From positions 1,798,001 through 1,862,000 of the forward strand of contig NC_012489.1 of assembly GCF_000010305.1 (NCBI RefSeq): 64,000 bases of DNA, read 5' to 3'. Below, piece after piece: positions 1-64,000 of this stretch (position 1 is the stretch's first letter; each line of letters opens with the position of its first letter). The stretch is from Gemmatimonas aurantiaca T-27. GTDB lineage: Bacteria > Gemmatimonadota > Gemmatimonadetes > Gemmatimonadales > Gemmatimonadaceae. Both the position numbers and the translations under genes were made by a program. The notes below the pieces were generated by a model, which had not been told where the DNA came from, made no database searches, and saw only the letters and a program-made list of their open reading frames with translations.

Positions 1-59
1 GCACGGGCGCGGAGGGTCTGACGAACGGAAACGCTGAATTTAGTCGACCGCCGACCGTC

Positions 60-89
60 GTATGCCGGCCCCATGGAGGACCGGCATAC
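60..89 (-). terminator. Hairpin downstream of susD
   Basis: A 9-bp perfect inverted repeat (GTATGCCGG at 60-68 and CCGGCATAC at 81-89) lies just beyond the susD stop codon on the minus strand. There is no clear T-run after it, so it may be a weak terminator or an mRNA 3' stabiliser. Nothing else was recognised in bases 1-107. Confidence 0.4.
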
Positions 90-107
90 GCAGGCACTGT
101 CTGCGAC

Positions 108-1523
108 TTACGGATTGCGATCCGCGCAGCCTGTGAAGGCCGTGTTGTTCCGCTCGGCAAACGACGGCGTGAGCGTGACGTCGGTGCCGTAGGTACCGCC
201 CTTGAAGTAGGCACCGGTGGGCCACACGGCATTGGCCGCATAGCCGTACTGCCGCTGCAGACGCCGCAGGTCACCAACCCGCGTCGCCGTCAGATAGAAC
301 CAGAACGCCCGTTCGCGGAAGGTGAGTGCTACACGACTCGCCTCGGTTCCCGGATCGGTGAGCGGTGGCAGCACGTTGGCCGCCGTCGAGATGCCACGCA
401 GGGTGCGCACCGCGGTGTTGGCCCGTGCTTCGTTCAAACGGCCAAGCCACGCCTCGATGTTGCCGCTGCGGAGTGCAGCTTCCGCCTCGATCATGCGTGC
501 CGTCACACCACTCACCAGGGTGGTCGGAGCAGCGCCGTTGGCGTATCCCAGTATGGTGAAGACCTGCGTGGAACCGTCCTGCCCGAGGCGTGAGGTGGCA
601 GAGATCTGCACGCGCGGATCACCCGCGCTGCGGTAGTCGAGACCGTTGCCGCCTTCCCGATCCGACGGACCGAAATTGCCGGTGTTCACCATCCAGTCGA
701 AGATGGTATTCACCAGCGTGGTCTGCGAAAACTCCACCTGATACTGCCACTGCGTGGGAATCGCGATCGAACCGGCCCCGTCTCCTCCCGCGCCCACCGT
801 CGCCGCGGCGGCTTCGAACTGGCCGAGATTGACCTGTGCCCGGGCCTTGGCGATGCGCGCGAGATAACGGAACGGCACATCCGCCTCGGCGGTGCCCAAC
901 ACACGCAACGCGCTGTCGGCCTGGACCAACGCACGCTGGTACAGTTGCACGGTCGTGACCAGTGTCGCGGCTTCCGGCGCCGCATCATCGACGCTGGCGA
1001 GCGGCACGCCACTGCAGAACAACTCACCGCCGATGTTCAGCGTGATGGCCTGCAAGCCGTGCAGTTGCCCGACATTGCGACTCCGTGTGGCACCTTCGGG
1101 GATGTACGCATTGAGCGAACGGATGGCGCGGACTGTCTGAGTGTAGCTGTCCGAGAACTTGTTCCACGCCGCGGCGGGAAACGTGGTCTCGTTGAATGCC
1201 CGCTGATCGATGTGATCGGCGCCGGGACGGGCGTTGATCAGTTCATCGCTCAGCAAACCGACGTAGATGTTCACACCCACGTTGGTGGTGCCGCTGAAGA
1301 ACTGCGCGAAATCGCGCAGCGCACCGGCGCGCACGGCGAGAGCCCCATTCGGACTCGCCGCATCTTCGGGGCGGATCTGGTCGGGGGTTTCAACGCCGAG
1401 CAGGCGTTCACGCTCGCAGCCCAGAGTGGCCGCCAGGAGCAGGCCGAGCGAAAGGCGCGAGCGAAGCCGCGGCATCAGCCAGCGCGTGCCACGGAGCGCA
1501 GAAAGAGTTGGTTGACGTCGCAT
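108..1523 (-). CDS. SusD/RagB-family nutrient-binding outer-membrane lipoprotein
   Basis: About 471 aa. SusD-family lipoproteins sit on the cell surface over a SusC channel and capture oligosaccharides or peptides. The start chosen (ATG 1521-1523) lies 1 bp after the susC stop codon; an upstream ATG at 1595 would run into susC. The N-terminus has Arg-rich residues, a hydrophobic stretch (SLGLLLAATLGC) and a lipobox Cys at about residue 36. The body is helical with TPR-like segments (LYQRALVQADSALRVL, FRERAFWFYLTATRVGDLRRLQRQYG) typical of the SusD C-terminal half. The gene is translationally coupled to susC. The substrate cannot be read from the sequence; in Gemmatimonadota such pairs are often not beside glycoside hydrolases, and none is seen here. 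Confidence 0.88.
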   Translation of the reverse strand: MRRQPTLSALRGTRWLMPRLRSRLSLGLLLAATLGCERERLLGVETPDQIRPEDAASPNGALAVRAGALRDFAQFFSGTTNVGVNIYVGLLSDELINARPGADHIDQRAFNETTFPAAAWNKFSDSYTQTVRAIRSLNAYIPEGATRSRNVGQLHGLQAITLNIGGELFCSGVPLASVDDAAPEAATLVTTVQLYQRALVQADSALRVLGTAEADVPFRYLARIAKARAQVNLGQFEAAAATVGAGGDGAGSIAIPTQWQYQVEFSQTTLVNTIFDWMVNTGNFGPSDREGGNGLDYRSAGDPRVQISATSRLGQDGSTQVFTILGYANGAAPTTLVSGVTARMIEAEAALRSGNIEAWLGRLNEARANTAVRTLRGISTAANVLPPLTDPGTEASRVALTFRERAFWFYLTATRVGDLRRLQRQYGYAANAVWPTGAYFKGGTYGTDVTLTPSFAERNNTAFTGCADRNP

Positions 1524-1524
1524 G

Positions 1525-4500
1525 TCAGAAGCCCAGGTTGACGCGCAGCGTCCAGTAGCGGAGCAGCGGCGCTGAGAAGTAGTCGTTGTTGCCACCGCCG
1601 GTGTTGTTCACGGAGCCGTTGCTCTCCGGATCGATACCGGGGTAACGCGTCCACAGCAGACCGATGTTGCGTCCCACAACGGCCACGGTGGCGCGGGAAC
1701 TCTTCAGGCGTCCGGCCCATGACGTGGGCAACGTGTACGACACCGAAAGTTCACGGAAACGAATGAAGTCGTTCTGCACGAAGTAGCCCCAGACGCTGTT
1801 GCCCAACAGCGCACTGGTCGTGGTCACGGCCGCCGCCTGATCGGCCAATGGTGCCGACGGATCGTTCACGGCACGGCAGTTGCCCGAGATGCATCGCTGA
1901 TTCTCGAAGCCCCACTGGTTGTAGTGTCCACCGCGGTAGTCGAGCAGCGTGCTGACCTGCAATTGATTCTTGAGGAAGCCGAACGTGTTCGTCCAACCGG
2001 CTTCGCGCACGGGCAGCGTCGGGCCACGGTATTCGGCCGTGTCACCGAGGACAATTTCCCGTTCGGTTAGGATCCCGTCGCCGTTGGCGTCAGCGAAGCT
2101 GATGATCGGTCGTGCCCACAGACCGAAGGTGGGATAGCCCACCACATTGCGGCTGCCCTGCGTCACAGCCAACTGCGCGTTGCCCGCGTCCACGAGCTTG
2201 TTGCGGATCAGTGATCCGTTCAACTGAGCGTTCCAGGTCAGCCAGTCCCGGTTGAGCAGACGCACATCGAACGACAGTTCGGCGCCGGCGTTCTGCACGG
2301 CCGCGATGTTCTGCCACTGATTCGCACCCGCGCCGTAGCTCGGTGGCAACGGATTCTGGAAGAGCGCGTCGGTGGAGCGCTTCCGGAAGTAGGTGGCTTC
2401 CACATTGATGCGGTTGTTCAGCAGCGCCACATCAAAACCGGTTTCGATTTCGGTGGTCACTTCGGGACGCAGATCGGCGTTACCGATGGCGGCCAGGCGC
2501 AGCGCACCAACTTCTGTGCCGCCAAGCGGCACCGTGTTGGCACTCAGGAACTGCAGCGCGGCGATGGTGCCGGGTTGCACGCCGGCCCGTCCCCACGCGG
2601 CACGCAGGCGCAGGTTGTTGAGATGGGTGCTAGCCGGGAACCACGACTCGTCCGAGATCACGTAAGAGACGGCCGCACGGGGATAGGCGGTGTTGCCCGC
2701 GTTGCGTCCAAAGGCGCTGTTCTGGTCGGTGCGGACACTGCCCGTGAGGAACAGGCGCTCGTTCCACGCAAAGTCCTGCTGCACGTAGGCGCCGTAGGTG
2801 GCGTTTTCCGACGTGAACTCGCTGCTGGTGCGAATGGACGCCGAGTTCGGCGTCTGCGCGCCCGGCGGCAGCGTGTAGCCCTGCACGACGGTTTCATACT
2901 GCGTGTCCTTGAACCACTGCGCGCCCACGCTGGTCTTCGAACTGATCGACGGGCTCAGTGTGAAGCTTGCCGTGCTGCCCAGATCCACGGAGTACCGCGA
3001 GAAGACGCTGCGGGTGGCATCCTTGCCGCCCGTCTGTCCCGGCGGCCCCCATCCAGTGACCGTGCCTTCATTCGCGCGCGAGAAGCGGTAGGAATAGCCG
3101 CCCAGTTGATCGAGTCCGACCACGGCGCGATTGGCCAGCCAGGTGAATGGCTTCCACTCCAACTGCGAAGAGCCCGTGAAGCGCTGATCTCGGCGGAACT
3201 GCTCCACCGAAAGGATGTCCCCCATGAACTGGGCAGAGTTGCCGTTGTAGGCGGTGCGGAATCCCGGCGCGAAGAAGCTCTGGAACGAGAGGCCGGCAAA
3301 AAAGCCACCGTCGAAGGGGCTGAGCAGCGAGCGATCGCTGTAACCCGTCGACAAGCTGAGATCGGCCTTCTTGCCCAACGGGAAGGTGAAGTTGCCGCGC
3401 AGCGAGGTCTGGGTCAGTTGATTGGGTTCGATCTGCCGGCCCGTCGGGCGCGTACCACGCACGGTGGTGAGACGCGCGATTTCTGCGTCGGGCATGCGAT
3501 ACGGCCCCGTTTCTTCGACACGCTCCACACCGAAGAAGTAGCGGAGGTTCTCATTGCCACCCGAGGCGTTGATGCCGAGCTGCGCTCGCGGCTGCGTCGC
3601 AAACGGTGTCGTTTCGGGATTGGACAACGGATTGAACGTCGTGAGCGAGTCCTGCACGCAACGCCCCAGCGACTTGTCGGATACGCGGCACAGCACCGCC
3701 GCCGCAGCGGGCGTGCCGCCAACCAGATTCCGCCCCCAGGCCCGATAGTTGTCGAAGAACTCGGCCGGCTGGCTCACCTGACCCGTTTCGGCACTGATGT
3801 TCCAGCGCGTCGTGCCGGTGCGTCCCCGCTTGGTCTTGATCACGAGCACGCCGTTGGCTGCCGCGGTGCCGTACAGAGCCGAAGCCGACGGCCCCTTGAG
3901 CACATCGACCGACTCGATCTCCTCGGGGTTGATGCTGCTGAAGTTGTTGATGCGCTGGGTGGAGTAGTTGCCCGGCACCGGGGAGTTGTCGATGCGGACG
4001 CCATCGATGATGATGAGCGGCTCATTCGACAACGACAGGGAGCTCGTGCCGCGGATGCGGATGGACGACGAGGTGCCGGTCTGGCCAGCGCCCTGCAGGA
4101 CCTGCACGCCGGCGATGCGTCCCTGCAGGAGTTCGTTCACATTGGTGGCCGCCGCCTTTTCGGCGAGCGAGTCGGCGCGCACGGTGGCTACGACGTTGCC
4201 GTACGAGCGGCGGGACTGTTCGCCGGTGGCGGTGGTGACCACGGCATCGAGTGCCTTGGCGGAAACCTCGAGGGCCACGTCCACCGTGGTTTCCGGGCCA
4301 CTGAGCGTGACGGTGCGGGTCTGCGGCTGGTATCCCAGGCGGACGACCCGGACTTCGACGCTGGTGCCCCCCACCCCACGAATCACATAGCGTCCGTCAC
4401 CATCCGTGAGGCTACCAAGCCGTGTGCCGGTGATGAGGACTTGTGCCGCCTGTAGGGGCCCCTGTGTGCCTGCATCGGTGACCCTCCCACGTACCACGCG

Positions 4501-4578
4501 GCCGTCCTGGGCTACGACGGGCGCGGGCAGCAGGCCCACCAATCCGAGTAGCAGTACGGCTCCAGCTCTGTGTCTCAT
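1525..4578 (-). CDS. SusC/RagA-family TonB-linked outer-membrane receptor
   Basis: About 1017 aa. TonB-dependent transporter that partners the SusD lipoprotein. Start taken at ATG 4576-4578 (MRHRAGAVLL), which gives a clean signal peptide ending near VVAQ; an upstream in-frame ATG at 4650 adds 24 residues with no signal character. Order of domains: signal peptide, carboxypeptidase-like regulatory domain (about residues 28-115, VRGRVTDAGTQGPLQAAQV), plug domain with the SusC signatures SSIRIRGTSSLS, PLIIIDGVRID and SVDVLKGPSASALYGTAAANG, then a long beta-barrel ending RYWTLRVNLGF. Upstream on the same strand is a leader of roughly 100 bases with a terminator-like hairpin. The pair forms an operon with susC first. 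Confidence 0.93.
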   Translation of the reverse strand: MRHRAGAVLLLGLVGLLPAPVVAQDGRVVRGRVTDAGTQGPLQAAQVLITGTRLGSLTDGDGRYVIRGVGGTSVEVRVVRLGYQPQTRTVTLSGPETTVDVALEVSAKALDAVVTTATGEQSRRSYGNVVATVRADSLAEKAAATNVNELLQGRIAGVQVLQGAGQTGTSSSIRIRGTSSLSLSNEPLIIIDGVRIDNSPVPGNYSTQRINNFSSINPEEIESVDVLKGPSASALYGTAAANGVLVIKTKRGRTGTTRWNISAETGQVSQPAEFFDNYRAWGRNLVGGTPAAAAVLCRVSDKSLGRCVQDSLTTFNPLSNPETTPFATQPRAQLGINASGGNENLRYFFGVERVEETGPYRMPDAEIARLTTVRGTRPTGRQIEPNQLTQTSLRGNFTFPLGKKADLSLSTGYSDRSLLSPFDGGFFAGLSFQSFFAPGFRTAYNGNSAQFMGDILSVEQFRRDQRFTGSSQLEWKPFTWLANRAVVGLDQLGGYSYRFSRANEGTVTGWGPPGQTGGKDATRSVFSRYSVDLGSTASFTLSPSISSKTSVGAQWFKDTQYETVVQGYTLPPGAQTPNSASIRTSSEFTSENATYGAYVQQDFAWNERLFLTGSVRTDQNSAFGRNAGNTAYPRAAVSYVISDESWFPASTHLNNLRLRAAWGRAGVQPGTIAALQFLSANTVPLGGTEVGALRLAAIGNADLRPEVTTEIETGFDVALLNNRINVEATYFRKRSTDALFQNPLPPSYGAGANQWQNIAAVQNAGAELSFDVRLLNRDWLTWNAQLNGSLIRNKLVDAGNAQLAVTQGSRNVVGYPTFGLWARPIISFADANGDGILTEREIVLGDTAEYRGPTLPVREAGWTNTFGFLKNQLQVSTLLDYRGGHYNQWGFENQRCISGNCRAVNDPSAPLADQAAAVTTTSALLGNSVWGYFVQNDFIRFRELSVSYTLPTSWAGRLKSSRATVAVVGRNIGLLWTRYPGIDPESNGSVNNTGGGNNDYFSAPLLRYWTLRVNLGF

Positions 4579-5018
4579 CGGACATCCCTGACTCGAGGAC
4601 GGTGATGCCTCGGACGTGCTGGGAGTCGGTGGATGCCAGGCATCCGACAAACAAAAACCGCCCCAGCAATGCCGAGGCGGATAGGACTTCCATGCCGATC
4701 AGTTGATCGGGACCTGGACGTCACGCACCCACAAACTCCGCATGCCTGTATTCGCTCGAAAGCAACTGGTAACACGCTCGTTTGGTCGACGGAAGGGCCG
4801 TGGACAAAACGCACTGGGTGGGGACGAACACGCACATGGAAGACATGAGTGGAAGCCATCATAGGCAAACGTGTTCATGCTGTCAATACGGAACTGAGGT
4901 GATGGCGTGACATGAGTCGGTACTTGATCCGATGGTGGCGTGCGGTTAGCTATCACGGCTCCCGGAGGATGACGCAACCATGACGCGCGACGGCGCGTTT
5001 TGGGGTTCGTTCTCTCGA
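4579..5018. other. Intergenic region between susC and tRNA-Ser
   Basis: About 440 bp with no convincing gene. It holds the susC leader and must also hold the tRNA-Ser promoter. Besides the terminator-like hairpin (listed separately), it contains a palindrome GGATGCC-A-GGCATCC at 4631-4645 and a compact palindrome CCGATCA-GT-TGATCGG at 4696-4711. A short open frame starting at ATG 4691-4693 on the minus strand has signal-peptide-like residues but runs out of frame into susC and is not called. No sigma-70 promoter could be assigned with confidence. Confidence 0.6.
4647..4680 (-). terminator. Terminator-like hairpin in the susC leader
   Basis: Read on the minus strand, CCGCCTCGG-CATTG-CTGGGGCGG forms a 9-bp stem with two G-U pairs, directly followed by TTTTTGTTTG. 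This is a standard intrinsic terminator shape. It lies about 70-100 bases upstream of the susC start on the same strand, with no minus-strand gene upstream. It is therefore either an attenuator in the susCD leader or a stop for stray transcription. Confidence 0.6.
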
Positions 5019-5105
5019 GGACAGGTGGCCGAGTGGTTGAAGGCACCGGTCTCGAAAACCGGCATACCGGCAACGGTATCGTGAGTTCGAATCTCACCCT
5101 GTCCG
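5019..5105 (+). tRNA. tRNA-Ser(CGA)
   Basis: Complete cloverleaf: acceptor GGACAGG/CCTGTCC with discriminator G5105, anticodon stem CCGGT/ACCGG with loop CTCGAAA (anticodon CGA, reads UCG), long variable arm as expected for tRNA-Ser, and T-arm GTGAG-TTCGAAT-CTCAC. No CCA is encoded. The 3' part from the anticodon loop (5051) to 5105 is repeated exactly at 13407-13461, so this gene is the integration target of the element that follows. Its 3' half was presumably supplied by the element. Confidence 0.96.
5051..5105 (+). repeat. attL: 55-bp direct repeat, left copy (inside tRNA-Ser)
   Basis: Identical over all 55 bases to 13407-13461; the match begins at the first base of the anticodon loop and ends at the discriminator base. 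Flanking bases differ on both sides (T5050 versus C13406; T5106 versus C13462), so the repeat is delimited exactly. This is an attachment-site duplication produced by integrase-mediated insertion that keeps the tRNA gene whole. Confidence 0.94.
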
Positions 5106-5108
5106 TTA

Positions 5109-5147
5109 CCTAACTTGTTGGCCGTCATTCAGTTGACGGGAGTTAGG
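5109..5147. repeat. Nested inverted repeat beside attL
   Basis: Outer arms CCTAACT (5109-5115) and AGTTAGG (5141-5147) enclose inner arms CCGTC (5122-5126) and GACGG (5135-5139). It sits between the tRNA end and the integrase gene, where arm-type integrase or excisionase sites usually lie. Role inferred from position only. Confidence 0.45.
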
Positions 5148-5158
5148 AAATGAAGTCC

Positions 5159-5206
5159 CGCCCGTGCGTGGTGACAGCAATTCGTTGATCTGTCACCACT
5201 CGGGCG
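5159..5206. promoter_or_regulatory. Long inverted repeat in the integrase leader
   Basis: Arms CGCCCG (5159-5164) plus TGGTGACAG (5169-5177) pair with CTGTCACCA (5190-5198) plus CGGGCG (5201-5206): a 9-bp perfect inner stem and a 6-bp outer stem separated by a small internal loop. It ends 9 bp before the integrase ribosome binding site (AAGGAG, 5215-5220). It could be an operator for a repressor or excisionase, or an RNA hairpin controlling integrase translation. Confidence 0.5.
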
Positions 5207-5225
5207 TGATATGTAAGGAGTACAT

Positions 5226-6455
5226 ATGGCTTCCCCTCGGATCTCTATTCGGGTTGGGATCGTACGCGGCATTGATTTTGGCCGCATTCAGGTGCGTACC
5301 GGGACCACTGATCCCGAAGAGCACGAACAGCTTCACGAGTTCTTCTGGCGGCGCATGACTGCCGGAGACGTGGACTTTCTCACCGCCGTTCGGGACCATG
5401 GGACGCGGGCGCTACGTCAGTTCTACGACGAAGCGATGTCCGGGAAACGCTCAGAGCTGCCCCTAGATCGGCCAGAGGGCTTGTCTGATGCTCTCTTGAG
5501 CTGGGTGAATGGTTTGCCCCGCGACAAGCACCGCAGGCCGTTGAAGCGCCGCACCGTCCGCACCTACAAGGAAGCTGTGAAAGCCCTGATCACGATTGGC
5601 GGGAAGGGAGCCACGGTCCACGCGATTCCCGATGTGCTGGCCGCGTACCTCGAACACTGCGAAAAGCACGGCAAGAACTTTCCCTACCGTCATGCCCGAT
5701 CCGCGTTGGCTTGCTTCGCGCGCAATACCGGCAATGAGAGGCTGTCCGCGCAGATCAAAAAGTCCCCGTGCATGCACAACGACCGAAAGCGCGACCGGGT
5801 GACCATCGAGCCGAAAGAAGTACGGCGAATCATGAAGCGAATTGATGCTGCTGGATTCTCATTCCTCAGTCAGCACTTGTGGAACTTGGCGTGTCTGGCT
5901 ATGCGTCCGTCTGAATACTGCCAAGAGAATCCGCAGACGCCCACTGAGTTGGTTTGGCGTGATGACTCAGTGCAGATCAAAGGGGGCAAGACGCGCAGTG
6001 CTCGCCGGTTCATTCCTCGATTGCCGGGAGTGCGTCCAGCTCAGAACGTGTTGTGTCTCGCTACGGGGCGCATTGGTCGTGTCTCGCCGGGCAAGGAAGG
6101 GCAGCAGCCGTACTACGCTTTGAACACGTTGCGCAAACAGTTCACGCTTGCATGCGGCGGGAAGTATCAGTTGTACGATCTCCGGGCATCCGGGATGAAG
6201 TGGCAAGAATGGGCCGGACTGTCAGAACGTCAGATTCAAGCGTTTGCGGGGCACCGTCCTTCTGTGTCGCGGGGTTACCGCACCAACGGCAACGACTATC
6301 GCGACTGGCAACGGGACATTGGTGTTGCACGAAAGAAGATGCGGGCTTGGTTCGAAACAGAAGGCGTTTTGAGAAGAAGTCCTAAAAACGAACTTGAAGA
6401 ACTAAAGAAGCAAAAAGAGGCTTTAGAACAGCGAATTCAGAAACTTTCTGCCTGA
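5226..6455 (+). CDS. Tyrosine recombinase / integrase
   Basis: 409 aa. Site-specific recombinase expected to insert and excise the element at tRNA-Ser(CGA). Start ATG 5226 has a good AAGGAG site 5 bp upstream. The N-terminal half (to about residue 190) would be the arm- and core-binding region; the catalytic part follows with Arg227 (LACLAMRPSEY), Lys252/Lys255 (IKGGKTR), Arg320 in LYDLRAS, His343 (AGHRPS) and the likely nucleophile Tyr351. The usual His of the HxxR box is Tyr317 here, a tolerated variant in divergent integrases. The last 25 residues form a Lys/Glu-rich coiled coil (ELEELKKQKEALEQRIQKL), unusual for the family. The gene is adjacent to attL and followed by a strong terminator. 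Confidence 0.92.
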   Translation: MASPRISIRVGIVRGIDFGRIQVRTGTTDPEEHEQLHEFFWRRMTAGDVDFLTAVRDHGTRALRQFYDEAMSGKRSELPLDRPEGLSDALLSWVNGLPRDKHRRPLKRRTVRTYKEAVKALITIGGKGATVHAIPDVLAAYLEHCEKHGKNFPYRHARSALACFARNTGNERLSAQIKKSPCMHNDRKRDRVTIEPKEVRRIMKRIDAAGFSFLSQHLWNLACLAMRPSEYCQENPQTPTELVWRDDSVQIKGGKTRSARRFIPRLPGVRPAQNVLCLATGRIGRVSPGKEGQQPYYALNTLRKQFTLACGGKYQLYDLRASGMKWQEWAGLSERQIQAFAGHRPSVSRGYRTNGNDYRDWQRDIGVARKKMRAWFETEGVLRRSPKNELEELKKQKEALEQRIQKLSA

Positions 6456-6594
6456 AATCAAACCAATTCAAAAGGGGAAAGTTTGTATGGTCGTTTAGAC
6501 CTGGGCCCCACTGGCGGAGCAACCCCGAGCACTACATCTATTCGGGTATCCGCGCATGGATGGCAGCTCAACATATCATTGGCTAGTGCACAAT

Positions 6595-6646
6595 AGAGAC
6601 AGCTCCTACGCTCGGAGTTCTGAGTGTAGGGGCTGTCTCTTTTCTT
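6595..6646 (+). terminator. Strong intrinsic terminator after the integrase gene
   Basis: A 19-bp arm starting AGAGACAGC (6595-6613) pairs with the arm ending GCTGTCTCT (6622-6640), with two G-U pairs, an 8-base loop and a TTTCTT tail. It separates the integrase from the downstream cargo. Confidence 0.85.
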
Positions 6647-7171
6647 GAACTGGAGGTTTCACTGTGGATACACTCGCATGGCTTACAAGCTTTGATCTGA
6701 AGAACTTGAACAGTGGCCTATTCGGAGCACTGTTAGGATCTGCTGTGGGCGCAATCGGTTCCTATTGGGGGTCGTCGAAGTTGCAGGAAAGGGCTGACCA
6801 GCGACGGCGCGCAGATCAGCTGGAGCAAGAAAATAAGCGAAGGGAAGTGATACAGTCTGCGTTGGTGCTTGAGTTGCGAGTGCTCTATATGAACGCCTCT
6901 CAGAAGCGACATGTGATCAGTCAAGCGGAATCGTTTTCTATCAACTGGAGCAAAGAACCGTCACTGTGTAGGCGAATCACAGACTACGCGGATCTCTTTG
7001 CGCCGACGATTCTTCACGCAGTCGGTGAATTGGATATGCGCTTTCAGCAATTGCAGTCCGATATGAAGCAACGGGCTGGAGCAGGAGAGTATATCGGTGG
7101 TGATACCGGGGTAGATTTTCGACTGTTTTTGTTGTGCTCGTCATGTCATCGGTTGCTGTACGAACTCGACG

Positions 7172-7174
7172 CGC
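7172..7174. repeat. Target-site duplication of the first IS, left copy (CGC)
   Basis: CGC at 7172-7174 is repeated at 8428-8430 on either side of the IS3-family element. A 3-bp duplication is normal for this family, and deleting one copy with the IS restores the host reading frame. Confidence 0.75.
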
Positions 7175-7237
7175 TGAAATGCCCCGGGTTCCGTGGACAC
7201 CTACTTAAGGTGTTTACATTGGAAACGGAGGTGGCGC

Positions 7238-7534
7238 ATGAAGCGGACACGACGGCGGTTTACCGCCGAGTTTAAGCACGAGGCGGTGCGGTTAGTGCGG
7301 GAGCGCGGCGTGTCGATCGCGCAGGCGGCGCGCGAGTTGGAGATTCACGAGAATTTGTTACGCACATGGTTGCGCGCGGTAGACGAGGATGCCGAGCATC
7401 CGTTCCCTGGCGTCGGGCAGCAAAGGCCCGAACAGGCGGAGATCGCACGGTTACGACGCGAAGTGGCGCGCTTGAAGGCGGAGCGCGACATCCTAAAAAA
7501 AGCCACCGCGTTCTTCGCGAGGGAATCGACGTGA
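7238..7534 (+). CDS. IS3-family transposase OrfA
   Basis: 98 aa with an N-terminal helix-turn-helix of the HTH_Tnp_1 type (RRRFTAEFKHEAVRLVRERG) and a C-terminal leucine-zipper-like helix (EIARLRREVARLKAERDIL). It binds the IS ends. ATG 7238 has a GGAGG site just upstream. The run AAAAAAAG at 7495-7502 lets ribosomes slip -1 into orfB and make the OrfAB transposase. Confidence 0.9.
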   Translation: MKRTRRRFTAEFKHEAVRLVRERGVSIAQAARELEIHENLLRTWLRAVDEDAEHPFPGVGQQRPEQAEIARLRREVARLKAERDILKKATAFFAREST

Positions 7535-8397
7535 AGTTCGGTTTCATTGCGAAACACCGAGGCACGTGGTCGGTCGAGCTTCTCTGCGACGCTCTCGGCG
7601 TGTCGCGCAGCGGATTCTACGCGTGGTGCACGCGTCCGCCGTCTATCCGCGAGCAAGTGGATGACACGCTGCTCATGGCAATGCGGCAGAGTTTTGCGGC
7701 AAGTGATCGCACGTATGGCGTGCGCCGGGTGTGGCGCGATGTGCGCGACGCGGGCCTCACGAGTGGCCGAGAGCGCATCGCGCGCCTGATGCGCTATGCC
7801 GGTCTGCGTGCGCAGCCGAAGCGCCGACAGCGGCCACGCGACGCGCGCACGGACGTCGTGCACACGCTCGCGCCGAATGTCCTCGATCGGCAATTCACCG
7901 CGACGGCCCCGAATCAGAAATGGGTCGCGGATTTCACATATGTCTGGACCGGCGAAGGGTGGCTCTTTGTCGCGGTTGTGCTCGATCTGTTTTCACGACG
8001 CGTCGTGGGGTGGTCGATGCAAGCCGCCATGACCGCGCAGCTCGTCGCGGATGCGCTCGTGATGGCCGTCTGGCGTCGCGGACGCACGACGGCGCTCGTC
8101 CACCACTCCGACCGCGGCTCGCAATACACGAGCGAACACTTCCAACGCTTGCTGCGCGATATCGGCGTCACGTGCAGCATGAGTCGCGCGGGCAATGTGT
8201 GGGACAACGCCGTCGCCGAAAGCTTCTTTGCGACCCTCAAAACCGAACGCGTGCATCGGCAGCACTATCGCACGCGGAACGACGCACGCGCCGACATCTT
8301 CCATTTCATTGAGCGGTTTTACAATCCTGCGCGGAGGCACTCCAAACTCGGTTATCTCAGTCCGCTCGACTTCGAGCGGCTACATGCAGTAGCTTAA
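7531..8397 (+). CDS. IS3-family transposase OrfB (catalytic part)
   Basis: Frame -1 relative to OrfA; normally made as an OrfAB fusion by slippage at 7495-7502. The GTG at 7531 is a possible independent start giving 288 aa. It has an HTH_21 region then an rve integrase core with the DDE triad: Asp in WVADFTYV, Asp in HHSDRGSQYTS and Glu in NAVAESFFATLKTE. It ends 30 bp before the right IS end. No disabling change is seen. Confidence 0.9.
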   Translation: MKFGFIAKHRGTWSVELLCDALGVSRSGFYAWCTRPPSIREQVDDTLLMAMRQSFAASDRTYGVRRVWRDVRDAGLTSGRERIARLMRYAGLRAQPKRRQRPRDARTDVVHTLAPNVLDRQFTATAPNQKWVADFTYVWTGEGWLFVAVVLDLFSRRVVGWSMQAAMTAQLVADALVMAVWRRGRTTALVHHSDRGSQYTSEHFQRLLRDIGVTCSMSRAGNVWDNAVAESFFATLKTERVHRQHYRTRNDARADIFHFIERFYNPARRHSKLGYLSPLDFERLHAVA

Positions 8398-8629
8398 CTC
8401 ACTGTCTACGAAAGCTGGGGCATTTCACGCTGCCGTCTTGCTTCAAACCTGAAACACGACTCACTGCTGGACCGACGGGTTATAAGATCGAAGACGCTCT
8501 ATATGCCTTTCTGTGGTGTCAGGACGCTGGAGAGGCACCGCCAAACTTCGAGCCGGAAGAAATTTCTTTGCTCCGGGCTCCAGCATCATTCAAACCTTTT
8601 GGACGAGACCAATCTGGAGCCACCGAACA

Positions 8630-9640
8630 ATGATGCCCTTTCCTGAAGTCTATGGTCCGCTACGTGACTGGTTTCCCACGTTTATGGATCACGTGGTTCC
8701 AGCAGCGATTGTGTATGTGGAGAGTGCCGAGAAGGAGGGATGGGATCTGAGTTCAATCGTTGCGGCAGTGGTTGGCCTGTCCAGCGCGATTATTGCTATC
8801 GTGAGCGCCTGTCTTTCCTACAAAGCCGTAATCGCTACTCGCAAGTCAGCGATCCTTGCATACAAGGCTACTAGAAAGGCCGCGGACATCAGCAGACGAG
8901 CGACCGAAGATGCTACTGTGTCCGCCAATGACAACGCTATCAAATTGTTCAATCGCGCGCAGAAACATTCACGAAAGCTACAGCTCATAGAATTCAAAGA
9001 ACGCAAAGCCGAACGAGAACAGGCAGACAAAAGCAGTCTGGATCTACTCAAGCTGGATATCAACGAGCGGCGAGAGCAGGAACGGAGAGTGAGAGAAGCG
9101 CGCCGGACTGCCATTCTCGATGCGGTCAAGATCGAAGTACGGCGCATCCTGTTGACGGGTATCGAACATCAAACTTCGCTTTGGGACAAAACCCCTCTTC
9201 CGGCTGATCTGTCCTACACCATTCCATTGTGCCAACGAATCACTGATCATGCAGGTCTGTTGGAAGGGGAACTAATAACACAGATCAATGAGTTGGTTTG
9301 GTTCGTCGATGCGACTGGAAGGGCACTCCGAAATCGTGCAAAGGCGCTTGCATTTGAAGCGAAGAACAATCTCCCGTTTGAGCCTCCTCCGGTCGACAGG
9401 CAGACAAAGTATTGGATTCGCGGAACCACCTATCACGCATATCGACTACTTGAAGGGATGGATGATTTTGGGGAAGCTCACGAAACGATGTCTCTTTTCA
9501 GAGTGACGAGACTAACCATGTTCTCGCGCTTCTACGTCCCGCTCAGTCGGCGCGTGTTTCGTCTCTACAGTCGGGAGATGACAGAGCTGGAGAAGATAGA
9601 GGACAGGATAGAACAGGGCGAGGGACAGTCTGAAGAGTAG
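8630..9640 (+). CDS. Membrane-anchored coiled-coil protein (cargo gene B), paralogue of gene A
   Basis: 336 aa from ATG 8630, which overlaps the reconstructed stop of gene A as ATGA; a GTG at 8513 is possible but lies inside gene A. One transmembrane helix at about residues 41-63 (SSIVAAVVGLSSAIIAIVSA), then a long charged coiled coil (about 110-165) and a helical C-terminal domain containing LCQRITDHAGLLEGELI (200-216), matching LCRRITDYADLF of gene A (10 of 23 positions identical across that block). A second shared patch is YHAYRLLEGMDDF versus CHRLLYELDA. No enzyme motif was found. The gene is AT-rich relative to host genes and ends in a terminator. Function unknown; it probably acts at the membrane together with protein A. 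Confidence 0.85.
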   Translation: MMPFPEVYGPLRDWFPTFMDHVVPAAIVYVESAEKEGWDLSSIVAAVVGLSSAIIAIVSACLSYKAVIATRKSAILAYKATRKAADISRRATEDATVSANDNAIKLFNRAQKHSRKLQLIEFKERKAEREQADKSSLDLLKLDINERREQERRVREARRTAILDAVKIEVRRILLTGIEHQTSLWDKTPLPADLSYTIPLCQRITDHAGLLEGELITQINELVWFVDATGRALRNRAKALAFEAKNNLPFEPPPVDRQTKYWIRGTTYHAYRLLEGMDDFGEAHETMSLFRVTRLTMFSRFYVPLSRRVFRLYSREMTELEKIEDRIEQGEGQSEE

Positions 9641-9647
9641 CAACACA

Positions 9648-9690
9648 AAGCCCCACACTCGATGGTCTGAGCGGTGGGGCTCTTTCGTTC
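9648..9690 (+). terminator. Intrinsic terminator after cargo gene B
   Basis: AGCCCCAC (9649-9656) pairs with GTGGGGCT (9674-9681), followed by CTTTCGTT. It closes the A-B operon. Confidence 0.75.
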
Positions 9691-9758
9691 TACCAATCCA
9701 TACGCGGTGCACATGGTTTGCCCTTGAAATCAAATCCGTTGCCACGTAAGCTTCCCCG

Positions 9759-10646
9759 TCAAGCAGACAGTTGCAAACTGGACTCGGACGGTGTGGTTGG
9801 CCTCGGCAGAAAGATGAGCGGAGGGACCCCACCGAGGCTGTCATGGGGGCGCTCCGTGTTGTATGTCATGAGCCACGTTTCCGTCTCCGCGCGGACCTGC
9901 GCGAGCGAGGCGAAGATGTACGCATCGAGGACTTCGCGGCGATACGTGCGATTGAAACGCTCGATGTACGCGTTCTGATTGGGTTTGCCGGGTTGGATGT
10001 GCTGCAGCCGTACTCCGTGTTGTTCGCACCAAGTCGTGAGCGCATGAGAGATGAGCTCAGGCCCGTTGTCACAGCGGATGGTGCATGGCGCGCCATGGAT
10101 CGCGAGCAGTTGCTCGAGCACGCTGACGACGCGCGTGCCGGGCAGCGACGTACTGACTTCTATAGCGAGGGCTTCGCGGTTGCCTTCATCCAGCACGTTC
10201 AACGTGCGGAAGCGCCGCCCGTCGTAGAGCATATCGTGCATGAAGTCGAGCGCCCGGGTGTGATTGAGCTGCGGTGGGGCGTCGAGCGGCTGCTGCACCC
10301 GCTGTGGAAGCCGGCGCTTCGTGCGCCGCGGCAGGTTGAGCCGCAGCGCGCAATACACGCGATGTACGCGCTTCCAGTTCCACCCGTGCCCATCGAGCCG
10401 CAGGCGATCGAAGCACTTCCAGAAGCCCCAGCGCGGGCGTGCTGCCGCGAGCGTCGTCAACGCGGCGATGACCTCCGCGTCGCGCTCCACCCGGTCCGAC
10501 AGCGGCGTGTAGTATGCCGCCCGCGCGAGGCCGGCGATGCGGCATGCGCGCACGACCGAGAGGCCGTGTTGCGTGACCAGCGTCGTCGCGACCTGCCGCA
10601 TCGCCGGCCTCGCGCGGGCGACCCTACAGTTTGCGCGAGAGGACAT
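9759..10646 (-). CDS. IS3-family transposase OrfB
   Basis: About 295 aa from ATG 10644-10646, overlapping the orfA end. It has an N-terminal HTH_21-like region (HGLSVVRACRIAGLARAAYY) and an rve core with the DDE residues in LDFMHDML, IRCDNGPELIS and NAYIERFNRTYRREVLD, ending with the usual ERPHDSLGG motif. The reading frame is intact. The upstream open frame extends to 10703, so the exact start is uncertain. Confidence 0.9.
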   Translation of the reverse strand: MSSRANCRVARARPAMRQVATTLVTQHGLSVVRACRIAGLARAAYYTPLSDRVERDAEVIAALTTLAAARPRWGFWKCFDRLRLDGHGWNWKRVHRVYCALRLNLPRRTKRRLPQRVQQPLDAPPQLNHTRALDFMHDMLYDGRRFRTLNVLDEGNREALAIEVSTSLPGTRVVSVLEQLLAIHGAPCTIRCDNGPELISHALTTWCEQHGVRLQHIQPGKPNQNAYIERFNRTYRREVLDAYIFASLAQVRAETETWLMTYNTERPHDSLGGVPPLIFLPRPTTPSESSLQLSA

Positions 10647-10890
10647 CCTTGATGGCCGTGTTCTCGAGTGCGAGCTCCGCATACATCCGCTTGAGTTGCG
10701 CATTCTCGGTCTCGAGTTCGCGCCGCCGCTTCAACTCCGCCACGGTCGACCCACCGTACTTTCGCTTCCAGGTGAAGAAGGTCGCCCGACTGATGCCGTG
10801 TTGGCGAAGCACCTCCGCCACCGGCAATCCGCTCTCCACCGCCTGCAGGATCTCGACGATTTGACTCTCACTGAACTTCGATCGGCGCAT
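10624..10890 (-). CDS. IS3-family transposase OrfA
   Basis: 88 aa with helix-turn-helix SESQIVEILQAVESGLPVAE and C-terminal coiled coil ELETENAQLKRMYAELALEN, as in IS407-type OrfA. It overlaps OrfB by about 23 bp. Confidence 0.9.
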   Translation of the reverse strand: MRRSKFSESQIVEILQAVESGLPVAEVLRQHGISRATFFTWKRKYGGSTVAELKRRRELETENAQLKRMYAELALENTAIKDVLSRKL

Positions 10891-10954
10891 CGCTCCTCCT
10901 GAAATGCACCACCAAAGTCTAGCTCACACTGTCTGGGTTCGGGGGAAGCTTACG

Positions 10955-11129
10955 GTATGTGTTGGGTTGCGATTGTGGGTGCTGTCAGAGCCTATGCTAG
11001 ATGCATACCTGATCGTCTACGGCACTACGGTCAATCTTGCTTCGCCTAGCTGGTTGACGCGCCTTTGGATTGAAAAGCGGTGGAGCTGGAGACGAGAGCC
11101 GGAACGCATTGTTGACTATGAAGAGGGCA
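10955..11129. other. Gap between the second IS and the SIR2 gene
   Basis: About 175 bp. A plus-strand open frame continues from the IS end through here to 11188, with segments such as VNLASPSWLTRLWIEKRWSW. It could be the broken remains of a gene interrupted by the IS, but no start, ribosome site or family is recognisable and it overlaps the 3' end of the SIR2 gene antisense. Not called as a gene. Confidence 0.4.
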
Positions 11130-12194
11130 TCACTCGTTCAGTTGATTCAGAAACTCTTCAATCCAGTCGTTCCGAAGAAATGCGGTAAAGCCCCCACCTC
11201 TAGGCATGCGCGTGCGGTACTGAGACGGCTGAAATACGCGATAGCCGGTGATATTTTCAATAACGTCCTTCGAGTCGTCAACGGTCTTGCATATGACTGT
11301 CATAGGTGCGTCGGTCGATAGGTGCGAATGAATGGCATCCGTGATGTGACCGTCAGCCCCTCGCCATCCTATTGATAGGAGGTGCGTTGCTTCTTGAATT
11401 GCCGTTATGAATGCCTCCTTCTGTTCTGGTGGACACATGAAGGTCAGCTTCTGTCTTACTGGGACTGCGATGGCCGGAAGGTGGTAGAGCCCGTTGAAGT
11501 GCAAATGAGGATCCGGATCGAACGCGAGAACAGGAAATTGGCCTTCGACTAGTTCAGCTGCGTTCTCGATGTAGCGTTCTTCATTCGTATGATTTGTGGT
11601 GAAGGTTTCGTTGTGCAATGGGCTGTACCAATGCACCGATCCATGGACTTTCAACAGCTTCGGCCTCTTGGAAGACAGATAGTCATTCATGTGCCGATAC
11701 TGAGGGATGCCAAAGGTTGATATGGCGTCCTCAATCAGGCGATCATAGTTGAGCGTCACAATCGTTAGGTCTTTAACAATGTCGATGTGGTCGGACAGAC
11801 GATGTAGAAGAGTCATCCAGTTCGTATTGATTTGATCGGTGCGGCACCAACTGTTTTCCGTGTCTGCAATGACCTTACGGATGTAGAAGCGAGCTGACAT
11901 GAGCTGTGCCGCACGATAGGGATTGTCTTTTACTCCCTCTTGCAGGCGCGACAGTACATCCTCAATGGTCGTGTCTCCCGTGAAACTCGCCAGTGGATCA
12001 ATGATGGGCTTCATGCGCTTGTAGTCCTTCTGCAACGGCCTGAAGCGGGGATGAAAGAGATCATTGGCAAGCGGAATACGCTGACCCGCTCCGGGATCGG
12101 CTGTCGGTGGCATTGTCTGTGTAATGATTGGCGCACGCATCGGATCGCTGTCATACGACGCACCGGCACCGGCAATAATGAGAAGTTTGGGCAT
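11130..12194 (-). CDS. SIR2-family NAD-binding protein, candidate anti-phage NADase
   Basis: 354 aa. SIR2-like proteins in mobile elements commonly hydrolyse NAD+ on phage sensing and stop host growth. Visible motifs: nucleotide-binding GAGAS (9-13), TLNYDRLIE (147-155) typical of the bacterial SIR2_2/SIR2-like group, KVHGS with the presumed catalytic His184, and LLSIGWRGAD (272-281) in place of the classical GTS/SGxS loop. There is no second recognisable effector or sensor domain. It starts 8 bp after the stop of the small membrane gene (12203-12685), so the two form an operon read toward the element interior. Base composition is AT-richer than host genes. A defence role is inferred from family and context. 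Confidence 0.85.
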   Translation of the reverse strand: MPKLLIIAGAGASYDSDPMRAPIITQTMPPTADPGAGQRIPLANDLFHPRFRPLQKDYKRMKPIIDPLASFTGDTTIEDVLSRLQEGVKDNPYRAAQLMSARFYIRKVIADTENSWCRTDQINTNWMTLLHRLSDHIDIVKDLTIVTLNYDRLIEDAISTFGIPQYRHMNDYLSSKRPKLLKVHGSVHWYSPLHNETFTTNHTNEERYIENAAELVEGQFPVLAFDPDPHLHFNGLYHLPAIAVPVRQKLTFMCPPEQKEAFITAIQEATHLLSIGWRGADGHITDAIHSHLSTDAPMTVICKTVDDSKDVIENITGYRVFQPSQYRTRMPRGGGFTAFLRNDWIEEFLNQLNE

Positions 12195-12202
12195 GCCCCA
12201 AT

Positions 12203-12685
12203 TTACCGCGAACGGATCACGCTGGCTGATCGCCGCAACCCAGCGACATATCTACGAATCAGAGGAGGACGGGGCGGAGTTGGCGAACACAGTTCAACCA
12301 ACAGCTTGGCATGGGCCTGAACTTGAGCTGAACGATTCCGAACCGACACAGAGCTAGGCGGTTGGATGACCAAAGCATTCCGCAGTTCCTCGATGCTCTG
12401 AAGTAGGTCCGTCAGAACTTCCACAATGTCTGAATCCAGTGCCCCCCGGTCCACCTCCAAGAGCTTGTCAATTCGCTCCAGCAACGTACCTGTTTGGCGA
12501 AGCATGTCTTCTGATGTAACCAAAGGTGCCACCATACGAGCGGCGTCACGTGCCAGCTCACGGCACTTTCGATGGGCAGCCTTCATGTCGGCTGGAAGTG
12601 CTTGAACGCGAAGCCCCCAGACCCAGTGAATAGCTCCAGCCCCAAACGTGATGATTGCGACAACGGCGGCGAGTTGTTCCAGCAT
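12203..12685 (-). CDS. Small membrane-anchored helical protein, upstream partner of SIR2
   Basis: 160 aa. One N-terminal membrane helix (about residues 5-24, LAAVVAIITFGAGAIHWVWG), then a mostly helical soluble part (about 30-110) with coiled-coil character, and a Pro/Arg-rich tail. No known family recognised. It is the first gene of the SIR2 operon (8-bp gap). The layout, a membrane anchor followed by a helical region, echoes cargo genes A and B although no sequence match is evident. It may tether or regulate the SIR2 effector, or detect membrane events during infection. This is inference. Confidence 0.7.
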   Translation of the reverse strand: MLEQLAAVVAIITFGAGAIHWVWGLRVQALPADMKAAHRKCRELARDAARMVAPLVTSEDMLRQTGTLLERIDKLLEVDRGALDSDIVEVLTDLLQSIEELRNALVIQPPSSVSVRNRSAQVQAHAKLLVELCSPTPPRPPLIRRYVAGLRRSASVIRSR

Positions 12686-13406
12686 GCAGCGTCCGTGGTT
12701 GGTCGGGTTGGAGCGCCCTGTCGTTACGAAGGGTGCTCAAGCACGATAGCGGTTCCTGTTGAAAGCGTAGGTCTGTCCTGCGCGTCGGGTTGGAATAACC
12801 CCTTCCCACCTCTCGCCTGAATTGCCCCCCAGCTCTCACCGCTTTTCTTTGCCGACCACAGTACACAGGCTGCTATCGCGTGAATGCGGAAACCCCCTCT
12901 TTCATAGGGAAACCGGCTACTATTCAGTGCCTGTTCGCTAGGCAGGCAAGGCAGCGTATGGCATGGCGCTACATGGCACGGCTGGCACGGCAAAGACCCC
13001 TCGGGCTGATTTCCGAGGGGTCTTTTCGTTGACACGGAGGACCGGCCGCTAACGGGTCGGTGATGGCCATCATCCTATTGTGCGCGGGTTGAGCACGATG
13101 GCTCTGGAACCGGTCCCGATATCAACAGAGCGACGGGGCACCGGGTCGGGTCTGTCTATAGAAGGGGCATCGGGCGATGGAGGGGACAGCCTGTAGGGTT
13201 GGTGCCCGCGACGGACTGTCATTTGTGCCCCAACCTGTTTATTCTGAGCGTCTGTCCGGGCGGGCGGTGTCACCAGCGCGACACCATATGCCCCTCTGAA
13301 CAGGTAGCGCGTCAGTTTATGTCTTGCGGTTGTAGTGGCTGTATCTCGCGACAGGTTAACGAGTTACACCGCTAAGGGCAGCTTTCAGGGCCGGGCACGA
13401 ATTTCC
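12686..13406. other. Non-coding right arm of the element
   Basis: About 720 bp between the SIR2 operon and attR without a convincing gene; open frames in it lack ribosome sites and look like GC-rich shadows. It should hold the SIR2-operon promoter (minus strand). Around 12940-12995 TGGCA/CGGCA units recur (for example ATGGCATGGCGCTACATGGC), followed by a strong terminator hairpin. Such repeats near an att end could be integrase arm sites. Confidence 0.5.
12993..13030 (+). terminator. Intrinsic terminator in the element right arm
   Basis: AAGACCCCTCGG (12993-13004) pairs exactly with CCGAGGGGTCTT (13013-13024) over 12 bp, followed by TTCGTT. No gene was recognised directly upstream on the plus strand, so it may terminate an unrecognised short RNA or insulate the element. 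Confidence 0.75.
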
Positions 13407-13461
13407 CTCGAAAACCGGCATACCGGCAACGGTATCGTGAGTTCGAATCTCACCCTGTCCG
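13407..13461 (+). repeat. attR: 55-bp direct repeat, right copy
   Basis: Exact copy of the tRNA-Ser(CGA) 3' half from the anticodon loop to the discriminator base. It has no 5' half and is not a tRNA gene. It marks the right junction with the chromosome and is the displaced original 3' end of the host tRNA. Confidence 0.94.
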
Positions 13462-13483
13462 CTATAGGTACCGCAGGTATCTG

Positions 13484-13523
13484 ACGCGCCGTCGTGGCAG
13501 AACCGCGGCGGCGCGTTGTTGTA
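13484..13523 (+). terminator. Likely original terminator of tRNA-Ser(CGA)
   Basis: ACGCGCCG (13484-13491) pairs with CGGCGCGT (13509-13516), followed by TGTTGT. It lies 23 bp beyond attR, where the tRNA transcript would have ended before the element inserted. Confidence 0.5.
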
Positions 13524-13539
13524 TGAAGGTGCAGTCCTG

Positions 13540-13626
13540 GGATGGGTGGCCGAGTGGTTTAAGGCGCACGCCTGGAAAGCGTGTGGGGTCGCAAGGCTCT
13601 CGCGAGTTCGAATCTCGCCTCATCCG
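13540..13626 (+). tRNA. tRNA-Ser(GGA)
   Basis: Acceptor GGATGGG/CTCATCC with one G-U pair, discriminator G13626, anticodon stem CACGC/GCGTG with loop CTGGAAA (anticodon GGA, reads UCC/UCU), long variable arm and T-arm GCGAG-TTCGAAT-CTCGC. Intact and outside the element, which ends 79 bp upstream. The two tRNA-Ser genes were neighbours before the insertion. Confidence 0.96.
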
Positions 13627-13942
13627 TACAGCGGGCAACGACTTAGCATGGTCGTTGCCCGCTTTGTTTTTGATAGGGAGTGTCCGTTGCTACGGAATCA
13701 CTGACCGGCCGCAAACTTCCCAACAGCCACGATAGAGGCACTTTGTGATGTGCTGCAGCAACACCAGAAGATCTGTTCGAGAGGGATCCGTATCGCCGAG
13801 GAAGCGCGCTCGAGTCAGGAAGGCGTAGGCCATTGCTGCATAGGCAAGCGCAATGGCTCGATCACCCTTAGGCTGTTTTGTCACACACCGGTGCTCGGCA
13901 CGGAGCTCTTGACCAGGTGCACTTCGTAAACGCAGCTTAGTC
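13627..13942. other. Intergenic region after tRNA-Ser(GGA)
   Basis: About 316 bp. It holds the tRNA terminator and then no firm gene. A 64-codon minus-strand frame (13690-13884, GTG start) contains a helical-looking stretch (DRAIALAYAAMAYAFLTRAR), but has no ribosome site and no recognised family; it could be a gene remnant. Confidence 0.5.
13631..13671 (+). terminator. Terminator of tRNA-Ser(GGA)
   Basis: A 12-bp perfect stem (GCGGGCAACGAC at 13631-13642 and GTCGTTGCCCGC at 13651-13662), 8-base loop and TTTGTTTTT tail, 4 bp after the tRNA. Confidence 0.9.
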
Positions 13943-14410
13943 TCACAGGTTCTTTCGTACGACGACGAAGGCCGAGTCGAGCGCGATGTATGTGAGAAAC
14001 GAGTATTGGTTTAGCATCGGCATCGCCAGAATGAACCGGTTCGGTGTGATACGGAATAGCATCCCGCTATTGATCGCGGCGGCCTTGGCGCCCAACTCTG
14101 CACTCAGCGTTGCATAGAAGGTCTGCCAAGCGTTGATCGCCCGGCGACACATCACCGTATCTTGCACGATCACCACTTGGCTGTAGCTGATGCCAACAAT
14201 GCCAATTTCACTACGCGTCGGTGCATAGCTCGTACCAATGAGTCCGGTGTCGGCCAGTACGCTGCGGAGAAAGCTCTGTGCACTGCGATCAAGGCCCTGA
14301 CCCAATTCGCACGCGGTAGGAGTTGTCGCGGCGGCCGTCGAAGCGCGGTCCGAACCGAAAGCAGCGCCCAAACTCAGAGCGATGGTCGAAGCAAGTAGAG
14401 ATGAGCGCAT
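13943..14410 (-). CDS. Exported protein of unknown function
   Basis: 155 aa with an N-terminal signal peptide (MRSSLLASTIALSLGAAFG). No family recognised. The middle contains VVIVQDTVMCRRAINAW and the end RFILAMPMLNQYSFLTYIALD. The neighbouring gene at 14557-15027 has the same pattern (VIVSDSVVCANLK, then a beta-rich end describing similar strands), so the two are probably diverged paralogues of a small periplasmic or secreted family. The mature protein has two Cys (CELGQGL and VMCRR), which could form a disulfide. It stands alone, 146 bp downstream of that paralogue on the same strand. Confidence 0.6.
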   Translation of the reverse strand: MRSSLLASTIALSLGAAFGSDRASTAAATTPTACELGQGLDRSAQSFLRSVLADTGLIGTSYAPTRSEIGIVGISYSQVVIVQDTVMCRRAINAWQTFYATLSAELGAKAAAINSGMLFRITPNRFILAMPMLNQYSFLTYIALDSAFVVVRKNL

Positions 14411-14556
14411 ATTCTGGCGCCTACCTGACGAAAGTAGAGGGCTGGCTGCGTGGGATGGAGCAGAAGCTGCCGAGTATCGGCTGCGCTCGCTGTCACCCCC
14501 GCATATTGTCGCAGTCGGTGCTTGGGCGGATGACGCAAATGGATCAGCATGCGCAA

Positions 14557-15027
14557 CTAGTACGCGTAATGTTTCGAGAGAAACTTGCCGGAAGGCGAGA
14601 AGACGTGATACAGCATCTGCCGCCCGGCCTGCGGATGTTGTGGATCGGCAGCGATGAGAACGCTGTCCAGTGAGAGGACCAGAATCGAACGACGCAAATG
14701 CAATGTGGCGTAGTTCGCATCTGCAGCGATCGCAATCGAATCCACGCGCCGCTTGAGATTCGCGCAGACGACCGAATCAGAAACAATCACCGGAAGCTGG
14801 GCTTTCAGCGGCAAATTGGTGGCTCGCCGATACGCAAGATTCCTGGTGCTCGACATGACACCTTCCCACCAACTCAGCGTGCCACGTACGCCCTCGTCCG
14901 TGGCCGTCAGGCACGGGGCGCCCAACACTTTCCGTGATTCAGCGAGCGACGGAGATTGGAGCCCGTTGGAAACGAATTGAGCGCTGATCGCGAGAATCCC
15001 GACGGCGGTGATGATACTGAACATCAT
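14557..15027 (-). CDS. Exported protein of unknown function, paralogue of the next gene
   Basis: 156 aa. An N-terminal hydrophobic stretch (MMFSIITAVGILAISAQFVSNG) acts as signal peptide or anchor. The core has VIVSDSVVCANLKRRVDSI and the C-terminal half is beta-rich (SILVLSLDSVLIAADPQH, MLYHVFSPSG), resembling the protein at 13943-14410 in motif order. Two Cys are conserved in position with that paralogue. No enzymatic motif seen. Confidence 0.6.
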   Translation of the reverse strand: MMFSIITAVGILAISAQFVSNGLQSPSLAESRKVLGAPCLTATDEGVRGTLSWWEGVMSSTRNLAYRRATNLPLKAQLPVIVSDSVVCANLKRRVDSIAIAADANYATLHLRRSILVLSLDSVLIAADPQHPQAGRQMLYHVFSPSGKFLSKHYAY

Positions 15028-15271
15028 GTGTGCCTCATCCGACAGAGGGCAGAACCTTCGCGGGTGTCACAGCGCAGTGTGGAGCTGTACAGTGGTTCCC
15101 GATCTGGTCCCTTTCAACCTTGGGTGGCCAACCGTTTCAAATGGACCAACCAGAATTACCCCTTTCGGACAATGGCACCACACCCCCGCCAAGAGTCGAT
15201 TCCTTCCCGGCGACACGGCGCGGGGATGTCTCCCCTGAGCCGACGACTCGGGACGACGACGTGGAGGCGCG

Positions 15272-15691
15272 GTGCGACGGAAACAGACCCTCTCGCAGGT
15301 CCGGCTGCTGAAAGAACAGGCATTGCCCGCCGTCCAGGACTTCCTCGGGGCGCATCGACCGTCGCCCACGTATGTCATGCGTCTCCACGATGAACGGCCG
15401 GAAAATTCCATCCGCATTGGATTCCGGCCGAGTGGCTTGCCGGCCGATACGAACGCGAGTGGCACGTTGGTGATCGACGTCGCTCCGGAGACCCTGGTGT
15501 TTCATGCGCGATTCGACGGGGCGCCATGGCATCGGCCGTATTCGTACTTTCTGCCGCCCATCACACGCGCCAACGTCGAACACACGGCGATCATCGATCG
15601 CATTGCGTGTTTTGTGGAAGACGGGATCGACTACTTTCGCCTGCAACCGCCAGAATCAGACCTCGGCTCCATGTTCGGTCGGCCCATGTGA
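15272..15691 (+). CDS. Conserved-looking small protein of unknown function
   Basis: 139 aa from GTG 15272 with a GGAGG sequence 5 bp upstream. Soluble, no signal peptide. An N-terminal helix (SQVRLLKEQALPAVQDFLGA) is followed by an alternating beta region (VMRLHDERPENSIRIGF, TLVIDVAPETLVFHARFDG) and a helical end. No family recognised. It is divergent from the exported paralogues and convergent with the MFS gene; a 16-base-loop inverted repeat (15699-15706 with 15722-15729) lies in the gap to the MFS gene. Confidence 0.6.
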   Translation: MRRKQTLSQVRLLKEQALPAVQDFLGAHRPSPTYVMRLHDERPENSIRIGFRPSGLPADTNASGTLVIDVAPETLVFHARFDGAPWHRPYSYFLPPITRANVEHTAIIDRIACFVEDGIDYFRLQPPESDLGSMFGRPM

Positions 15692-15744
15692 TTGGTCCCC
15701 GCACGATGTGGCAACGGCCGCTCGTGCGGAGACAGGTCGAACAT

Positions 15745-16935
15745 TCAGGCGGAAGCCGAAGCGTCAGCCCCGCGATCTCGAACGACCAGTAGTCCCACCA
15801 CGGTGAGCGCCGCAAACAGAGCACCCGCCAGAAACGTGGCCTGGGGCCCATGCCGATCCCACAGCAGCCCGGCCAAGGCACTCGCCGCCAACAGCACCAC
15901 GCCCGTGATCAGGTTGTATACGCCGAACGCGGTGCCTCGCAGCGACGCCGGTGCCGCGTCTGCGATAAGGGTGGAGAGCAGTCCCTGGGTGAATCCCATG
16001 TACAGCCCCCACAACACCAGACCGATACCCAAGGCCGTGAACGTGCTTGCAAATGCCAGCACCACGTCGGCCACGATCAGGAGCAGCAGCCCCACGATCA
16101 GCAACGTCGTGCGGTTCATGCGATCGGACAGCACCCCCACGGGATACGCCGACAACGAATAGGCGAGGCTCATCACCACCAGTACCATGGGAATGAGGGC
16201 AGTGGTCATGCCCAACGACTGCGCCCGCAGAATCAGAAATGCTTCGCTGAATCGCGCGAACGTGAACGCGGTGGCAATGAACACCACGCGCCAGTACGCG
16301 GCCCCGAGTTGCCGCATCTCCGCGCGCCGGAGCGGCATGCGTGCTGTGCGCTGCGCCGCCGAACGTGCGGGTTCGTGCACCGCCACGAGCAGCACCACCA
16401 CTGCCACCACCGCCGGAATGACGGCTACCCAGAATACCGTGCGAAAGTGATTCGCCGTGGTCCACATCAGTCCGATAGCGAGCAACGGCCCGAGGAATGC
16501 ACCGATCGTATCGAGGGACTGCCGCAAACCGAACGCGGCGCCACGCATCTCTGGTGGGGTGATATCCGCAACCAGTGCATCACGCGGCGCACCACGAATC
16601 CCTTTGCCCACACGATCGATGAATCGGGCAGCCACCAACCAGCTCAGCGACGATGCCAACGGGAAGATCGGCTTGGTCGCGGCAGCCAGGCCGTAGCCCA
16701 ATACCGCGAGCAGCTTGCGTCGTCCGAGCCAGTCGCTGAGTGCCCCAGAGAACACTTTGGTGACGGCGGCGATCGCTTCTGCCGCGCCTTCAATGAGGCC
16801 AACCGCGACAGCCGATGTACCCAGCACGGTCACCATGTACACGGGCAGCAGCGCATGGATCATCTCCGAAGAGATGTCCATCAACATCGAGACAAAACCC
16901 AGCGCCCAAACCCCTCGCGGAATACGCGCGCTCAC
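15745..16935 (-). CDS. Major facilitator superfamily transporter
   Basis: About 396 aa. Start GTG 16933-16935 overlaps the stop of the HxlR gene (GTGA), which also removes an implausible N-terminal extension. Eleven to twelve membrane helices are visible. The MFS loop 2-3 motif is present as GALSDWLGRRKLL and a second version as GVLSDRMNRTTLL. The segment FIDRVGKGIRGAPRDALVAD is characteristic of a subgroup of MFS permeases annotated as drug or unknown-substrate exporters. Co-transcription with an HxlR regulator suggests export of a toxic or redox-active compound. Substrate unknown. Confidence 0.88.
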   Translation of the reverse strand: MSARIPRGVWALGFVSMLMDISSEMIHALLPVYMVTVLGTSAVAVGLIEGAAEAIAAVTKVFSGALSDWLGRRKLLAVLGYGLAAATKPIFPLASSLSWLVAARFIDRVGKGIRGAPRDALVADITPPEMRGAAFGLRQSLDTIGAFLGPLLAIGLMWTTANHFRTVFWVAVIPAVVAVVVLLVAVHEPARSAAQRTARMPLRRAEMRQLGAAYWRVVFIATAFTFARFSEAFLILRAQSLGMTTALIPMVLVVMSLAYSLSAYPVGVLSDRMNRTTLLIVGLLLLIVADVVLAFASTFTALGIGLVLWGLYMGFTQGLLSTLIADAAPASLRGTAFGVYNLITGVVLLAASALAGLLWDRHGPQATFLAGALFAALTVVGLLVVRDRGADASASA

Positions 16936-17384
16936 GCGAGCACCGCGTCTCTCGTGCTTTCCGCTGCCATATCCGTTGTGGCATCCGGTGTTGCATCCGC
17001 CGGCCAATGCGCCGAGATCTCCGGCAAGTGCACCTCGATCCAATCGGCCAATACACGCACATGCTCCGCAGCTTCCACCCCAAGCGGCGTGAGCGAATAC
17101 TCGACGTGCGGCGGCACCACATCAAAGGCTTCGCGATGCACGATGCCGTCGTGCTCGAGCGCCTGCAGCGTCTGCGCCAGCATCCGTTCGCTCACCCCTC
17201 CCACTCGGCGACGCAATGCGCTGAACCGCATCGTCCCGTGCTGCAGCGCGATGAGCACCAACACGCCCCAGCGACTGGTCAGGTGCATGAGCACCGCTCT
17301 CGATGGACAGTTCGCGGCCAGCAAATCCCCGCGCCCGAGCTTCGCCGACAATGTCTCCGGCGTCACGATGGCATCCCCGTGCAT
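16932..17384 (-). CDS. HxlR-family winged-helix transcriptional regulator
   Basis: 150 aa from ATG 17382-17384; a longer open frame upstream overlaps the divergent gene and is not used. It has the family pattern: Cys near the N-terminus (AANCPSRAVLMHLTSRWGVLVLIALQ), the helix-turn-helix MRFSALRRRVGGVSERMLAQ, and the wing EAFDVVPPHVEYSLTPLG. HxlR proteins with this single Cys often sense electrophiles or quinones. It sits back to back with a QorB-like oxidoreductase, a classic regulator-target pair, and is translationally coupled to the MFS exporter. Confidence 0.9.
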   Translation of the reverse strand: MHGDAIVTPETLSAKLGRGDLLAANCPSRAVLMHLTSRWGVLVLIALQHGTMRFSALRRRVGGVSERMLAQTLQALEHDGIVHREAFDVVPPHVEYSLTPLGVEAAEHVRVLADWIEVHLPEISAHWPADATPDATTDMAAESTRDAVLA

Positions 17385-17466
17385 GACACTTACCTCTGTG
17401 TGCGTACTTACGAAAAGTTCGTGCTGTGACAATCTATCGCCCTCACCTTGGAAACAGGAGTAGGGC
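17385..17466. promoter_or_regulatory. Divergent promoter region with HxlR-type operator
   Basis: The 82-bp gap between the regulator and the oxidoreductase has a direct repeat ACTTAC (17388-17393 and 17406-17411) and a near-palindrome GTACTT-ACGAA-AAGTTC (17404-17420), the kind of site bound by HxlR proteins. Autoregulation and control of both operons are likely. Exact promoter boxes were not assigned. Confidence 0.5.
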
Positions 17467-18324
17467 ATGTCCATCGCTATCACTGCTGCCACCGGCCAGC
17501 TTGGCCGCCTCATTGTCGGAAAGCTCGTCGCCCGTGGTCTTTCCACCGATATCGTCGCCGTGGTCCGGAATCCGGACAAGGCGGCCGACCTTGGCGTTCC
17601 CGTCCGGGTGGGCGACTACACCGACTCCGCGAGCCTGGAGAAGGCATTCCAGGGCATCGATACGCTGCTGCTTATCTCGTCGAACGAGATCGGCCAGCGG
17701 GCGACGCAGCATCAGAACGCCATCGATGCGGCCAAGCGGGCCGGGGTACGTCATATCGTATACACGAGCCTTCTGCACGCCGACCGGTCCACGATCAGCC
17801 TGGCCGAGGAACACCGTCAGACGGAGCAGGCACTCGCGGCCTCCGGTATCCCGTTCACGTTGCTGCGCAATGGCTGGTACACGGAGAACTACACGGGCTC
17901 TATCGGTGGAGCGCTGGCTGGCGGCGCGTTCATCGGTAGCGCGGGGCAGGGCAAGCTGTCGCTGGCTACGCGGGCCGATTTTGCCGACGCCGCGGTGGCC
18001 GTGCTCACGTCTACCGGACATGAAGGACGGGTCTACGAACTGGCTGGCGACAGCGCCGTGACGTTGACCGATCTCGCAGCGGAAGTAGCCAAGCAGACCG
18101 GACGCGATCTGCCGTACCGCGACCTGCCGAGCGCGGATTACGCCAAAGCGCTGGCCAGCTTTGGGGTGCCGGAAGGGTTTGCCCACGCCATCGCCGGGTG
18201 GGACGTGGAAGCCGCCAAGGGGGCGCTCTTCGACGACTCCCGTCAGCTCTCGGCCTTGATCGGCCGGCCGACGACCTCGTTGCCCGTTGCGGTAACGCAC
18301 GCACTGGCTGCAACATCGGAGTGA
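17467..18324 (+). CDS. NmrA/QorB-like NAD(P)H-dependent quinone oxidoreductase
   Basis: 285 aa with the Rossmann motif TAATGQLGRLIV (6-17) at the N-terminus, then VVRNPDKAADLG (NADP-binding Arg) and YTSLLHADRS, which are features of QorB/YtfG proteins that reduce quinones two electrons at a time. ATG 17467 is preceded by ACAGGAG. It is an atypical short-chain dehydrogenase without the YxxxK dyad. Divergent HxlR regulator as in many QorB loci. Alternative: a substrate-sensing NmrA protein without activity. Confidence 0.85.
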   Translation: MSIAITAATGQLGRLIVGKLVARGLSTDIVAVVRNPDKAADLGVPVRVGDYTDSASLEKAFQGIDTLLLISSNEIGQRATQHQNAIDAAKRAGVRHIVYTSLLHADRSTISLAEEHRQTEQALAASGIPFTLLRNGWYTENYTGSIGGALAGGAFIGSAGQGKLSLATRADFADAAVAVLTSTGHEGRVYELAGDSAVTLTDLAAEVAKQTGRDLPYRDLPSADYAKALASFGVPEGFAHAIAGWDVEAAKGALFDDSRQLSALIGRPTTSLPVAVTHALAATSE

Positions 18325-18375
18325 ACGCGGACGTGGTCCCATCGGGTACCCGTCCTGACATCCTCGCTCCGATCG

Positions 18376-19968
18376 ATGATCACGACTTTTTCTCTGGGTA
18401 CCTGCGGGACTGACGGCAGGCGTGGTGGTGTGGCGACGGCGCTGCTGGCGCTGGTGCTGGTCGCCGCACCGGCGGGGCTGGGCGCCCAGGCCACGTCGGC
18501 CGCGCGCGCTCGCGCTGGTGAGGTGCCGGCCGCCATGGCCCTCATTCGTCAGGCCGATCTCAAGCGCGATCTCTACACGCTGGCTGGCGACGGGATGCGT
18601 GGGCGCGAGGCCGGCACCCCCGACGAAATGCGGGCCTCGATGTGGATCGCCGATGAGATGCGGAAGATCGGCGTGAGGCCGATCGGCGATGATGGCAGCT
18701 ACTTCCAGTGGTGGAACATGATCCGCACCCGTGTGTCGACGGTCTCGACGCACGCGTCACTTGGCGGACAGGCGTTGGAAGTCTGGAAGGACTTTCTCCC
18801 GCTGGGCAGCAGCAGCGCGGATGTGGACGGGCCGGTGCTGTGGCTCGCCAACAGTGCCGACAGCACCATCGATGTACGTGGCAAGGTGGTGGCCACCCCC
18901 ATCGTGACGCCCAGCGCGTCGAGTGTGCGCACGACCACCAATTCGGCCGAAGTGCGCTACGCCAATGCGGCCATTCAGGCCACCACGCAGCGTCTGGCCC
19001 GGCGTGGTGCCTTGGCAGTGATCATGGTGGCCGATGCCACGACCGACCAGGCCTTCGACGGGCTGGCATCCATCCGCTCGCGTGGCAGCTACGAGGTGGA
19101 CCGCGCTGCGCAGAGGTTTGCCACACAACCCACGCGTGCGCCGATGCCGGTGCCGGCCAGTCAGGCGGGCACGCCGTTGTTCCTCGTGCGCGGCGCCACC
19201 GGTGTGCGATTGCAGCAGGCGCCGGCGTTCGAGGCGCACGTGCGTCTCGAGCGGTTCGAAACGCCATCGGTGAATATCGTCGGCGTCATCCGGGGTTCCG
19301 ATCCGGTGCTGCGCAACGAATACGTGTTGTATAGCTCCCATCAGGATCACGACGGGGTGCGTTACGACGTCGATGGTGATTCGGTGTGGGCCGGCGCGGA
19401 CGACAATGGTTCGGTGAGCGTGGCTCTGCTGGCGTCGGCACGTGCGTTCGTGAAGCAACCGGGCAAGCGCTCCATCCTGTTCGTGTTTCACGGCGCCGAG
19501 GAGCGTGGTCTGCTGGGGTCACGGTATCATGCCGCCCATCCGGTGGTGCCACGCGAGCGCATCGTGGCGGTGCTCAATGGTGACATGATCGGACGCAACC
19601 ACCCGGACACGGCCACGTTGCTCGGTGTGCAACCGCCGCACCGCAACTCCACCGATCTGGTGACCATGGCCCTTCGGGCCAATGTGCTCACGGGCAAGTT
19701 CATCCTTGATTCATTGTGGGATCGGCCATCGCATCCGGAAGGCTGGTATTTCCGCAGCGACCATGTGCCGTACGCCCGCCTCAATATTCCGGCGGTCATG
19801 TACAGCACCAACCTGCATCCCGACTACCACACGCCGCGTGACAAGCCGGAGCGCATCGACTACGCCAAGCTCACTCGCATGACGAAGTGGATGTATCTCA
19901 CCGGTTGGTTCGTCGCGACGGCACCCAAGCGCCCTGCGATCGACCCAGGCTTCAAGCTCGAGCGCTGA
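18376..19968 (+). CDS. Secreted M28-family zinc metallopeptidase
   Basis: 530 aa with signal peptide (hydrophobic ATALLALVLVAAPAGLGAQ, residues about 20-38). It carries a protease-associated-domain-like insert and then the M28 core: zinc ligands and catalytic residues in SSHQDHDG, WAGADDNGS, HGAEERGLLGS, LNGDMIGRN and LHPDYHTPRD. Likely a periplasmic or secreted aminopeptidase. Only 2 bp separate it from the first of two ATP-grasp genes, so they are co-transcribed. Confidence 0.92.
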   Translation: MITTFSLGTCGTDGRRGGVATALLALVLVAAPAGLGAQATSAARARAGEVPAAMALIRQADLKRDLYTLAGDGMRGREAGTPDEMRASMWIADEMRKIGVRPIGDDGSYFQWWNMIRTRVSTVSTHASLGGQALEVWKDFLPLGSSSADVDGPVLWLANSADSTIDVRGKVVATPIVTPSASSVRTTTNSAEVRYANAAIQATTQRLARRGALAVIMVADATTDQAFDGLASIRSRGSYEVDRAAQRFATQPTRAPMPVPASQAGTPLFLVRGATGVRLQQAPAFEAHVRLERFETPSVNIVGVIRGSDPVLRNEYVLYSSHQDHDGVRYDVDGDSVWAGADDNGSVSVALLASARAFVKQPGKRSILFVFHGAEERGLLGSRYHAAHPVVPRERIVAVLNGDMIGRNHPDTATLLGVQPPHRNSTDLVTMALRANVLTGKFILDSLWDRPSHPEGWYFRSDHVPYARLNIPAVMYSTNLHPDYHTPRDKPERIDYAKLTRMTKWMYLTGWFVATAPKRPAIDPGFKLER

Positions 19969-19970
19969 CC

Positions 19971-21188
19971 ATGTTCGTGATTTTTGTGGCGCCCCTGTTC
20001 TCGCCGGCCGCAACACAGATGATCGCGGCGACGCTGAACATTCCGCATGTGGAATTGGCCGTCGTCAGCCAACAATCACTCGATCAGCTCGCGCCATCGT
20101 TGGCGCAACGGTTGGTGGGGCATTGGCGCATCGATGACATCACCGATGTCACACAACTCGAAGCGGCGGTGCGCGCCCTGGGTTCGCGGCATGGGGCCAT
20201 CGCCCGTTGTTTCGGGGCGTACGAGCAGGCGCAGTTGCCACTGGCGCTGGTGCGCGAGCGGTTGGGCATTGCCGGTCTGCCCAGCCATGCGGCCCACCAG
20301 TTCCGCGACAAGGCCCGCATGAAGGATGTCTTGCGAGCGGCGGGCGTACCGGTGGCGCGACACGCGCTCATCACCTCGGCTCTCGATGCCAGACACTTCG
20401 TCGCGCAGGTGGGTTATCCCATCGTGGTGAAGCCACCAGCCGGCGCCGGTGCGCGATCCACCGAGCGGGTGCGCGATGACGCCGAGCTCGAATCGATGCT
20501 GGCCCGCTTTGCGCCCTCGGCCGCAGATCCGATGCTTGGTGAAGAGTTCCTGCAGGGTACCGAACACTCCCTCGAGACCGTGTCCATCGGTGGCCGGGCT
20601 GTCTGGCATTCACTCACCCGCTACACCCCCACGCCACTCGAGGTGCTGGAGAACCCGTGGATCCAGTGGACGGTGTTGCTGCCACGCGAAGTGGACGATG
20701 CCCAGTACGACGACATTCGGGCTGTGGGTGACGAGGCTCTCACGGCGTTGGGCATGACCACCGGTGTCTCGCACTGCGAGTGGTTTCGCCGCACCGACGG
20801 GACACTCGCCATCAGCGAGATCGCCGCGCGGCCGCCTGGCGCGAACATGACCACGATGATGTCTCGCGCCAACGATATGGACTTCGTGGGGGCATGGGTG
20901 CGGCTCATGGTGCATGGCACGTTCACCCCACCGGAGCGCCGCTATGCCGTCGGCGCCGCCTACCTGCGCGGACAGGGCGAAGGTCGCGTGGCGCACATTC
21001 ACGGCCTCGAGACCATCCAGCATGAACTCGGGCATCTGATCTGCGACGTGCGATTGCCGTACCAGGGGCAGACGCCCACCGGCAGTTACGAAGGCGAAGG
21101 GTTCATCATCCTTCGGCATCCGGAGACGGCGGTGGTCGAGCAGGCGCTCGTCCGCATTGTCTCCACCATTCGCGTGCAACTCGCTTGA
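19971..21188 (+). CDS. ATP-grasp family ligase (first of a tandem pair)
   Basis: 405 aa from ATG 19971, 2 bp after the M28 stop. ATP-grasp fold: FRDKARMKDVLRAAGVPV helix, ATP-binding Lys in YPIVVKPPAGAGARST, the hinge segment LGEEFLQGTEHSLETV, and the Mg-binding motif ISEIAARPPGANMTT. Such enzymes join a carboxylate to an amine via an acyl-phosphate. The neighbour at 21253 has the same domain order and motif EIAARPPGA, so they arose by duplication. Substrate unknown; proximity to a peptidase suggests amino acids or small peptides. Confidence 0.88.
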   Translation: MFVIFVAPLFSPAATQMIAATLNIPHVELAVVSQQSLDQLAPSLAQRLVGHWRIDDITDVTQLEAAVRALGSRHGAIARCFGAYEQAQLPLALVRERLGIAGLPSHAAHQFRDKARMKDVLRAAGVPVARHALITSALDARHFVAQVGYPIVVKPPAGAGARSTERVRDDAELESMLARFAPSAADPMLGEEFLQGTEHSLETVSIGGRAVWHSLTRYTPTPLEVLENPWIQWTVLLPREVDDAQYDDIRAVGDEALTALGMTTGVSHCEWFRRTDGTLAISEIAARPPGANMTTMMSRANDMDFVGAWVRLMVHGTFTPPERRYAVGAAYLRGQGEGRVAHIHGLETIQHELGHLICDVRLPYQGQTPTGSYEGEGFIILRHPETAVVEQALVRIVSTIRVQLA

Positions 21189-21252
21189 TCGCGTGCGCAT
21201 CGTCCACGACGAGGCGATGTGCGTGACCACTCTTCTTTCAACCCATCCAGCG

Positions 21253-22479
21253 ATGTCCAAGACGGTCCTGATGCTGACGCCGGGCTATCCCGGTGAGATG
21301 CCGCACTTCACGCGCGGCTTGTCCGAACATGGGGCGACCGTGTTGGGGGTGGCCAACGGGCCTGCACATGAATTGCCGGAGATGGCCCGTCGGCATCTCA
21401 GCGACTATCTGCAGGCACCGGACCTCTTCACCAACACCGATGCCGCCATCGCCCAGATCAAGCGCTGGCTTGGCACGCGCACCCTCGATCGTGTCTGCTG
21501 TCTGTGGGAACCTGGGGTCGAAGTGGCGGCCCAGATCCGGGAAGCGCTCGGGGTGCCGGGACAGTCCTACGAGCAGGCGCTTCGCTTCCGCAACAAAGAT
21601 CTGATGAAGCAGGCGCTGTCGGCGGGTGGCGTGCGTGTGCCGCACCACGCGGTGGCCAGCAATGCAGCCGAGGTGTGGGCCGCGGCGGAACAGGTGGGAT
21701 ATCCGCTCATCATCAAGCCCATCGCTGGTGCGGGCTCGCAGGACACGTTCCGGTGTGACGACGAAAAAGAAGTGGCTGCGGCGATCAAGCAGTTGGGGCA
21801 CATCGAGGTGGTCGATGTGGAAGAGTTCATCGATGGCGAAGAGTTCACCTACGACACCATCTGCGCCGGTGGTGACATCAAGTACTTCCACGTGGGCTAC
21901 TATCGCCCACGTCCGCTGATTGCGCGCACGAACGAGTGGATTTCCCCGCAGACGCTCAGCTTCCGTCACGTGGACGATCCCTGGGTGGCCGGTGGACTGG
22001 CGCTTGGTGAACAGGTCATCAAGGTGTTGGGGTACGACACCGGCTTCACACATATGGAGTGGTATCGCAAGGCCAACGGGGAAGTGGTGTTTGGTGAAAT
22101 CGCGGCGCGTCCACCCGGTGCCCGCACGGTTGACCTGATGAACTTCGCGAGTGATGTGGACCTGTTTCATGGCTGGGCCGAGGCCGAGCTGCTGGGCACG
22201 TTTTCGCTCGAGATCGAGCGCAAGTACAACGCGGCGTGCATCACGAAGCGGGCACACGGGCAGGGACGCATTCATCGCATCGAGGGGCTGGATCGCATCA
22301 AGGCCCGCTGTGGTGATGCCATCTGCGCGATCGACCTGCTGCCGATCGGTTCCATGCGGCGCGATTGGAAGAGCACACTGTTGTCCGATGGGTACATCAC
22401 GCTGCGTCACCCGGATTGGCAGACCACGCAGGACCTGGCGGACTTCGTGGGCACGGACCTGCATCTGTACGCCGGCTGA
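21253..22479 (+). CDS. ATP-grasp family ligase (second of a tandem pair)
   Basis: 408 aa from ATG 21253 (MSKTVLMLTPGYPGEMPHF); upstream in-frame ATG/GTG codons give extensions without conserved character. Motifs match the previous gene: FRNKDLMKQALSAGGVRVP, Lys in YPLIIKPIAGAGSQDTF, VEEFIDGEEFTYDT and FGEIAARPPGARTVDL. The C-terminal domain is relatively conserved between the two. A strong terminator follows about 100 bp downstream, closing the M28/ATP-grasp unit. Confidence 0.88.
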   Translation: MSKTVLMLTPGYPGEMPHFTRGLSEHGATVLGVANGPAHELPEMARRHLSDYLQAPDLFTNTDAAIAQIKRWLGTRTLDRVCCLWEPGVEVAAQIREALGVPGQSYEQALRFRNKDLMKQALSAGGVRVPHHAVASNAAEVWAAAEQVGYPLIIKPIAGAGSQDTFRCDDEKEVAAAIKQLGHIEVVDVEEFIDGEEFTYDTICAGGDIKYFHVGYYRPRPLIARTNEWISPQTLSFRHVDDPWVAGGLALGEQVIKVLGYDTGFTHMEWYRKANGEVVFGEIAARPPGARTVDLMNFASDVDLFHGWAEAELLGTFSLEIERKYNAACITKRAHGQGRIHRIEGLDRIKARCGDAICAIDLLPIGSMRRDWKSTLLSDGYITLRHPDWQTTQDLADFVGTDLHLYAG

Positions 22480-22583
22480 TCGGCACCGATCGCAACGGAT
22501 CGTGGAACGTTTGGCGGCCGCGACACCTTGGAACCATGTGGCGCGGCCGCCTCAGCGGTGGTAGGGCTCCCGCAACGACTGAT

Positions 22584-22612
22584 CGCGTGGTGCGGGGGCC
22601 ACGCGGTTTTTT
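22584..22612 (+). terminator. Terminator after the ATP-grasp pair
   Basis: CGCGTGG (22584-22590) pairs with CCACGCG (22599-22605), followed by GTTTTTT. Confidence 0.85.
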
Positions 22613-22726
22613 CAGAGGGAAACGGGTGTCCGTGAAAGCGATCCAGTAGCGGCACGGGGCTTGCCTTTCGGTGTGGTGCGGATGGCCGGAGGGTGGTCCG
22701 CGCTGTTCTCTGACCCGTCAGGTGCC

Positions 22727-23203
22727 ATGTCCAGGATTCTCGAAGAGCCGTCGGTTGATCCGATCCGCAGCTATTTCTCCCAGCTGTGTGTCATGCTCAC
22801 CGGGATCGCCACCGGGGTCGTGCATCCCCCGGTCGAAGACGCGGCCTTGCCCGCGACATTCCACATGGGCCGCCGCGATGGCTATCACGTCGTCGTCGCC
22901 CATCTGGCCTCCAGCCGATCGCTGCGGGAAGCGGCCGACAAGTGCCTGGCGTTTGGGCGTGGCGTCGAGGAACGCGCCGAAAACCACCCCTACGGGCCGG
23001 AATGGTCGCAGGGCTTTGCCGCCGCCACACTGGGAGCGGCCGCCGATATCGCGATGTATGCCGCCAGTGGCATGGTCCCTCCGGTCGACCGCGCCCGTCT
23101 GCGCGCGGCTCGTACCGCCGCTCGGCACCTCTCGCCCTTGCACGGCCTGTTCACGCCCAAGCCCTCCGGCGCCGAGCCGCCGGCCAGCAACCGGGAGTGG
23201 TGA
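22727..23203 (+). CDS. Small protein of unknown function
   Basis: About 158 aa from ATG 22727 (MSRILEEPSVDP); the frame is open upstream to 22661 and the start is uncertain. Contains GYHVVVAHLASSRSLREAAD and a run of small residues (GFAAATLGAAADIAMYAASG) that could be a buried or membrane-associated helix. No family recognised. It lies between two terminators, upstream of the pyr cluster, and probably has its own transcript. Confidence 0.5.
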   Translation: MSRILEEPSVDPIRSYFSQLCVMLTGIATGVVHPPVEDAALPATFHMGRRDGYHVVVAHLASSRSLREAADKCLAFGRGVEERAENHPYGPEWSQGFAAATLGAAADIAMYAASGMVPPVDRARLRAARTAARHLSPLHGLFTPKPSGAEPPASNREW

Positions 23204-23233
23204 GCGGCTGACCGCACACCGCACCAGCACATC

Positions 23234-23267
23234 GGGTCCGCGAGTCATCGCGGGCCCTTTTTGTTTT
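23234..23267 (+). terminator. Terminator or attenuator upstream of pyrR
   Basis: GGGTCCGCGA (23234-23243) pairs with TCGCGGGCCC (23248-23257), one G-U pair, followed by TTTTTGTTTT. It ends 21 bp before pyrR. Either it terminates the preceding gene or it is the attenuator of the pyr cluster; no clear PyrR-binding stem-loop consensus was found upstream. Confidence 0.7.
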
Positions 23268-23288
23268 CACGTCCCTATATTGCCAGCC

Positions 23289-23840
23289 ATGCCAAAGAAG
23301 CCAGCCGTCGTGCTCGACGCGCGTGCACTCGACCGCACGCTGCGCCGCATGGCCGATCAGATCGTCGAACTCAATGCCGGAACGGACCACCTCGTACTGG
23401 TGGGAATCCAGCGTCGTGGAGTGCAACTCGCCGACCGCCTCGTGCGCATCATCCTGGCGCAGGAAGGGGTGGAAGTGGCCAGTGGGGCGCTCGACATCAC
23501 GCTCTATCGTGATGACCTGCAGACCGTCGGCCCTCGGCCGGTCGTCGGCGCCACGAAGCTGCCGTGGACGCTCGACGGCAAACGGGTCGTGATTGTCGAC
23601 GATGTCCTGTACACCGGTCGCACCGTGCGTGCGGCGCTCGACGAACTCGCCGACTTCGGACGCCCGGCGCGCATCGGGCTGGCGGTCCTGGTCGACCGCG
23701 GTGGACGGGAGCTGCCCATCCACGCCGATGTCGTGGGCCGCAAGGTGGAAGTCGCCCCGGATCAACGCGTCGACGTTTTTGTCACCGAACTCGATGGGCG
23801 CGATGAAGTGGTGATCGCGGCGCGCGAAGAGGAGGGCTGA
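23289..23840 (+). CDS. pyrR: PyrR: pyr operon regulator / uracil phosphoribosyltransferase
   Basis: 183 aa. Type I phosphoribosyltransferase with the PRPP loop [18 protein letters not shown]. Other family marks: [22 protein letters not shown]. PyrR makes UMP from uracil and PRPP and, in many bacteria, binds pyr mRNA leaders to promote termination. First gene of pyrR-pyrB-pyrC, 21 bp after a terminator-shaped hairpin; ATG 23289 chosen. Confidence 0.95.
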
Positions 23841-23844
23841 ACGG

Positions 23845-24804
23845 ATGGCCGGTCCCCTTGGCAAGGACCTGCTGGGACTCGCGCCGCTGTCGGCCGAGCA
23901 GATCCGGTTGGTGCTCGACACTGCGATCCCGTTCCGTGAGATCTCCGAACGGGCCATCAAAAAGGTGCCCACGCTGCGTGGCGCCACGATCGTCAATCTG
24001 TTCTTCGAAGCGTCCACCCGCACGCGCATCTCGTTCGAGTTTGCCGAGAAGCGGCTGAGTGCCGATACGGTCAACGTTGCGGTCGCCGGTTCCAGTGTGT
24101 CGAAGGGCGAAACCCTGGTCGACACGGCGCGCAATCTCGAGGCGATGAAGATCGACATGGTGGTGATCCGCCACCCGGCATCGGGGGCGGCGCGCTTCCT
24201 GGCCGAACGCATCGAGTCGAACGTCATCAATGCGGGTGATGGCACCAACGAACATCCCACGCAGGGACTGCTCGACATGCTCACGCTGCGCGACCGGCTG
24301 GGTGACCTGGCCGGCAAGCGTATCTGCATCGTGGGTGACGTGCTGCATTCGCGGGTGGCCCGTTCGAATATCTGGGGGCTCAAGAAGCTGGGGGCGGAGG
24401 TCGCCGTGTGCGGTCCGCGCTCGCTGCTGCCCAACGCCATCGGCGAGATGGGTGTCACCGTGTTCGATCGTGTGGAAGCGGCCATCGAATGGGCCGATGC
24501 CCTCAACATTCTCCGGCTGCAGCTCGAACGCATGCAGGCCGGCTACATCCCGTCGTTGCGCGAATACAACCGCGTCTTCGGCGTCACCAGTGCGCGACTC
24601 GAACATGCGTCGCGTGATCTTCTCATCCTGCACCCTGGCCCGATGAATCGCGGCGTGGAAATCGACAGTGACGTGGCCGACGGCCCGCACTCGGTCATTC
24701 TCGATCAGGTCACCAACGGCGTGGCCGTTCGCATGGCCGTGCTCTATCTGCTTGCCGGCGGCAAGCCCGAACTTGCCGATGCGGCGCAGAAGGGGGTGGC
24801 GTGA
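23845..24804 (+). CDS. pyrB: Aspartate carbamoyltransferase catalytic subunit
   Basis: 319 aa. Second step of UMP synthesis: carbamoyl phosphate plus aspartate gives carbamoyl aspartate. The carbamoyl-phosphate motif STRTR is at residues 57-61; HPTQGLLDM and [12 protein letters not shown] are also present. Full family length. No pyrI is seen, so the enzyme is probably of the class with dihydroorotase association or a simple trimer. It starts 4 bp after pyrR and its stop overlaps the pyrC start. Confidence 0.96.
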
Positions 24805-26099
24805 TGTCGAACGGAACACGTGATCTGTTGTTGCGTGGTGGTCGCATCGTCGACCCGTCGCAGAGCCTCGATGTCGTGGGTGATGTGCTGGTGCGCAATG
24901 GCGTGATCGAACACGCCGGCAGCACCATCGGTACGCCCGATGGCGCCGAGGTGGTGGACGTGAGCGGCCTCGTGGTCGCTCCGGGCCTCATCGATGTGCA
25001 CATCCATTTGCGTGAGCCGGGCCGCGAAGATGTGGAAACCGTTGCCACAGGCGCACACAGCGCGGTGGCCGGCGGATTCACCGGTGTATGTGCGATGCCC
25101 AACACCAAGCCGGTGACCGACAACCAGGCCACGGTGGGTTTCGTGAAGCGGCAGGGCGAGGCCGCCGGGTTTGCGCGGGTCTATCCGTACGGCGCGATTT
25201 CGCTCGGTCAGAAGGGTGAGACCCTCGCGGAATTCGGCGAGATGGTGCAGGCCGGTGCGGTCGCGTTCAGCGACGATGGCCGTCCGGTGGAAAGCGCGCA
25301 TCTCATGCGCACGGCGCTCGAATACGCGCGTGCGTTCAACGTGCCGGTGGCCGAGCACTGCGAAGACATGACGCTGGCGCGTGGTGGGTCGATGAACGAA
25401 GGGCTCATGAGCGCAAAGCTCGGCCTCAAGGGCATCCCCGCCGAAGCCGAAGAGATCTATGTCATTCGTGACATCCTGCTCGCCAAGCGCACTGGTGGTC
25501 ATATCCACATGTGTCACCTGTCCACCAAGGGCTCGGTCGAACTGGTGCGCTGGGGCAAGGAGCGCGGGATCAACGTGACCGCCGAGGTGTGCTCGCACCA
25601 CATCTCGCTCACCGAGGCGGCGGTGGATGGGTACAACACCAATGCCAAGATGAATCCGCCGCTGCGCACGCAGGAAGACATCGACGCACTGCAGGCAGGA
25701 TTGGCCGACGGCACCATCGATCTGCTGGTGACCGATCACGCGCCGCACCACTACGACGAAAAGGAACGCGAGTTCGCCGATGCGCCGAACGGTATTGTCG
25801 GCCTCGAGACCGCACTCGGCGTCAATTGCACATACCTGCTGCATCCTGGCGTGATGACGCTGTCGCAGATGATCGACGCGATGAGCTGCAAGCCGGCCAA
25901 GGTGTTCCATCTGCCCGGTGGCACGCTCACGCGCGGCGCGGTGGGTGATGTGTCGGTCTTCGACCCCAACAAGAAGTGGACGGTCGATCCGAAGCAGTTC
26001 AAGTCGAAGGGACGCAACACGCCGTACGGTGGACATGAACTCACCGGCCAGGCGCTGCTCACGGTGGTGGGCGGCCGCGTGGTGTATCGGCTCGCGTGA
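24804..26099 (+). CDS. pyrC: Dihydroorotase (type I, zinc-dependent)
   Basis: 431 aa from ATG 24804 (a GTG at 24801 is also in frame), overlapping the pyrB stop. Cyclises carbamoyl aspartate. Metal ligands in DVHIHLREPG, EHCED, CHLSTKGS and VTDHAPHH. The full amidohydrolase fold is retained, so it is an active type I enzyme rather than a non-catalytic PyrC-like ATCase partner. Confidence 0.95.
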   Translation: MSNGTRDLLLRGGRIVDPSQSLDVVGDVLVRNGVIEHAGSTIGTPDGAEVVDVSGLVVAPGLIDVHIHLREPGREDVETVATGAHSAVAGGFTGVCAMPNTKPVTDNQATVGFVKRQGEAAGFARVYPYGAISLGQKGETLAEFGEMVQAGAVAFSDDGRPVESAHLMRTALEYARAFNVPVAEHCEDMTLARGGSMNEGLMSAKLGLKGIPAEAEEIYVIRDILLAKRTGGHIHMCHLSTKGSVELVRWGKERGINVTAEVCSHHISLTEAAVDGYNTNAKMNPPLRTQEDIDALQAGLADGTIDLLVTDHAPHHYDEKEREFADAPNGIVGLETALGVNCTYLLHPGVMTLSQMIDAMSCKPAKVFHLPGGTLTRGAVGDVSVFDPNKKWTVDPKQFKSKGRNTPYGGHELTGQALLTVVGGRVVYRLA

Positions 26100-26118
26100 A
26101 CCAGATGATGCGCGCCCT

Positions 26119-26862
26119 GTGAGCACCGTCACGGGGCTGCTGGCAGAAATCGTCGAACAGGCCGAGGCTCTTGCCTTGGCCTGTCGTCGTCTGCATGCCG
26201 GCGGATTGCTGGCAGGTGCGGAGGGCAACCTCTCCGTGCGGCTGTCGGATAGCACGATACTCATCACGGCATCCGGCGTGGACAAGGCGCGCATCCATGC
26301 CGGTCAGGTGGTGCGGGTGCACGCCGATGGCGCGCCGCATCACGAGCCGGAGAGCATGGGCCGGATGTGTGACGGTACCGACACACCACGGGGTGACAGT
26401 CCGGTCCGCGCCTCGTCGGAGTTGGGGATGCATGTGGCGTGTTACGCCGCGCGACCGGATGTGCGCGGCATCGTGCACGCCCATCCACCGGTGGCCACGG
26501 GGTTTGCCGTGGCGGGTCTTTCGCTGCCCGCCGATGTACTACCGGAGGTGCCGGTGATTGTGGGACCGGTGGCCCTGGTACCGTACGGACGCCCGGGCAC
26601 CCCCGCACTCGCCGCTGTTCTGGAACCGTTTTTTGCCGCGCATGAGGTGTTTCTGTTGGCCAATCATGGTGTGACCGCAGTGGGGCGCTCGCTCACCGAC
26701 GCATTGCTGCGCATGGAGAGCGTGGAGCAGGCCGCACGTATCGTGGCAGTGGCCCGCCTGCTGGGAGGAGAGCAGCGGCTCCCGGCCGGTGAGGCCGCCG
26801 CGCTTGCCTCGCTTCGCCGTTCGCGTGAGCTTCCCTCTGAGCCTTCCTCCCGATCCCTATGA
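26119..26862 (+). CDS. Class II aldolase/adducin-family protein
   Basis: 247 aa from GTG 26119. Contains the family zinc site and catalytic parts: GNLSVRL, ASSELGMHVACYAARPDV, HAHPPVATGF and LLANHGVTAVG. Likely an L-fuculose/rhamnulose-phosphate-type aldolase or a methylthioribulose-phosphate dehydratase-like enzyme; the substrate cannot be told. It follows pyrC by 19 bp and overlaps the next gene (ATGA), so it is part of the pyr transcript. Confidence 0.88.
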   Translation: MSTVTGLLAEIVEQAEALALACRRLHAGGLLAGAEGNLSVRLSDSTILITASGVDKARIHAGQVVRVHADGAPHHEPESMGRMCDGTDTPRGDSPVRASSELGMHVACYAARPDVRGIVHAHPPVATGFAVAGLSLPADVLPEVPVIVGPVALVPYGRPGTPALAAVLEPFFAAHEVFLLANHGVTAVGRSLTDALLRMESVEQAARIVAVARLLGGEQRLPAGEAAALASLRRSRELPSEPSSRSL

Positions 26863-28235
26863 CGGAGCAGAACGTCGTGTCCATCGAAGAAGTGCGTGTC
26901 CTCGTCGCCGAACGGCAGCGCTATGACGATTGGCTGGCGGCCCTCGAGGCGCGCCGCGCGGAAACGCCCCAGCGTGTATTCGAACGCGTGTTTGGTGACT
27001 ACAGCGGCCGTCGCGCCGAGGTCATGAACCAGTTGCACACGCATGTCGATGGTCTGGCGAGCCTGAGCACGGAGCTCGACCATCGACTGTCGGAACTCGA
27101 AACCACTCTCGCATCGCTCGAGGATGAACGGGTCGAGGCCATGCTGCGCACCGCCGTTGGCGAGTTCGACGACACCCGCTGGGAAGAGGTGCGGGCGCAG
27201 GTCGAGGAGCGCATCGTGCAGTTGGGGCAGGAGCGGGATGGTCTGCTGACCGAAGTGGACGAAGTGCGGACACTGCTCGCCAGTGCACGCGTGGAGCCCG
27301 ATCCGATGGTCGAGGCACCGGTCGTGCCGATCGCCGCCGACGCCGCTGCGGACCTCGCATCGAACACCGCACCAGGTGGCGATGTGGTCGACAACGCCGC
27401 TCCCACGCCAACGGGGCATGTGCCGACGCCTGCGGCGGCGGTCACGGCGGCGGTCACGGTGGCATTCGAGGCGGCACCCGAGGCAGCACCCGTTGTGCCC
27501 ACACCGGCCAGCGTCACACCGGTTGCAGCGACACCAGTGACGGCGACACCGGCGGTGAACGAGTTCGTGTCGGTGTCTCTGGTCAGTGATCTGGCATCGG
27601 TGGCTACCGCCACGCCTCTTGGCAGTGACAGTGTGGTCACGGCGGAGACCGAGGCACGCGCCGCCGAACCCACACCGCTGCCCGTCGTGGCTTCACACGA
27701 CGACGAAGCCGAAGACGTGACGGCGCTTTTCGAAGTCCGCGATGGGTTACCGTCACGGTCATTGCCGGAGTCCGTGATCAACCTGGTTTCGGAGATCCCG
27801 CCGCGGCCGTCGCCGAACCCCATCGGAGCTCCGCCGGTGGAATTCGACGACGCCATGGCGCTGTTCTCCGACCATGCGGCGCCTGCGGATCCGGGTTTCG
27901 TGAAGTCGCTGGACGGCATCGAAGTGGAGATCGATGTGCCCACGAAGGCCAAGGGACCGGCGCAGCCGGATGCGTTCACCGCGACCGCCACTCCGCCGTC
28001 GAATACCTCCGACCCGTTCGATGATCTGGCGTTCCTGCGCTCGGTGATCGACCCCGGTGGCGCGCCGCTGCCTCCCGCACCAAGCCATCAGGCGCCAAAC
28101 CATCAGGCGTCAGGCAACCCGCGCGCGTCAGGGGGCGAGACTCCGAAGACCCTGCGTTGCACCGAGTGTGGCACGATGAACCTGCCCACCGAGTGGTACT
28201 GCGAGCGGTGCGGGGGAGAGCTGGCGGCGTTCTGA
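26859..28235 (+). CDS. Coiled-coil protein with C-terminal zinc ribbon
   Basis: 458 aa from ATG 26859. N-terminal 140 residues form a long coiled coil (ELDHRLSELETTLASLEDER and following heptads). Residues about 145-370 are low-complexity, rich in Pro, Ala, Thr and Val, likely disordered. The end has a four-Cys zinc ribbon, CTECGTMNLPTEWYCERCGG. No family recognised; such layouts occur in scaffold or surface-associated proteins. Last gene of the pyr-aldolase unit, ending at a bidirectional terminator. Confidence 0.75.
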   Translation: MTEQNVVSIEEVRVLVAERQRYDDWLAALEARRAETPQRVFERVFGDYSGRRAEVMNQLHTHVDGLASLSTELDHRLSELETTLASLEDERVEAMLRTAVGEFDDTRWEEVRAQVEERIVQLGQERDGLLTEVDEVRTLLASARVEPDPMVEAPVVPIAADAAADLASNTAPGGDVVDNAAPTPTGHVPTPAAAVTAAVTVAFEAAPEAAPVVPTPASVTPVAATPVTATPAVNEFVSVSLVSDLASVATATPLGSDSVVTAETEARAAEPTPLPVVASHDDEAEDVTALFEVRDGLPSRSLPESVINLVSEIPPRPSPNPIGAPPVEFDDAMALFSDHAAPADPGFVKSLDGIEVEIDVPTKAKGPAQPDAFTATATPPSNTSDPFDDLAFLRSVIDPGGAPLPPAPSHQAPNHQASGNPRASGGETPKTLRCTECGTMNLPTEWYCERCGGELAAF

Positions 28236-28260
28236 CCCGCAGTGGTCGCCAGAAACACAG

Positions 28261-28295
28261 AAGGCCGGACTCGTAGTGAGTCCGGCCTTCTGTCT
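28261..28295. terminator. Bidirectional terminator between convergent genes
   Basis: AAGGCCGGACTC (28261-28272) pairs exactly with GAGTCCGGCCTT (28278-28289), followed by CTGTCTGTT on the plus strand and, on the minus strand, by CTGTGTTTCT. It serves the zinc-ribbon gene and rpsT. Confidence 0.85.
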
Positions 28296-28315
28296 GTTCG
28301 GTCAGCCCAACAGGC

Positions 28316-28564
28316 TCAGGCAGCGCTGGCTGCGGCCTGCTTGGCGAGGCGGCTCTTCACACGGGCCGCGGCGTTGCGATGAATCAGGCCCTTGCGTGCC
28401 GCGCGATCGAGCAGCGAGACGGCAGTGAGATGATCGGCCGCCGCAGCAGTCGCCACGCGGGCCTTCTTCACGGCGGTACGAAGCGCCGAGCGCTGGGCGC
28501 GATTGCGGACGGCAGCCGCACGCGACCGACGAAGGTCCTTCTTGGCAGACTTGATATTCGGCAC
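28316..28564 (-). CDS. rpsT: 30S ribosomal protein S20
   Basis: 82 aa, typical length and sequence: MPNIKSAKKDLRRSRAA at the start, helical Lys/Arg-rich body, LIHRNAAARVKSRL near the end. It binds 16S rRNA early in 30S assembly. AGGAGC lies 9 bp before the ATG. Monocistronic with the shared terminator downstream. Confidence 0.97.
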   Translation of the reverse strand: MPNIKSAKKDLRRSRAAAVRNRAQRSALRTAVKKARVATAAAADHLTAVSLLDRAARKGLIHRNAAARVKSRLAKQAAASAA

Positions 28565-28802
28565 GAAAAGCTCCTGGTCCTGCTTCTTGAGTTACGCGGT
28601 ACTGTGGGATGTGTGTCGGAACAGACCGAAGAAGATATCCAGCACAGGCTCGGGGGTCAAGCTGCGATTCCCGCACGCGCGTACGTTTTCCGCCACCAGC
28701 GACGGTTTTGACACCCCTCCGGCCACGGGCTACCTTCCGATCCGGATTTGCTTGCATTCGCGTCCCCGCCGCCCGCCGGCGGGACCCCCCTCTGGTGCCT
28801 CG

Positions 28803-29486
28803 GTGGATTTCGCCCAGCAACTCGCCCTCGTGTTTCCCGTGCTGCTCTTCTCGATGGTCGCCCACGAGTATGCACACGGGTACGCGGCGCTCAAACAGGG
28901 GGACATGACCGCCTATCAGCTCGGGCGGCTCACGTTCAACCCGATCAAGCACATCGACCCGTTCATGACCATCATCCTCCCGGTGATGCTCGCGTTTCTG
29001 GGGGGGCCGATCTTCGGCGGGGCCAAGCCCGTGCCGGTCAACCCGCGCAACTATCGCAACTACCGTCGTGGGGACATCATCGTGTCCCTCGCCGGTGTGA
29101 TCACCAATGTCGGTATCGCGATCGCCTGTGTGCCGCTCGTCATACTCGTGGGCGTGCTCGGGCAGCAGATTCCGGGTCTGATCCGCCCGCTTGGGGTACT
29201 GCAGCAGATGCTCATCGCCGGGGTGTTCATCAATCTGATCCTGGCGGCGTTCAACCTGATCCCGATCCCGCCGCTCGACGGTTCCCACGTCTTCAAGTAT
29301 CTCCTGCCGCCCAAGTGGTCGCTCCAGTATCAGCGCCTTGGTGCCGTGGGACTGCTGGTGCTCTTCGCTGTGCTTTCGTTTGGCCGCCCGCTGGTGGACG
29401 CCTGGCTCTCGCCGGCGTACTTCCTGCGCATTCTGGCCGAGCGGGTGTACTTTCCGTATCTGTTGCCCAACCCCTTCGCCACGTAA
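28803..29486 (+). CDS. Site-2 protease family (M50) intramembrane metallopeptidase
   Basis: 227 aa from GTG 28803; the frame is open further upstream but that part has no conserved character. Zinc motif HEYAH (21-25) in the first membrane helix and NLIPIPPLDGSHV with the third ligand Asp in a later helix, as in the short rhomboid-neighbour S2P subgroup. Four to six membrane helices. First gene of a run with scpA, scpB and rluB, an arrangement common in many phyla. Confidence 0.93.
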   Translation: MDFAQQLALVFPVLLFSMVAHEYAHGYAALKQGDMTAYQLGRLTFNPIKHIDPFMTIILPVMLAFLGGPIFGGAKPVPVNPRNYRNYRRGDIIVSLAGVITNVGIAIACVPLVILVGVLGQQIPGLIRPLGVLQQMLIAGVFINLILAAFNLIPIPPLDGSHVFKYLLPPKWSLQYQRLGAVGLLVLFAVLSFGRPLVDAWLSPAYFLRILAERVYFPYLLPNPFAT

Positions 29487-29491
29487 TTCGC

Positions 29492-30241
29492 GTGATTGCT
29501 CCCAACTTCCGCACCGCCGAGGCCGAGGGGCCGTCGTTTGTCGTCGAGCTGAGCCAGTTCACCGGCCCGCTCGATCTGCTGCTGTCGCTGATTCGCGATG
29601 AGCAGGTCGACATCTACGACATCCCCATCGCCCGCATCGCCGAGCAGTTCCTGGCCCGGGTCGGCTCGCTCGGGCTCGACGAAGCAGCCGACTATCTCGA
29701 GATGGCTGCCCGCCTGCTGCGCATCAAGGCGCAGATGCTGTTGCCCCGCGCCGACGGAGAAGACGCGTGGGAAGATCCGCGCGCCGAACTCGTACGTCGC
29801 CTGCTCGAGTATCAGCAGATGCGCGAAATCGTCGATCTGCTCGAGCGTCGCGGCGAGGAGCGCCGTCATCAGTTCCCACGCCGGTTCGTGCCGGTGTCGG
29901 TGGACATCACGCCGCTCAATGCGCCCCTCGCGCTGGCACTCGGCGATCTGCTCGGTGCCGTGGATCGCGTGTTGCGCACGAGCAAGGAACCGACGCTGCA
30001 CGAAGTCATCCCGCGCGCGCTCGACGTGGCCGGGGCCATGACGTCGATCCGTTCGGTCATTGCGATGCGTCGCCACTGCCGCTGGTCCGACCTCGTCGGT
30101 ACCGACGCGGAGCCGTGGCAGATTTTGTCGGTCCTGCTGGCCCTGCTCGAAATGGCGAAGTTGGGCGAACTGCATCTTGCGCAGCATCAGCCTTTCGCCT
30201 CTGTGGAGATTCGTCGTGACGCCGTTAGCGAAGCTGCTTGA
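29492..30241 (+). CDS. scpA: Segregation and condensation protein A
   Basis: 249 aa from GTG 29492, 5 bp after the protease. Kleisin partner of SMC. N-terminal signature QFTGPLDLLLSLIRDEQVDIYDIPIARIAEQ (in parts), ADYLEMAARLLRIKAQMLLP, and a C-terminal winged helix. Its end overlaps the scpB start by 26 bp, implying coupled translation. Confidence 0.95.
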   Translation: MIAPNFRTAEAEGPSFVVELSQFTGPLDLLLSLIRDEQVDIYDIPIARIAEQFLARVGSLGLDEAADYLEMAARLLRIKAQMLLPRADGEDAWEDPRAELVRRLLEYQQMREIVDLLERRGEERRHQFPRRFVPVSVDITPLNAPLALALGDLLGAVDRVLRTSKEPTLHEVIPRALDVAGAMTSIRSVIAMRRHCRWSDLVGTDAEPWQILSVLLALLEMAKLGELHLAQHQPFASVEIRRDAVSEAA

Positions 30242-30770
30242 AGCCGCACTGTTTGCGGCGGCGCGGCCTCTTTCCCTCGAAGCCCTGTCAGCCCTCGATG
30301 CCGAAGCCAGTCCGGCGGCGGTGAGTGCGGCGGTCGACGAGTTGCGTGAGCACTACGACGTCGATGGGCATGGCGTCGAGCTGGTGGAACAGGGTGGTGG
30401 ATGGCAGATCCTGACGCGGGCCGAATTCGCCGAGGCGATCGAGCGTGCGCAGGTGGCCGTGCGTCCGCAGAAGCTCTCCGCTGCCGCGCTCGAAACACTG
30501 GCGATCGTGGCGTATCGCCAGCCGATCGGCCGCGCGGAAATCGAAGAGATCCGTGGTGTGGCGGTGGGCTCGGTGCTCAAGTCCCTGCATGAACGAGGGC
30601 TCATCGACATCGTCGGACGCAGCGAGGGCATCGGTCGACCGTTGCTGTATGGCACCACGCCACAATTCCTCGAGCAGTTCGCCCTGCGGCATCTCGAGGA
30701 GCTGCCGCGTGCCGATGAACTCGCGATCGCCCTGCGCGGCGCGGGCAACTCCGCGGTCGTGCCCGAGTGA
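30216..30770 (+). CDS. scpB: Segregation and condensation protein B
   Basis: 184 aa from GTG 30216. Two winged-helix domains; signatures LEAALFAAARPLSLEAL and LAIVAYRQPIGRAEIEEIRG, then LIDIVGRSEGIGRPLLYGTT. It forms the SMC-ScpA-ScpB complex that compacts and segregates the chromosome. Overlaps rluB by a GTGA. Confidence 0.95.
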   Translation: MTPLAKLLEAALFAAARPLSLEALSALDAEASPAAVSAAVDELREHYDVDGHGVELVEQGGGWQILTRAEFAEAIERAQVAVRPQKLSAAALETLAIVAYRQPIGRAEIEEIRGVAVGSVLKSLHERGLIDIVGRSEGIGRPLLYGTTPQFLEQFALRHLEELPRADELAIALRGAGNSAVVPE

Positions 30771-31891
30771 CGCCGCCGCGTGGTCGCAGCGGCGGCGCGG
30801 CCGGACGGGGCGGGTCGTCAGCCAGAGGGGGGGCGGGCAAGGGCCCAGCCCGCGGACCGGCCAAGGGGCCGGCGCGAGGCCCCGCCAAAGGGGCGTCCAA
30901 GGGGCCGGCACGAGGAGGTCCTCCAGCCAAAGGCGCCTCTTCACGGGCCGGAGCGCCGAGGAGCAGCGCGCCCAAGAGCGACGGGCTGCAACGGAGTGCG
31001 CAGAAGCCTGGCGCACCGAAAGCCGGGGCACCGAAGGCCACCACTACAGGTGGCGCTCCGAAGGCGGGTGCCGGCAAGGGTGATCCCCGTCGAAAGGGAC
31101 CGCGCAAGGGCCCCGGTCAGGCGCCGTCACCGTATTCACGGAGTGGCAGCACCGTCAAAGCACGTGAAGAAGGCCCGATGCGTGTGCAGCGCGCCTTGGC
31201 CCGTGTGGGCGCCGTCTCCCGACGCGAAGCCGACAAGGCGGTGGCCGAGGGCCGTGTGCAGGTGAACGGGACCACGGCGATTGTTGGGCAGTTGGTGGAT
31301 CCAGCCCGTGATCGCATCACGCTCGATGGTACGCCGGTGGCCACTCAGGTCACGGCGCATCGCTGGATCGTGCTGCACAAGCCGGCTGCGGTCATGACCA
31401 CCCGCAAGGACCCGGAAGGACGAGCCACGGTGTTCGATCTCGTGGACGACGCGCCGGGACTCGTGTACGTGGGACGTCTCGATTTCATGACCGAGGGAGT
31501 TCTGCTGCTCACCACCGACGGTACGGCGGCGCACGTACTGACCCACCCCAGCCATGAAGTGGAACGCACCTATGTGGCCACGGTACGCGGTGATGCCGTC
31601 ACGGCGGCTCGTGAGGCACGGCGTGGTGTCAAGCTCGACGACGGCCTGGTCGTTCCTTCCGAAGTGACCGCCTATCCCCTCGGCGAGCGGCGTTGGGCCT
31701 TCGAACTGACGATCACAGAAGGGCGTACCCATGAAGTACGCCGCATCTGCGACGCGTTGGGGCTGGAGGTGGAGCGGTTGGTGCGCACACGCTTCGGTCC
31801 TGTGCGTCTTGGCGAACTGCCTTCCGGTGCGGCACGGGCATTGACCAGTGCGGAGCGCACCGTACTTGATGCGCTGACCGGTCAGGGGTAG
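30767..31891 (+). CDS. rluB: RluB/RsuA-type rRNA pseudouridine synthase with long disordered N-terminus
   Basis: 374 aa from GTG 30767. Residues 1-135 are Gly/Ala/Lys/Pro/Arg-rich with repeated GPAKGPARG-like units, an extension not found in the usual 240-300 aa enzyme. An S4 RNA-binding domain (MRVQRALARVGAVSRREADK) follows, then the catalytic domain with VGRLDFMTEGVLLLTTDG (the Asp of GRLD is catalytic) and TEGRTHEVRRICDALG. Modifies 23S rRNA (expected U2605-type site). The basic tail probably binds RNA. Confidence 0.93.
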   Translation: MTPPRGRSGGAAGRGGSSARGGAGKGPARGPAKGPARGPAKGASKGPARGGPPAKGASSRAGAPRSSAPKSDGLQRSAQKPGAPKAGAPKATTTGGAPKAGAGKGDPRRKGPRKGPGQAPSPYSRSGSTVKAREEGPMRVQRALARVGAVSRREADKAVAEGRVQVNGTTAIVGQLVDPARDRITLDGTPVATQVTAHRWIVLHKPAAVMTTRKDPEGRATVFDLVDDAPGLVYVGRLDFMTEGVLLLTTDGTAAHVLTHPSHEVERTYVATVRGDAVTAAREARRGVKLDDGLVVPSEVTAYPLGERRWAFELTITEGRTHEVRRICDALGLEVERLVRTRFGPVRLGELPSGAARALTSAERTVLDALTGQG

Positions 31892-31953
31892 CCACACAGG
31901 GTTGTCCCTCTCCGGGTTGTTTCCGGGGAGGGAGCACTCTGCTCGTCCCCGCC

Positions 31954-32997
31954 GTGGAGCAGACCGATCGCCCCGGGGTATCTGCCGCAAATGACAGCTT
32001 CTTTCAGACACGGGATCCAGCGTTGACTACGAGCGTCGCCGTATCGCAGGATGCGGTCCTGGTGCAGGGTGTGCTGCGTGAAGTGGCCCGCCGCATCGTG
32101 GGCCAGGAATACATGGTGGAGCGGCTCCTGATCAGCCTTCTCACGGGCGGCCATGTGCTGCTCGAAGGCGTACCGGGGCTCGCCAAGACGCTCACCGTGC
32201 GCACGCTCGCCGAAACGGTGCGCACGAGTTTTCAGCGTATCCAGTTCACTCCGGATCTGCTGCCCGCCGATGTCATCGGCACGCAGATCTTCGATCAGCC
32301 CAGTGGCGAGTTCCGTGTCAAACACGGGCCGATCTTCGCCAACATCATCCTCGCCGACGAAATCAATCGTGCACCGGCCAAGGTGCAGGCGGCGTTGCTC
32401 GAGGCCATGCAGGAAAAGCAGGTCACGATCGGCGGCACCACCTATCGGCTCACCGAGCCGTTTCTTGTGCTGGCCACGCAGAATCCGATCGAACAGGAAG
32501 GCACGTATCCGCTGCCTGAAGCGCAGGTCGATCGTTTCATGATGAAGCTGCGCGTGGGATATCCCACCCGGGCGGAAGAGAAGGAGATTCTGCGGCGCAT
32601 GGCGGGCGGCGAGAACATTGCTGTGAACGCCGTGGCATCACCCGAAGAACTGATGGACGCCCGTCGGCGCATCTCCGAGTTGTACATGGATGAGCGCATT
32701 GTGGATTACATCGTGGAGCTGGTGCACGCCACCCGATTCCCGGCCGAAGTCGGCGCGCCGGATCTCAAGCCGCTCATCGAATTCGGAGCGTCCCCGCGTG
32801 CCACCATTGCGCTTGGTCAGGCGGCGCGTGCGCATGCTTTCCTGCGCGGCCGGGCCTTTGTCACGCCCGACGATGTGAAGAGCATTGCCCCGGACGTGTT
32901 GCGTCACCGCGTGCTCACGTCCTTCGAAGCCGATGCCGAAGGTGTCACCAGCGACACGATCGTGGAACGCCTGCTGACGGTGGTGAACGCGCCGTGA
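31954..32997 (+). CDS. MoxR-family AAA+ ATPase
   Basis: 347 aa. Walker A GVPGLAKT (72-79), Walker B IILADEINRAP, sensor region LATQNPIEQEGTYPLPEAQ. MoxR ATPases act as chaperones for VWA-domain partners. Start GTG 31954 is uncertain as there is no clear ribosome site. It begins a long operon with DUF58, Bat and other genes; its stop overlaps the next start (GTGA). Confidence 0.94.
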   Translation: MEQTDRPGVSAANDSFFQTRDPALTTSVAVSQDAVLVQGVLREVARRIVGQEYMVERLLISLLTGGHVLLEGVPGLAKTLTVRTLAETVRTSFQRIQFTPDLLPADVIGTQIFDQPSGEFRVKHGPIFANIILADEINRAPAKVQAALLEAMQEKQVTIGGTTYRLTEPFLVLATQNPIEQEGTYPLPEAQVDRFMMKLRVGYPTRAEEKEILRRMAGGENIAVNAVASPEELMDARRRISELYMDERIVDYIVELVHATRFPAEVGAPDLKPLIEFGASPRATIALGQAARAHAFLRGRAFVTPDDVKSIAPDVLRHRVLTSFEADAEGVTSDTIVERLLTVVNAP

Positions 32998-33977
32998 GCA
33001 TCACGGCGATCGCACCCGCCGATGTCCTGCGCCAGGTGCGTCGCATCGAGGTGCGGACGCGCCGACTGGTGGACTCGCGATTTGCCGGCGAGTATCGCTC
33101 GCTGTTCAAGGGGCAGGGCATGGAGTTCGCGGAAGTGCGCGAATATCAGCCCGGCGATGAGGTGCGCGCCATCGACTGGAACGTCTCGGCGCGCATGGGT
33201 CGACCCTTCGTCAAGCGCTATGTGGAGGAGCGTGAGCTCACGGTCATGCTGGCCATCGACCTGTCGGGCTCTTCGCGGTTCGGGACGCGTGCGCGATTCA
33301 AGCACGATCTGGCCATCGAGATGGCCGGTGTGCTCTCACTGGCTGCGGTGCGCAACAATGATCGGGTGGGGCTCATGCTGTTCTCGGACCGTGTGGAGCA
33401 TGCGCTCCCGGCGCGGAAGGGACGCAAGCATGCGCTGCGGCTCATTCGCGACTTGCTCACCGTGACGCCGGCCGGCCGTGGCACCTCGATGACCGCGATG
33501 GTCGATCGCATGATGCGGCTACTCCCCCATCGCTCGGTCATCTTCCTCGCGTCGGACTTTCTTGCCGACGATCTGGAGCGCCCGCTGGCTCGTCTCGCGC
33601 AGCGACACGATGTGATCGCAGTGACGTTGGAGGATCCGGCAGAGCGGGAGTTGCCCGACATCGGACCGGCGCGACTCGAAGATCCGGAATCCGGCGAGAT
33701 CGTGGAAATCGACACGTCGCATCCGCAGGTCCGGCGCGCCTTTGCCACGCGCGTGGCGGCGGAAGACGAGTCGAGACGCAAGCTGTTTGGCCGACTGGGG
33801 CTCGACGAAATCGTGGTGCACACAGAGTTCGGTTATGTCGATGCCTTGCTCGCGTTCTTTCGGGCACGTTCGCGTCGACCACATGGTGCGGTCCGCACCG
33901 GTCCTCGTGGCACGTTGGGCGACGCGGCCTTGATGGAGCCTGGACCAGCGCAGGCGCGTCCTGCGCGTGTTCGGTGA
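32994..33977 (+). CDS. DUF58 domain protein with VWA-like fold
   Basis: 327 aa. DUF58 signature YRSLFKGQGMEFAEVREYQPGDEVRAIDWNVSAR (in parts) and the MIDAS-like IDLSGSSRFG. Soluble. DUF58 proteins pair with MoxR ATPases and VWA proteins in assembling or maturing enzymes. Overlaps moxR by 4 bp and the next gene by 11 bp. A C-terminal basic, low-complexity tail extends past the domain. Confidence 0.9.
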   Translation: MSITAIAPADVLRQVRRIEVRTRRLVDSRFAGEYRSLFKGQGMEFAEVREYQPGDEVRAIDWNVSARMGRPFVKRYVEERELTVMLAIDLSGSSRFGTRARFKHDLAIEMAGVLSLAAVRNNDRVGLMLFSDRVEHALPARKGRKHALRLIRDLLTVTPAGRGTSMTAMVDRMMRLLPHRSVIFLASDFLADDLERPLARLAQRHDVIAVTLEDPAERELPDIGPARLEDPESGEIVEIDTSHPQVRRAFATRVAAEDESRRKLFGRLGLDEIVVHTEFGYVDALLAFFRARSRRPHGAVRTGPRGTLGDAALMEPGPAQARPARVR

Positions 33978-35070
33978 TCTGGTGATGTGCGCGCAACGGA
34001 GCGTGGTCGTGGTGGCATTGTTGGCTGCTGCACTCGGTGTGCGTGGGCGCACGGCGACGGCGCAACCGACCGTGCCGCCGTCTACGTTGGGCACGCCATC
34101 CGGATCACGCGTGCAGGCAGGAAAGCTGGTGCGCCCCGATACCGTGGAGATCGGTGATCCCTTCACATTGATCGTCACGGTGGTGGTGCCGACCGATGCA
34201 CGCATCGAATGGCCCACCATCACGGACACCGCGGCCACCGTGGCGATGCGCGCGCCCGTGAAGGTCATCGATGAGGGTACGAATTTCGGCGGTCGACGCG
34301 AACGCGCCGAATACACCCTGAGCGCCTGGGACATCGGCACACTGCACATCGATTTGCCCGATGCGGTGGTGCGCTATGGCGATGTCACCATGCGCGTCCC
34401 GATGTCCGACGCGCGGGTGTTTGTGAAGAGCGTGTTGCCGGGCGACACCACATTGCATGTGCCGAAGCCGGCGCGAGATCTTTTTCCGCGCGTGCTTCCC
34501 TGGTGGCAGCGGTGGTGGCCGGCGCTGCTGGTCATTGCGGGGTTGGGTCTGCTGTGGTGGCTGTGGCGTCGTTTGCGTCGCCGCAAGTTAGCGGTCGCCG
34601 CAGCACCGCCGCTCGATCCGTATGCGCGCGCGATCCACGAGTTCGATCGACTCGACCGTCTGGCTTTGGCCGAAGCCGGTGAGAGTGGTCGCTACGTCGC
34701 GCTGGCGGTGGACATTCTGCGCCTGTTCGTCGCCGCACGCCTGCCTGATGTGGAGCTGTCCCAGACCAGCGCGGAGTTGTTGGTCGCCGCCATCGATGAT
34801 CCACGGGTGCCGCGAGACCGACTGATCTCACTGCTGGCAGACGCTGATGGCATCAAGTTCGCTGCGCGTCGTGTGTCACCGCCGCGCGCACGGGAGATCG
34901 GCGGTGAAGCGCGGGCGATCGTGGAACACTTCGAACGCGTGGATCGCGAGCGTCGGGCCGCAGAGGCGGCAGCAACGGCAGCGGCGATCGCAGCGGAAGC
35001 GAATGCCCGTCAGGAACTCGAGGACCGCGCACGACGCGATTCTCGGCGTCCCAAGTCGGGGGCCCGCTGA
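33967..35070 (+). CDS. BatD-like membrane protein (DUF4381-type)
   Basis: 367 aa from GTG 33967; ATG 33985 would also give a good signal peptide (RSVVVVALLAAALGV). Periplasmic beta domain (about 45-165), one membrane helix (WWPALLVIAGLGLLWWLWRR, about 180-200), then a cytoplasmic helical part and a charged Ala/Arg/Glu tail. This position between DUF58 and BatA is usual in Bat loci. Its stop overlaps batA by one base. Confidence 0.8.
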   Translation: MFGDLVMCAQRSVVVVALLAAALGVRGRTATAQPTVPPSTLGTPSGSRVQAGKLVRPDTVEIGDPFTLIVTVVVPTDARIEWPTITDTAATVAMRAPVKVIDEGTNFGGRRERAEYTLSAWDIGTLHIDLPDAVVRYGDVTMRVPMSDARVFVKSVLPGDTTLHVPKPARDLFPRVLPWWQRWWPALLVIAGLGLLWWLWRRLRRRKLAVAAAPPLDPYARAIHEFDRLDRLALAEAGESGRYVALAVDILRLFVAARLPDVELSQTSAELLVAAIDDPRVPRDRLISLLADADGIKFAARRVSPPRAREIGGEARAIVEHFERVDRERRAAEAAATAAAIAAEANARQELEDRARRDSRRPKSGAR

Positions 35071-36125
35071 TGCAGGCGTGGCTCGAAGCCCTGCAGGCCG
35101 GGGAATGGTGGAGCGCGCGCTCCACCTTTGTGTCGCTCTTTGGCATGAGCTTCGCACATCCCGAAGTGCTGATCCTGCTGCTGGCCATTCCGCTCTGGCT
35201 GTGGTGGTGGTGGCGCCGCGAGGCGACGCAACGCACGATCACGTTTTCTCGTGCCGGCCTGCTCGCGAAGGGCCCGCGCCCACGCATCGCCTGGGTACGA
35301 TGGCTACCATGGTTGCGTGCGCTGGCACTGGCCGCACTGATCGTGGCCGTGGCACAACCGCGTTCGGGGGCCCGCGCGGAACGTGTGTCCAGCGATGGCA
35401 TCGATATCGCGCTCACCGTCGATATCTCGAGCTCGATGTTGGCCGAGGACTTCCAGCCGCAGAACCGCATGGAGGTGGCCAAGGACAAGGTCAAGCGCTT
35501 CGTGATGGGACGGAAGAGTGATCGGGTCGGGCTCGTGGCCTTCTCCGGTGAAGCGCTCACGCAGGTGCCACTGACCACCGACTATCCCGTGGTGTTGGCC
35601 GCTATCGACAATCTGCAGGTGGGTCAGCTCGAGGACGGCACGGCCATCGGCACGGCCATTGCCACGGCCGCCAACCGGCTGCGCAATTCGCCCGGTCGTT
35701 CCCGGGTGATGGTGCTGCTCACCGATGGCGAGAACAATCGTGGCGCGATCGATCCCCGCACTGCTGCGCAGGCCGCTGGCACGTTCGGTATTCGCATCTA
35801 CACGATCGGTGTGGGCACCGATGGCATGGCGGCCGTGCCAGTAGGGCGTGGATTGTTCGGGCTGCGTTATGAAAATCGACCAGTGAAGATCGATGAGGCT
35901 CTGCTCACCGAGATCGCCAACAGCACCGGTGGTCGCTACTTCCGCGCCAAGGATGCGGCGGCGTTACAGAGCATCTACGAACAGATCGATCGACTCGAAC
36001 GCTCTGCCGTGGAGGCCCGTGCCTATATCCGCTATACCGAACGATTCCGGTGGCCGCTGCTGATCGGGTTGGCAGCGCTGGTGTTTGAACTGGTGTTGCG
36101 GGCACGGCGAGGCATTCTGCCATGA
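35070..36125 (+). CDS. batA: BatA: membrane-anchored VWA protein
   Basis: 351 aa. Membrane helices near residues 31-48 and 80-96 and at the C-terminus (about 328-345). The VWA domain (from about 110) has a full MIDAS, DISSS (118-122) and LLTDGENNRG. Bat proteins are linked to aerotolerance and cell-envelope integrity. ATGA overlap with the next gene. Confidence 0.93.
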   Translation: MQAWLEALQAGEWWSARSTFVSLFGMSFAHPEVLILLLAIPLWLWWWWRREATQRTITFSRAGLLAKGPRPRIAWVRWLPWLRALALAALIVAVAQPRSGARAERVSSDGIDIALTVDISSSMLAEDFQPQNRMEVAKDKVKRFVMGRKSDRVGLVAFSGEALTQVPLTTDYPVVLAAIDNLQVGQLEDGTAIGTAIATAANRLRNSPGRSRVMVLLTDGENNRGAIDPRTAAQAAGTFGIRIYTIGVGTDGMAAVPVGRGLFGLRYENRPVKIDEALLTEIANSTGGRYFRAKDAAALQSIYEQIDRLERSAVEARAYIRYTERFRWPLLIGLAALVFELVLRARRGILP

Positions 36126-37819
36126 CGATCCCGCTGCCCAACCTGCCGCCGCTGATTTTCGATGCGCCGTGGTTGTTGTTGCTGGCGTTGTTGTTGCCGC
36201 TGCTGGTGTGGTGGTTGCGGCGTCAACGGCGTGATCAGCGCACCGCACGACTGGCGCGCTATGCCTCGCTGACCGCCCTGACGCGTCTGGTCGTTTCTCA
36301 GGACGCCGAGGCGTCCCGTCGCACGCTGCGGTTGATGTTGATTGCCGCGCTGCTGGGTCTTGCGTTGTCCGGTCCACGTTGGGGGCTCGCGCGCGGACCG
36401 ATGAGTTCCCGTGGCATCGATATGGCCATCGCGATCGATGCGTCGCTGTCGATGTTGGCGCAGGACGAGCGTCCCTCGCGCCTGGAACGGGTGAAGCAGG
36501 AAGTGCGACGCTTGCGTGCCATGTCACCGGCAGATCGCGTGGCGTTGATCGCCTTCGCCGGTCGGAGCTACATCCTCACCCCGCTCACGGGTGACGATGG
36601 CGCGCTGGAACTGTTCCTCGACAACCTCGACCCCGGCGTGGTCGGTCAGGCCGGCAGCTCGTTGTCGCGCGCCATTCGCCAGGGCAGTGAGCTGTTGCTG
36701 GCCAGCGATGGCAGTGCCGATCGGGCGCTGGTGTTGCTCAGCGACGGAGAGTCGTTCGATTCCGCGGAAGACATCGAGTCGGCGGCCTCTGAAGCGGGCA
36801 GCAAGGGCATCAGCGTGGTGACGGTCGGCTTTGGTACGCGAGATGGAGCCACCATCCCCGTACGAGAAGGCACGATTGTGCAGCAGAAGCGCGATGATGC
36901 CGGCAATGTCGTGGTCACGCGCTACGCCCCCGAATTGCTCGAGCAGGCGGCCAAGTCTGCCAATGGCACCTTCATCGCCGCAGAAGCCTCGGACAAGGCG
37001 TCACGCATCCGTGCGGCACTGCGGTCGTTGCGCACAGCGCGTCGCTCGATTGATACGCGCGAAGATCACGTGCCACGGTTCCTCTGGTTCCTGGTGCCAG
37101 CATTGGCCTTGCTGGCCTGGGACTCGTGGCGTTTGGTACGCCGCGGTGGCGGTACGTCCCGTCGTCCGGAAATCGCCAACGCCAGCACCGTCGCGGCATT
37201 GGCCATGATGGTGGTGGTACCCGGGCTGCTGGGCTCCTGCGCGCAGAGTCCTGACCCCGCGGCCCTGTTTGCCGAAGGCAACGTGCCGGCTGCGCTGCGG
37301 GCCTACCGCGAGCTGATCGCGCGGGGCGACACGACGCTGGTCACCGCATACAACCTGGGCACGACACTCATCGCGGTCGACTCGCTCCCTGAAGCATCCG
37401 AACGACTCGAGATGGTGCGCCGCGCCGCCGATGGTGAGGTGCGGTTCCGCGCGCGGTTCAACGCCGGCCTGGCCGCGTTGATCATGGGGCGAGCGCCTGG
37501 CAATCCGGAGGGTGAGCGCCGACTGGCCGACGCGCGGTCTGCCTACCGTGCACTGCTCACCGATCGATCGGACTATCCGGACGGCAAGTGGAACTACGAG
37601 CTCGCACTCCGCCAGACACCACCGCAAGGTGGCGGAGGGGGTGGTGGCGGTGGTGGTGGCAACAACGATCAGAATGAGCAACCGCAGCCGCAGGGACAGG
37701 GTGGACTGGATCAGAAACAAGCCGAGGCCCTGCTGAACAGCGCGGCGCGTGAAGAACGCGATGTGCAGGGACGCAAGCAGCGGCAGAGTCGAACGCCGCC
37801 CGGCGGGAAGGACTGGTGA
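36122..37819 (+). CDS. batB: BatB-BatC fusion: VWA protein with TPR and BatC tail
   Basis: 565 aa. Residues 1-350 are BatB: two N-terminal membrane helices, VWA domain with MIDAS DASLS (106-110) and a helix at about 320-340. A further membrane segment with lipobox-like MMVVVPGLLGSCAQS follows at about 362-380, then TPR repeats (about 385-490) and a BatC ending: poly-Gly stretch, QKQAEALLNSAAREERDVQ, RKQR. In other genomes BatB and BatC are separate genes, so this is a fusion. Confidence 0.9.
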   Translation: MTIPLPNLPPLIFDAPWLLLLALLLPLLVWWLRRQRRDQRTARLARYASLTALTRLVVSQDAEASRRTLRLMLIAALLGLALSGPRWGLARGPMSSRGIDMAIAIDASLSMLAQDERPSRLERVKQEVRRLRAMSPADRVALIAFAGRSYILTPLTGDDGALELFLDNLDPGVVGQAGSSLSRAIRQGSELLLASDGSADRALVLLSDGESFDSAEDIESAASEAGSKGISVVTVGFGTRDGATIPVREGTIVQQKRDDAGNVVVTRYAPELLEQAAKSANGTFIAAEASDKASRIRAALRSLRTARRSIDTREDHVPRFLWFLVPALALLAWDSWRLVRRGGGTSRRPEIANASTVAALAMMVVVPGLLGSCAQSPDPAALFAEGNVPAALRAYRELIARGDTTLVTAYNLGTTLIAVDSLPEASERLEMVRRAADGEVRFRARFNAGLAALIMGRAPGNPEGERRLADARSAYRALLTDRSDYPDGKWNYELALRQTPPQGGGGGGGGGGGNNDQNEQPQPQGQGGLDQKQAEALLNSAAREERDVQGRKQRQSRTPPGGKDW

Positions 37820-40065
37820 CGCGGCGGGTGTTGTCTCTGATGCGCCGGATCAGCCGGCGCGCGGTGAGCGTGGCGGTGTGCACCGTTCTCTCGCTCGACG
37901 CGAGCGTTGCCGCCAATGCCCAACCGTCGCCGACGGCCATTGTCGATCGGGTACGGGTGAACAGTGCACGCGCCATCGACTTTCATGCGGCCGTGTTCCC
38001 GGAATCGGTGTACGTGGGGCAACAGGTCACCTATCAGGTGGCGGTGCTGCTCAGCGAAGACGCACGCAATCGTTTGCGTCGTGATCCGGAATTCCGTCCA
38101 CCGGAATTGCGCGGCTTGCTGGCCTATGAGCTGGGCACCCCCAGACGAGTGCCTGCGCGCGAGTACTCCGGGCGACGTTATGAAGCCCATGTGTTCCAGC
38201 GGGCGCTGTTTGGGATTGCCCCCGGCGTGCTCACCGTACCATCTCCGCAACTCACGTATTTCCTGTCGCAGTCATCGAGCTACTTCAGTCGCGAAGAGCG
38301 CAGCGTGGTGCATGCGGAGAGTGCACAACTGGTCGTGATGCCGCTGCCGGAAGAAGGTCGCCCAGCGGATTTTTCGGGGGCGGTGGGTGTGCTCGAAGCG
38401 CGTACCAGCTTCGATGCCACCGCGGCGCGGGTCGGCGATCCCCTCATGCTCACCGTTCGACTGGAAGGTGAGGGCAACGTGAAGTTGCTGCCGCGCCCCA
38501 TGGTGGAATTGCCATGGGCATCCGTGGTGCCGGGCAGCGAGCGCGTGCGCATCGACTCGTCCGGGGCGTTGGTGCGGGGCGTCAAAGAATTCGACTTCAT
38601 TCTCACGCCCACGCGCCCCGGCGCCGTGGTGCTGCCCGTCATTCGCTACAGCTATTTCGATCCCTACCGCGCCACGTATGAGTGGGCGGAGTCCACACCG
38701 GCCGATGTGCAGGTGGCCGATGGGACATTGGCCGCAGGGACAGAGTCCGACGAAACGTCGCGCCTGCCATTGCGCAGTTGGCAAGTGGAGGAACGGCGCG
38801 CTGGTTATGACGTGCCGACGATCTGGCGACTGAGTCTGCTCGGGATATGGGGAGGCGCGGCGCTGCTTGCGTTCGGTGCTTGGTGGCGCCGTCGACATCG
38901 TGCGCGGCAGGCTGAAGCCCCAACCGAAAGTGTGGTTACACAGCGTCCGCTGTCGGAAGCCGATGGCTCGCCCGGCTCGATAGCGCGTGATCTCCGGCGT
39001 ACGCTGTTGCAGCAACTGGCGGCCCGATTGCACGTACCGGCGGGGGCGTTGGTCGTACGGGCTGATGTCGAGCGGGTGTTGCGTCGCCGCGGCGTGACAC
39101 GATCATCCACCCGCGAAGTGCTGACGGTGCTGGATGCATTGGCCGTGGAAGGATTTGGAGACGCGACACATCGCCGCGAACCAGGCCCTGATGACCTGCG
39201 GGCACAGGCTGCCCGTGTGGCGGAACTGGTGGCTGCGGAAGCGGTCGCGCAGGGACGCACGCGTCTCTGGCGTCGACGCGGGGCGCAACACGGTTCACGG
39301 CTTGGATTGATGCTGGTGGTGTTGGCCACGGGACTCGCGACTCCTGCCGAACGTACCGTCGCGCAGGGAGGCACCACCTCGGGGCCTGGTGATGTGCCAT
39401 TGCTCGTGCGTGAAGCCAGCGCTGCGTATGAAGCCCGACGGTATGGTGCCGCCGCCGAACGGTTCGCCGAGGCGGTGAGTCAGCGTCCACGCGATGTGGA
39501 TCTGCTGATGAATTGGGGAAATGCGGCGTGGTCGGCTGGTGACACCGTCAGTGCCGTGATTGCGTGGCAGCGTGCGGCGCGACTGGAGCCCATCACGGCC
39601 GATGTACAGGAGCGGCTCGCGCTGTTGCCACCGGGGGCGCGTGGTGGCATTGCTGAAGTGCCCATGGTGCCGGTCTATCCCCTGATGGTCGTGGCTACCG
39701 TGTGCTGGGTGCTGGGCACGATCGTGCTCATCGTCGCATGGTCTCGAACCGCGGTGGCCGATCGGGGAGTGCTGCGCGTGTCGGTGGGGGCCGCGTTGAT
39801 GCTGGTGGGCGCCGGGGTGGCCGCGAGCGCGTGGTGGGGCACCTCGGCACTCGATCCGCACGGACTGGCTGTGGTACGCCGCCCCGAAGCGATGCGTGTG
39901 CAACCGGCCTTCGATGCCAACACCGCAGGCGGTCTGGCGACCGGCGATATCGTGCGGCTTGCCGCGGTGCAGGAGCAGTGGGCGCGTGTGGAACACGCGG
40001 ATGGCCGCTTCGGATGGGTGCCTGCGGAACGCCTCTCCCTACTCGTCACCGACGCGGTTCGATAG
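37816..40065 (+). CDS. batD: BatD-BatE fusion: oxygen-tolerance protein with TPR and SH3 domains
   Basis: 749 aa from GTG 37816; ATG a few codons on is possible. Signal peptide, then a BatD beta-sandwich region (to about 310), membrane helix (about 335-355), cytoplasmic region, second membrane segment near 495-515, TPR region (YGAAAERFAEAVSQRPRDVDL), two membrane helices and a C-terminal SH3-like domain (AVVRRPEAMRV through GRFGWVPAERL). This order matches BatD followed by BatE in one chain. Stop is 8 bp before mutL. Confidence 0.87.
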   Translation: MTRRVLSLMRRISRRAVSVAVCTVLSLDASVAANAQPSPTAIVDRVRVNSARAIDFHAAVFPESVYVGQQVTYQVAVLLSEDARNRLRRDPEFRPPELRGLLAYELGTPRRVPAREYSGRRYEAHVFQRALFGIAPGVLTVPSPQLTYFLSQSSSYFSREERSVVHAESAQLVVMPLPEEGRPADFSGAVGVLEARTSFDATAARVGDPLMLTVRLEGEGNVKLLPRPMVELPWASVVPGSERVRIDSSGALVRGVKEFDFILTPTRPGAVVLPVIRYSYFDPYRATYEWAESTPADVQVADGTLAAGTESDETSRLPLRSWQVEERRAGYDVPTIWRLSLLGIWGGAALLAFGAWWRRRHRARQAEAPTESVVTQRPLSEADGSPGSIARDLRRTLLQQLAARLHVPAGALVVRADVERVLRRRGVTRSSTREVLTVLDALAVEGFGDATHRREPGPDDLRAQAARVAELVAAEAVAQGRTRLWRRRGAQHGSRLGLMLVVLATGLATPAERTVAQGGTTSGPGDVPLLVREASAAYEARRYGAAAERFAEAVSQRPRDVDLLMNWGNAAWSAGDTVSAVIAWQRAARLEPITADVQERLALLPPGARGGIAEVPMVPVYPLMVVATVCWVLGTIVLIVAWSRTAVADRGVLRVSVGAALMLVGAGVAASAWWGTSALDPHGLAVVRRPEAMRVQPAFDANTAGGLATGDIVRLAAVQEQWARVEHADGRFGWVPAERLSLLVTDAVR

Positions 40066-40073
40066 CATTCAGG

Positions 40074-41897
40074 ATGTCGCGAATCGCCATCCTGCCCAGC
40101 GCCGTTGCCGATCAGATTGCCGCCGGCGAAGTGGTCGAGCGGCCGGCGTCGGTCGTCAAGGAACTGGTGGAGAATGCGCTGGACGCCGGGGCGACCTCGG
40201 TGGACATCACCATCGAAGACGGCGGTCGCACGCTGATCCGCATCGCTGACAACGGCAGTGGTATGGATGGTGCCGACGCGGTGCTCGCGCTCTCCCGGCA
40301 CGCCACGTCCAAGATCACCTCGGCCGAGCAGCTTGTGGGAGTGCGCAGTTTTGGCTTTCGCGGCGAAGCGCTACCGGCCATCGCCTCGGTGTCCGAACTG
40401 CAGATTGAAACGGCGTCAGAAGATGGGTCGGGCACTCTCGTGCGGGTGCAAGCGGGCACACTGACGGAAACCGGACAGGTGGCGCGTCGTCAGGGCACCA
40501 CGGTGTCGGTGCATCGACTGTTCCACAACACCCCGGCGCGTCTCAAGTTCATGCGCAGCGCCCGCTCTGAATGGCGAGCCATTGTCGACGCCATGCAGGC
40601 CATTGGCGTCCTCCGTCGCGACGTGCATTTCACCGTGCGGCACGATGGCCGCGTGGCCCTCGATTGGCCGGCCGTTTCCACGTTGCGCGCACGTCTGGCG
40701 GCGCTGTGGGGCGCGGCTGATGTGGAACGCTTCGTCGATGTCGATGATGTGCAGGGCGTCGTGCACGTGTCGGGGCTCGCTGAGCGTCCGGCCGATGTGG
40801 GCACCGCTACACGACGGGTGTTGCTGATCGTGAATGGGCGCGTGGTCCGCGATCACGGACTCATTCGTGCCGCGGAAGCCGCGTATCGCTCCACCATCCC
40901 TGCTGGTATGCGTCCATCGCTGGTACTGCAGGTGCATGTGCCGGGCGGTGATGTCGATGTCAACGTGCATCCGGCGAAAGCGGAGGTGCGTTTTCGCGAC
41001 CGGTGGCCACTGGAGCGGGCCGTGGAAGAAGCCGTGCGGCGCGCCCTCGGATTGTTCGACGCCTCCGCCGGCATCGGCTGGCGTACCTGGTCCGCTGCAC
41101 CGGCCAGTCGCGAACCGGGGCACGCACTGGGCGGGATCCCGCTCGAACCGTCCGCACTGCGCGCGGCACCGGCACCGGAGGGGCTGTTTGCCACGCCCGC
41201 TGCCGCCGACGCGAATCTCGCGCAACACGCCATCGCGACGGCGACCGCGCCAACCGCAGACGACCTCACATCGGCGATGCAGGTCGATGCGATGCGAGCC
41301 GAAGCGGCGCGAGAGATGGAGACGCTGGTGGTGCCGCCGCTCATGCAGTTGCGGAAGACCTACCTGATGTTCGAACACGACGAAGGGGTGGTGCTCATCG
41401 ACCAGCATTCCGCGCATGAACGGGTGCTCTATGAGCAGTTTCTCGGCGTGCTCGAACGTGGAGAAGCTCCTTCACAGCGTCTGCTGTTCCCGCTGACGCT
41501 GCATCTCGGGCCGCAAGAGGCGGATGCGTTCGAGGCGCATCGCGACGCGTTCGTTCGTCTCGGATTCGAGATCGATCATTTTGGTGGCACCTCACTGCTT
41601 GTGCAGGCGGTCCCCATGCCACATCCGCGTTTCGACGCGGAGCGGTGCCTGCGGGATACGCTGGCCGCCCTGATCGGCGATCGAGGGGCGAGCGCGGCGG
41701 CCAAACACGAACGATTGGCCGCCACCTTTGCCTGCAAGGCCGCCATCAAGGCCGGCGATCAGATGTCACCGGGCGAGATGCAGGCGCTGTATCGTGCGTT
41801 GGCGGCGACCGTGTTGCCGGCACACGACGTGCATGGACGATCGACCATCGTGCGGCTGTCGTGGGATGAACTCGATCGGCGCTTCGGTCGCAAGTAA
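40074..41897 (+). CDS. mutL: DNA mismatch repair protein MutL
   Basis: 607 aa. GHKL ATPase: ELVENALDAGA, IADNGSGM and RSFGFRGEAL motifs in the first 110 residues. The C-terminal domain keeps an endonuclease motif DQHSAHERVLYE and the companion ACKAAIKAGD, so this MutL is expected to nick DNA, as in organisms lacking MutH. In the middle, an Ala/Pro-rich linker (about 330-400). Only 8 bp after the Bat operon. Confidence 0.96.
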   Translation: MSRIAILPSAVADQIAAGEVVERPASVVKELVENALDAGATSVDITIEDGGRTLIRIADNGSGMDGADAVLALSRHATSKITSAEQLVGVRSFGFRGEALPAIASVSELQIETASEDGSGTLVRVQAGTLTETGQVARRQGTTVSVHRLFHNTPARLKFMRSARSEWRAIVDAMQAIGVLRRDVHFTVRHDGRVALDWPAVSTLRARLAALWGAADVERFVDVDDVQGVVHVSGLAERPADVGTATRRVLLIVNGRVVRDHGLIRAAEAAYRSTIPAGMRPSLVLQVHVPGGDVDVNVHPAKAEVRFRDRWPLERAVEEAVRRALGLFDASAGIGWRTWSAAPASREPGHALGGIPLEPSALRAAPAPEGLFATPAAADANLAQHAIATATAPTADDLTSAMQVDAMRAEAAREMETLVVPPLMQLRKTYLMFEHDEGVVLIDQHSAHERVLYEQFLGVLERGEAPSQRLLFPLTLHLGPQEADAFEAHRDAFVRLGFEIDHFGGTSLLVQAVPMPHPRFDAERCLRDTLAALIGDRGASAAAKHERLAATFACKAAIKAGDQMSPGEMQALYRALAATVLPAHDVHGRSTIVRLSWDELDRRFGRK

Positions 41898-41933
41898 CGT
41901 GTGTGCCCCTACGATCTCCTGCGGCGCACGGCG

Positions 41934-42941
41934 ATGAACCGTGACCTGCCAACGATGTGCATCGTGGGGCCAACGGCGGCCGGCAAATCGGCGTTGGCGC
42001 TGGCACTGGCCGAGCAGCGTGGCCTGGCTATCGTCAGCGCGGACTCGCGGCAGATCTACCGAGAGTTCGACATCGGTACGGCGAAACCTTCCGAGGCCGA
42101 GCTCGCGCGTGTGCCACACTACGGTGTGAGCATCATCGATCCGATCGAACGCTACTCGGCGCATCGGTGGGCCTCCGACGCGGCACACTGGTGTGACGCC
42201 GCCCTCGCGGCTGGCACCCCGCCGGTGATTGTGGGTGGCACCGGCCTGTATGTGCGCGCGCTGGTTGAACCGTTCGACGCCATCCCGTCACTCGATCCGC
42301 AACGGCGCCTGGCGCTGGCGCAGTGGCTGGAAACGCTCGATCGCGAAGAACTACGGCGTTGGTGCCAGCGACTCGATCCGGCGCGGGCCCATCTGGGCCG
42401 TACACAGTTGCTCCGGGCGATTGAAACCGCGCTGCTCTCTGGGCAGCGACTCAGTGCGCACTTCTCCGATGACGCGGGTTCGCAGAGTGGTGTCCCCGCA
42501 ACCGCCGATGCGGAGCCGTGTTCGGTCCGCTATCTCGTGGTCGATCCCGGTCCGGAGCTGGCGGACAGAATAGCCGCGCGGGTGCACCAGATGGTGGCGC
42601 AGGGCTTCTTCGACGAAGTTGCCAGCCTGCGAGACCAGTTGCCCGCGGATGCGCCGGCGTGGAATGCCTGCGGGTATCGGGCCATGCGTGACGCGTTGGA
42701 AGGCACGATGTCGCGCGCCGCCGCCGTGGAGCGCACCATCATCGAGTCACGCCAGTACGCCAAGCGACAGCGCACGTGGTTCCGGCATCAGCTCCCGGTC
42801 GACGCGGTCACACACATCGACCCACGCAACCCGGACGCTCTGCAACGCACGCTCGACTGGTGGGATCGTGCACCGGCAAACGCACAGGCCGTGGAATTAC
42901 ACACCGGCGCTGCCACGCGCGCCCATGAGGAACAATCATGA
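41934..42941 (+). CDS. miaA: tRNA dimethylallyltransferase
   Basis: 335 aa from ATG 41934. Adds a dimethylallyl group to A37 of tRNAs reading UNN codons. P-loop GPTAAGKSALA, SADSRQIYREFDIGTAKP, VGGTGLYVRAL and ESRQYAKRQRTWFR are family marks. Ends in an ATGA overlap with bshA. Confidence 0.96.
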   Translation: MNRDLPTMCIVGPTAAGKSALALALAEQRGLAIVSADSRQIYREFDIGTAKPSEAELARVPHYGVSIIDPIERYSAHRWASDAAHWCDAALAAGTPPVIVGGTGLYVRALVEPFDAIPSLDPQRRLALAQWLETLDREELRRWCQRLDPARAHLGRTQLLRAIETALLSGQRLSAHFSDDAGSQSGVPATADAEPCSVRYLVVDPGPELADRIAARVHQMVAQGFFDEVASLRDQLPADAPAWNACGYRAMRDALEGTMSRAAAVERTIIESRQYAKRQRTWFRHQLPVDAVTHIDPRNPDALQRTLDWWDRAPANAQAVELHTGAATRAHEEQS

Positions 42942-44068
42942 AGATTGGCATTACCTGTTATCCGACTTACGGTGGATCCGGCGCGGTCGCCACCGAGCTT
43001 GGCATCGCGCTTGCCGCACGCGGCCATCACGTGCACTTCATCACGTACCAGCAGCCGTTTCGGCTTCCGAGTTTTTTGCCGCGGGTGTGGTTTCACGAAG
43101 TGGATGTGGGGCGATACCCGCTGTTCGAATATCCCCCATACGATCTCGCGCTGGCTGTGCGCATGCACGAAGTCGTGCGTGATCATCAACTCGACATCCT
43201 GCACTGTCACTACGCCATTCCGCACGCCACCAGCGCCTGGATCGCGCGCTCGATGCTGCGCGAAGAGGGGCGGGACGTGAAGGTCGTGACCACGCTGCAT
43301 GGCACCGACATCACCATCGTGGGGCAGGAACGGTCGTTTTTCACGATCACCAAGTTCTCGATCGAAAAGTCACATGCCGTGACGGCCGTATCGCAGTACC
43401 TGCGCGAAGAGACGTATCGGGCCTTCGGTTGCACCGGTTGCAACGTGGGCGTGATTCCCAACTTCATCGACCCGGTGGAGTTCGATCGTTCGCGCCATGT
43501 GTTTCCGATCCCCGCCGATGTGATCGCCGGACGGAAGGTGATCATGCACATCTCCAATTTCCGCCCGGTGAAGCGTGTGCGGGATATCGTGCGGACCTTT
43601 GCGCTGATCACGCGCGAAGTGCCATCGGTGCTGGTGATGGTGGGTGATGGCCCGGAGCGGGTGGAGGCGGAAACCGAGGCGCGTGAGCTCGGGGTGGCCG
43701 ATGCCGTACTCTTCCTCGGCAAGATCGATCCCATCGCACCATTGTTGGCTGGTGCGGATCTGTTTCTGCTCACCAGCGACAAGGAGTCGTTTGGCCTCAG
43801 CGCCCTCGAAGCGTTGGCGAGCGGAGTGCCGGTCATTGGGGCGCATGCGGGTGGACTGCCCGAAGTGGTGACCGATGGCGTGACGGGTTACCTCCGCCCG
43901 GTGGGTGACGTGGAGGGCATGGCGGCTGCCGGTGTGCAGTTGTTGTCCGATCCTGCGCGCTGGCAGGCGATGAGTGCGGCCGGTGCGGCCGATGCTCGTC
44001 GGCGATTCAGCGAAGATGCCATCGTGGCACAGTACGAATCCCTCTACGAGCGGACGCTCTCGACATGA
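42938..44068 (+). CDS. bshA: N-acetylglucosaminyl-L-malate synthase BshA (bacillithiol pathway)
   Basis: 376 aa GT4 glycosyltransferase. The N-terminus CYPTYGGSGAVATELG, HCHYAIPHATSA, TTLHGTDITIVGQ and the nucleotide-sugar part SDKESFGLSALEALASGVPV are distinctive of BshA rather than general GT4 enzymes. It joins UDP-GlcNAc and L-malate, the first step to bacillithiol. bshB and bshC are not in this window. ATGA overlaps with miaA and uppP. Confidence 0.92.
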   Translation: MKIGITCYPTYGGSGAVATELGIALAARGHHVHFITYQQPFRLPSFLPRVWFHEVDVGRYPLFEYPPYDLALAVRMHEVVRDHQLDILHCHYAIPHATSAWIARSMLREEGRDVKVVTTLHGTDITIVGQERSFFTITKFSIEKSHAVTAVSQYLREETYRAFGCTGCNVGVIPNFIDPVEFDRSRHVFPIPADVIAGRKVIMHISNFRPVKRVRDIVRTFALITREVPSVLVMVGDGPERVEAETEARELGVADAVLFLGKIDPIAPLLAGADLFLLTSDKESFGLSALEALASGVPVIGAHAGGLPEVVTDGVTGYLRPVGDVEGMAAAGVQLLSDPARWQAMSAAGAADARRRFSEDAIVAQYESLYERTLST

Positions 44069-44868
44069 CCGTGTGGCAAGCCATCGTTCTGGGCATCGTG
44101 CAGGGGCTCACGGAGCCGCTGCCCGTTTCCAGCTCCGCGCACCTGGCGCTCACGCCCTATTTCCTGGGCTGGTCCGATCCGGGCCTCGCCTTCGATGTCG
44201 CGCTGCATTTCGGGACCCTGCTCGCGCTGATCTGGTATTTCCGGCGCGAATGGTTGGAGATGATCGCCAGCGCATGGCGCATCGCGAGGACCCGTCGTGT
44301 GGAAACGGTGCACGACCGACGGGTGTTGTACCTCATCGCAGCCACCATTCCGGGCGGCATCGGTGGACTGCTGCTCAATGATCTCGCCGAAACGACGTTC
44401 CGGTCCCCGGTGGTCATTGCCACGTCGCTGATCGTGATGGGCATCCTGTTGTGGGCCGTCGATCGGTGGAGTGCGCGGGCGCGAGTGCTCGAGGAAGTCA
44501 CGCTGCGTGACGCCATCATTGTCGGGTGTGCGCAGGTCCTGGCGCTGGTACCGGGGGTGTCCCGCTCCGGCTCCACCATGACGGCCGGCCGTTTGCTCAA
44601 ACTGGATCGCCCCAGTGTGGCCCGTTTCAGTTTTCTCATGAGCATGCCGATCACGCTGGCGGCGGTCATCGTGAAGATGCCCGATGCCGTGCGGGAACAT
44701 GGCGCATCGCTGCCATTGCTGGCCGGCGTCGCGGCGGCCGCTGTGAGCAGTTGGTTTGCGATCTCGGTGCTGCTGCGTTACGTGGCGCGACACAGCTTCG
44801 GCGTGTTTGCCGTCTATCGGGTACTGCTGGGGATCGTGGTGTTCGCCACACTGGCTTCGCGCACATGA
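44065..44868 (+). CDS. uppP: Undecaprenyl-diphosphatase (BacA type)
   Basis: 267 aa, about eight membrane helices. Motifs VQGLTEPLPVSSSAHL and VPGVSRSGSTMTAGRLL hold the active-site Glu, Ser and Arg. It recycles undecaprenyl pyrophosphate for cell-wall synthesis and can confer bacitracin tolerance. ATGA overlap with bshA. Confidence 0.96.
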   Translation: MTVWQAIVLGIVQGLTEPLPVSSSAHLALTPYFLGWSDPGLAFDVALHFGTLLALIWYFRREWLEMIASAWRIARTRRVETVHDRRVLYLIAATIPGGIGGLLLNDLAETTFRSPVVIATSLIVMGILLWAVDRWSARARVLEEVTLRDAIIVGCAQVLALVPGVSRSGSTMTAGRLLKLDRPSVARFSFLMSMPITLAAVIVKMPDAVREHGASLPLLAGVAAAAVSSWFAISVLLRYVARHSFGVFAVYRVLLGIVVFATLASRT

Positions 44869-44904
44869 TGGGGTGGCGTCTCCCTGCGCCAAGGGGCTGA
44901 CCGC

Positions 44905-45630
44905 ATGGCCACGCCTCCAGCAGCACACGTCATCGCGGCCGCGGGGCTGGTGGCGATCGACTATCACGAATCGGTGTCGTCCACCATGGATGTCGCCCAC
45001 GCGCTCGCCGTATCGGGGGCGCCAAGTGGCACCGCCGTGCTGGCGTCGGAGCAGACGCAGGGCAGAGGCCGTGGTGGACACACCTGGCAGGCGGAGCCGG
45101 ATGCCGGATTGTGGCTCACGCTCATCGAACGACCCACCGATGCTCGCGCACTGGATGTGCTGTCATTGCGCATCGGGCTCGCGCTCGCGGAGGCGCTCAC
45201 GCCGTTGGTGGAAGGTGCGGTACAGCTCAAGTGGCCCAATGATCTGTATGTGGGCGCTCGCAAACTCGCCGGCATCCTGATCGAAGCACGCTGGCGGGAT
45301 GGACGGCCCGAATGGGCGGCCATCGGCGTGGGGATCAATCGCCGCATTCCGGAGCATTTCCAGCAAGCAGCCCATGTGCGCCTCGACGTGTCCCGCGACG
45401 AACTGCTGATCGTCGCCGTACGGGCGATGCGTCTGGCGGCAGCGGGCACGGGCCCATTGTCCGCGCGTGAATGTGCGGCGTGGGATGCGCGCGATCTGGC
45501 GCGTGGCCGTCGGGTTGTGGCTCCGGTTGCCGGAGAGGTGACCGGTGTTTCGCCAACGGGCGCCGTGCGTATTCGCGACGACGCCGGCGTGGAGCACGCC
45601 GTGCACAGCGGCTCGCTGCAGTTCTTGTAG
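44905..45630 (+). CDS. birA: Biotin-[acetyl-CoA-carboxylase] ligase (short form)
   Basis: 241 aa. Catalytic domain marks: SVSSTMDVAHALA, EQTQGRGRGGHTWQ, LKWPNDLYVGARKLAGIL. No N-terminal helix-turn-helix, so it does not act as the bio repressor. C-terminal SH3-like domain (VSPTGAVRIRDDAG). It ends the long operon starting at moxR. Confidence 0.95.
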   Translation: MATPPAAHVIAAAGLVAIDYHESVSSTMDVAHALAVSGAPSGTAVLASEQTQGRGRGGHTWQAEPDAGLWLTLIERPTDARALDVLSLRIGLALAEALTPLVEGAVQLKWPNDLYVGARKLAGILIEARWRDGRPEWAAIGVGINRRIPEHFQQAAHVRLDVSRDELLIVAVRAMRLAAAGTGPLSARECAAWDARDLARGRRVVAPVAGEVTGVSPTGAVRIRDDAGVEHAVHSGSLQFL

Positions 45631-45780
45631 TCGCGCGGCGGCGGGGCATCGCCCGACCTGCCAAAAGTGCAGCGACCCCAACGGTCTGCCACAGACTTCG
45701 GTCAGGTCTGGCAGGAGTTCTGCCAGGGTGGCCGAGCTTAAGTCCTTGTTTGGTATGAACTTACGCGTATTGTGTCGGTC

Positions 45781-45809
45781 TTGACGTGCATCGTCGGCTG
45801 GCGTAGCTT
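45781..45809 (+). promoter_or_regulatory. Sigma-70-like promoter of groESL
   Basis: TTGACG (45781-45786) and TAGCTT (45804-45809) separated by 17 bp, about 90-115 bp upstream of groES and directly before the CIRCE operator. Confidence 0.65.
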
Positions 45810-45816
45810 ATTCGTG

Positions 45817-45843
45817 CTGGCACTCACCATACGTGAGTGCTAA
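45817..45843 (+). promoter_or_regulatory. CIRCE operator (HrcA binding site)
   Basis: CTGGCACTC-N9-GAGTGCTAA, close to the consensus TTAGCACTC-N9-GAGTGCTAA; only the first bases of the left arm deviate. It lies just downstream of the -10 box, as expected for HrcA repression of groESL. hrcA itself is not in the window. Confidence 0.93.
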
Positions 45844-45898
45844 CACCTCTCAGTGATTCTTTGTTGATCCCCTGACACATCGCAGGAGACCAGTAGCT

Positions 45899-46192
45899 AT
45901 GGCCAACCAGAAGGTGGCGCCACTCGCTGATCGCGTTGTCGTGAAGCCGCTCGAAGAAGCGGAGCAGATGCGCGGTGGGCTGTACATCCCCGATACGGCG
46001 AAGGAAAAGCCCCAGCAGGGCACCGTGGTCGCCGTCGGCCCGGGCCGTTTCGAGAAGGAGACCCGCGTCCCGATGGACGTGAAGGTCGGCGACAAGATCC
46101 TGTACGGGAAGTACAGCGGCACCGAAGTCACGATCGAGGGTGAGGCGCTCCTCATCCTGCGTGAGTCCGATGTCCTCGCCGTGATCAACTGA
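45899..46192 (+). CDS. groES: GroES co-chaperonin
   Basis: 97 aa, normal length. [27 protein letters not shown] includes the mobile loop; [11 protein letters not shown] at the end. Caps the GroEL chamber. AGGAG is 8-12 bp upstream. 27 bp before groEL, under CIRCE control. Confidence 0.98.
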
Positions 46193-46204
46193 ACCGCCCC
46201 TTAA

Positions 46205-47851
<1,647 letters not shown>

Positions 47852-47865
47852 GAAGCAGTCGTGGG

Positions 47866-47900
47866 AGCGCGGTTCCGGGTTTTGGAGCCGCGCTTCTGTT
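47866..47900 (+). terminator. First terminator after groEL
   Basis: AGCGCGGTTCC (47866-47876) pairs with GGAGCCGCGCT (47884-47894) with one mismatch pair, followed by TCTGTTG. Confidence 0.65.
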
Positions 47901-47921
47901 GCTGTGCTGTGCCAAACAACG

Positions 47922-47950
47922 CGGGCGCTCCTTCATGGGGCGCCCGTTTT
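47922..47950 (+). terminator. Second terminator after groEL
   Basis: CGGGCGC (47922-47928) pairs with GCGCCCG (47940-47946), followed by TTTT. It acts as backup and separates groESL from the convergent hydrolase gene. Confidence 0.75.
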
Positions 47951-47970
47951 GCATTCTCTGCATTCGCGGC

Positions 47971-48813
47971 CTAAAACAGCGCGAGTTGTGTGGCGCGAGG
48001 GATGCCGTGCCACGCGGCGCTGGGGCCGTTGAGATCAACGGGCGTCATGGGGGCCCGCTGCGGACACGCCCAGAGGGCGTCGCTGTGCCAACCTGCACGG
48101 CGAAGGATATCGCGTGCGGTGGCGACGGCGATCTCCGGGGTGTTGTTCGTCTCCGAGAGGTGCGCCAGCAATACACCGCGCAAGCCTCGATGAGCACAGT
48201 CCGCCGCGAGTGTGGCGGAGGTGGTGTTGGACAGGTGTCCACTGCCGCCACGAATGCGGGCCTTGAGCGCGCGGGGATACGGACCGTTCGCGAGCATGGT
48301 GGTGTCGTGATTCGCCTCGATCACCAGCAAGTCGAGATGCGCCAGAAAGGCCGGCAGGGTATCGGGTACATGGCCGGCATCGAGCACCACACCGACACGT
48401 GCGCCACTGCGTGTGTCGGTGAGCACGAGCGCACGGCAATCGGCGGCATCGTGCGGCACGGCGTGATGTTCGACGGAAAACCCGGCCACCTGGGTGGGTG
48501 CATTGGCAGCCAGCGCCTGCGTGACCGCGGGCGCACCGCTGGCCATGTCGGCCAGTGCCGCCAGGGTGCCTTGTGACGCGACCACGGGCCACCCCCATCG
48601 CGAGCAGCTCGCCGTCGCGCCACTGGCGTGGTCGACATGCTCGTGGGTGAGCAACAACGCGTTGATCGACTCCGGTTGCCGTTCCACTGCCAGCAGGCGT
48701 TGGGCAATCGTGCGCGCGCTGAACCCCGCGTCGACCAGGACGCTGCCTTCACTGCCATCCACCAGAATCGCGTTACCGCGACTGCCACTGCCGAGAACGG
48801 TGATGCGCACCAT
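47971..48813 (-). CDS. MBL-fold metallo-hydrolase (WalJ/YycJ-like)
   Basis: 280 aa from ATG 48811-48813 (MVRITVLGSGSRGNAILVDG); an upstream ATG overlaps the neighbouring gene. The metal motif LTHEHVDHASG, then HDAADCRALVL, VLDAGHVPDTL and EANHD match the WalJ subgroup, which is linked to DNA end processing and cell-wall signalling in Firmicutes. It ends close to the groEL terminators. Confidence 0.9.
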   Translation of the reverse strand: MVRITVLGSGSRGNAILVDGSEGSVLVDAGFSARTIAQRLLAVERQPESINALLLTHEHVDHASGATASCSRWGWPVVASQGTLAALADMASGAPAVTQALAANAPTQVAGFSVEHHAVPHDAADCRALVLTDTRSGARVGVVLDAGHVPDTLPAFLAHLDLLVIEANHDTTMLANGPYPRALKARIRGGSGHLSNTTSATLAADCAHRGLRGVLLAHLSETNNTPEIAVATARDILRRAGWHSDALWACPQRAPMTPVDLNGPSAAWHGIPRATQLALF

Positions 48814-48836
48814 GATCTCCACAGTGTATGCGCGAT

Positions 48837-50048
48837 TCAGCTCCGCGGCCAGCGCTGGTCGGCGATACCGGTCGCGTGTAGTTGCTGCCACCAGGCGCGC
48901 GCGTCGGCCCCCAGATCGACATGGCGCCGGGCCATCATGCGGGACGCGGTGTCGAGAAACTTCTCCACCGCGAACGTCGTGTAGGGCGCACCTCCGCCCC
49001 AGGAGAACGGTGCCACGGCCTTGGGAGGCATCGCGTCGAACACATTCGCGCCCGCGCCGATCACGCAGCCGGTGGTGAGCCGCAAGCCAATGCCCGCTTT
49101 GGCGTGATCACCAAACAAGGTGCCCAGGAACTGCATCCCCGTATCGCGCACGCCAGATGGCGTCCACAGGGCGACCGGGCCGTAGGTGTTCTTGAGATTG
49201 CTGGTGATCGTGCCGGCGCCAAGGTTGGCCCAGCGGCCGAGAATCGAGTGGCCCACAAATCCGTCGTGCCCTTTGTTGGCATGACCGATGAGAATGGACG
49301 TCGACAACTCACCATGTACCCGGCACACATCGCCGATGGACGAAGCGGCCACACGATCGGTGGTCACCGTGCTGTCCACGCCGACGTAACAGGGACCCAC
49401 CACTCGCGTGAACGCCTGCACGGTCGCGCCACGGCGCACCAGCACGGGACCGGCGCTGACATCGAACACCGACAACGGCTCGATCGTGGCGCCCGATTCC
49501 ACGTAGATCGCATGCTGACCAAACACCACCGGCGCCGCTGTCTGCGGCAGCGCCTCGAGTGACCAACGCTGCGCGAGACGCGGGATGTCGCTGCCGAGTT
49601 GGTCGACCAGTGAACCGATCAGGTCCCAAACTTCGGCGAGCCATCGCCCTTCCACGGCAACAGGGGTGGTGCACGTGGTGAGTGACGCGAGGTCGGTTTG
49701 CCCGTCGCGCAATACGGAGAGCGGTACCGGTGCCGCAAGGCGCACCGCCGCCACACGATCGCCAATGAGCAGAGCGTCTCCCGTTGGCGCCGTATGAATG
49801 ACGGGCAGGGCGCGTGTGTTGACGAGCCAACTGCCGGCGGGCACCTCATCGGTGATCACCGGTGGTGCATCGAACTCGGCAAATCCATCGAGATGGGAGG
49901 CCGATACGAAACCTGTCGACGACGCGCCAAGGACCAACTGCCAGCGCTCGCGCACCAGCAACGCACCAGCCCGCATCTCGCTGAGCGGTCGCGTGGTGGC
50001 AAAGGGCTCGAAACGCCGGGCCTGGGCGTCGTCGTAAAAAACGATCAC
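48837..50048 (-). CDS. GlmU-family protein: degenerate nucleotidyltransferase plus left-handed beta-helix
   Basis: 403 aa. The N-terminal half resembles the Bacteroidota-type GlmU-like group (FEPFATTRPLSEMRAGALLVRERW) but lacks the usual GxGTRM nucleotide loop. The C-terminal half is a hexapeptide-repeat acyltransferase-like helix (HSILGRWANLGAGTITSNLKN, TGCVIGAGANVFDAMPPK). Likely a sugar-nucleotide transferase of unknown substrate. ATGA overlap with the upstream mannose-1-phosphate guanylyltransferase suggests joint work in polysaccharide precursor supply. Confidence 0.85.
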   Translation of the reverse strand: MIVFYDDAQARRFEPFATTRPLSEMRAGALLVRERWQLVLGASSTGFVSASHLDGFAEFDAPPVITDEVPAGSWLVNTRALPVIHTAPTGDALLIGDRVAAVRLAAPVPLSVLRDGQTDLASLTTCTTPVAVEGRWLAEVWDLIGSLVDQLGSDIPRLAQRWSLEALPQTAAPVVFGQHAIYVESGATIEPLSVFDVSAGPVLVRRGATVQAFTRVVGPCYVGVDSTVTTDRVAASSIGDVCRVHGELSTSILIGHANKGHDGFVGHSILGRWANLGAGTITSNLKNTYGPVALWTPSGVRDTGMQFLGTLFGDHAKAGIGLRLTTGCVIGAGANVFDAMPPKAVAPFSWGGGAPYTTFAVEKFLDTASRMMARRHVDLGADARAWWQQLHATGIADQRWPRS

Positions 50049-51094
50049 GGTTCGCGCACCTCGGCCGGCATCGCGTCGAGCAGGGTCTTGAGATTGGCCG
50101 CGTGTTCGCGCGTGGTCACCATCACCAGTCCCTCACGGGCCACGACCACCAGGTCGTTCACACCATACAGCACCACCTGCGTGCCCTCGGCATGTACGAC
50201 ATTGCCGGATGCGGCCAGCGCGTAGGTTGGCCCCGACATGGCGTTGTCCTGCCCATCGTGCTGGCGCACACGATGCAGCGCCGCCCAGGTGCCCACATCG
50301 TCCCATCCAAACTGGCCGGCCAGCACCAGAACGCGTGCGCTGCGTTCCAGTACCCCGACATCGATGGCGATCGATTGTACGTCGGCAAAGAACCGCTCGA
50401 GATTGGTACCGGCCGCCACGAGTGCTGGCTGCACTTCGGGGGTGAGCGCGGCGATCTCTTCGAGCAGGTCGCCTACACGCCAGGCGAAGATGCCGGAGTT
50501 CCACAAAAAGCCGTCGGCGACCATCTGCGTCGCGCGTGCCTGATCAGGCTTCTCCACAAAGCGTGCGACGCGGCGAACCTCTCCGGCCGCGCCAGGCGCC
50601 GACTCGATCGCGGTGCCCGGCTGGATGTAACCAAAGCCCGTGTCCGGCCGGGAAGGCACGATCCCGACGGTCACGAGCGCATGTGTCGTGGCTGCTGTTT
50701 CGGCCGCCCGATCCAGCGTGTCGCGAAACTGCGGGACGTCGCCGATGGCCCAGTCGGCGTGCGTGCACACCATGACGGCTTCGGGGCCATCGCGTCGCGC
50801 GATCAGCGATGCGGCCCAGGCCAGTGCCGCGCAGGTGCCCGCAGGGCGGGGCTCGGCCACCACGTTTTCCGGCGGCAGGGTTGGTTCGAGCGCCAGAATG
50901 GCGTCCCGCAACTCCGCATTCGTGAGTACCAACGTGCGTTCCGGAGGCGCCGATGGCCGAAGGCGGTCGAGTGTGTCCCGCAACATCGGTGCATCCGTCA
51001 CCAGGGGCAGCAACTGCTTGGGTCGGGCCGGAGTGGACAGCGGCCAGAACCGCGATCCAATACCACCAGCCAGCACCACGTTCCAGCGGATCAT
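50045..51094 (-). CDS. manC: Mannose-1-phosphate guanylyltransferase
   Basis: 349 aa from ATG 51092-51094. Makes GDP-mannose from GTP and mannose-1-phosphate. Loop VLAGGIGSRFWPLSTPARPKQLL (in parts), FVEKPDQARA and FLWNSGIFAWR are diagnostic. It has no C-terminal phosphomannose-isomerase domain, so it is the short form. Overlaps the GlmU-like gene by 4 bp and follows a response regulator after 7 bp. Confidence 0.94.
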   Translation of the reverse strand: MIRWNVVLAGGIGSRFWPLSTPARPKQLLPLVTDAPMLRDTLDRLRPSAPPERTLVLTNAELRDAILALEPTLPPENVVAEPRPAGTCAALAWAASLIARRDGPEAVMVCTHADWAIGDVPQFRDTLDRAAETAATTHALVTVGIVPSRPDTGFGYIQPGTAIESAPGAAGEVRRVARFVEKPDQARATQMVADGFLWNSGIFAWRVGDLLEEIAALTPEVQPALVAAGTNLERFFADVQSIAIDVGVLERSARVLVLAGQFGWDDVGTWAALHRVRQHDGQDNAMSGPTYALAASGNVVHAEGTQVVLYGVNDLVVVAREGLVMVTTREHAANLKTLLDAMPAEVREP

Positions 51095-51101
51095 GTGTGC
51101 G

Positions 51102-51566
51102 TCAGGGAAGGGAAGGACGGGTGCCGGTCGTGACACCCGTTTCGGGTGATGCGCCGTCGGCCGTCGGTGACTCTCCTGCGGACGCCTCGTCCGCCGCGGC
51201 GTCACGGGCCGTATATCGGCGCACGCGGCCCAGGAGCCCGCGCGGGCTGAAAGGCTTGGACATGATTTCGGACGCGCCCAAGGCCTCGGCCTCGCGCAGT
51301 TGCGTGTCCTGACCCGCCGCCGTGAGCACGATGCAGGGGAGCGCGGCCCATCGCGTGTCATGACGCACAGTGCGCAACACGTCGATGCCCGACATGCCGG
51401 GCAGCATGAGGTCGAGCACGATCAGCGCCACATCGGGCTCGGCTTGCAGCATGGCCAGCGCTTCGGGGCCGTGTTCGGCCAGCAACACACGGAAACCGTC
51501 CTGCTCGAGGCGGGTCCGAATGATGCGACCGATGTGCGGCTCATCGTCCACCACCAGCACGGTCAC
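51102..51566 (-). CDS. Stand-alone response-regulator receiver protein
   Basis: 154 aa. Receiver domain with VVDDEPHIGR (acidic pair), phospho-acceptor Asp in LIVLDLMLPGMSG, and Lys in IMSKPFSPRG. No output domain; the last 35 residues are a low-complexity Ala/Ser/Thr tail. No kinase adjoins it, although a histidine kinase lies at 54080. First of the minus-strand trio with manC. Confidence 0.93.
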   Translation of the reverse strand: MTVLVVDDEPHIGRIIRTRLEQDGFRVLLAEHGPEALAMLQAEPDVALIVLDLMLPGMSGIDVLRTVRHDTRWAALPCIVLTAAGQDTQLREAEALGASEIMSKPFSPRGLLGRVRRYTARDAAADEASAGESPTADGASPETGVTTGTRPSLP

Positions 51567-51610
51567 GATTGACGGGCCGCCCCCGGAAGGACGTGATGGC
51601 AGCGCGGCGC

Positions 51611-52045
51611 TCAGACGAGCGCCGACAACTGGGCGCGATGTCGGCGCAGTTCGTACAACAGGGTTGCCAGGTTGGCCTCTGGTTGCAGCAGCACGAGCAG
51701 GAACGCGTCCGAGGAGAGCGATGTCACGATGACCGAACCCCGAGAGTATTCCAACACCATGAGTCCAAAATCGCCCCGCTGTGCCGCAAATCCCATCTCC
51801 ACGGCGGCCAACGCCATCGGAGGGACGTGGGCCGCCAGCCCTTCGGCATCCAGCGCGTCGCTGGCGGTGCCATCGATCAGCAGTCCGTCCCGACCCAGCA
51901 CGACGGCGGCGTCGACACCGTCGCGGCGGCGCAGCGTGTTCACGAGATCACGAATGGTGGCCATGTCCATACGCTGCGTACGGCGAGCGATGAAGTCAAG
52001 CGATTCCTCGCCCGACGGAGGGGTGTCAAGCGCTTGCCCCAGCAT
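51611..52045 (-). CDS. Roadblock/LC7-domain protein
   Basis: About 144 aa from ATG 52043-52045; later starts at 51970 or 51964 are possible. Contains the roadblock core IRDLVNTLRRRDGVDAAVVLG, GLLIDG, then MALAAVEMGFAAQRGDFGLMVLEY. Roadblock proteins such as MglB regulate Ras-like GTPases; no GTPase gene is in the window. It is divergent from the lipoprotein gene at 52101. Confidence 0.85.
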   Translation of the reverse strand: MLGQALDTPPSGEESLDFIARRTQRMDMATIRDLVNTLRRRDGVDAAVVLGRDGLLIDGTASDALDAEGLAAHVPPMALAAVEMGFAAQRGDFGLMVLEYSRGSVIVTSLSSDAFLLVLLQPEANLATLLYELRRHRAQLSALV

Positions 52046-52100
52046 GAGTTGGGCGGTAACCTCCGACGTCGTGGTTCTGACGCAAATTCTGGTAACCGCC

Positions 52101-52739
52101 ATGGGGAAGACCCTGTTTGCTCGTCTGTCCGGCGCGCCCCGCCTTGCTCGGCGCGCCCTGTCGTTTCCGGCCCTCTCGATGGCCGCTTTGGCCGCCACGG
52201 CGTTCGTAGCGGCCTGCGGCGACAACAACAGCTTCCTGTCGCCGGCTTCGATCGAAAACACGGTTCGCACGTACTCGGTGTACTCCTTGAGCGGCGCGGC
52301 GGGTACGTTGCCGGCCGCGTACAGCTACACCACCGAGTCTCTCGAGCGCCCGCAGATCCTGTCCAATGGCGCCACGAACTTTGACGTCGCCTTCGACCTG
52401 ACCAGCGATGGCAAGGTCGCGATGTTGCCGGTGCGGGTGCTGGTCCCACTGCCACCAGCCGGTGCGCCAGGGGTGGGCTTGCAGCGGTCCACGGTCGCCT
52501 TTGCCGGCATCAGCCGCGCGCTCGATCGTGGGTATGTGAGTGATTCCACGCTCGTGGTGGCCGTCGGTGAGACGGTGCTCCTGCAACTCAGCGGATCCGG
52601 ATGTGTGTACGGCGAACCGTACTACGCCAAGGTGGTCGTCGACAGCATCATTGCCGCCGAGCGTCGGATGGTCATTCGCTCGCTGGTGAACCGCAATTGT
52701 GGCTATCGGAACCTCACCGAAGGCCTCCCGGACAACTGA
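52101..52739 (+). CDS. Small lipoprotein of unknown function
   Basis: 212 aa from ATG 52101. Signal peptide with lipobox FVAAC (Cys about residue 35), so membrane-anchored after cleavage. The mature part is beta-rich (TYSVYSLSGAAGT, FDVAFDLTSDG, VAVGETVLLQLSGSG) with Cys pair near the end (GCVYG and NCGYRN). No family recognised. 22 bp upstream of serS. Confidence 0.75.
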   Translation: MGKTLFARLSGAPRLARRALSFPALSMAALAATAFVAACGDNNSFLSPASIENTVRTYSVYSLSGAAGTLPAAYSYTTESLERPQILSNGATNFDVAFDLTSDGKVAMLPVRVLVPLPPAGAPGVGLQRSTVAFAGISRALDRGYVSDSTLVVAVGETVLLQLSGSGCVYGEPYYAKVVVDSIIAAERRMVIRSLVNRNCGYRNLTEGLPDN

Positions 52740-52761
52740 TCTTCAGGATACCCGAACCACC

Positions 52762-54039
52762 ATGCACGATATTCGCCTGTTGCGTGACCAGCTCGACGTG
52801 TTGCGCGAAGGGATGCGCCGTCGCGGCAAGCTGACCGAGTTGGGAGATGTGCTCGATCGGGCGGAATCGCTCGAGCAGGCGCGTCGCACAGCCATCACCG
52901 AACTCGAAGCCCAGCAGGCGCGTCGCAACAAGGTCACGCAGGAAGTGGCGCAGCGTCGCAAGGCCGGCGAAGACGCCACGGCACTCATCGCGGAAGGCCG
53001 CGCGATCGGTGAACAGATCACGGCGCTCGAACAGCGTCGCAATGAAGCCGACGCCGCGGTGCAGGCCATGTTGTACGAGTTGCCCAACATCCCATTGGCG
53101 GATGTACCAGAGGGCGATGAAACGGCCAATACGGTGGTGCGCACGTGGGGAACGCCCCGCACCCCCGACGCCTCCATCGTGCCGCACTGGGACAAGGGCG
53201 AGGCGCTGGGCATGCTCGACCTGGCCCGTGGCGCAAAAATCAGCGGTTCGGGCTTCATCGTGTATCGCAATCGCGGCGCCCGGCTGGTACGCGCCCTGAT
53301 GAACATGATGCTCGACATTCACACCGAGGAGCACGGCTATGAGGAGACGTGGGTGCCTCTGGTGGTGAACCGCGCGTCGATGACGGGCACCGGCAACTTT
53401 CCGAAGTTCGAGGAAGATGCGTACGCCATCACGGAAGACGAGCTCTTTCTGATTCCCACGGCGGAAGTGCCCGTCACCAATCTCTATCGCGACGAGATCC
53501 TCGACGCGGAAGAATTGCCGAAGCGGTTTTGCGCCTTCAGTGCCTGTTTCCGTCGTGAAGCCGGGGCTGCCGGCAAGGACACGCGTGGATTGCTGCGCGT
53601 GCACGAGTTCGACAAGGTGGAATTGGTGCGCTACGCCAATCCCGAAACTTCGCTCGAAGAACTTGAACTGCTGACCAGTCAGGCCGAGACGATCCTCAAG
53701 CGTCTCGAGTTGCCATACCGTGTCCTCCTGCTGGCCGCCGGCGACACTGGTTTTTCCAGCGCGAAGACCTATGACCTGGAGGTGTTCGCGCCAGGAGTCG
53801 GCAAGTGGCTCGAAGTGTCGAGCTGCAGTCTCTTCACGGACTTTCAGGCGCGACGTGCCAACATTCGCTACCGTCCAGCGGCAGGCGAGAAGCCACGATT
53901 CGTGCATACGCTGAACGGTTCGGCGCTGGCTTTCTCGCGCATCATTGCGAGTCTCCTCGAGCACCATCAGCAACCGGACGGATCGGTCCGCATTCCCGAG
54001 GCGCTGCAGCCGTATTTCGGTCGGGCCGTTCTGGCCTGA
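52762..54039 (+). CDS. serS: Seryl-tRNA synthetase
   Basis: 425 aa. N-terminal coiled-coil tRNA-binding arm (about 1-110) and class II core: motif 2 CFRREAGAAGKDTRGLLRVH, motif 3 LNGSALAFSRIIASLLEHHQ. Charges both tRNA-Ser species in this window. Complete length. Confidence 0.97.
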   Translation: MHDIRLLRDQLDVLREGMRRRGKLTELGDVLDRAESLEQARRTAITELEAQQARRNKVTQEVAQRRKAGEDATALIAEGRAIGEQITALEQRRNEADAAVQAMLYELPNIPLADVPEGDETANTVVRTWGTPRTPDASIVPHWDKGEALGMLDLARGAKISGSGFIVYRNRGARLVRALMNMMLDIHTEEHGYEETWVPLVVNRASMTGTGNFPKFEEDAYAITEDELFLIPTAEVPVTNLYRDEILDAEELPKRFCAFSACFRREAGAAGKDTRGLLRVHEFDKVELVRYANPETSLEELELLTSQAETILKRLELPYRVLLLAAGDTGFSSAKTYDLEVFAPGVGKWLEVSSCSLFTDFQARRANIRYRPAAGEKPRFVHTLNGSALAFSRIIASLLEHHQQPDGSVRIPEALQPYFGRAVLA

Positions 54040-54079
54040 TCCGCCGTCACATCGGCGTCCCCGTTCGCCCCACCTGACC

Positions 54080-55231
54080 ATGAAGCGTCGCCGCTGGCCT
54101 GTGATGATCATGGTCATTGGGGTATTGGTGTTGCTCGGGTGGTATATCGGGTACACCCGCCACGTCGTGTCGCAACTGCGTGGCGCCGCGGCCATGCAGG
54201 GCCGCATGTATGCACGCATCTACGAAGCCCTGCAGGACACCAGCGTCGATGCGGATCCCGCGGTGGTGTTGCTCGACCTCTCGCAGGAGATTCGCGAGTC
54301 CGGGCTGCCACTGGTGGTCACGGATCGCCTCGGTCGCGTCACCGGCACGGCCAACATTCCGCGTGACATCGAAAGGGACACAGCTCGCCTGCGCCAGTTC
54401 ATCGTCGAATTGGACCAGAAGAATCCGCCTATTGCCGATCGAGCGATCGGGGCCGTGCACCTGGGGGACAATGGCATTGTCACCGGTCTGCAGGTCATTC
54501 CGCTGCTGCAGGCATTCGGCATCGTGTTGCTGGTTGGATTTGGTGTGTATGCGCTGATTGAGCGGGGGCGCGCGGAACGGGAGAAAGTCTGGGCCGGCAT
54601 GGCCCGGGAAGCTGCCCATCAACTGGGGACCCCTCTGTCCGCCCTGGCCGGCTGGATCGAACTGCTCGGCGAGACTGTGAGCGGTGGCACCGCAACCCGC
54701 GCCGTGGATGCCATGGGGCAGGATCTGCAACGACTCGAGCGCGTTTCGCATCGTTTCGAACGCATCGGACGCCCCCCACGCGACGAAAAAGTCGACTGCA
54801 ATGCGCTCGTCGACCGGTTGGCGTCGTACTTCGCCGCCCGCGCACCGACACTGGCGCGCACGGTGCGGATCCGCAGTGAGCATCCCACCGAACCGGTCGT
54901 CACTCACGGTGACCAGGTGCTGCTGGAGTGGGTGCTGGAGGTGCTCATCAAGAACGCCATCGATGCGTTGGGCGGACGCAATGGCGAGGTGGTGGTGTCG
55001 GCACGTCCCCTACCGGAAGGTGGTGTGCGCATCCGGGTGGAAGACGATGGCCCGGGTGTGCCGCGCAAGCTCCGCAAGCGGATCTTCGATGCGGGATTCT
55101 CCACCAAGGACCGAGGATGGGGCATCGGCCTGTCGTTGGCGCGACGGATCGTCGAGGAAAATCACGACGGCAAGCTCGTGCTGGCCGACACCGACCGTGG
55201 CGCGGCGTTCGACATTATCTTGCGTGGATGA
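54080..55231 (+). CDS. Membrane sensor histidine kinase
   Basis: 383 aa from ATG 54080. Membrane helices at about 8-25 and 142-160 flank a periplasmic sensor region (about 26-140). Phospho-accepting His in AREAAHQLGTPLSAL, N box LIKNAIDAL, G1 VEDDGPGVP, G2 GWGIGLSLARRI. No response regulator is adjacent; the stand-alone receiver at 51102 is a possible partner. ATGA overlap with the helicase gene. Confidence 0.93.
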   Translation: MKRRRWPVMIMVIGVLVLLGWYIGYTRHVVSQLRGAAAMQGRMYARIYEALQDTSVDADPAVVLLDLSQEIRESGLPLVVTDRLGRVTGTANIPRDIERDTARLRQFIVELDQKNPPIADRAIGAVHLGDNGIVTGLQVIPLLQAFGIVLLVGFGVYALIERGRAEREKVWAGMAREAAHQLGTPLSALAGWIELLGETVSGGTATRAVDAMGQDLQRLERVSHRFERIGRPPRDEKVDCNALVDRLASYFAARAPTLARTVRIRSEHPTEPVVTHGDQVLLEWVLEVLIKNAIDALGGRNGEVVVSARPLPEGGVRIRVEDDGPGVPRKLRKRIFDAGFSTKDRGWGIGLSLARRIVEENHDGKLVLADTDRGAAFDIILRG

Positions 55232-57690
55232 CGACGACGGGTTGGGCGGGTTCGCTGTTCGATGCAGTTCCTCAAAAGCCGGCACTGGATCTCGATGCCA
55301 TTACGCGCGGGCTCAATCCGGGGCAAACTGAGGCGGTTTTCCACGACGATGGTCCGGCACTTGTGCTCGCCGGCGCGGGGTCAGGCAAGACACGCGTCCT
55401 GACCACGCGCATTGCCCGGCTGATCGGGACCATGAATGTGGCCCCGCACGAAATCCTCGCGGTGACCTTCACCAACAAGGCCGCCGGGGAGATGCGCGCC
55501 CGCATCGCGAAGTTCCTCGGGCATGAGCCGAAGGGCATGTGGTGCGGCACCTTCCATGCGCTCGGCGCGCGTATGCTGCGTGGAGTGGCGCCATTGGTCG
55601 GACGCGAACAGAACTTCACCATCTACGACGAAGACGACGCCATCGGTGCCGTCAAGCGCGTGATGGAACGGCGCAATCTGAGCCCCAAGGAGTTTGCGCC
55701 GAAGGCCATCCTCAGTGCGATCTCCAGCGCCAAGAACGCGCTGATCTCGCCGTCGGAGTTCGCCCGGAATGCACGGGACACGTTTGCCACCGCCGTGGCC
55801 GGTGTGTACACCGACCTGGAAGTTGCGCTGCAGCAGGCGAATGCCGTCACGTTCGATGATCTGCTGGTGTTGCCGGTACGCGCGCTCGAAACCGATGAAG
55901 CGCTGCGCGCGCACTACCAGCGGCGTTTTCGGTATCTGCTGGTCGATGAGTATCAGGACACCAATGCGGCCCAGTACCGGTTCGTGCAGCTCATGGGCGG
56001 GGGCTATCGCAACGTGATGGTGGTCGGTGACGACGATCAGTCCATCTACGGCTGGCGTGGTGCCGATATCCGCAACATCCTGGATTTCGAGCGCGACTTT
56101 CCCGGTGCGCGGATCGTGCGTCTCGAAGAGAACTATCGCTCTACCCCCAATGTGCTGGCGCTGGCGAATGCCGTGATCGCCGAGAACACCGAGCGGCGAG
56201 GCAAGACCCTGCGCGCCACGCGGCCAGCCGGCGAAGCGGTGACGCTCATCGAGGCACTCGATGAACGTGACGAGGCGGACTTCATCGCCGAAACGATTCT
56301 CACGCGCATGTCGCGCTCCGATCTCGCGCGTCGTGATTGTGCGATCCTGTATCGTACCAACGCCCAGTCGCGGGCCATCGAAGACGCGTTTCGGCGACGC
56401 AATATTCCCTATCGGCTCATTGGCGCCGTGCGCTTCTACGATCGCCGGGAAATCCGCGATCTGATGGCGTACCTCAAGCTCGTCGCCAATCCGGCGGATG
56501 ATGAGGCTTTCCGCCGTGCCGTGAATGTGCCGAAGCGCGGCCTGGGTGATGCCACGATTGCCTTGCTGGCGGAGCAGGCGATCGCCGAAGGCAAGCCGAT
56601 GCTGGAGATGGCCACGCGATTCGACGTGTTGAGTGGCATGCGGCCCGCAGCACGAGCGGCCCTCGAAGATTTTGGGAACCTGGTCCAGCGGTTGCGAACC
56701 ATGGCCGTGGATGCGGCGGTGGACGAGTTGCTGCGTGAGCTGGTGCAGGTGATCAAGTATGCCGACCATCTGCGTGCTGAAGGCCCCGAAGGCCTGGAGC
56801 GCATCGAGAACGTGCGCGAAATGATCGCCGGTGCCGCGGAAGTGGTGGCCGATGAAGGCGGTGAAGTGGGTCTCACACCGCTTGATCACTTTCTGCAATC
56901 GTCCACGCTGGTGGCTGGTGTCGACAAGCTCGATCCCAACGCCGATGCCGTGACGTGCATGACTATGCACAACGCCAAGGGACTGGAATTCCCGCTCGTA
57001 TTTGTGTGCGGACTCGAGGACGGCCTCTTCCCATTGGCGCGTGCCGCCGAAGATCCGGCGCAACTCGAAGAAGAGCGTCGGCTCTTTTACGTGGGCATCA
57101 CGCGCGCCGAAGAGAAGCTCTATCTCACCTGCGCGGAGCAGCGGCGCCGGAATGGAGAGCTGATGTACTCCATGCCGTCACGTTTTCTCGAAGTCATCAA
57201 GCCCTCGCTGGCCGAACGGGGCAAGACGGCGCGCGCGAAGTCCGAAGGACGGAGTGGCTTCGGTGGCTACGGCAGCGGTTACGGCAGTCGTCGCGGCAAC
57301 GACGACGGATGGGGACGCAGTGGCAACAGTGCTGGTGCTGGAACAGGCGGCGCCAAGCGGTCGGTGGGGCCGTATGGCTCGGCGGGCTATCGTCCCTCCG
57401 GCAGTGGCGTGGGCGCCAACAGTGGCGATATCCCGTTCGGCAAGGCGCCCGGTGGCTTCAGCACGCCGGCTCGTCGCGAGCGGGCGCCCGAACCAGAGGA
57501 CGAATCGCAGGACGCGCCCATGTTCCGTCCCGGTGAACGGGTGAAACATGCCAAGTTCGGCACCGGCACGATCGCCGAACTGTCCGGCAGCGGTCGCGAT
57601 ACCAAAGTGCGTATCGATTTCGACGATGAGGAGATCGGGCGCAAGACGCTCGTTCTCGCACAGGCCAAGCTCGAACGAGGGTGGGAGTGA
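55228..57690 (+). CDS. pcrA: UvrD/PcrA-type superfamily 1 DNA helicase
   Basis: 820 aa. Helicase motifs I (AGAGSGKT), Ia (VTFTNKAAGEM), II (LLVDEYQDTN), III (GDDDQSIYGWRGAD), V (TMHNAKGLEFPLVF), VI (RLFYVGITRAEEKLYL). A Gly/Ser-rich linker (about 680-745) leads to a C-terminal Tudor-like domain (GERVKHAKFGTGTI) that binds RNA polymerase in PcrA. Roles in repair and replication-fork clearing. Overlaps gatC by one base. Confidence 0.95.
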   Translation: MTTTGWAGSLFDAVPQKPALDLDAITRGLNPGQTEAVFHDDGPALVLAGAGSGKTRVLTTRIARLIGTMNVAPHEILAVTFTNKAAGEMRARIAKFLGHEPKGMWCGTFHALGARMLRGVAPLVGREQNFTIYDEDDAIGAVKRVMERRNLSPKEFAPKAILSAISSAKNALISPSEFARNARDTFATAVAGVYTDLEVALQQANAVTFDDLLVLPVRALETDEALRAHYQRRFRYLLVDEYQDTNAAQYRFVQLMGGGYRNVMVVGDDDQSIYGWRGADIRNILDFERDFPGARIVRLEENYRSTPNVLALANAVIAENTERRGKTLRATRPAGEAVTLIEALDERDEADFIAETILTRMSRSDLARRDCAILYRTNAQSRAIEDAFRRRNIPYRLIGAVRFYDRREIRDLMAYLKLVANPADDEAFRRAVNVPKRGLGDATIALLAEQAIAEGKPMLEMATRFDVLSGMRPAARAALEDFGNLVQRLRTMAVDAAVDELLRELVQVIKYADHLRAEGPEGLERIENVREMIAGAAEVVADEGGEVGLTPLDHFLQSSTLVAGVDKLDPNADAVTCMTMHNAKGLEFPLVFVCGLEDGLFPLARAAEDPAQLEEERRLFYVGITRAEEKLYLTCAEQRRRNGELMYSMPSRFLEVIKPSLAERGKTARAKSEGRSGFGGYGSGYGSRRGNDDGWGRSGNSAGAGTGGAKRSVGPYGSAGYRPSGSGVGANSGDIPFGKAPGGFSTPARRERAPEPEDESQDAPMFRPGERVKHAKFGTGTIAELSGSGRDTKVRIDFDDEEIGRKTLVLAQAKLERGWE

Positions 57691-58013
57691 TGTCGGTAAC
57701 ACCGGAAGACGTGCGGCACGTGGCCACGCTGGCTCGGTTGGGGCTGGCCGAGCCGCAGATCCCCGCGCTCGTGCAGGAACTGAACGGCATTCTCGCGCAC
57801 ATGGACGTCCTCCAGCAGGTGGACGTGTCTGGTGTGCCACTCACACCACCCGATCAGGCGGCGCCATTGCGGCCGGACGCGCGTCCCGCTGATGCGCTCG
57901 TGCGGAGCCGTGAGTCGTTCGCGCCTGCCATGCGCGATGGGTTTTTTCTCGTGCCGCGACTCACCACGCACGGTGCGCAGGGTGCGTCGGCCGATGAAGG
58001 AGACGCCGCATGA
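57690..58013 (+). CDS. gatC: Aspartyl/glutamyl-tRNA amidotransferase subunit C
   Basis: 107 aa from ATG 57690. Characteristic [17 protein letters not shown] and [19 protein letters not shown]. Small subunit that stabilises GatA-GatB. ATGA overlap with gatA. Confidence 0.95.
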
Positions 58014-59407
58014 GCCGGAGCGACGTGACACAACGCCTGGCGACACATGGCGTGACCGAGGCCTGGGAGCGGTTTGATGCCGGGGACGTCGCCGGATTGA
58101 ACGCGTTTCTCGCGGTCGATCGGGACGCCACGACCGCTGAAGGCGCGACGGGAGCACTGGTCGGGGTGCCCGTGGCCATCAAGGACAATCTGGCCACGCT
58201 GTCGTTGCCCACGACCTGCGCCTCACGGGTGCTCGAGGGATACGTCAGTCCGTTCGAGGCCACTGCGGTACGCAAACTGCGCGAGGCCGGTGCGGTGATC
58301 ATTGGCAAGACCAACATGGACGAATTTGCCATGGGGTCTTCCACGGAAAACAGTGCCTACGGCCCGACACTCAATCCGCTGGATCGCACGCGTGTCCCCG
58401 GTGGTTCATCGGGCGGCTCCGCAGCGGCAGTGGCCTCCGGTGTCGTGCGTATTGCCCTCGGATCGGAAACCGGTGGGTCGGTGCGTCAGCCGGCGGCCTT
58501 CTGCGGCATCGTGGGCGTGAAACCCACGTACGGTCGTGTGAGTCGCTATGGGCTGGTGGCCTACGCGTCTTCACTCGACAACGTCGGGGTGTTCGGCAGC
58601 ACCGTGGCGGAGGCGGCGCTCGGACTCGAGACGATCGCGGGACACGATCATTTCGATTCCACCAGTGCGGATCTTCCGGTGCCGTCGATGGTGCCGGTCC
58701 TCGAAGCCGGCAACGCGCGTCCGCTGGCCGGATTGGTGGTGGGCAAGCCGCGTGAGTATTTCCCGGCCAATCTCGATCCGCGTATCGCGGCCCACTGCGA
58801 GCGTGCCCTCGCGCAGCTTGTTGCGCTCGGGGCCGAAGTCCGTGACGTGTCGCTGCCCAGCACCGACCTGGCCGTTCCCGTGTATTACATCATCGCGCCG
58901 GCGGAAGCGTCGAGCAACCTCGCGCGTTACGACGGCGTGCGATACGGCGTGCGTGTCGATGCCGACAATCTGCGCAGCATGTACGAAGGCTCCCGTTCGC
59001 GCGGATTCGGCGCCGAAGTGACGCGCCGTATTCTGCTGGGTACCTATGTGCTCAGCGCCGGATACTACGACGCCTACTACAAGCGGGCGCAGGCCGTGCG
59101 CACGCTCATCACGCAGGAATTCGCCAACGTGTTCGCGAGTGGTGTGCATCTGCTGTTCACGCCCACCACACCCACACCCGCCTTTCGTCTGGGCGAGTTG
59201 AGCGACCCGTACGAGATGTACTTGAGCGACATCTTCACGGTGACCGCCAATCTCGCGGGCGTGCCCGCCATGTCGCAGCCGATTGGGCTGGTGGACGGAT
59301 TGCCGGTGGGTGGTCAGTTCATGGCCCCGCATTTTGCCGAACCGACGATGTTTCACGCTGCCGCGGCGCTCGAATCCACACTGCGCCTCGAGGAAGCCAC
59401 CGTATGA
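58010..59407 (+). CDS. gatA: Aspartyl/glutamyl-tRNA amidotransferase subunit A
   Basis: 465 aa amidase. Ser-cisSer-Lys triad: Lys in [10 protein letters not shown], Ser in [14 protein letters not shown], Ser in [12 protein letters not shown]. Releases ammonia from glutamine for transamidation. ATGA overlap with gatB. Presence of GatCAB implies Asn-tRNA and/or Gln-tRNA is made indirectly. Confidence 0.97.
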
Positions 59408-60843
59408 GCACGAACTGGGAATTGGTCATCGGGCTCGAGGTACACTGCCAGCTCAAGACCCGCAGCAAGATTTTCTGTGGGTGCGCGACGTCGTTTGGTG
59501 AGGCTCCCAACACCAACACCTGCCCGGTATGTCTGGGTTTGCCGGGAGCGTTGCCGGTACTGAACGCGGAAGCGGTGCACCTCGCCACACGCGCGTCACT
59601 GGCGCTTGGCTGCACGGTCCACGAAGCCTCGGTCTTCGCACGCAAGAATTACTTCTATCCCGACCTGCCCAAGGGATACCAGATCTCGCAATTCGATCGT
59701 CCTCTCGCCACGGAAGGCGCGGTCGTGATCGGTGTGCAGTCCGACGGCACACCTCGCGTCATTCGAGTGCATCGTGTGCACATGGAAGAAGACGCCGGGA
59801 AGTCGGTGCACGATCGATTCCGGGATGTGTCGGCCATCGATCTCAATCGCGCTGGCACGCCGCTCGTGGAGATCGTGTCGGAGCCGGACATTCGCACCGG
59901 CGCAGAAGCTGGCGCCTACGCTCGGCGCATGAAGCAGATCCTCGAATATGCCGACGTGTCCGATGCGAACATGGAAGAGGGTTCGCTGCGGGTCGACGTC
60001 AACATTTCCATTCGCCCGTCGAGCACCAGCCCGTTCGGCACCAAGACCGAGATCAAGAATCTCAATTCGTTCTCGGCCATTGAGCGCGCGGTGGAGATCG
60101 AATTCGCGCGGCAGGTACGTGTGCTCGAGAGTGGTGGGACGATCGAACAGCAGACGATGCTGTACGACGACAAGCGCAACGAAGTCCGTCCGGCACGCAG
60201 CAAGGAAGGCAGCCACGACTATCGCTACTTCCCCGAGCCGGACTTGCCGCCGCTGCGGCTGGCCAGCGCGTATGTGGAGAGCATTCGCGCGGCTCTGCCG
60301 GAGTTGCCGGAAGCCAAACGGCAGCGCTTCGCCGCCGAATACGGGTTGGGCGACGTGGATGTCGAGCAGCTCATCGTGGAGGCGTCGCTGGCCGACCACT
60401 TCGAGGTGGTGGCACGCGCGTCAGGTGATGCGCGTCGTGCGGCGAACTGGATGTTGGGCGCCGTGCTCGCATCGGTGAATGCATCGGGACGGTCATTGGC
60501 CGAGCATCCCGTGACCGCCGAACGCCTGGGTGCATTGATCAAGCTCGAGGCGGCGGGTGATGTATCCAACACGGCCGCTCGTCAGCTCTTTGCGCTCATG
60601 GAGCAGGAGTCCGGAGAGCCGCTCGAGTTGGCGAAACGCGAAGGACTCGTGCAGGTGCGCGATGACTCCGCACTCGTCGGTTGGATCGATGAAGTCTTCG
60701 CCGAAAACCCTGCCGAAGCCGCACGTTTTGCCGGCGGCGAAAAGAAGTTGCAGGGGGTGTTGGTTGGACTCGTGATGAAGAAGTCCAAGGGGGCCGCGGA
60801 CCCCAAGAAGGTCAACCAGCTACTTGGCGCACGCGCGGGGTGA
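59404..60843 (+). CDS. gatB: Aspartyl/glutamyl-tRNA amidotransferase subunit B
   Basis: 479 aa. Starts [15 protein letters not shown]; the zinc site is [20 protein letters not shown] with four Cys; activates mis-acylated tRNA with ATP; C-terminal YqeY-like tail. Its last 32 bp overlap the convergent phospholipase-like gene. Confidence 0.97.
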
Positions 60844-61789
60844 ACAGCGGGGCGGGCAAGTCGGCGGCGTGATGGAGCGGCGTCGCCGGCATGCCGAACA
60901 TGCGGTCTGCCTCGAGTGCCGCACGAATGTCACCACCCTGACGACGCGCCAGGCGACGAACCTTCTTGGCCTCACGCAATGGCTTGTCGCCGGACGGATC
61001 GAAACGAAACGGCTCGCTGCGATCCCACGCCTGAAACAGGTCGATGATGTAGTCGAACGAACGGGCCAGATAGCGACCCACCTCGGCGTCGCCCAGGTCC
61101 CACCGGCTTTTTTCCGATACCAACTGGAAGATGCGCTGCCAGGATTCGGTGTCGGTCACGTACACCATGCCGCGGAAGATGCGGCGATTGGTGGGGGTAC
61201 CAAACAGGGTGGGGCTGAGGATCCGGTCGAGGTGCTGATCGGAGCGTCCGTGATCGATGGAGAGCAGCTCACGGGCACGGCGAGGCCAGGGGTCACCAAT
61301 GTGGGTGTCGATGCGGCTTTCCCAATAGCTGTGTCCCAGTGCGGTGGTGCTCGAGGTCACAGCCAGTTGGCGCGGCACGAAAAAATTGTGTGCCACGACA
61401 TCCGCGGCGAGATGCGCGAGATACCCCAGCGCAAATGCCTGCAGCGCTGGCGAATCGGCCTCGTCGTGAATCTCGAGACCGACATGCCAGGAATGGCAAT
61501 GCCGTCCGACTTCGGCGTACTTCTTCGCGATGCTCGTATCGGCCGCGATGGAGCCGTACAGGAAATCAGCGGGATGCGCGGACAGCAGTGCGGCCAGTGA
61601 AGAGGGCAGCAATGAGAGGTTGCCGAGAACCGCGTCGCCGAGGAACACATGCGTGCCGGGCGTCCACGCCCAGGCGGTCGTCGGCGTGATCACGATCAGC
61701 AGAACCACCGCCAAGGTCACGCTGATCCACGGCACGTGTTGCCGTCCTGCTGTTCGCCCCGTAGCACCGGTGGAGGAGAGGACCCCCAT
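60812..61789 (-). CDS. Zinc-dependent phospholipase C-like membrane protein
   Basis: 325 aa from ATG 61787-61789. N-terminal hydrophobic segment (SVTLAVVLLIVITPTTAWAW) as signal peptide, then a His-rich core matching the Zn_dep_PLPC fold: WTPGTHVFLGDAVL, CHSWHVG, FALGYLAHLAADVVAHNFF. Mature protein starts near the Trp-x-Trp-type zinc ligand. A variant of hydrolase or membrane-active protein; activity uncertain. 4 bp after the DUF948 gene. Confidence 0.82.
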   Translation of the reverse strand: MGVLSSTGATGRTAGRQHVPWISVTLAVVLLIVITPTTAWAWTPGTHVFLGDAVLGNLSLLPSSLAALLSAHPADFLYGSIAADTSIAKKYAEVGRHCHSWHVGLEIHDEADSPALQAFALGYLAHLAADVVAHNFFVPRQLAVTSSTTALGHSYWESRIDTHIGDPWPRRARELLSIDHGRSDQHLDRILSPTLFGTPTNRRIFRGMVYVTDTESWQRIFQLVSEKSRWDLGDAEVGRYLARSFDYIIDLFQAWDRSEPFRFDPSGDKPLREAKKVRRLARRQGGDIRAALEADRMFGMPATPLHHAADLPAPLFTPRVRQVAG

Positions 61790-61793
61790 TCGG

Positions 61794-62387
61794 TTACTCG
61801 TGGCCCAAATCAGGATCACGGTCGTCGGGACGCGCCCGGGGGCGGGGCGGGCGGGAATCGGCTTTGCGGCCTCCCGATGGGGCCAGCCGGGAAGCAACCT
61901 CACTGGCCCCGACCCGCACACCGCGGATGGTGGACACCGCCGAGATCGCGGTGTCTTCGAGCTCCGCCTGCAGCACATCCAGCACGGCGTTCACTTCATC
62001 GACGCGTCGTGCCGTGGTCTCCGCCGCGTTGAGCAGCTCGTCGGAAATGGCCGCTGCCGCCTCGGTGACCCGCTCCACGTCTTCACGCAGCATGGTCACG
62101 GTTTCACGGGCGTCTTCCACGAGCCCGGTGGCTTTCTCCACCAGTGGACGGGTGTCGTTGGCCAGGCGTTCCACGGTGCCGGTGACGCTCTTGATCGCAT
62201 CACGTACGGTGAGCATCAGCGCGATGAAGACCCCGAGTGCCCCCACGGCCAGCAGGAGCACGACGAGCTGCAGCACCCCGTTGGTCCAGTCCAGGATCCC
62301 CCGGTCGGGAATCGTCCGGGCCACGATGGTATCCGGCAGCGTGATCGCCTGCAGGATGTACGGAGTCCAAGGGGTCGGCATCGACAT
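61794..62387 (-). CDS. DUF948-family membrane-anchored coiled-coil protein
   Basis: 197 aa. One membrane helix (about 38-58, VLQLVVLLLAVGALGVFIALM) and a long helical coiled coil (about 62-150), ending in a basic Pro/Arg/Asp-rich tail. DUF948 proteins are small envelope proteins of unknown job, sometimes tied to stress. It overlaps no gene; upstream gap to murA is 159 bp, divergent. Confidence 0.8.
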   Translation of the reverse strand: MSMPTPWTPYILQAITLPDTIVARTIPDRGILDWTNGVLQLVVLLLAVGALGVFIALMLTVRDAIKSVTGTVERLANDTRPLVEKATGLVEDARETVTMLREDVERVTEAAAAISDELLNAAETTARRVDEVNAVLDVLQAELEDTAISAVSTIRGVRVGASEVASRLAPSGGRKADSRPPRPRARPDDRDPDLGHE

Positions 62388-62546
62388 AAACCGGGATCTA
62401 AGGGTTCACGAGCGGAGCGGGAAGGGGTTTGTGAGATTCACGACCCGATCTGTGCGGACGCCGGGGAGGCAAGGTGAAGCGCCGATGGCTATGCTTCCCG
62501 GGAGTATCCTCCGTATGCGACCCGCGCTTGCTTCAACCCCACTGGT

Positions 62547-63842
62547 ATGGCTGCTGTTCAATTCATCGTCGAAGGTGGTCACCGGCTCGAGGGCAGCATT
62601 CGCCCTGCCGGTAACAAGAATGCGGCTCTGCCGATCGTTGCGGCCGCCCTGTTGACTGATCAGCCGGTGCAGTTGCTCAACGTGCCGCGTATCCGCGACA
62701 TCGAGACGCTGGTGGAACTGGTGCGTACGACGGGCGCCGACTGCGAGTGGACCGGTGAGAACGCGCTGCGGATTCACGCACGCCAGATCGAAGCGGGCGA
62801 TCTCGATCCCACGATGTGCGCGCGCATTCGGGCCTCCATCCTGCTGGCCGCTCCGCTGCTGGCCCGTTGCGGATCGGTCACGCTGTCACCACCAGGTGGT
62901 GACGTGATTGGCCGGCGGCGACTCGATACGCATTTCCATGTGCTGCAGGCGTTGGGCGCCTCGTACGAATTGGGGGAACGCTTTCGTTTCACCACCGATG
63001 GGCTGATTGGCGCCGATGTGTTTCTCGATGAGCCCAGTGTCACGGCCACCGAAAATGCGCTGATGGCGGCGGTGGCCGCGAAGGGACGCACCGTGCTGCG
63101 CAATGCGGCCAGTGAGCCGCACGTGCAGGATCTCGCGCAGTTCCTCGTGGCACTCGGTGCGCGTATCGAAGGCATCGGATCGAATGTGTACACCATCGAA
63201 GGTGGGCTGCCGCTCGGCGGTGCGACACACACGATCGGGCCGGATCACATCGAAGTCGGTTCGTTCATCGGACTGGCGGCTGTGACACGATCCACGCTGC
63301 GTATTGAGCAGGCGGGTGTCGAACATTTGCGTAGCACACTGATGGGGTTCGAGCGGCTCGGCATCCGCTGCGATGTTGAAGGGGATGACCTCATTGTGCC
63401 TGCGGATCAGGAGCGCCGTATCCAGAATGATCTGGGTGGACACGTGGCCAAGCTGGAAGACCAGCCGTGGCCGGCGTTTCCGGCGGATACCATGTCGATC
63501 GCCATCGTGGCCGCCACGCAGTGCGAGGGCATGATTCTCTTTCACGAGAAGATGTTCGAATCGCGGTTGTACTTCACGGACAAGTTGGTCGGTATGGGCG
63601 CTCGCATTGTGCTGTGTGACCCGCACCGCGCGATCGTCTCGGGGCCGACGCAGTTGCGGGGAGGGAAGGTGGAATCGCCCGATATCCGCGCGGGCATGGC
63701 GATGTTGCTGGCCGCGATGTGCGCACAAGGCACGAGCGTGATCAACAATGCCCAGCAGATCGAGCGCGGGTATGAGCGCATCGAGTCCCGGCTCGGTGCC
63801 CTCGGCGCCCGCATCCGTCGTGTGGAACTCAGTGCCCGCTGA
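62547..63842 (+). CDS. murA: UDP-N-acetylglucosamine 1-carboxyvinyltransferase, Cys-to-Asp variant
   Basis: 431 aa. First committed step of peptidoglycan synthesis. Conserved parts: AGNKNAALPIVAAALL with Lys24, RASILLAAPLLAR, the loop PPGGDVIGRR, and FPADTMSIAIVAATQ. In most MurA the loop reads PGGC and the Cys is alkylated by fosfomycin; here residue 119 is Asp, as known in Mycobacterium and Chlamydia, which predicts fosfomycin resistance. Overlaps the next gene by 11 bp. Confidence 0.96.
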   Translation: MAAVQFIVEGGHRLEGSIRPAGNKNAALPIVAAALLTDQPVQLLNVPRIRDIETLVELVRTTGADCEWTGENALRIHARQIEAGDLDPTMCARIRASILLAAPLLARCGSVTLSPPGGDVIGRRRLDTHFHVLQALGASYELGERFRFTTDGLIGADVFLDEPSVTATENALMAAVAAKGRTVLRNAASEPHVQDLAQFLVALGARIEGIGSNVYTIEGGLPLGGATHTIGPDHIEVGSFIGLAAVTRSTLRIEQAGVEHLRSTLMGFERLGIRCDVEGDDLIVPADQERRIQNDLGGHVAKLEDQPWPAFPADTMSIAIVAATQCEGMILFHEKMFESRLYFTDKLVGMGARIVLCDPHRAIVSGPTQLRGGKVESPDIRAGMAMLLAAMCAQGTSVINNAQQIERGYERIESRLGALGARIRRVELSAR

Positions 63843-64000
63843 TTCCCCGGACCTGCTCGACCGTTGCTGGCCGGCTACTGGCCTGCCGCAGGGCGTGATG
63901 GGGTGGACCACCACGCGCGAGGTGGGCTCGTTTGGTTTGGGCAGCGACGAACCGGTGGGTGAGGTCATGGCCCGCTGGAGCGCCCTCCAGGATGCGTTGG
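63832..64000 (+). CDS. pgeF: PgeF/YfiH-type multicopper-fold protein, N-terminal part (cut by window end)
   Basis: At least 56 codons from GTG 63832. The N-terminus (LPQGVMGWTTTREVGSFGLGS, then VGEVMARWSALQDAL) fits the family start, in which an FTTR-like strand is followed by a helix. PgeF removes misplaced L-Ser from peptidoglycan precursors, in line with the murA neighbour. Only the first quarter is visible. Confidence 0.65.
   Translation, partial: MPADSPDLLDRCWPATGLPQGVMGWTTTREVGSFGLGSDEPVGEVMARWSALQDAL

Follow-up and report, generated by a model that had tools for sequence, protein, structure and literature searches.

New defence genes are found in abundance in integrons and small tRNA islands, where most of the membrane-anchored helical proteins lack a family name. 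The closest known families to the two proteins treated here, A and B, are presumably DUF4760 (PF15956) and putAbiC (PF16872), a putative phage abortive infection protein. DUF4760 is, like A and B, a small helical protein and is common in Gemmatimonadota, but the members that we have seen have no membrane helix and the profiles are dissimilar. The putAbiC proteins share with A and B the order of membrane helices, then a coiled coil, then a helical domain, but their conserved C-terminal block is another one and here too the profiles differ. Neither family gave a Pfam match to A or B, hhalign reached 0.1-0.4% for DUF4760 and 0.1-0.2% for putAbiC, and both were rejected.

Against Pfam, NCBIfam, PADLOC and PHROGs neither protein gave anything above chance, and the weak PHROG and NCBIfam matches of B, which fall on its membrane helix and coiled coil, were set aside. 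The anti-phage models of PADLOC-DB 2.0.0 gave 0 matches to A and B, while the neighbouring SIR2 does match. B found nothing among PDB sequences, and the best PDB rows for A (0.003, designed SAKe proteins) cover residues 3-41 and were counted as chance. An earlier sequence-only reading of this DNA had recognised no known family for the two proteins, and this holds after the searches, as none of Pfam, PADLOC, NCBIfam, PHROGs or the PDB sequences offers one that fits.

The sequence architecture, the paralogy, the disruption of A and the mobile setting of the pair are observed. The explanation that we favour, with moderate confidence, is that A and B form a tandem, now broken, from a superfamily of helical proteins anchored in the membrane by a single helix, which is undescribed and evolves fast, and that they probably are accessory or defence-type cargo.

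A small element in a tRNA-Ser gene

The window, by which we mean the whole stretch of 64,000 nucleotides of DNA that was analysed, is part of the single-contig genome of Gemmatimonas aurantiaca T-27 (4,636,964 bp), and its features are collected in Table 1. The last 58 bp of the tRNA-Ser(CGA) gene recur at 13407-13464 with one mismatch (57/58), and between these att repeats lie ~8.36 kb with an integrase-like ORF, genes A and B, a SIR2-like gene and its upstream partner, and two IS elements. The GC content is 51-52% in A, B and SIR2 and 64-65% in the flanks outside the element. The att repeats and the low GC thus mark the region as a small integrative element of ~8.4 kb in tRNA-Ser, and A and B are cargo of this element, which also bears the SIR2_2 gene.

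The integrase of the element has no match in Pfam or NCBIfam, and from R...GH...Y-like motifs, read by eye, it would be a divergent tyrosine recombinase. Its relatives are few, one at 48% and one at 29% identity among 200 Gemmatimonadota genomes. The hairpin that follows it stops 24 nt short of the start codon of A, a space in which a promoter of A cannot fit; the hairpin may act as an attenuator within the leader of A-B rather than as a plain terminator of the integrase gene. The IS within A (7175-8427) is a single copy in the genome and the IS between B and SIR2 (9745-10954) is the only one of its type present in full, from which both insertions are probably older than the arrival of the element, unless other copies have been lost. 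The gene directly upstream of SIR2, which gave nothing above chance with Pfam and other family models, is a possible partner of SIR2; alignments ruled it out as a relative of A and B.

Table 1. Features of the element in the window, with the solo relatives of A by locus
Feature	Position	Strand	Basis
tRNA-Ser (CGA), integration target	5019..5105	+	ARAGORN; Rfam RF00005 61.6 bits
Left attachment repeat, 3' part of tRNA-Ser gene	5051..5108	+	58-nt direct repeat, 98% identical to 13407-13464
Putative divergent tyrosine-recombinase-like integrase	5226..6455	+	409-aa ORF adjoining att site; 48% identical relative in G073
Long terminator-like hairpin between integrase and A	6595..6640	+	20-pair stem, then TTTTCTT; z -5.5
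Gene A, 5' part: weak membrane helix, coiled coil, helix with LCRRITDYADL	6664..7174	+	ORF; alignment with B
IS3-type insertion sequence in A	7175..8427	+	35-nt inverted repeats; HTH_Tnp_1 5.5e-18
Gene A, 3' part: 67 codons and stop	8431..8633	+	In frame with 5' part once flanks are joined
Gene B, 336 aa: membrane helix ~43-61, long coiled coil, helix with LCQRITDHAGL	8630..9640	+	ORF; hydropathy; helical model of low confidence
Terminator-like hairpin after B	~9649..9681	+	G+C-rich, T-rich tail; -19.8 kcal/mol, z -3.25
Second IS3-type insertion sequence, between B and SIR2	9745..10954	-	27-nt inverted repeats; rve_3 8e-28
SIR2-like gene, separate unit convergent with A-B	11130..12194	-	SIR2_2 38.5 bits (cut-off 24.5); PADLOC SIR2 1.7e-11
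Gene before SIR2: N-terminal membrane helix and helical domain	12203..12685	-	Hydropathy, alignments
Right attachment repeat	13407..13464	+	Direct-repeat partner of tRNA-Ser 3' end
Solo membrane-helix genes, no family name	L007 1240-1857; L013 1393-1959; L012 1489-1887; L036 1378-2037		

The interrupted gene A and its paralogue B

Gene A starts with a GTG (6664) preceded by TGGAGG, and is interrupted by an IS of 1253 bp whose 35-nt terminal inverted repeats are 77% complementary and which has a 3-bp target duplication, CGC, on both sides (7172-7174 and 8428-8430). When the flanks were joined by script to recreate the empty site, A became one frame of 237 codons with its TGA at 8631-8633. As it is present in the genome, A encodes a truncated product of 203 aa, the final 33 residues of which come from the IS. 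The insertion strips the last 67 residues from A and probably lowers the expression of B, and since A is short of these residues the pair probably does not function in this strain. The ATG of B (8630) overlaps the end of the IS-free A as ATGA, and the frame of B is intact over 336 codons, with a coding-like GC content of 59/42/55% at the three codon positions. A and B would be, or have been, one two-gene transcription unit of membrane-anchored, mainly helical proteins.

The sequence-only reading had described this overlap after removal of the IS, together with a terminator common to both genes, and the frame of the empty site and the fold of the hairpin after B agree with it. It had also given each protein one N-terminal membrane helix. 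A clear one is predicted for B, where the Kyte-Doolittle maximum reaches 2.49 near residues 43-61, and a weak one for A, where it reaches 1.27. The paralogy that it proposed for the two genes is well borne out. Besides the common block, LCRRITDYADL in A and LCQRITDHAGL in B, a local alignment of A with B in which the coiled coil was left out scored 56 against 28.2 (sd 4.5) for shuffled sequences (z 6.2, a score that no shuffle out of 1000 reached), BLASTP of the uninterrupted part of A against B gave an E of 4e-4 over 61 residues, and hhalign of A against B gave 79%. To judge from these comparisons the paralogy of A and B extends over a single helical segment of ~60 residues, and they would have arisen from each other through an old duplication. 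The LCxRITDxAxL block lies on a predicted helix in both (99-137 in A and 197-246 in B) in models of low confidence, the mean pLDDT of AlphaFold run with no alignment being 51 for A and 52 for B; with such poor models, the helical bundle of A and B refers to secondary structure only.

Solo relatives in Gemmatimonadota

Near relatives of A or B were found in none of ~85,000 genomes, viral contigs, plasmids, phages and sampled Gemmatimonadota, the scans of genomes, viral contigs, plasmids and phages being sensitive to close relatives only. Co-occurrence of A and B was looked for in the same collections and a second pair was found in none of them, so that the two-gene module of the sequence-only reading could not be upheld as a conserved one. 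Among 395 Gemmatimonadota genomes, A as a query gave one meaningful weak match, L007, which led on to L012 and L013 and then to L036. Among the other matches of A are, by eye, PilO-like type IV pilus genes (L006, L008 and L010) and a RecJ-like gene (L009). Of the first weak matches of B in the phylum (L002, L003 and L004), L002 and L003 were inspected and correspond to reading frames in unrelated genes or outside any gene.

A profile made from the four solo proteins picks A with an E of 1.1e-7 among 1096 ORFs, where the next best has 1.6, and hhalign of A against the profile gives 78% (E 1.9e-5, over A 54-135). The identity between A and the solo proteins is ~24%, and the match rests partly on the membrane helix and the coiled coil; the core of A that remains when these two are removed scores a modest 9.9 bits against the profile, compared with at most 6.3 bits in 2000 shuffles. 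By this measure of sequence likeness A is distantly related to the four solo Gemmatimonadota proteins. B gave no match to the four-solo profile alone (hhalign 0.5%) and an E of 0.011 once A was added to the profile, i.e. B joins by way of A, and its membership in the superfamily would be indirect. A scan of viral contigs with the alignment of the solo proteins found nothing.

The solo proteins are like A in having an N-terminal membrane helix (in L012 on a separate reading frame; in L007 with a hydropathy of 1.76), an xALLxELRxL helix, a second helix, and a third helix with Arg. They differ from A and B in being encoded by single genes, two of them in integrons, and in having no LCxRITDxAxL block, and the coiled coil of B is much longer than theirs. 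The L007 gene is the whole content of one cassette between ~140-bp repeats, present in three copies, whose ends are inverted as is typical of attC sites, and the L013 gene stands first behind an ORF that matches the integron integrase model (TIGR02249, 414.7 bits with a cut-off of 265). In a Gemmatimonadota genome, L023 6609-9000 is an array of integron cassettes in which attC-like repeats of ~140 bp occur three times. No second superfamily member stands beside the L007 and L013 genes in the stretches examined, and from these single-gene contexts the superfamily thus occurs outside the A-B tandem as single mobile genes, at least two of them in integrons.

We hypothesize that members of the superfamily consist of a single N-terminal membrane helix, a charged coiled coil that varies in length and a short helical bundle. 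The helix would anchor the protein, the coiled coil would form homo- or hetero-oligomers, and the cytoplasmic bundle would sense or bind a target, much as cargo of the abortive-infection type or other conflict cargo does. Of the integron cassettes tested in Vibrio, about a tenth protect against phage (PMC12409362), which by analogy would make a defence role plausible for the integron-borne solo genes; for A and B such a role is plausible from their location. If the superfamily, consisting of A and the four solo relatives, holds with more sequences, it would provide a searchable profile for cargo that now is annotated as hypothetical. The A-B pair is by itself one case only, and a partly broken one.

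Defence, element service or decay

It could be imagined that A and B make up a membrane defence of two components that has so far gone unrecognised, in which a hetero-oligomer of the two at the inner membrane kills phage-infected cells or arrests them, perhaps jointly with the SIR2 NADase. The pair is paralogous, coupled through ATGA and equipped with a terminator of its own, and it shares a small element with SIR2, but we regard this as rather unlikely, as the pair recurs in no collection searched and the relatives of A are solo. The location with SIR2, which had pointed the sequence-only reading to a defence or conflict system, stands in so far as both are in the same mobile element, but the link is weak, with SIR2 on the other strand in an operon of its own that is convergent with A-B. 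A sister island in a genome of the same genus (G073), with an integrase 48% identical and a SIR2 37% identical to those of the element, has a different gene upstream of SIR2 and neither A nor B, and SIR2 therefore does not need A-B. The A-B module is one unrepeated, broken tandem, and a two-gene defence system is not shown by it. The wider claim, that the pair is the first example of a two-component membrane conflict system of two paralogous single-helix, coiled-coil proteins, and belongs to a large superfamily, as yet unrecognised, whose members travel as defence cargo in the integrons and tRNA islands of Gemmatimonadota, we find unlikely.

A and B come directly after the integrase on the same strand, and they could serve the element itself, for instance in maintenance, entry exclusion, excision control or membrane regulation, instead of taking part in defence. 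This is quite improbable, however, when a terminator-like hairpin separates them from the integrase, when the related integrase of G073 does without them, and when the relatives are found in integrons that have no such integrase. That both genes are decaying remnants with no present function would agree with the IS that breaks A, the second IS that adjoins B and the failure of any relative to keep the pair, but B has retained its start, its terminator and a full-length frame with the codon-position GC of a coding gene, and we consider pure decay very improbable. The sister island (L029, G073:C1:1586500-1606000) has, besides its related integrase, a SIR2 that weakly matches the PADLOC model Aga_SIR2, and further on it has a gene set that by eye is DndB- or ATPase-like with an HNH gene.
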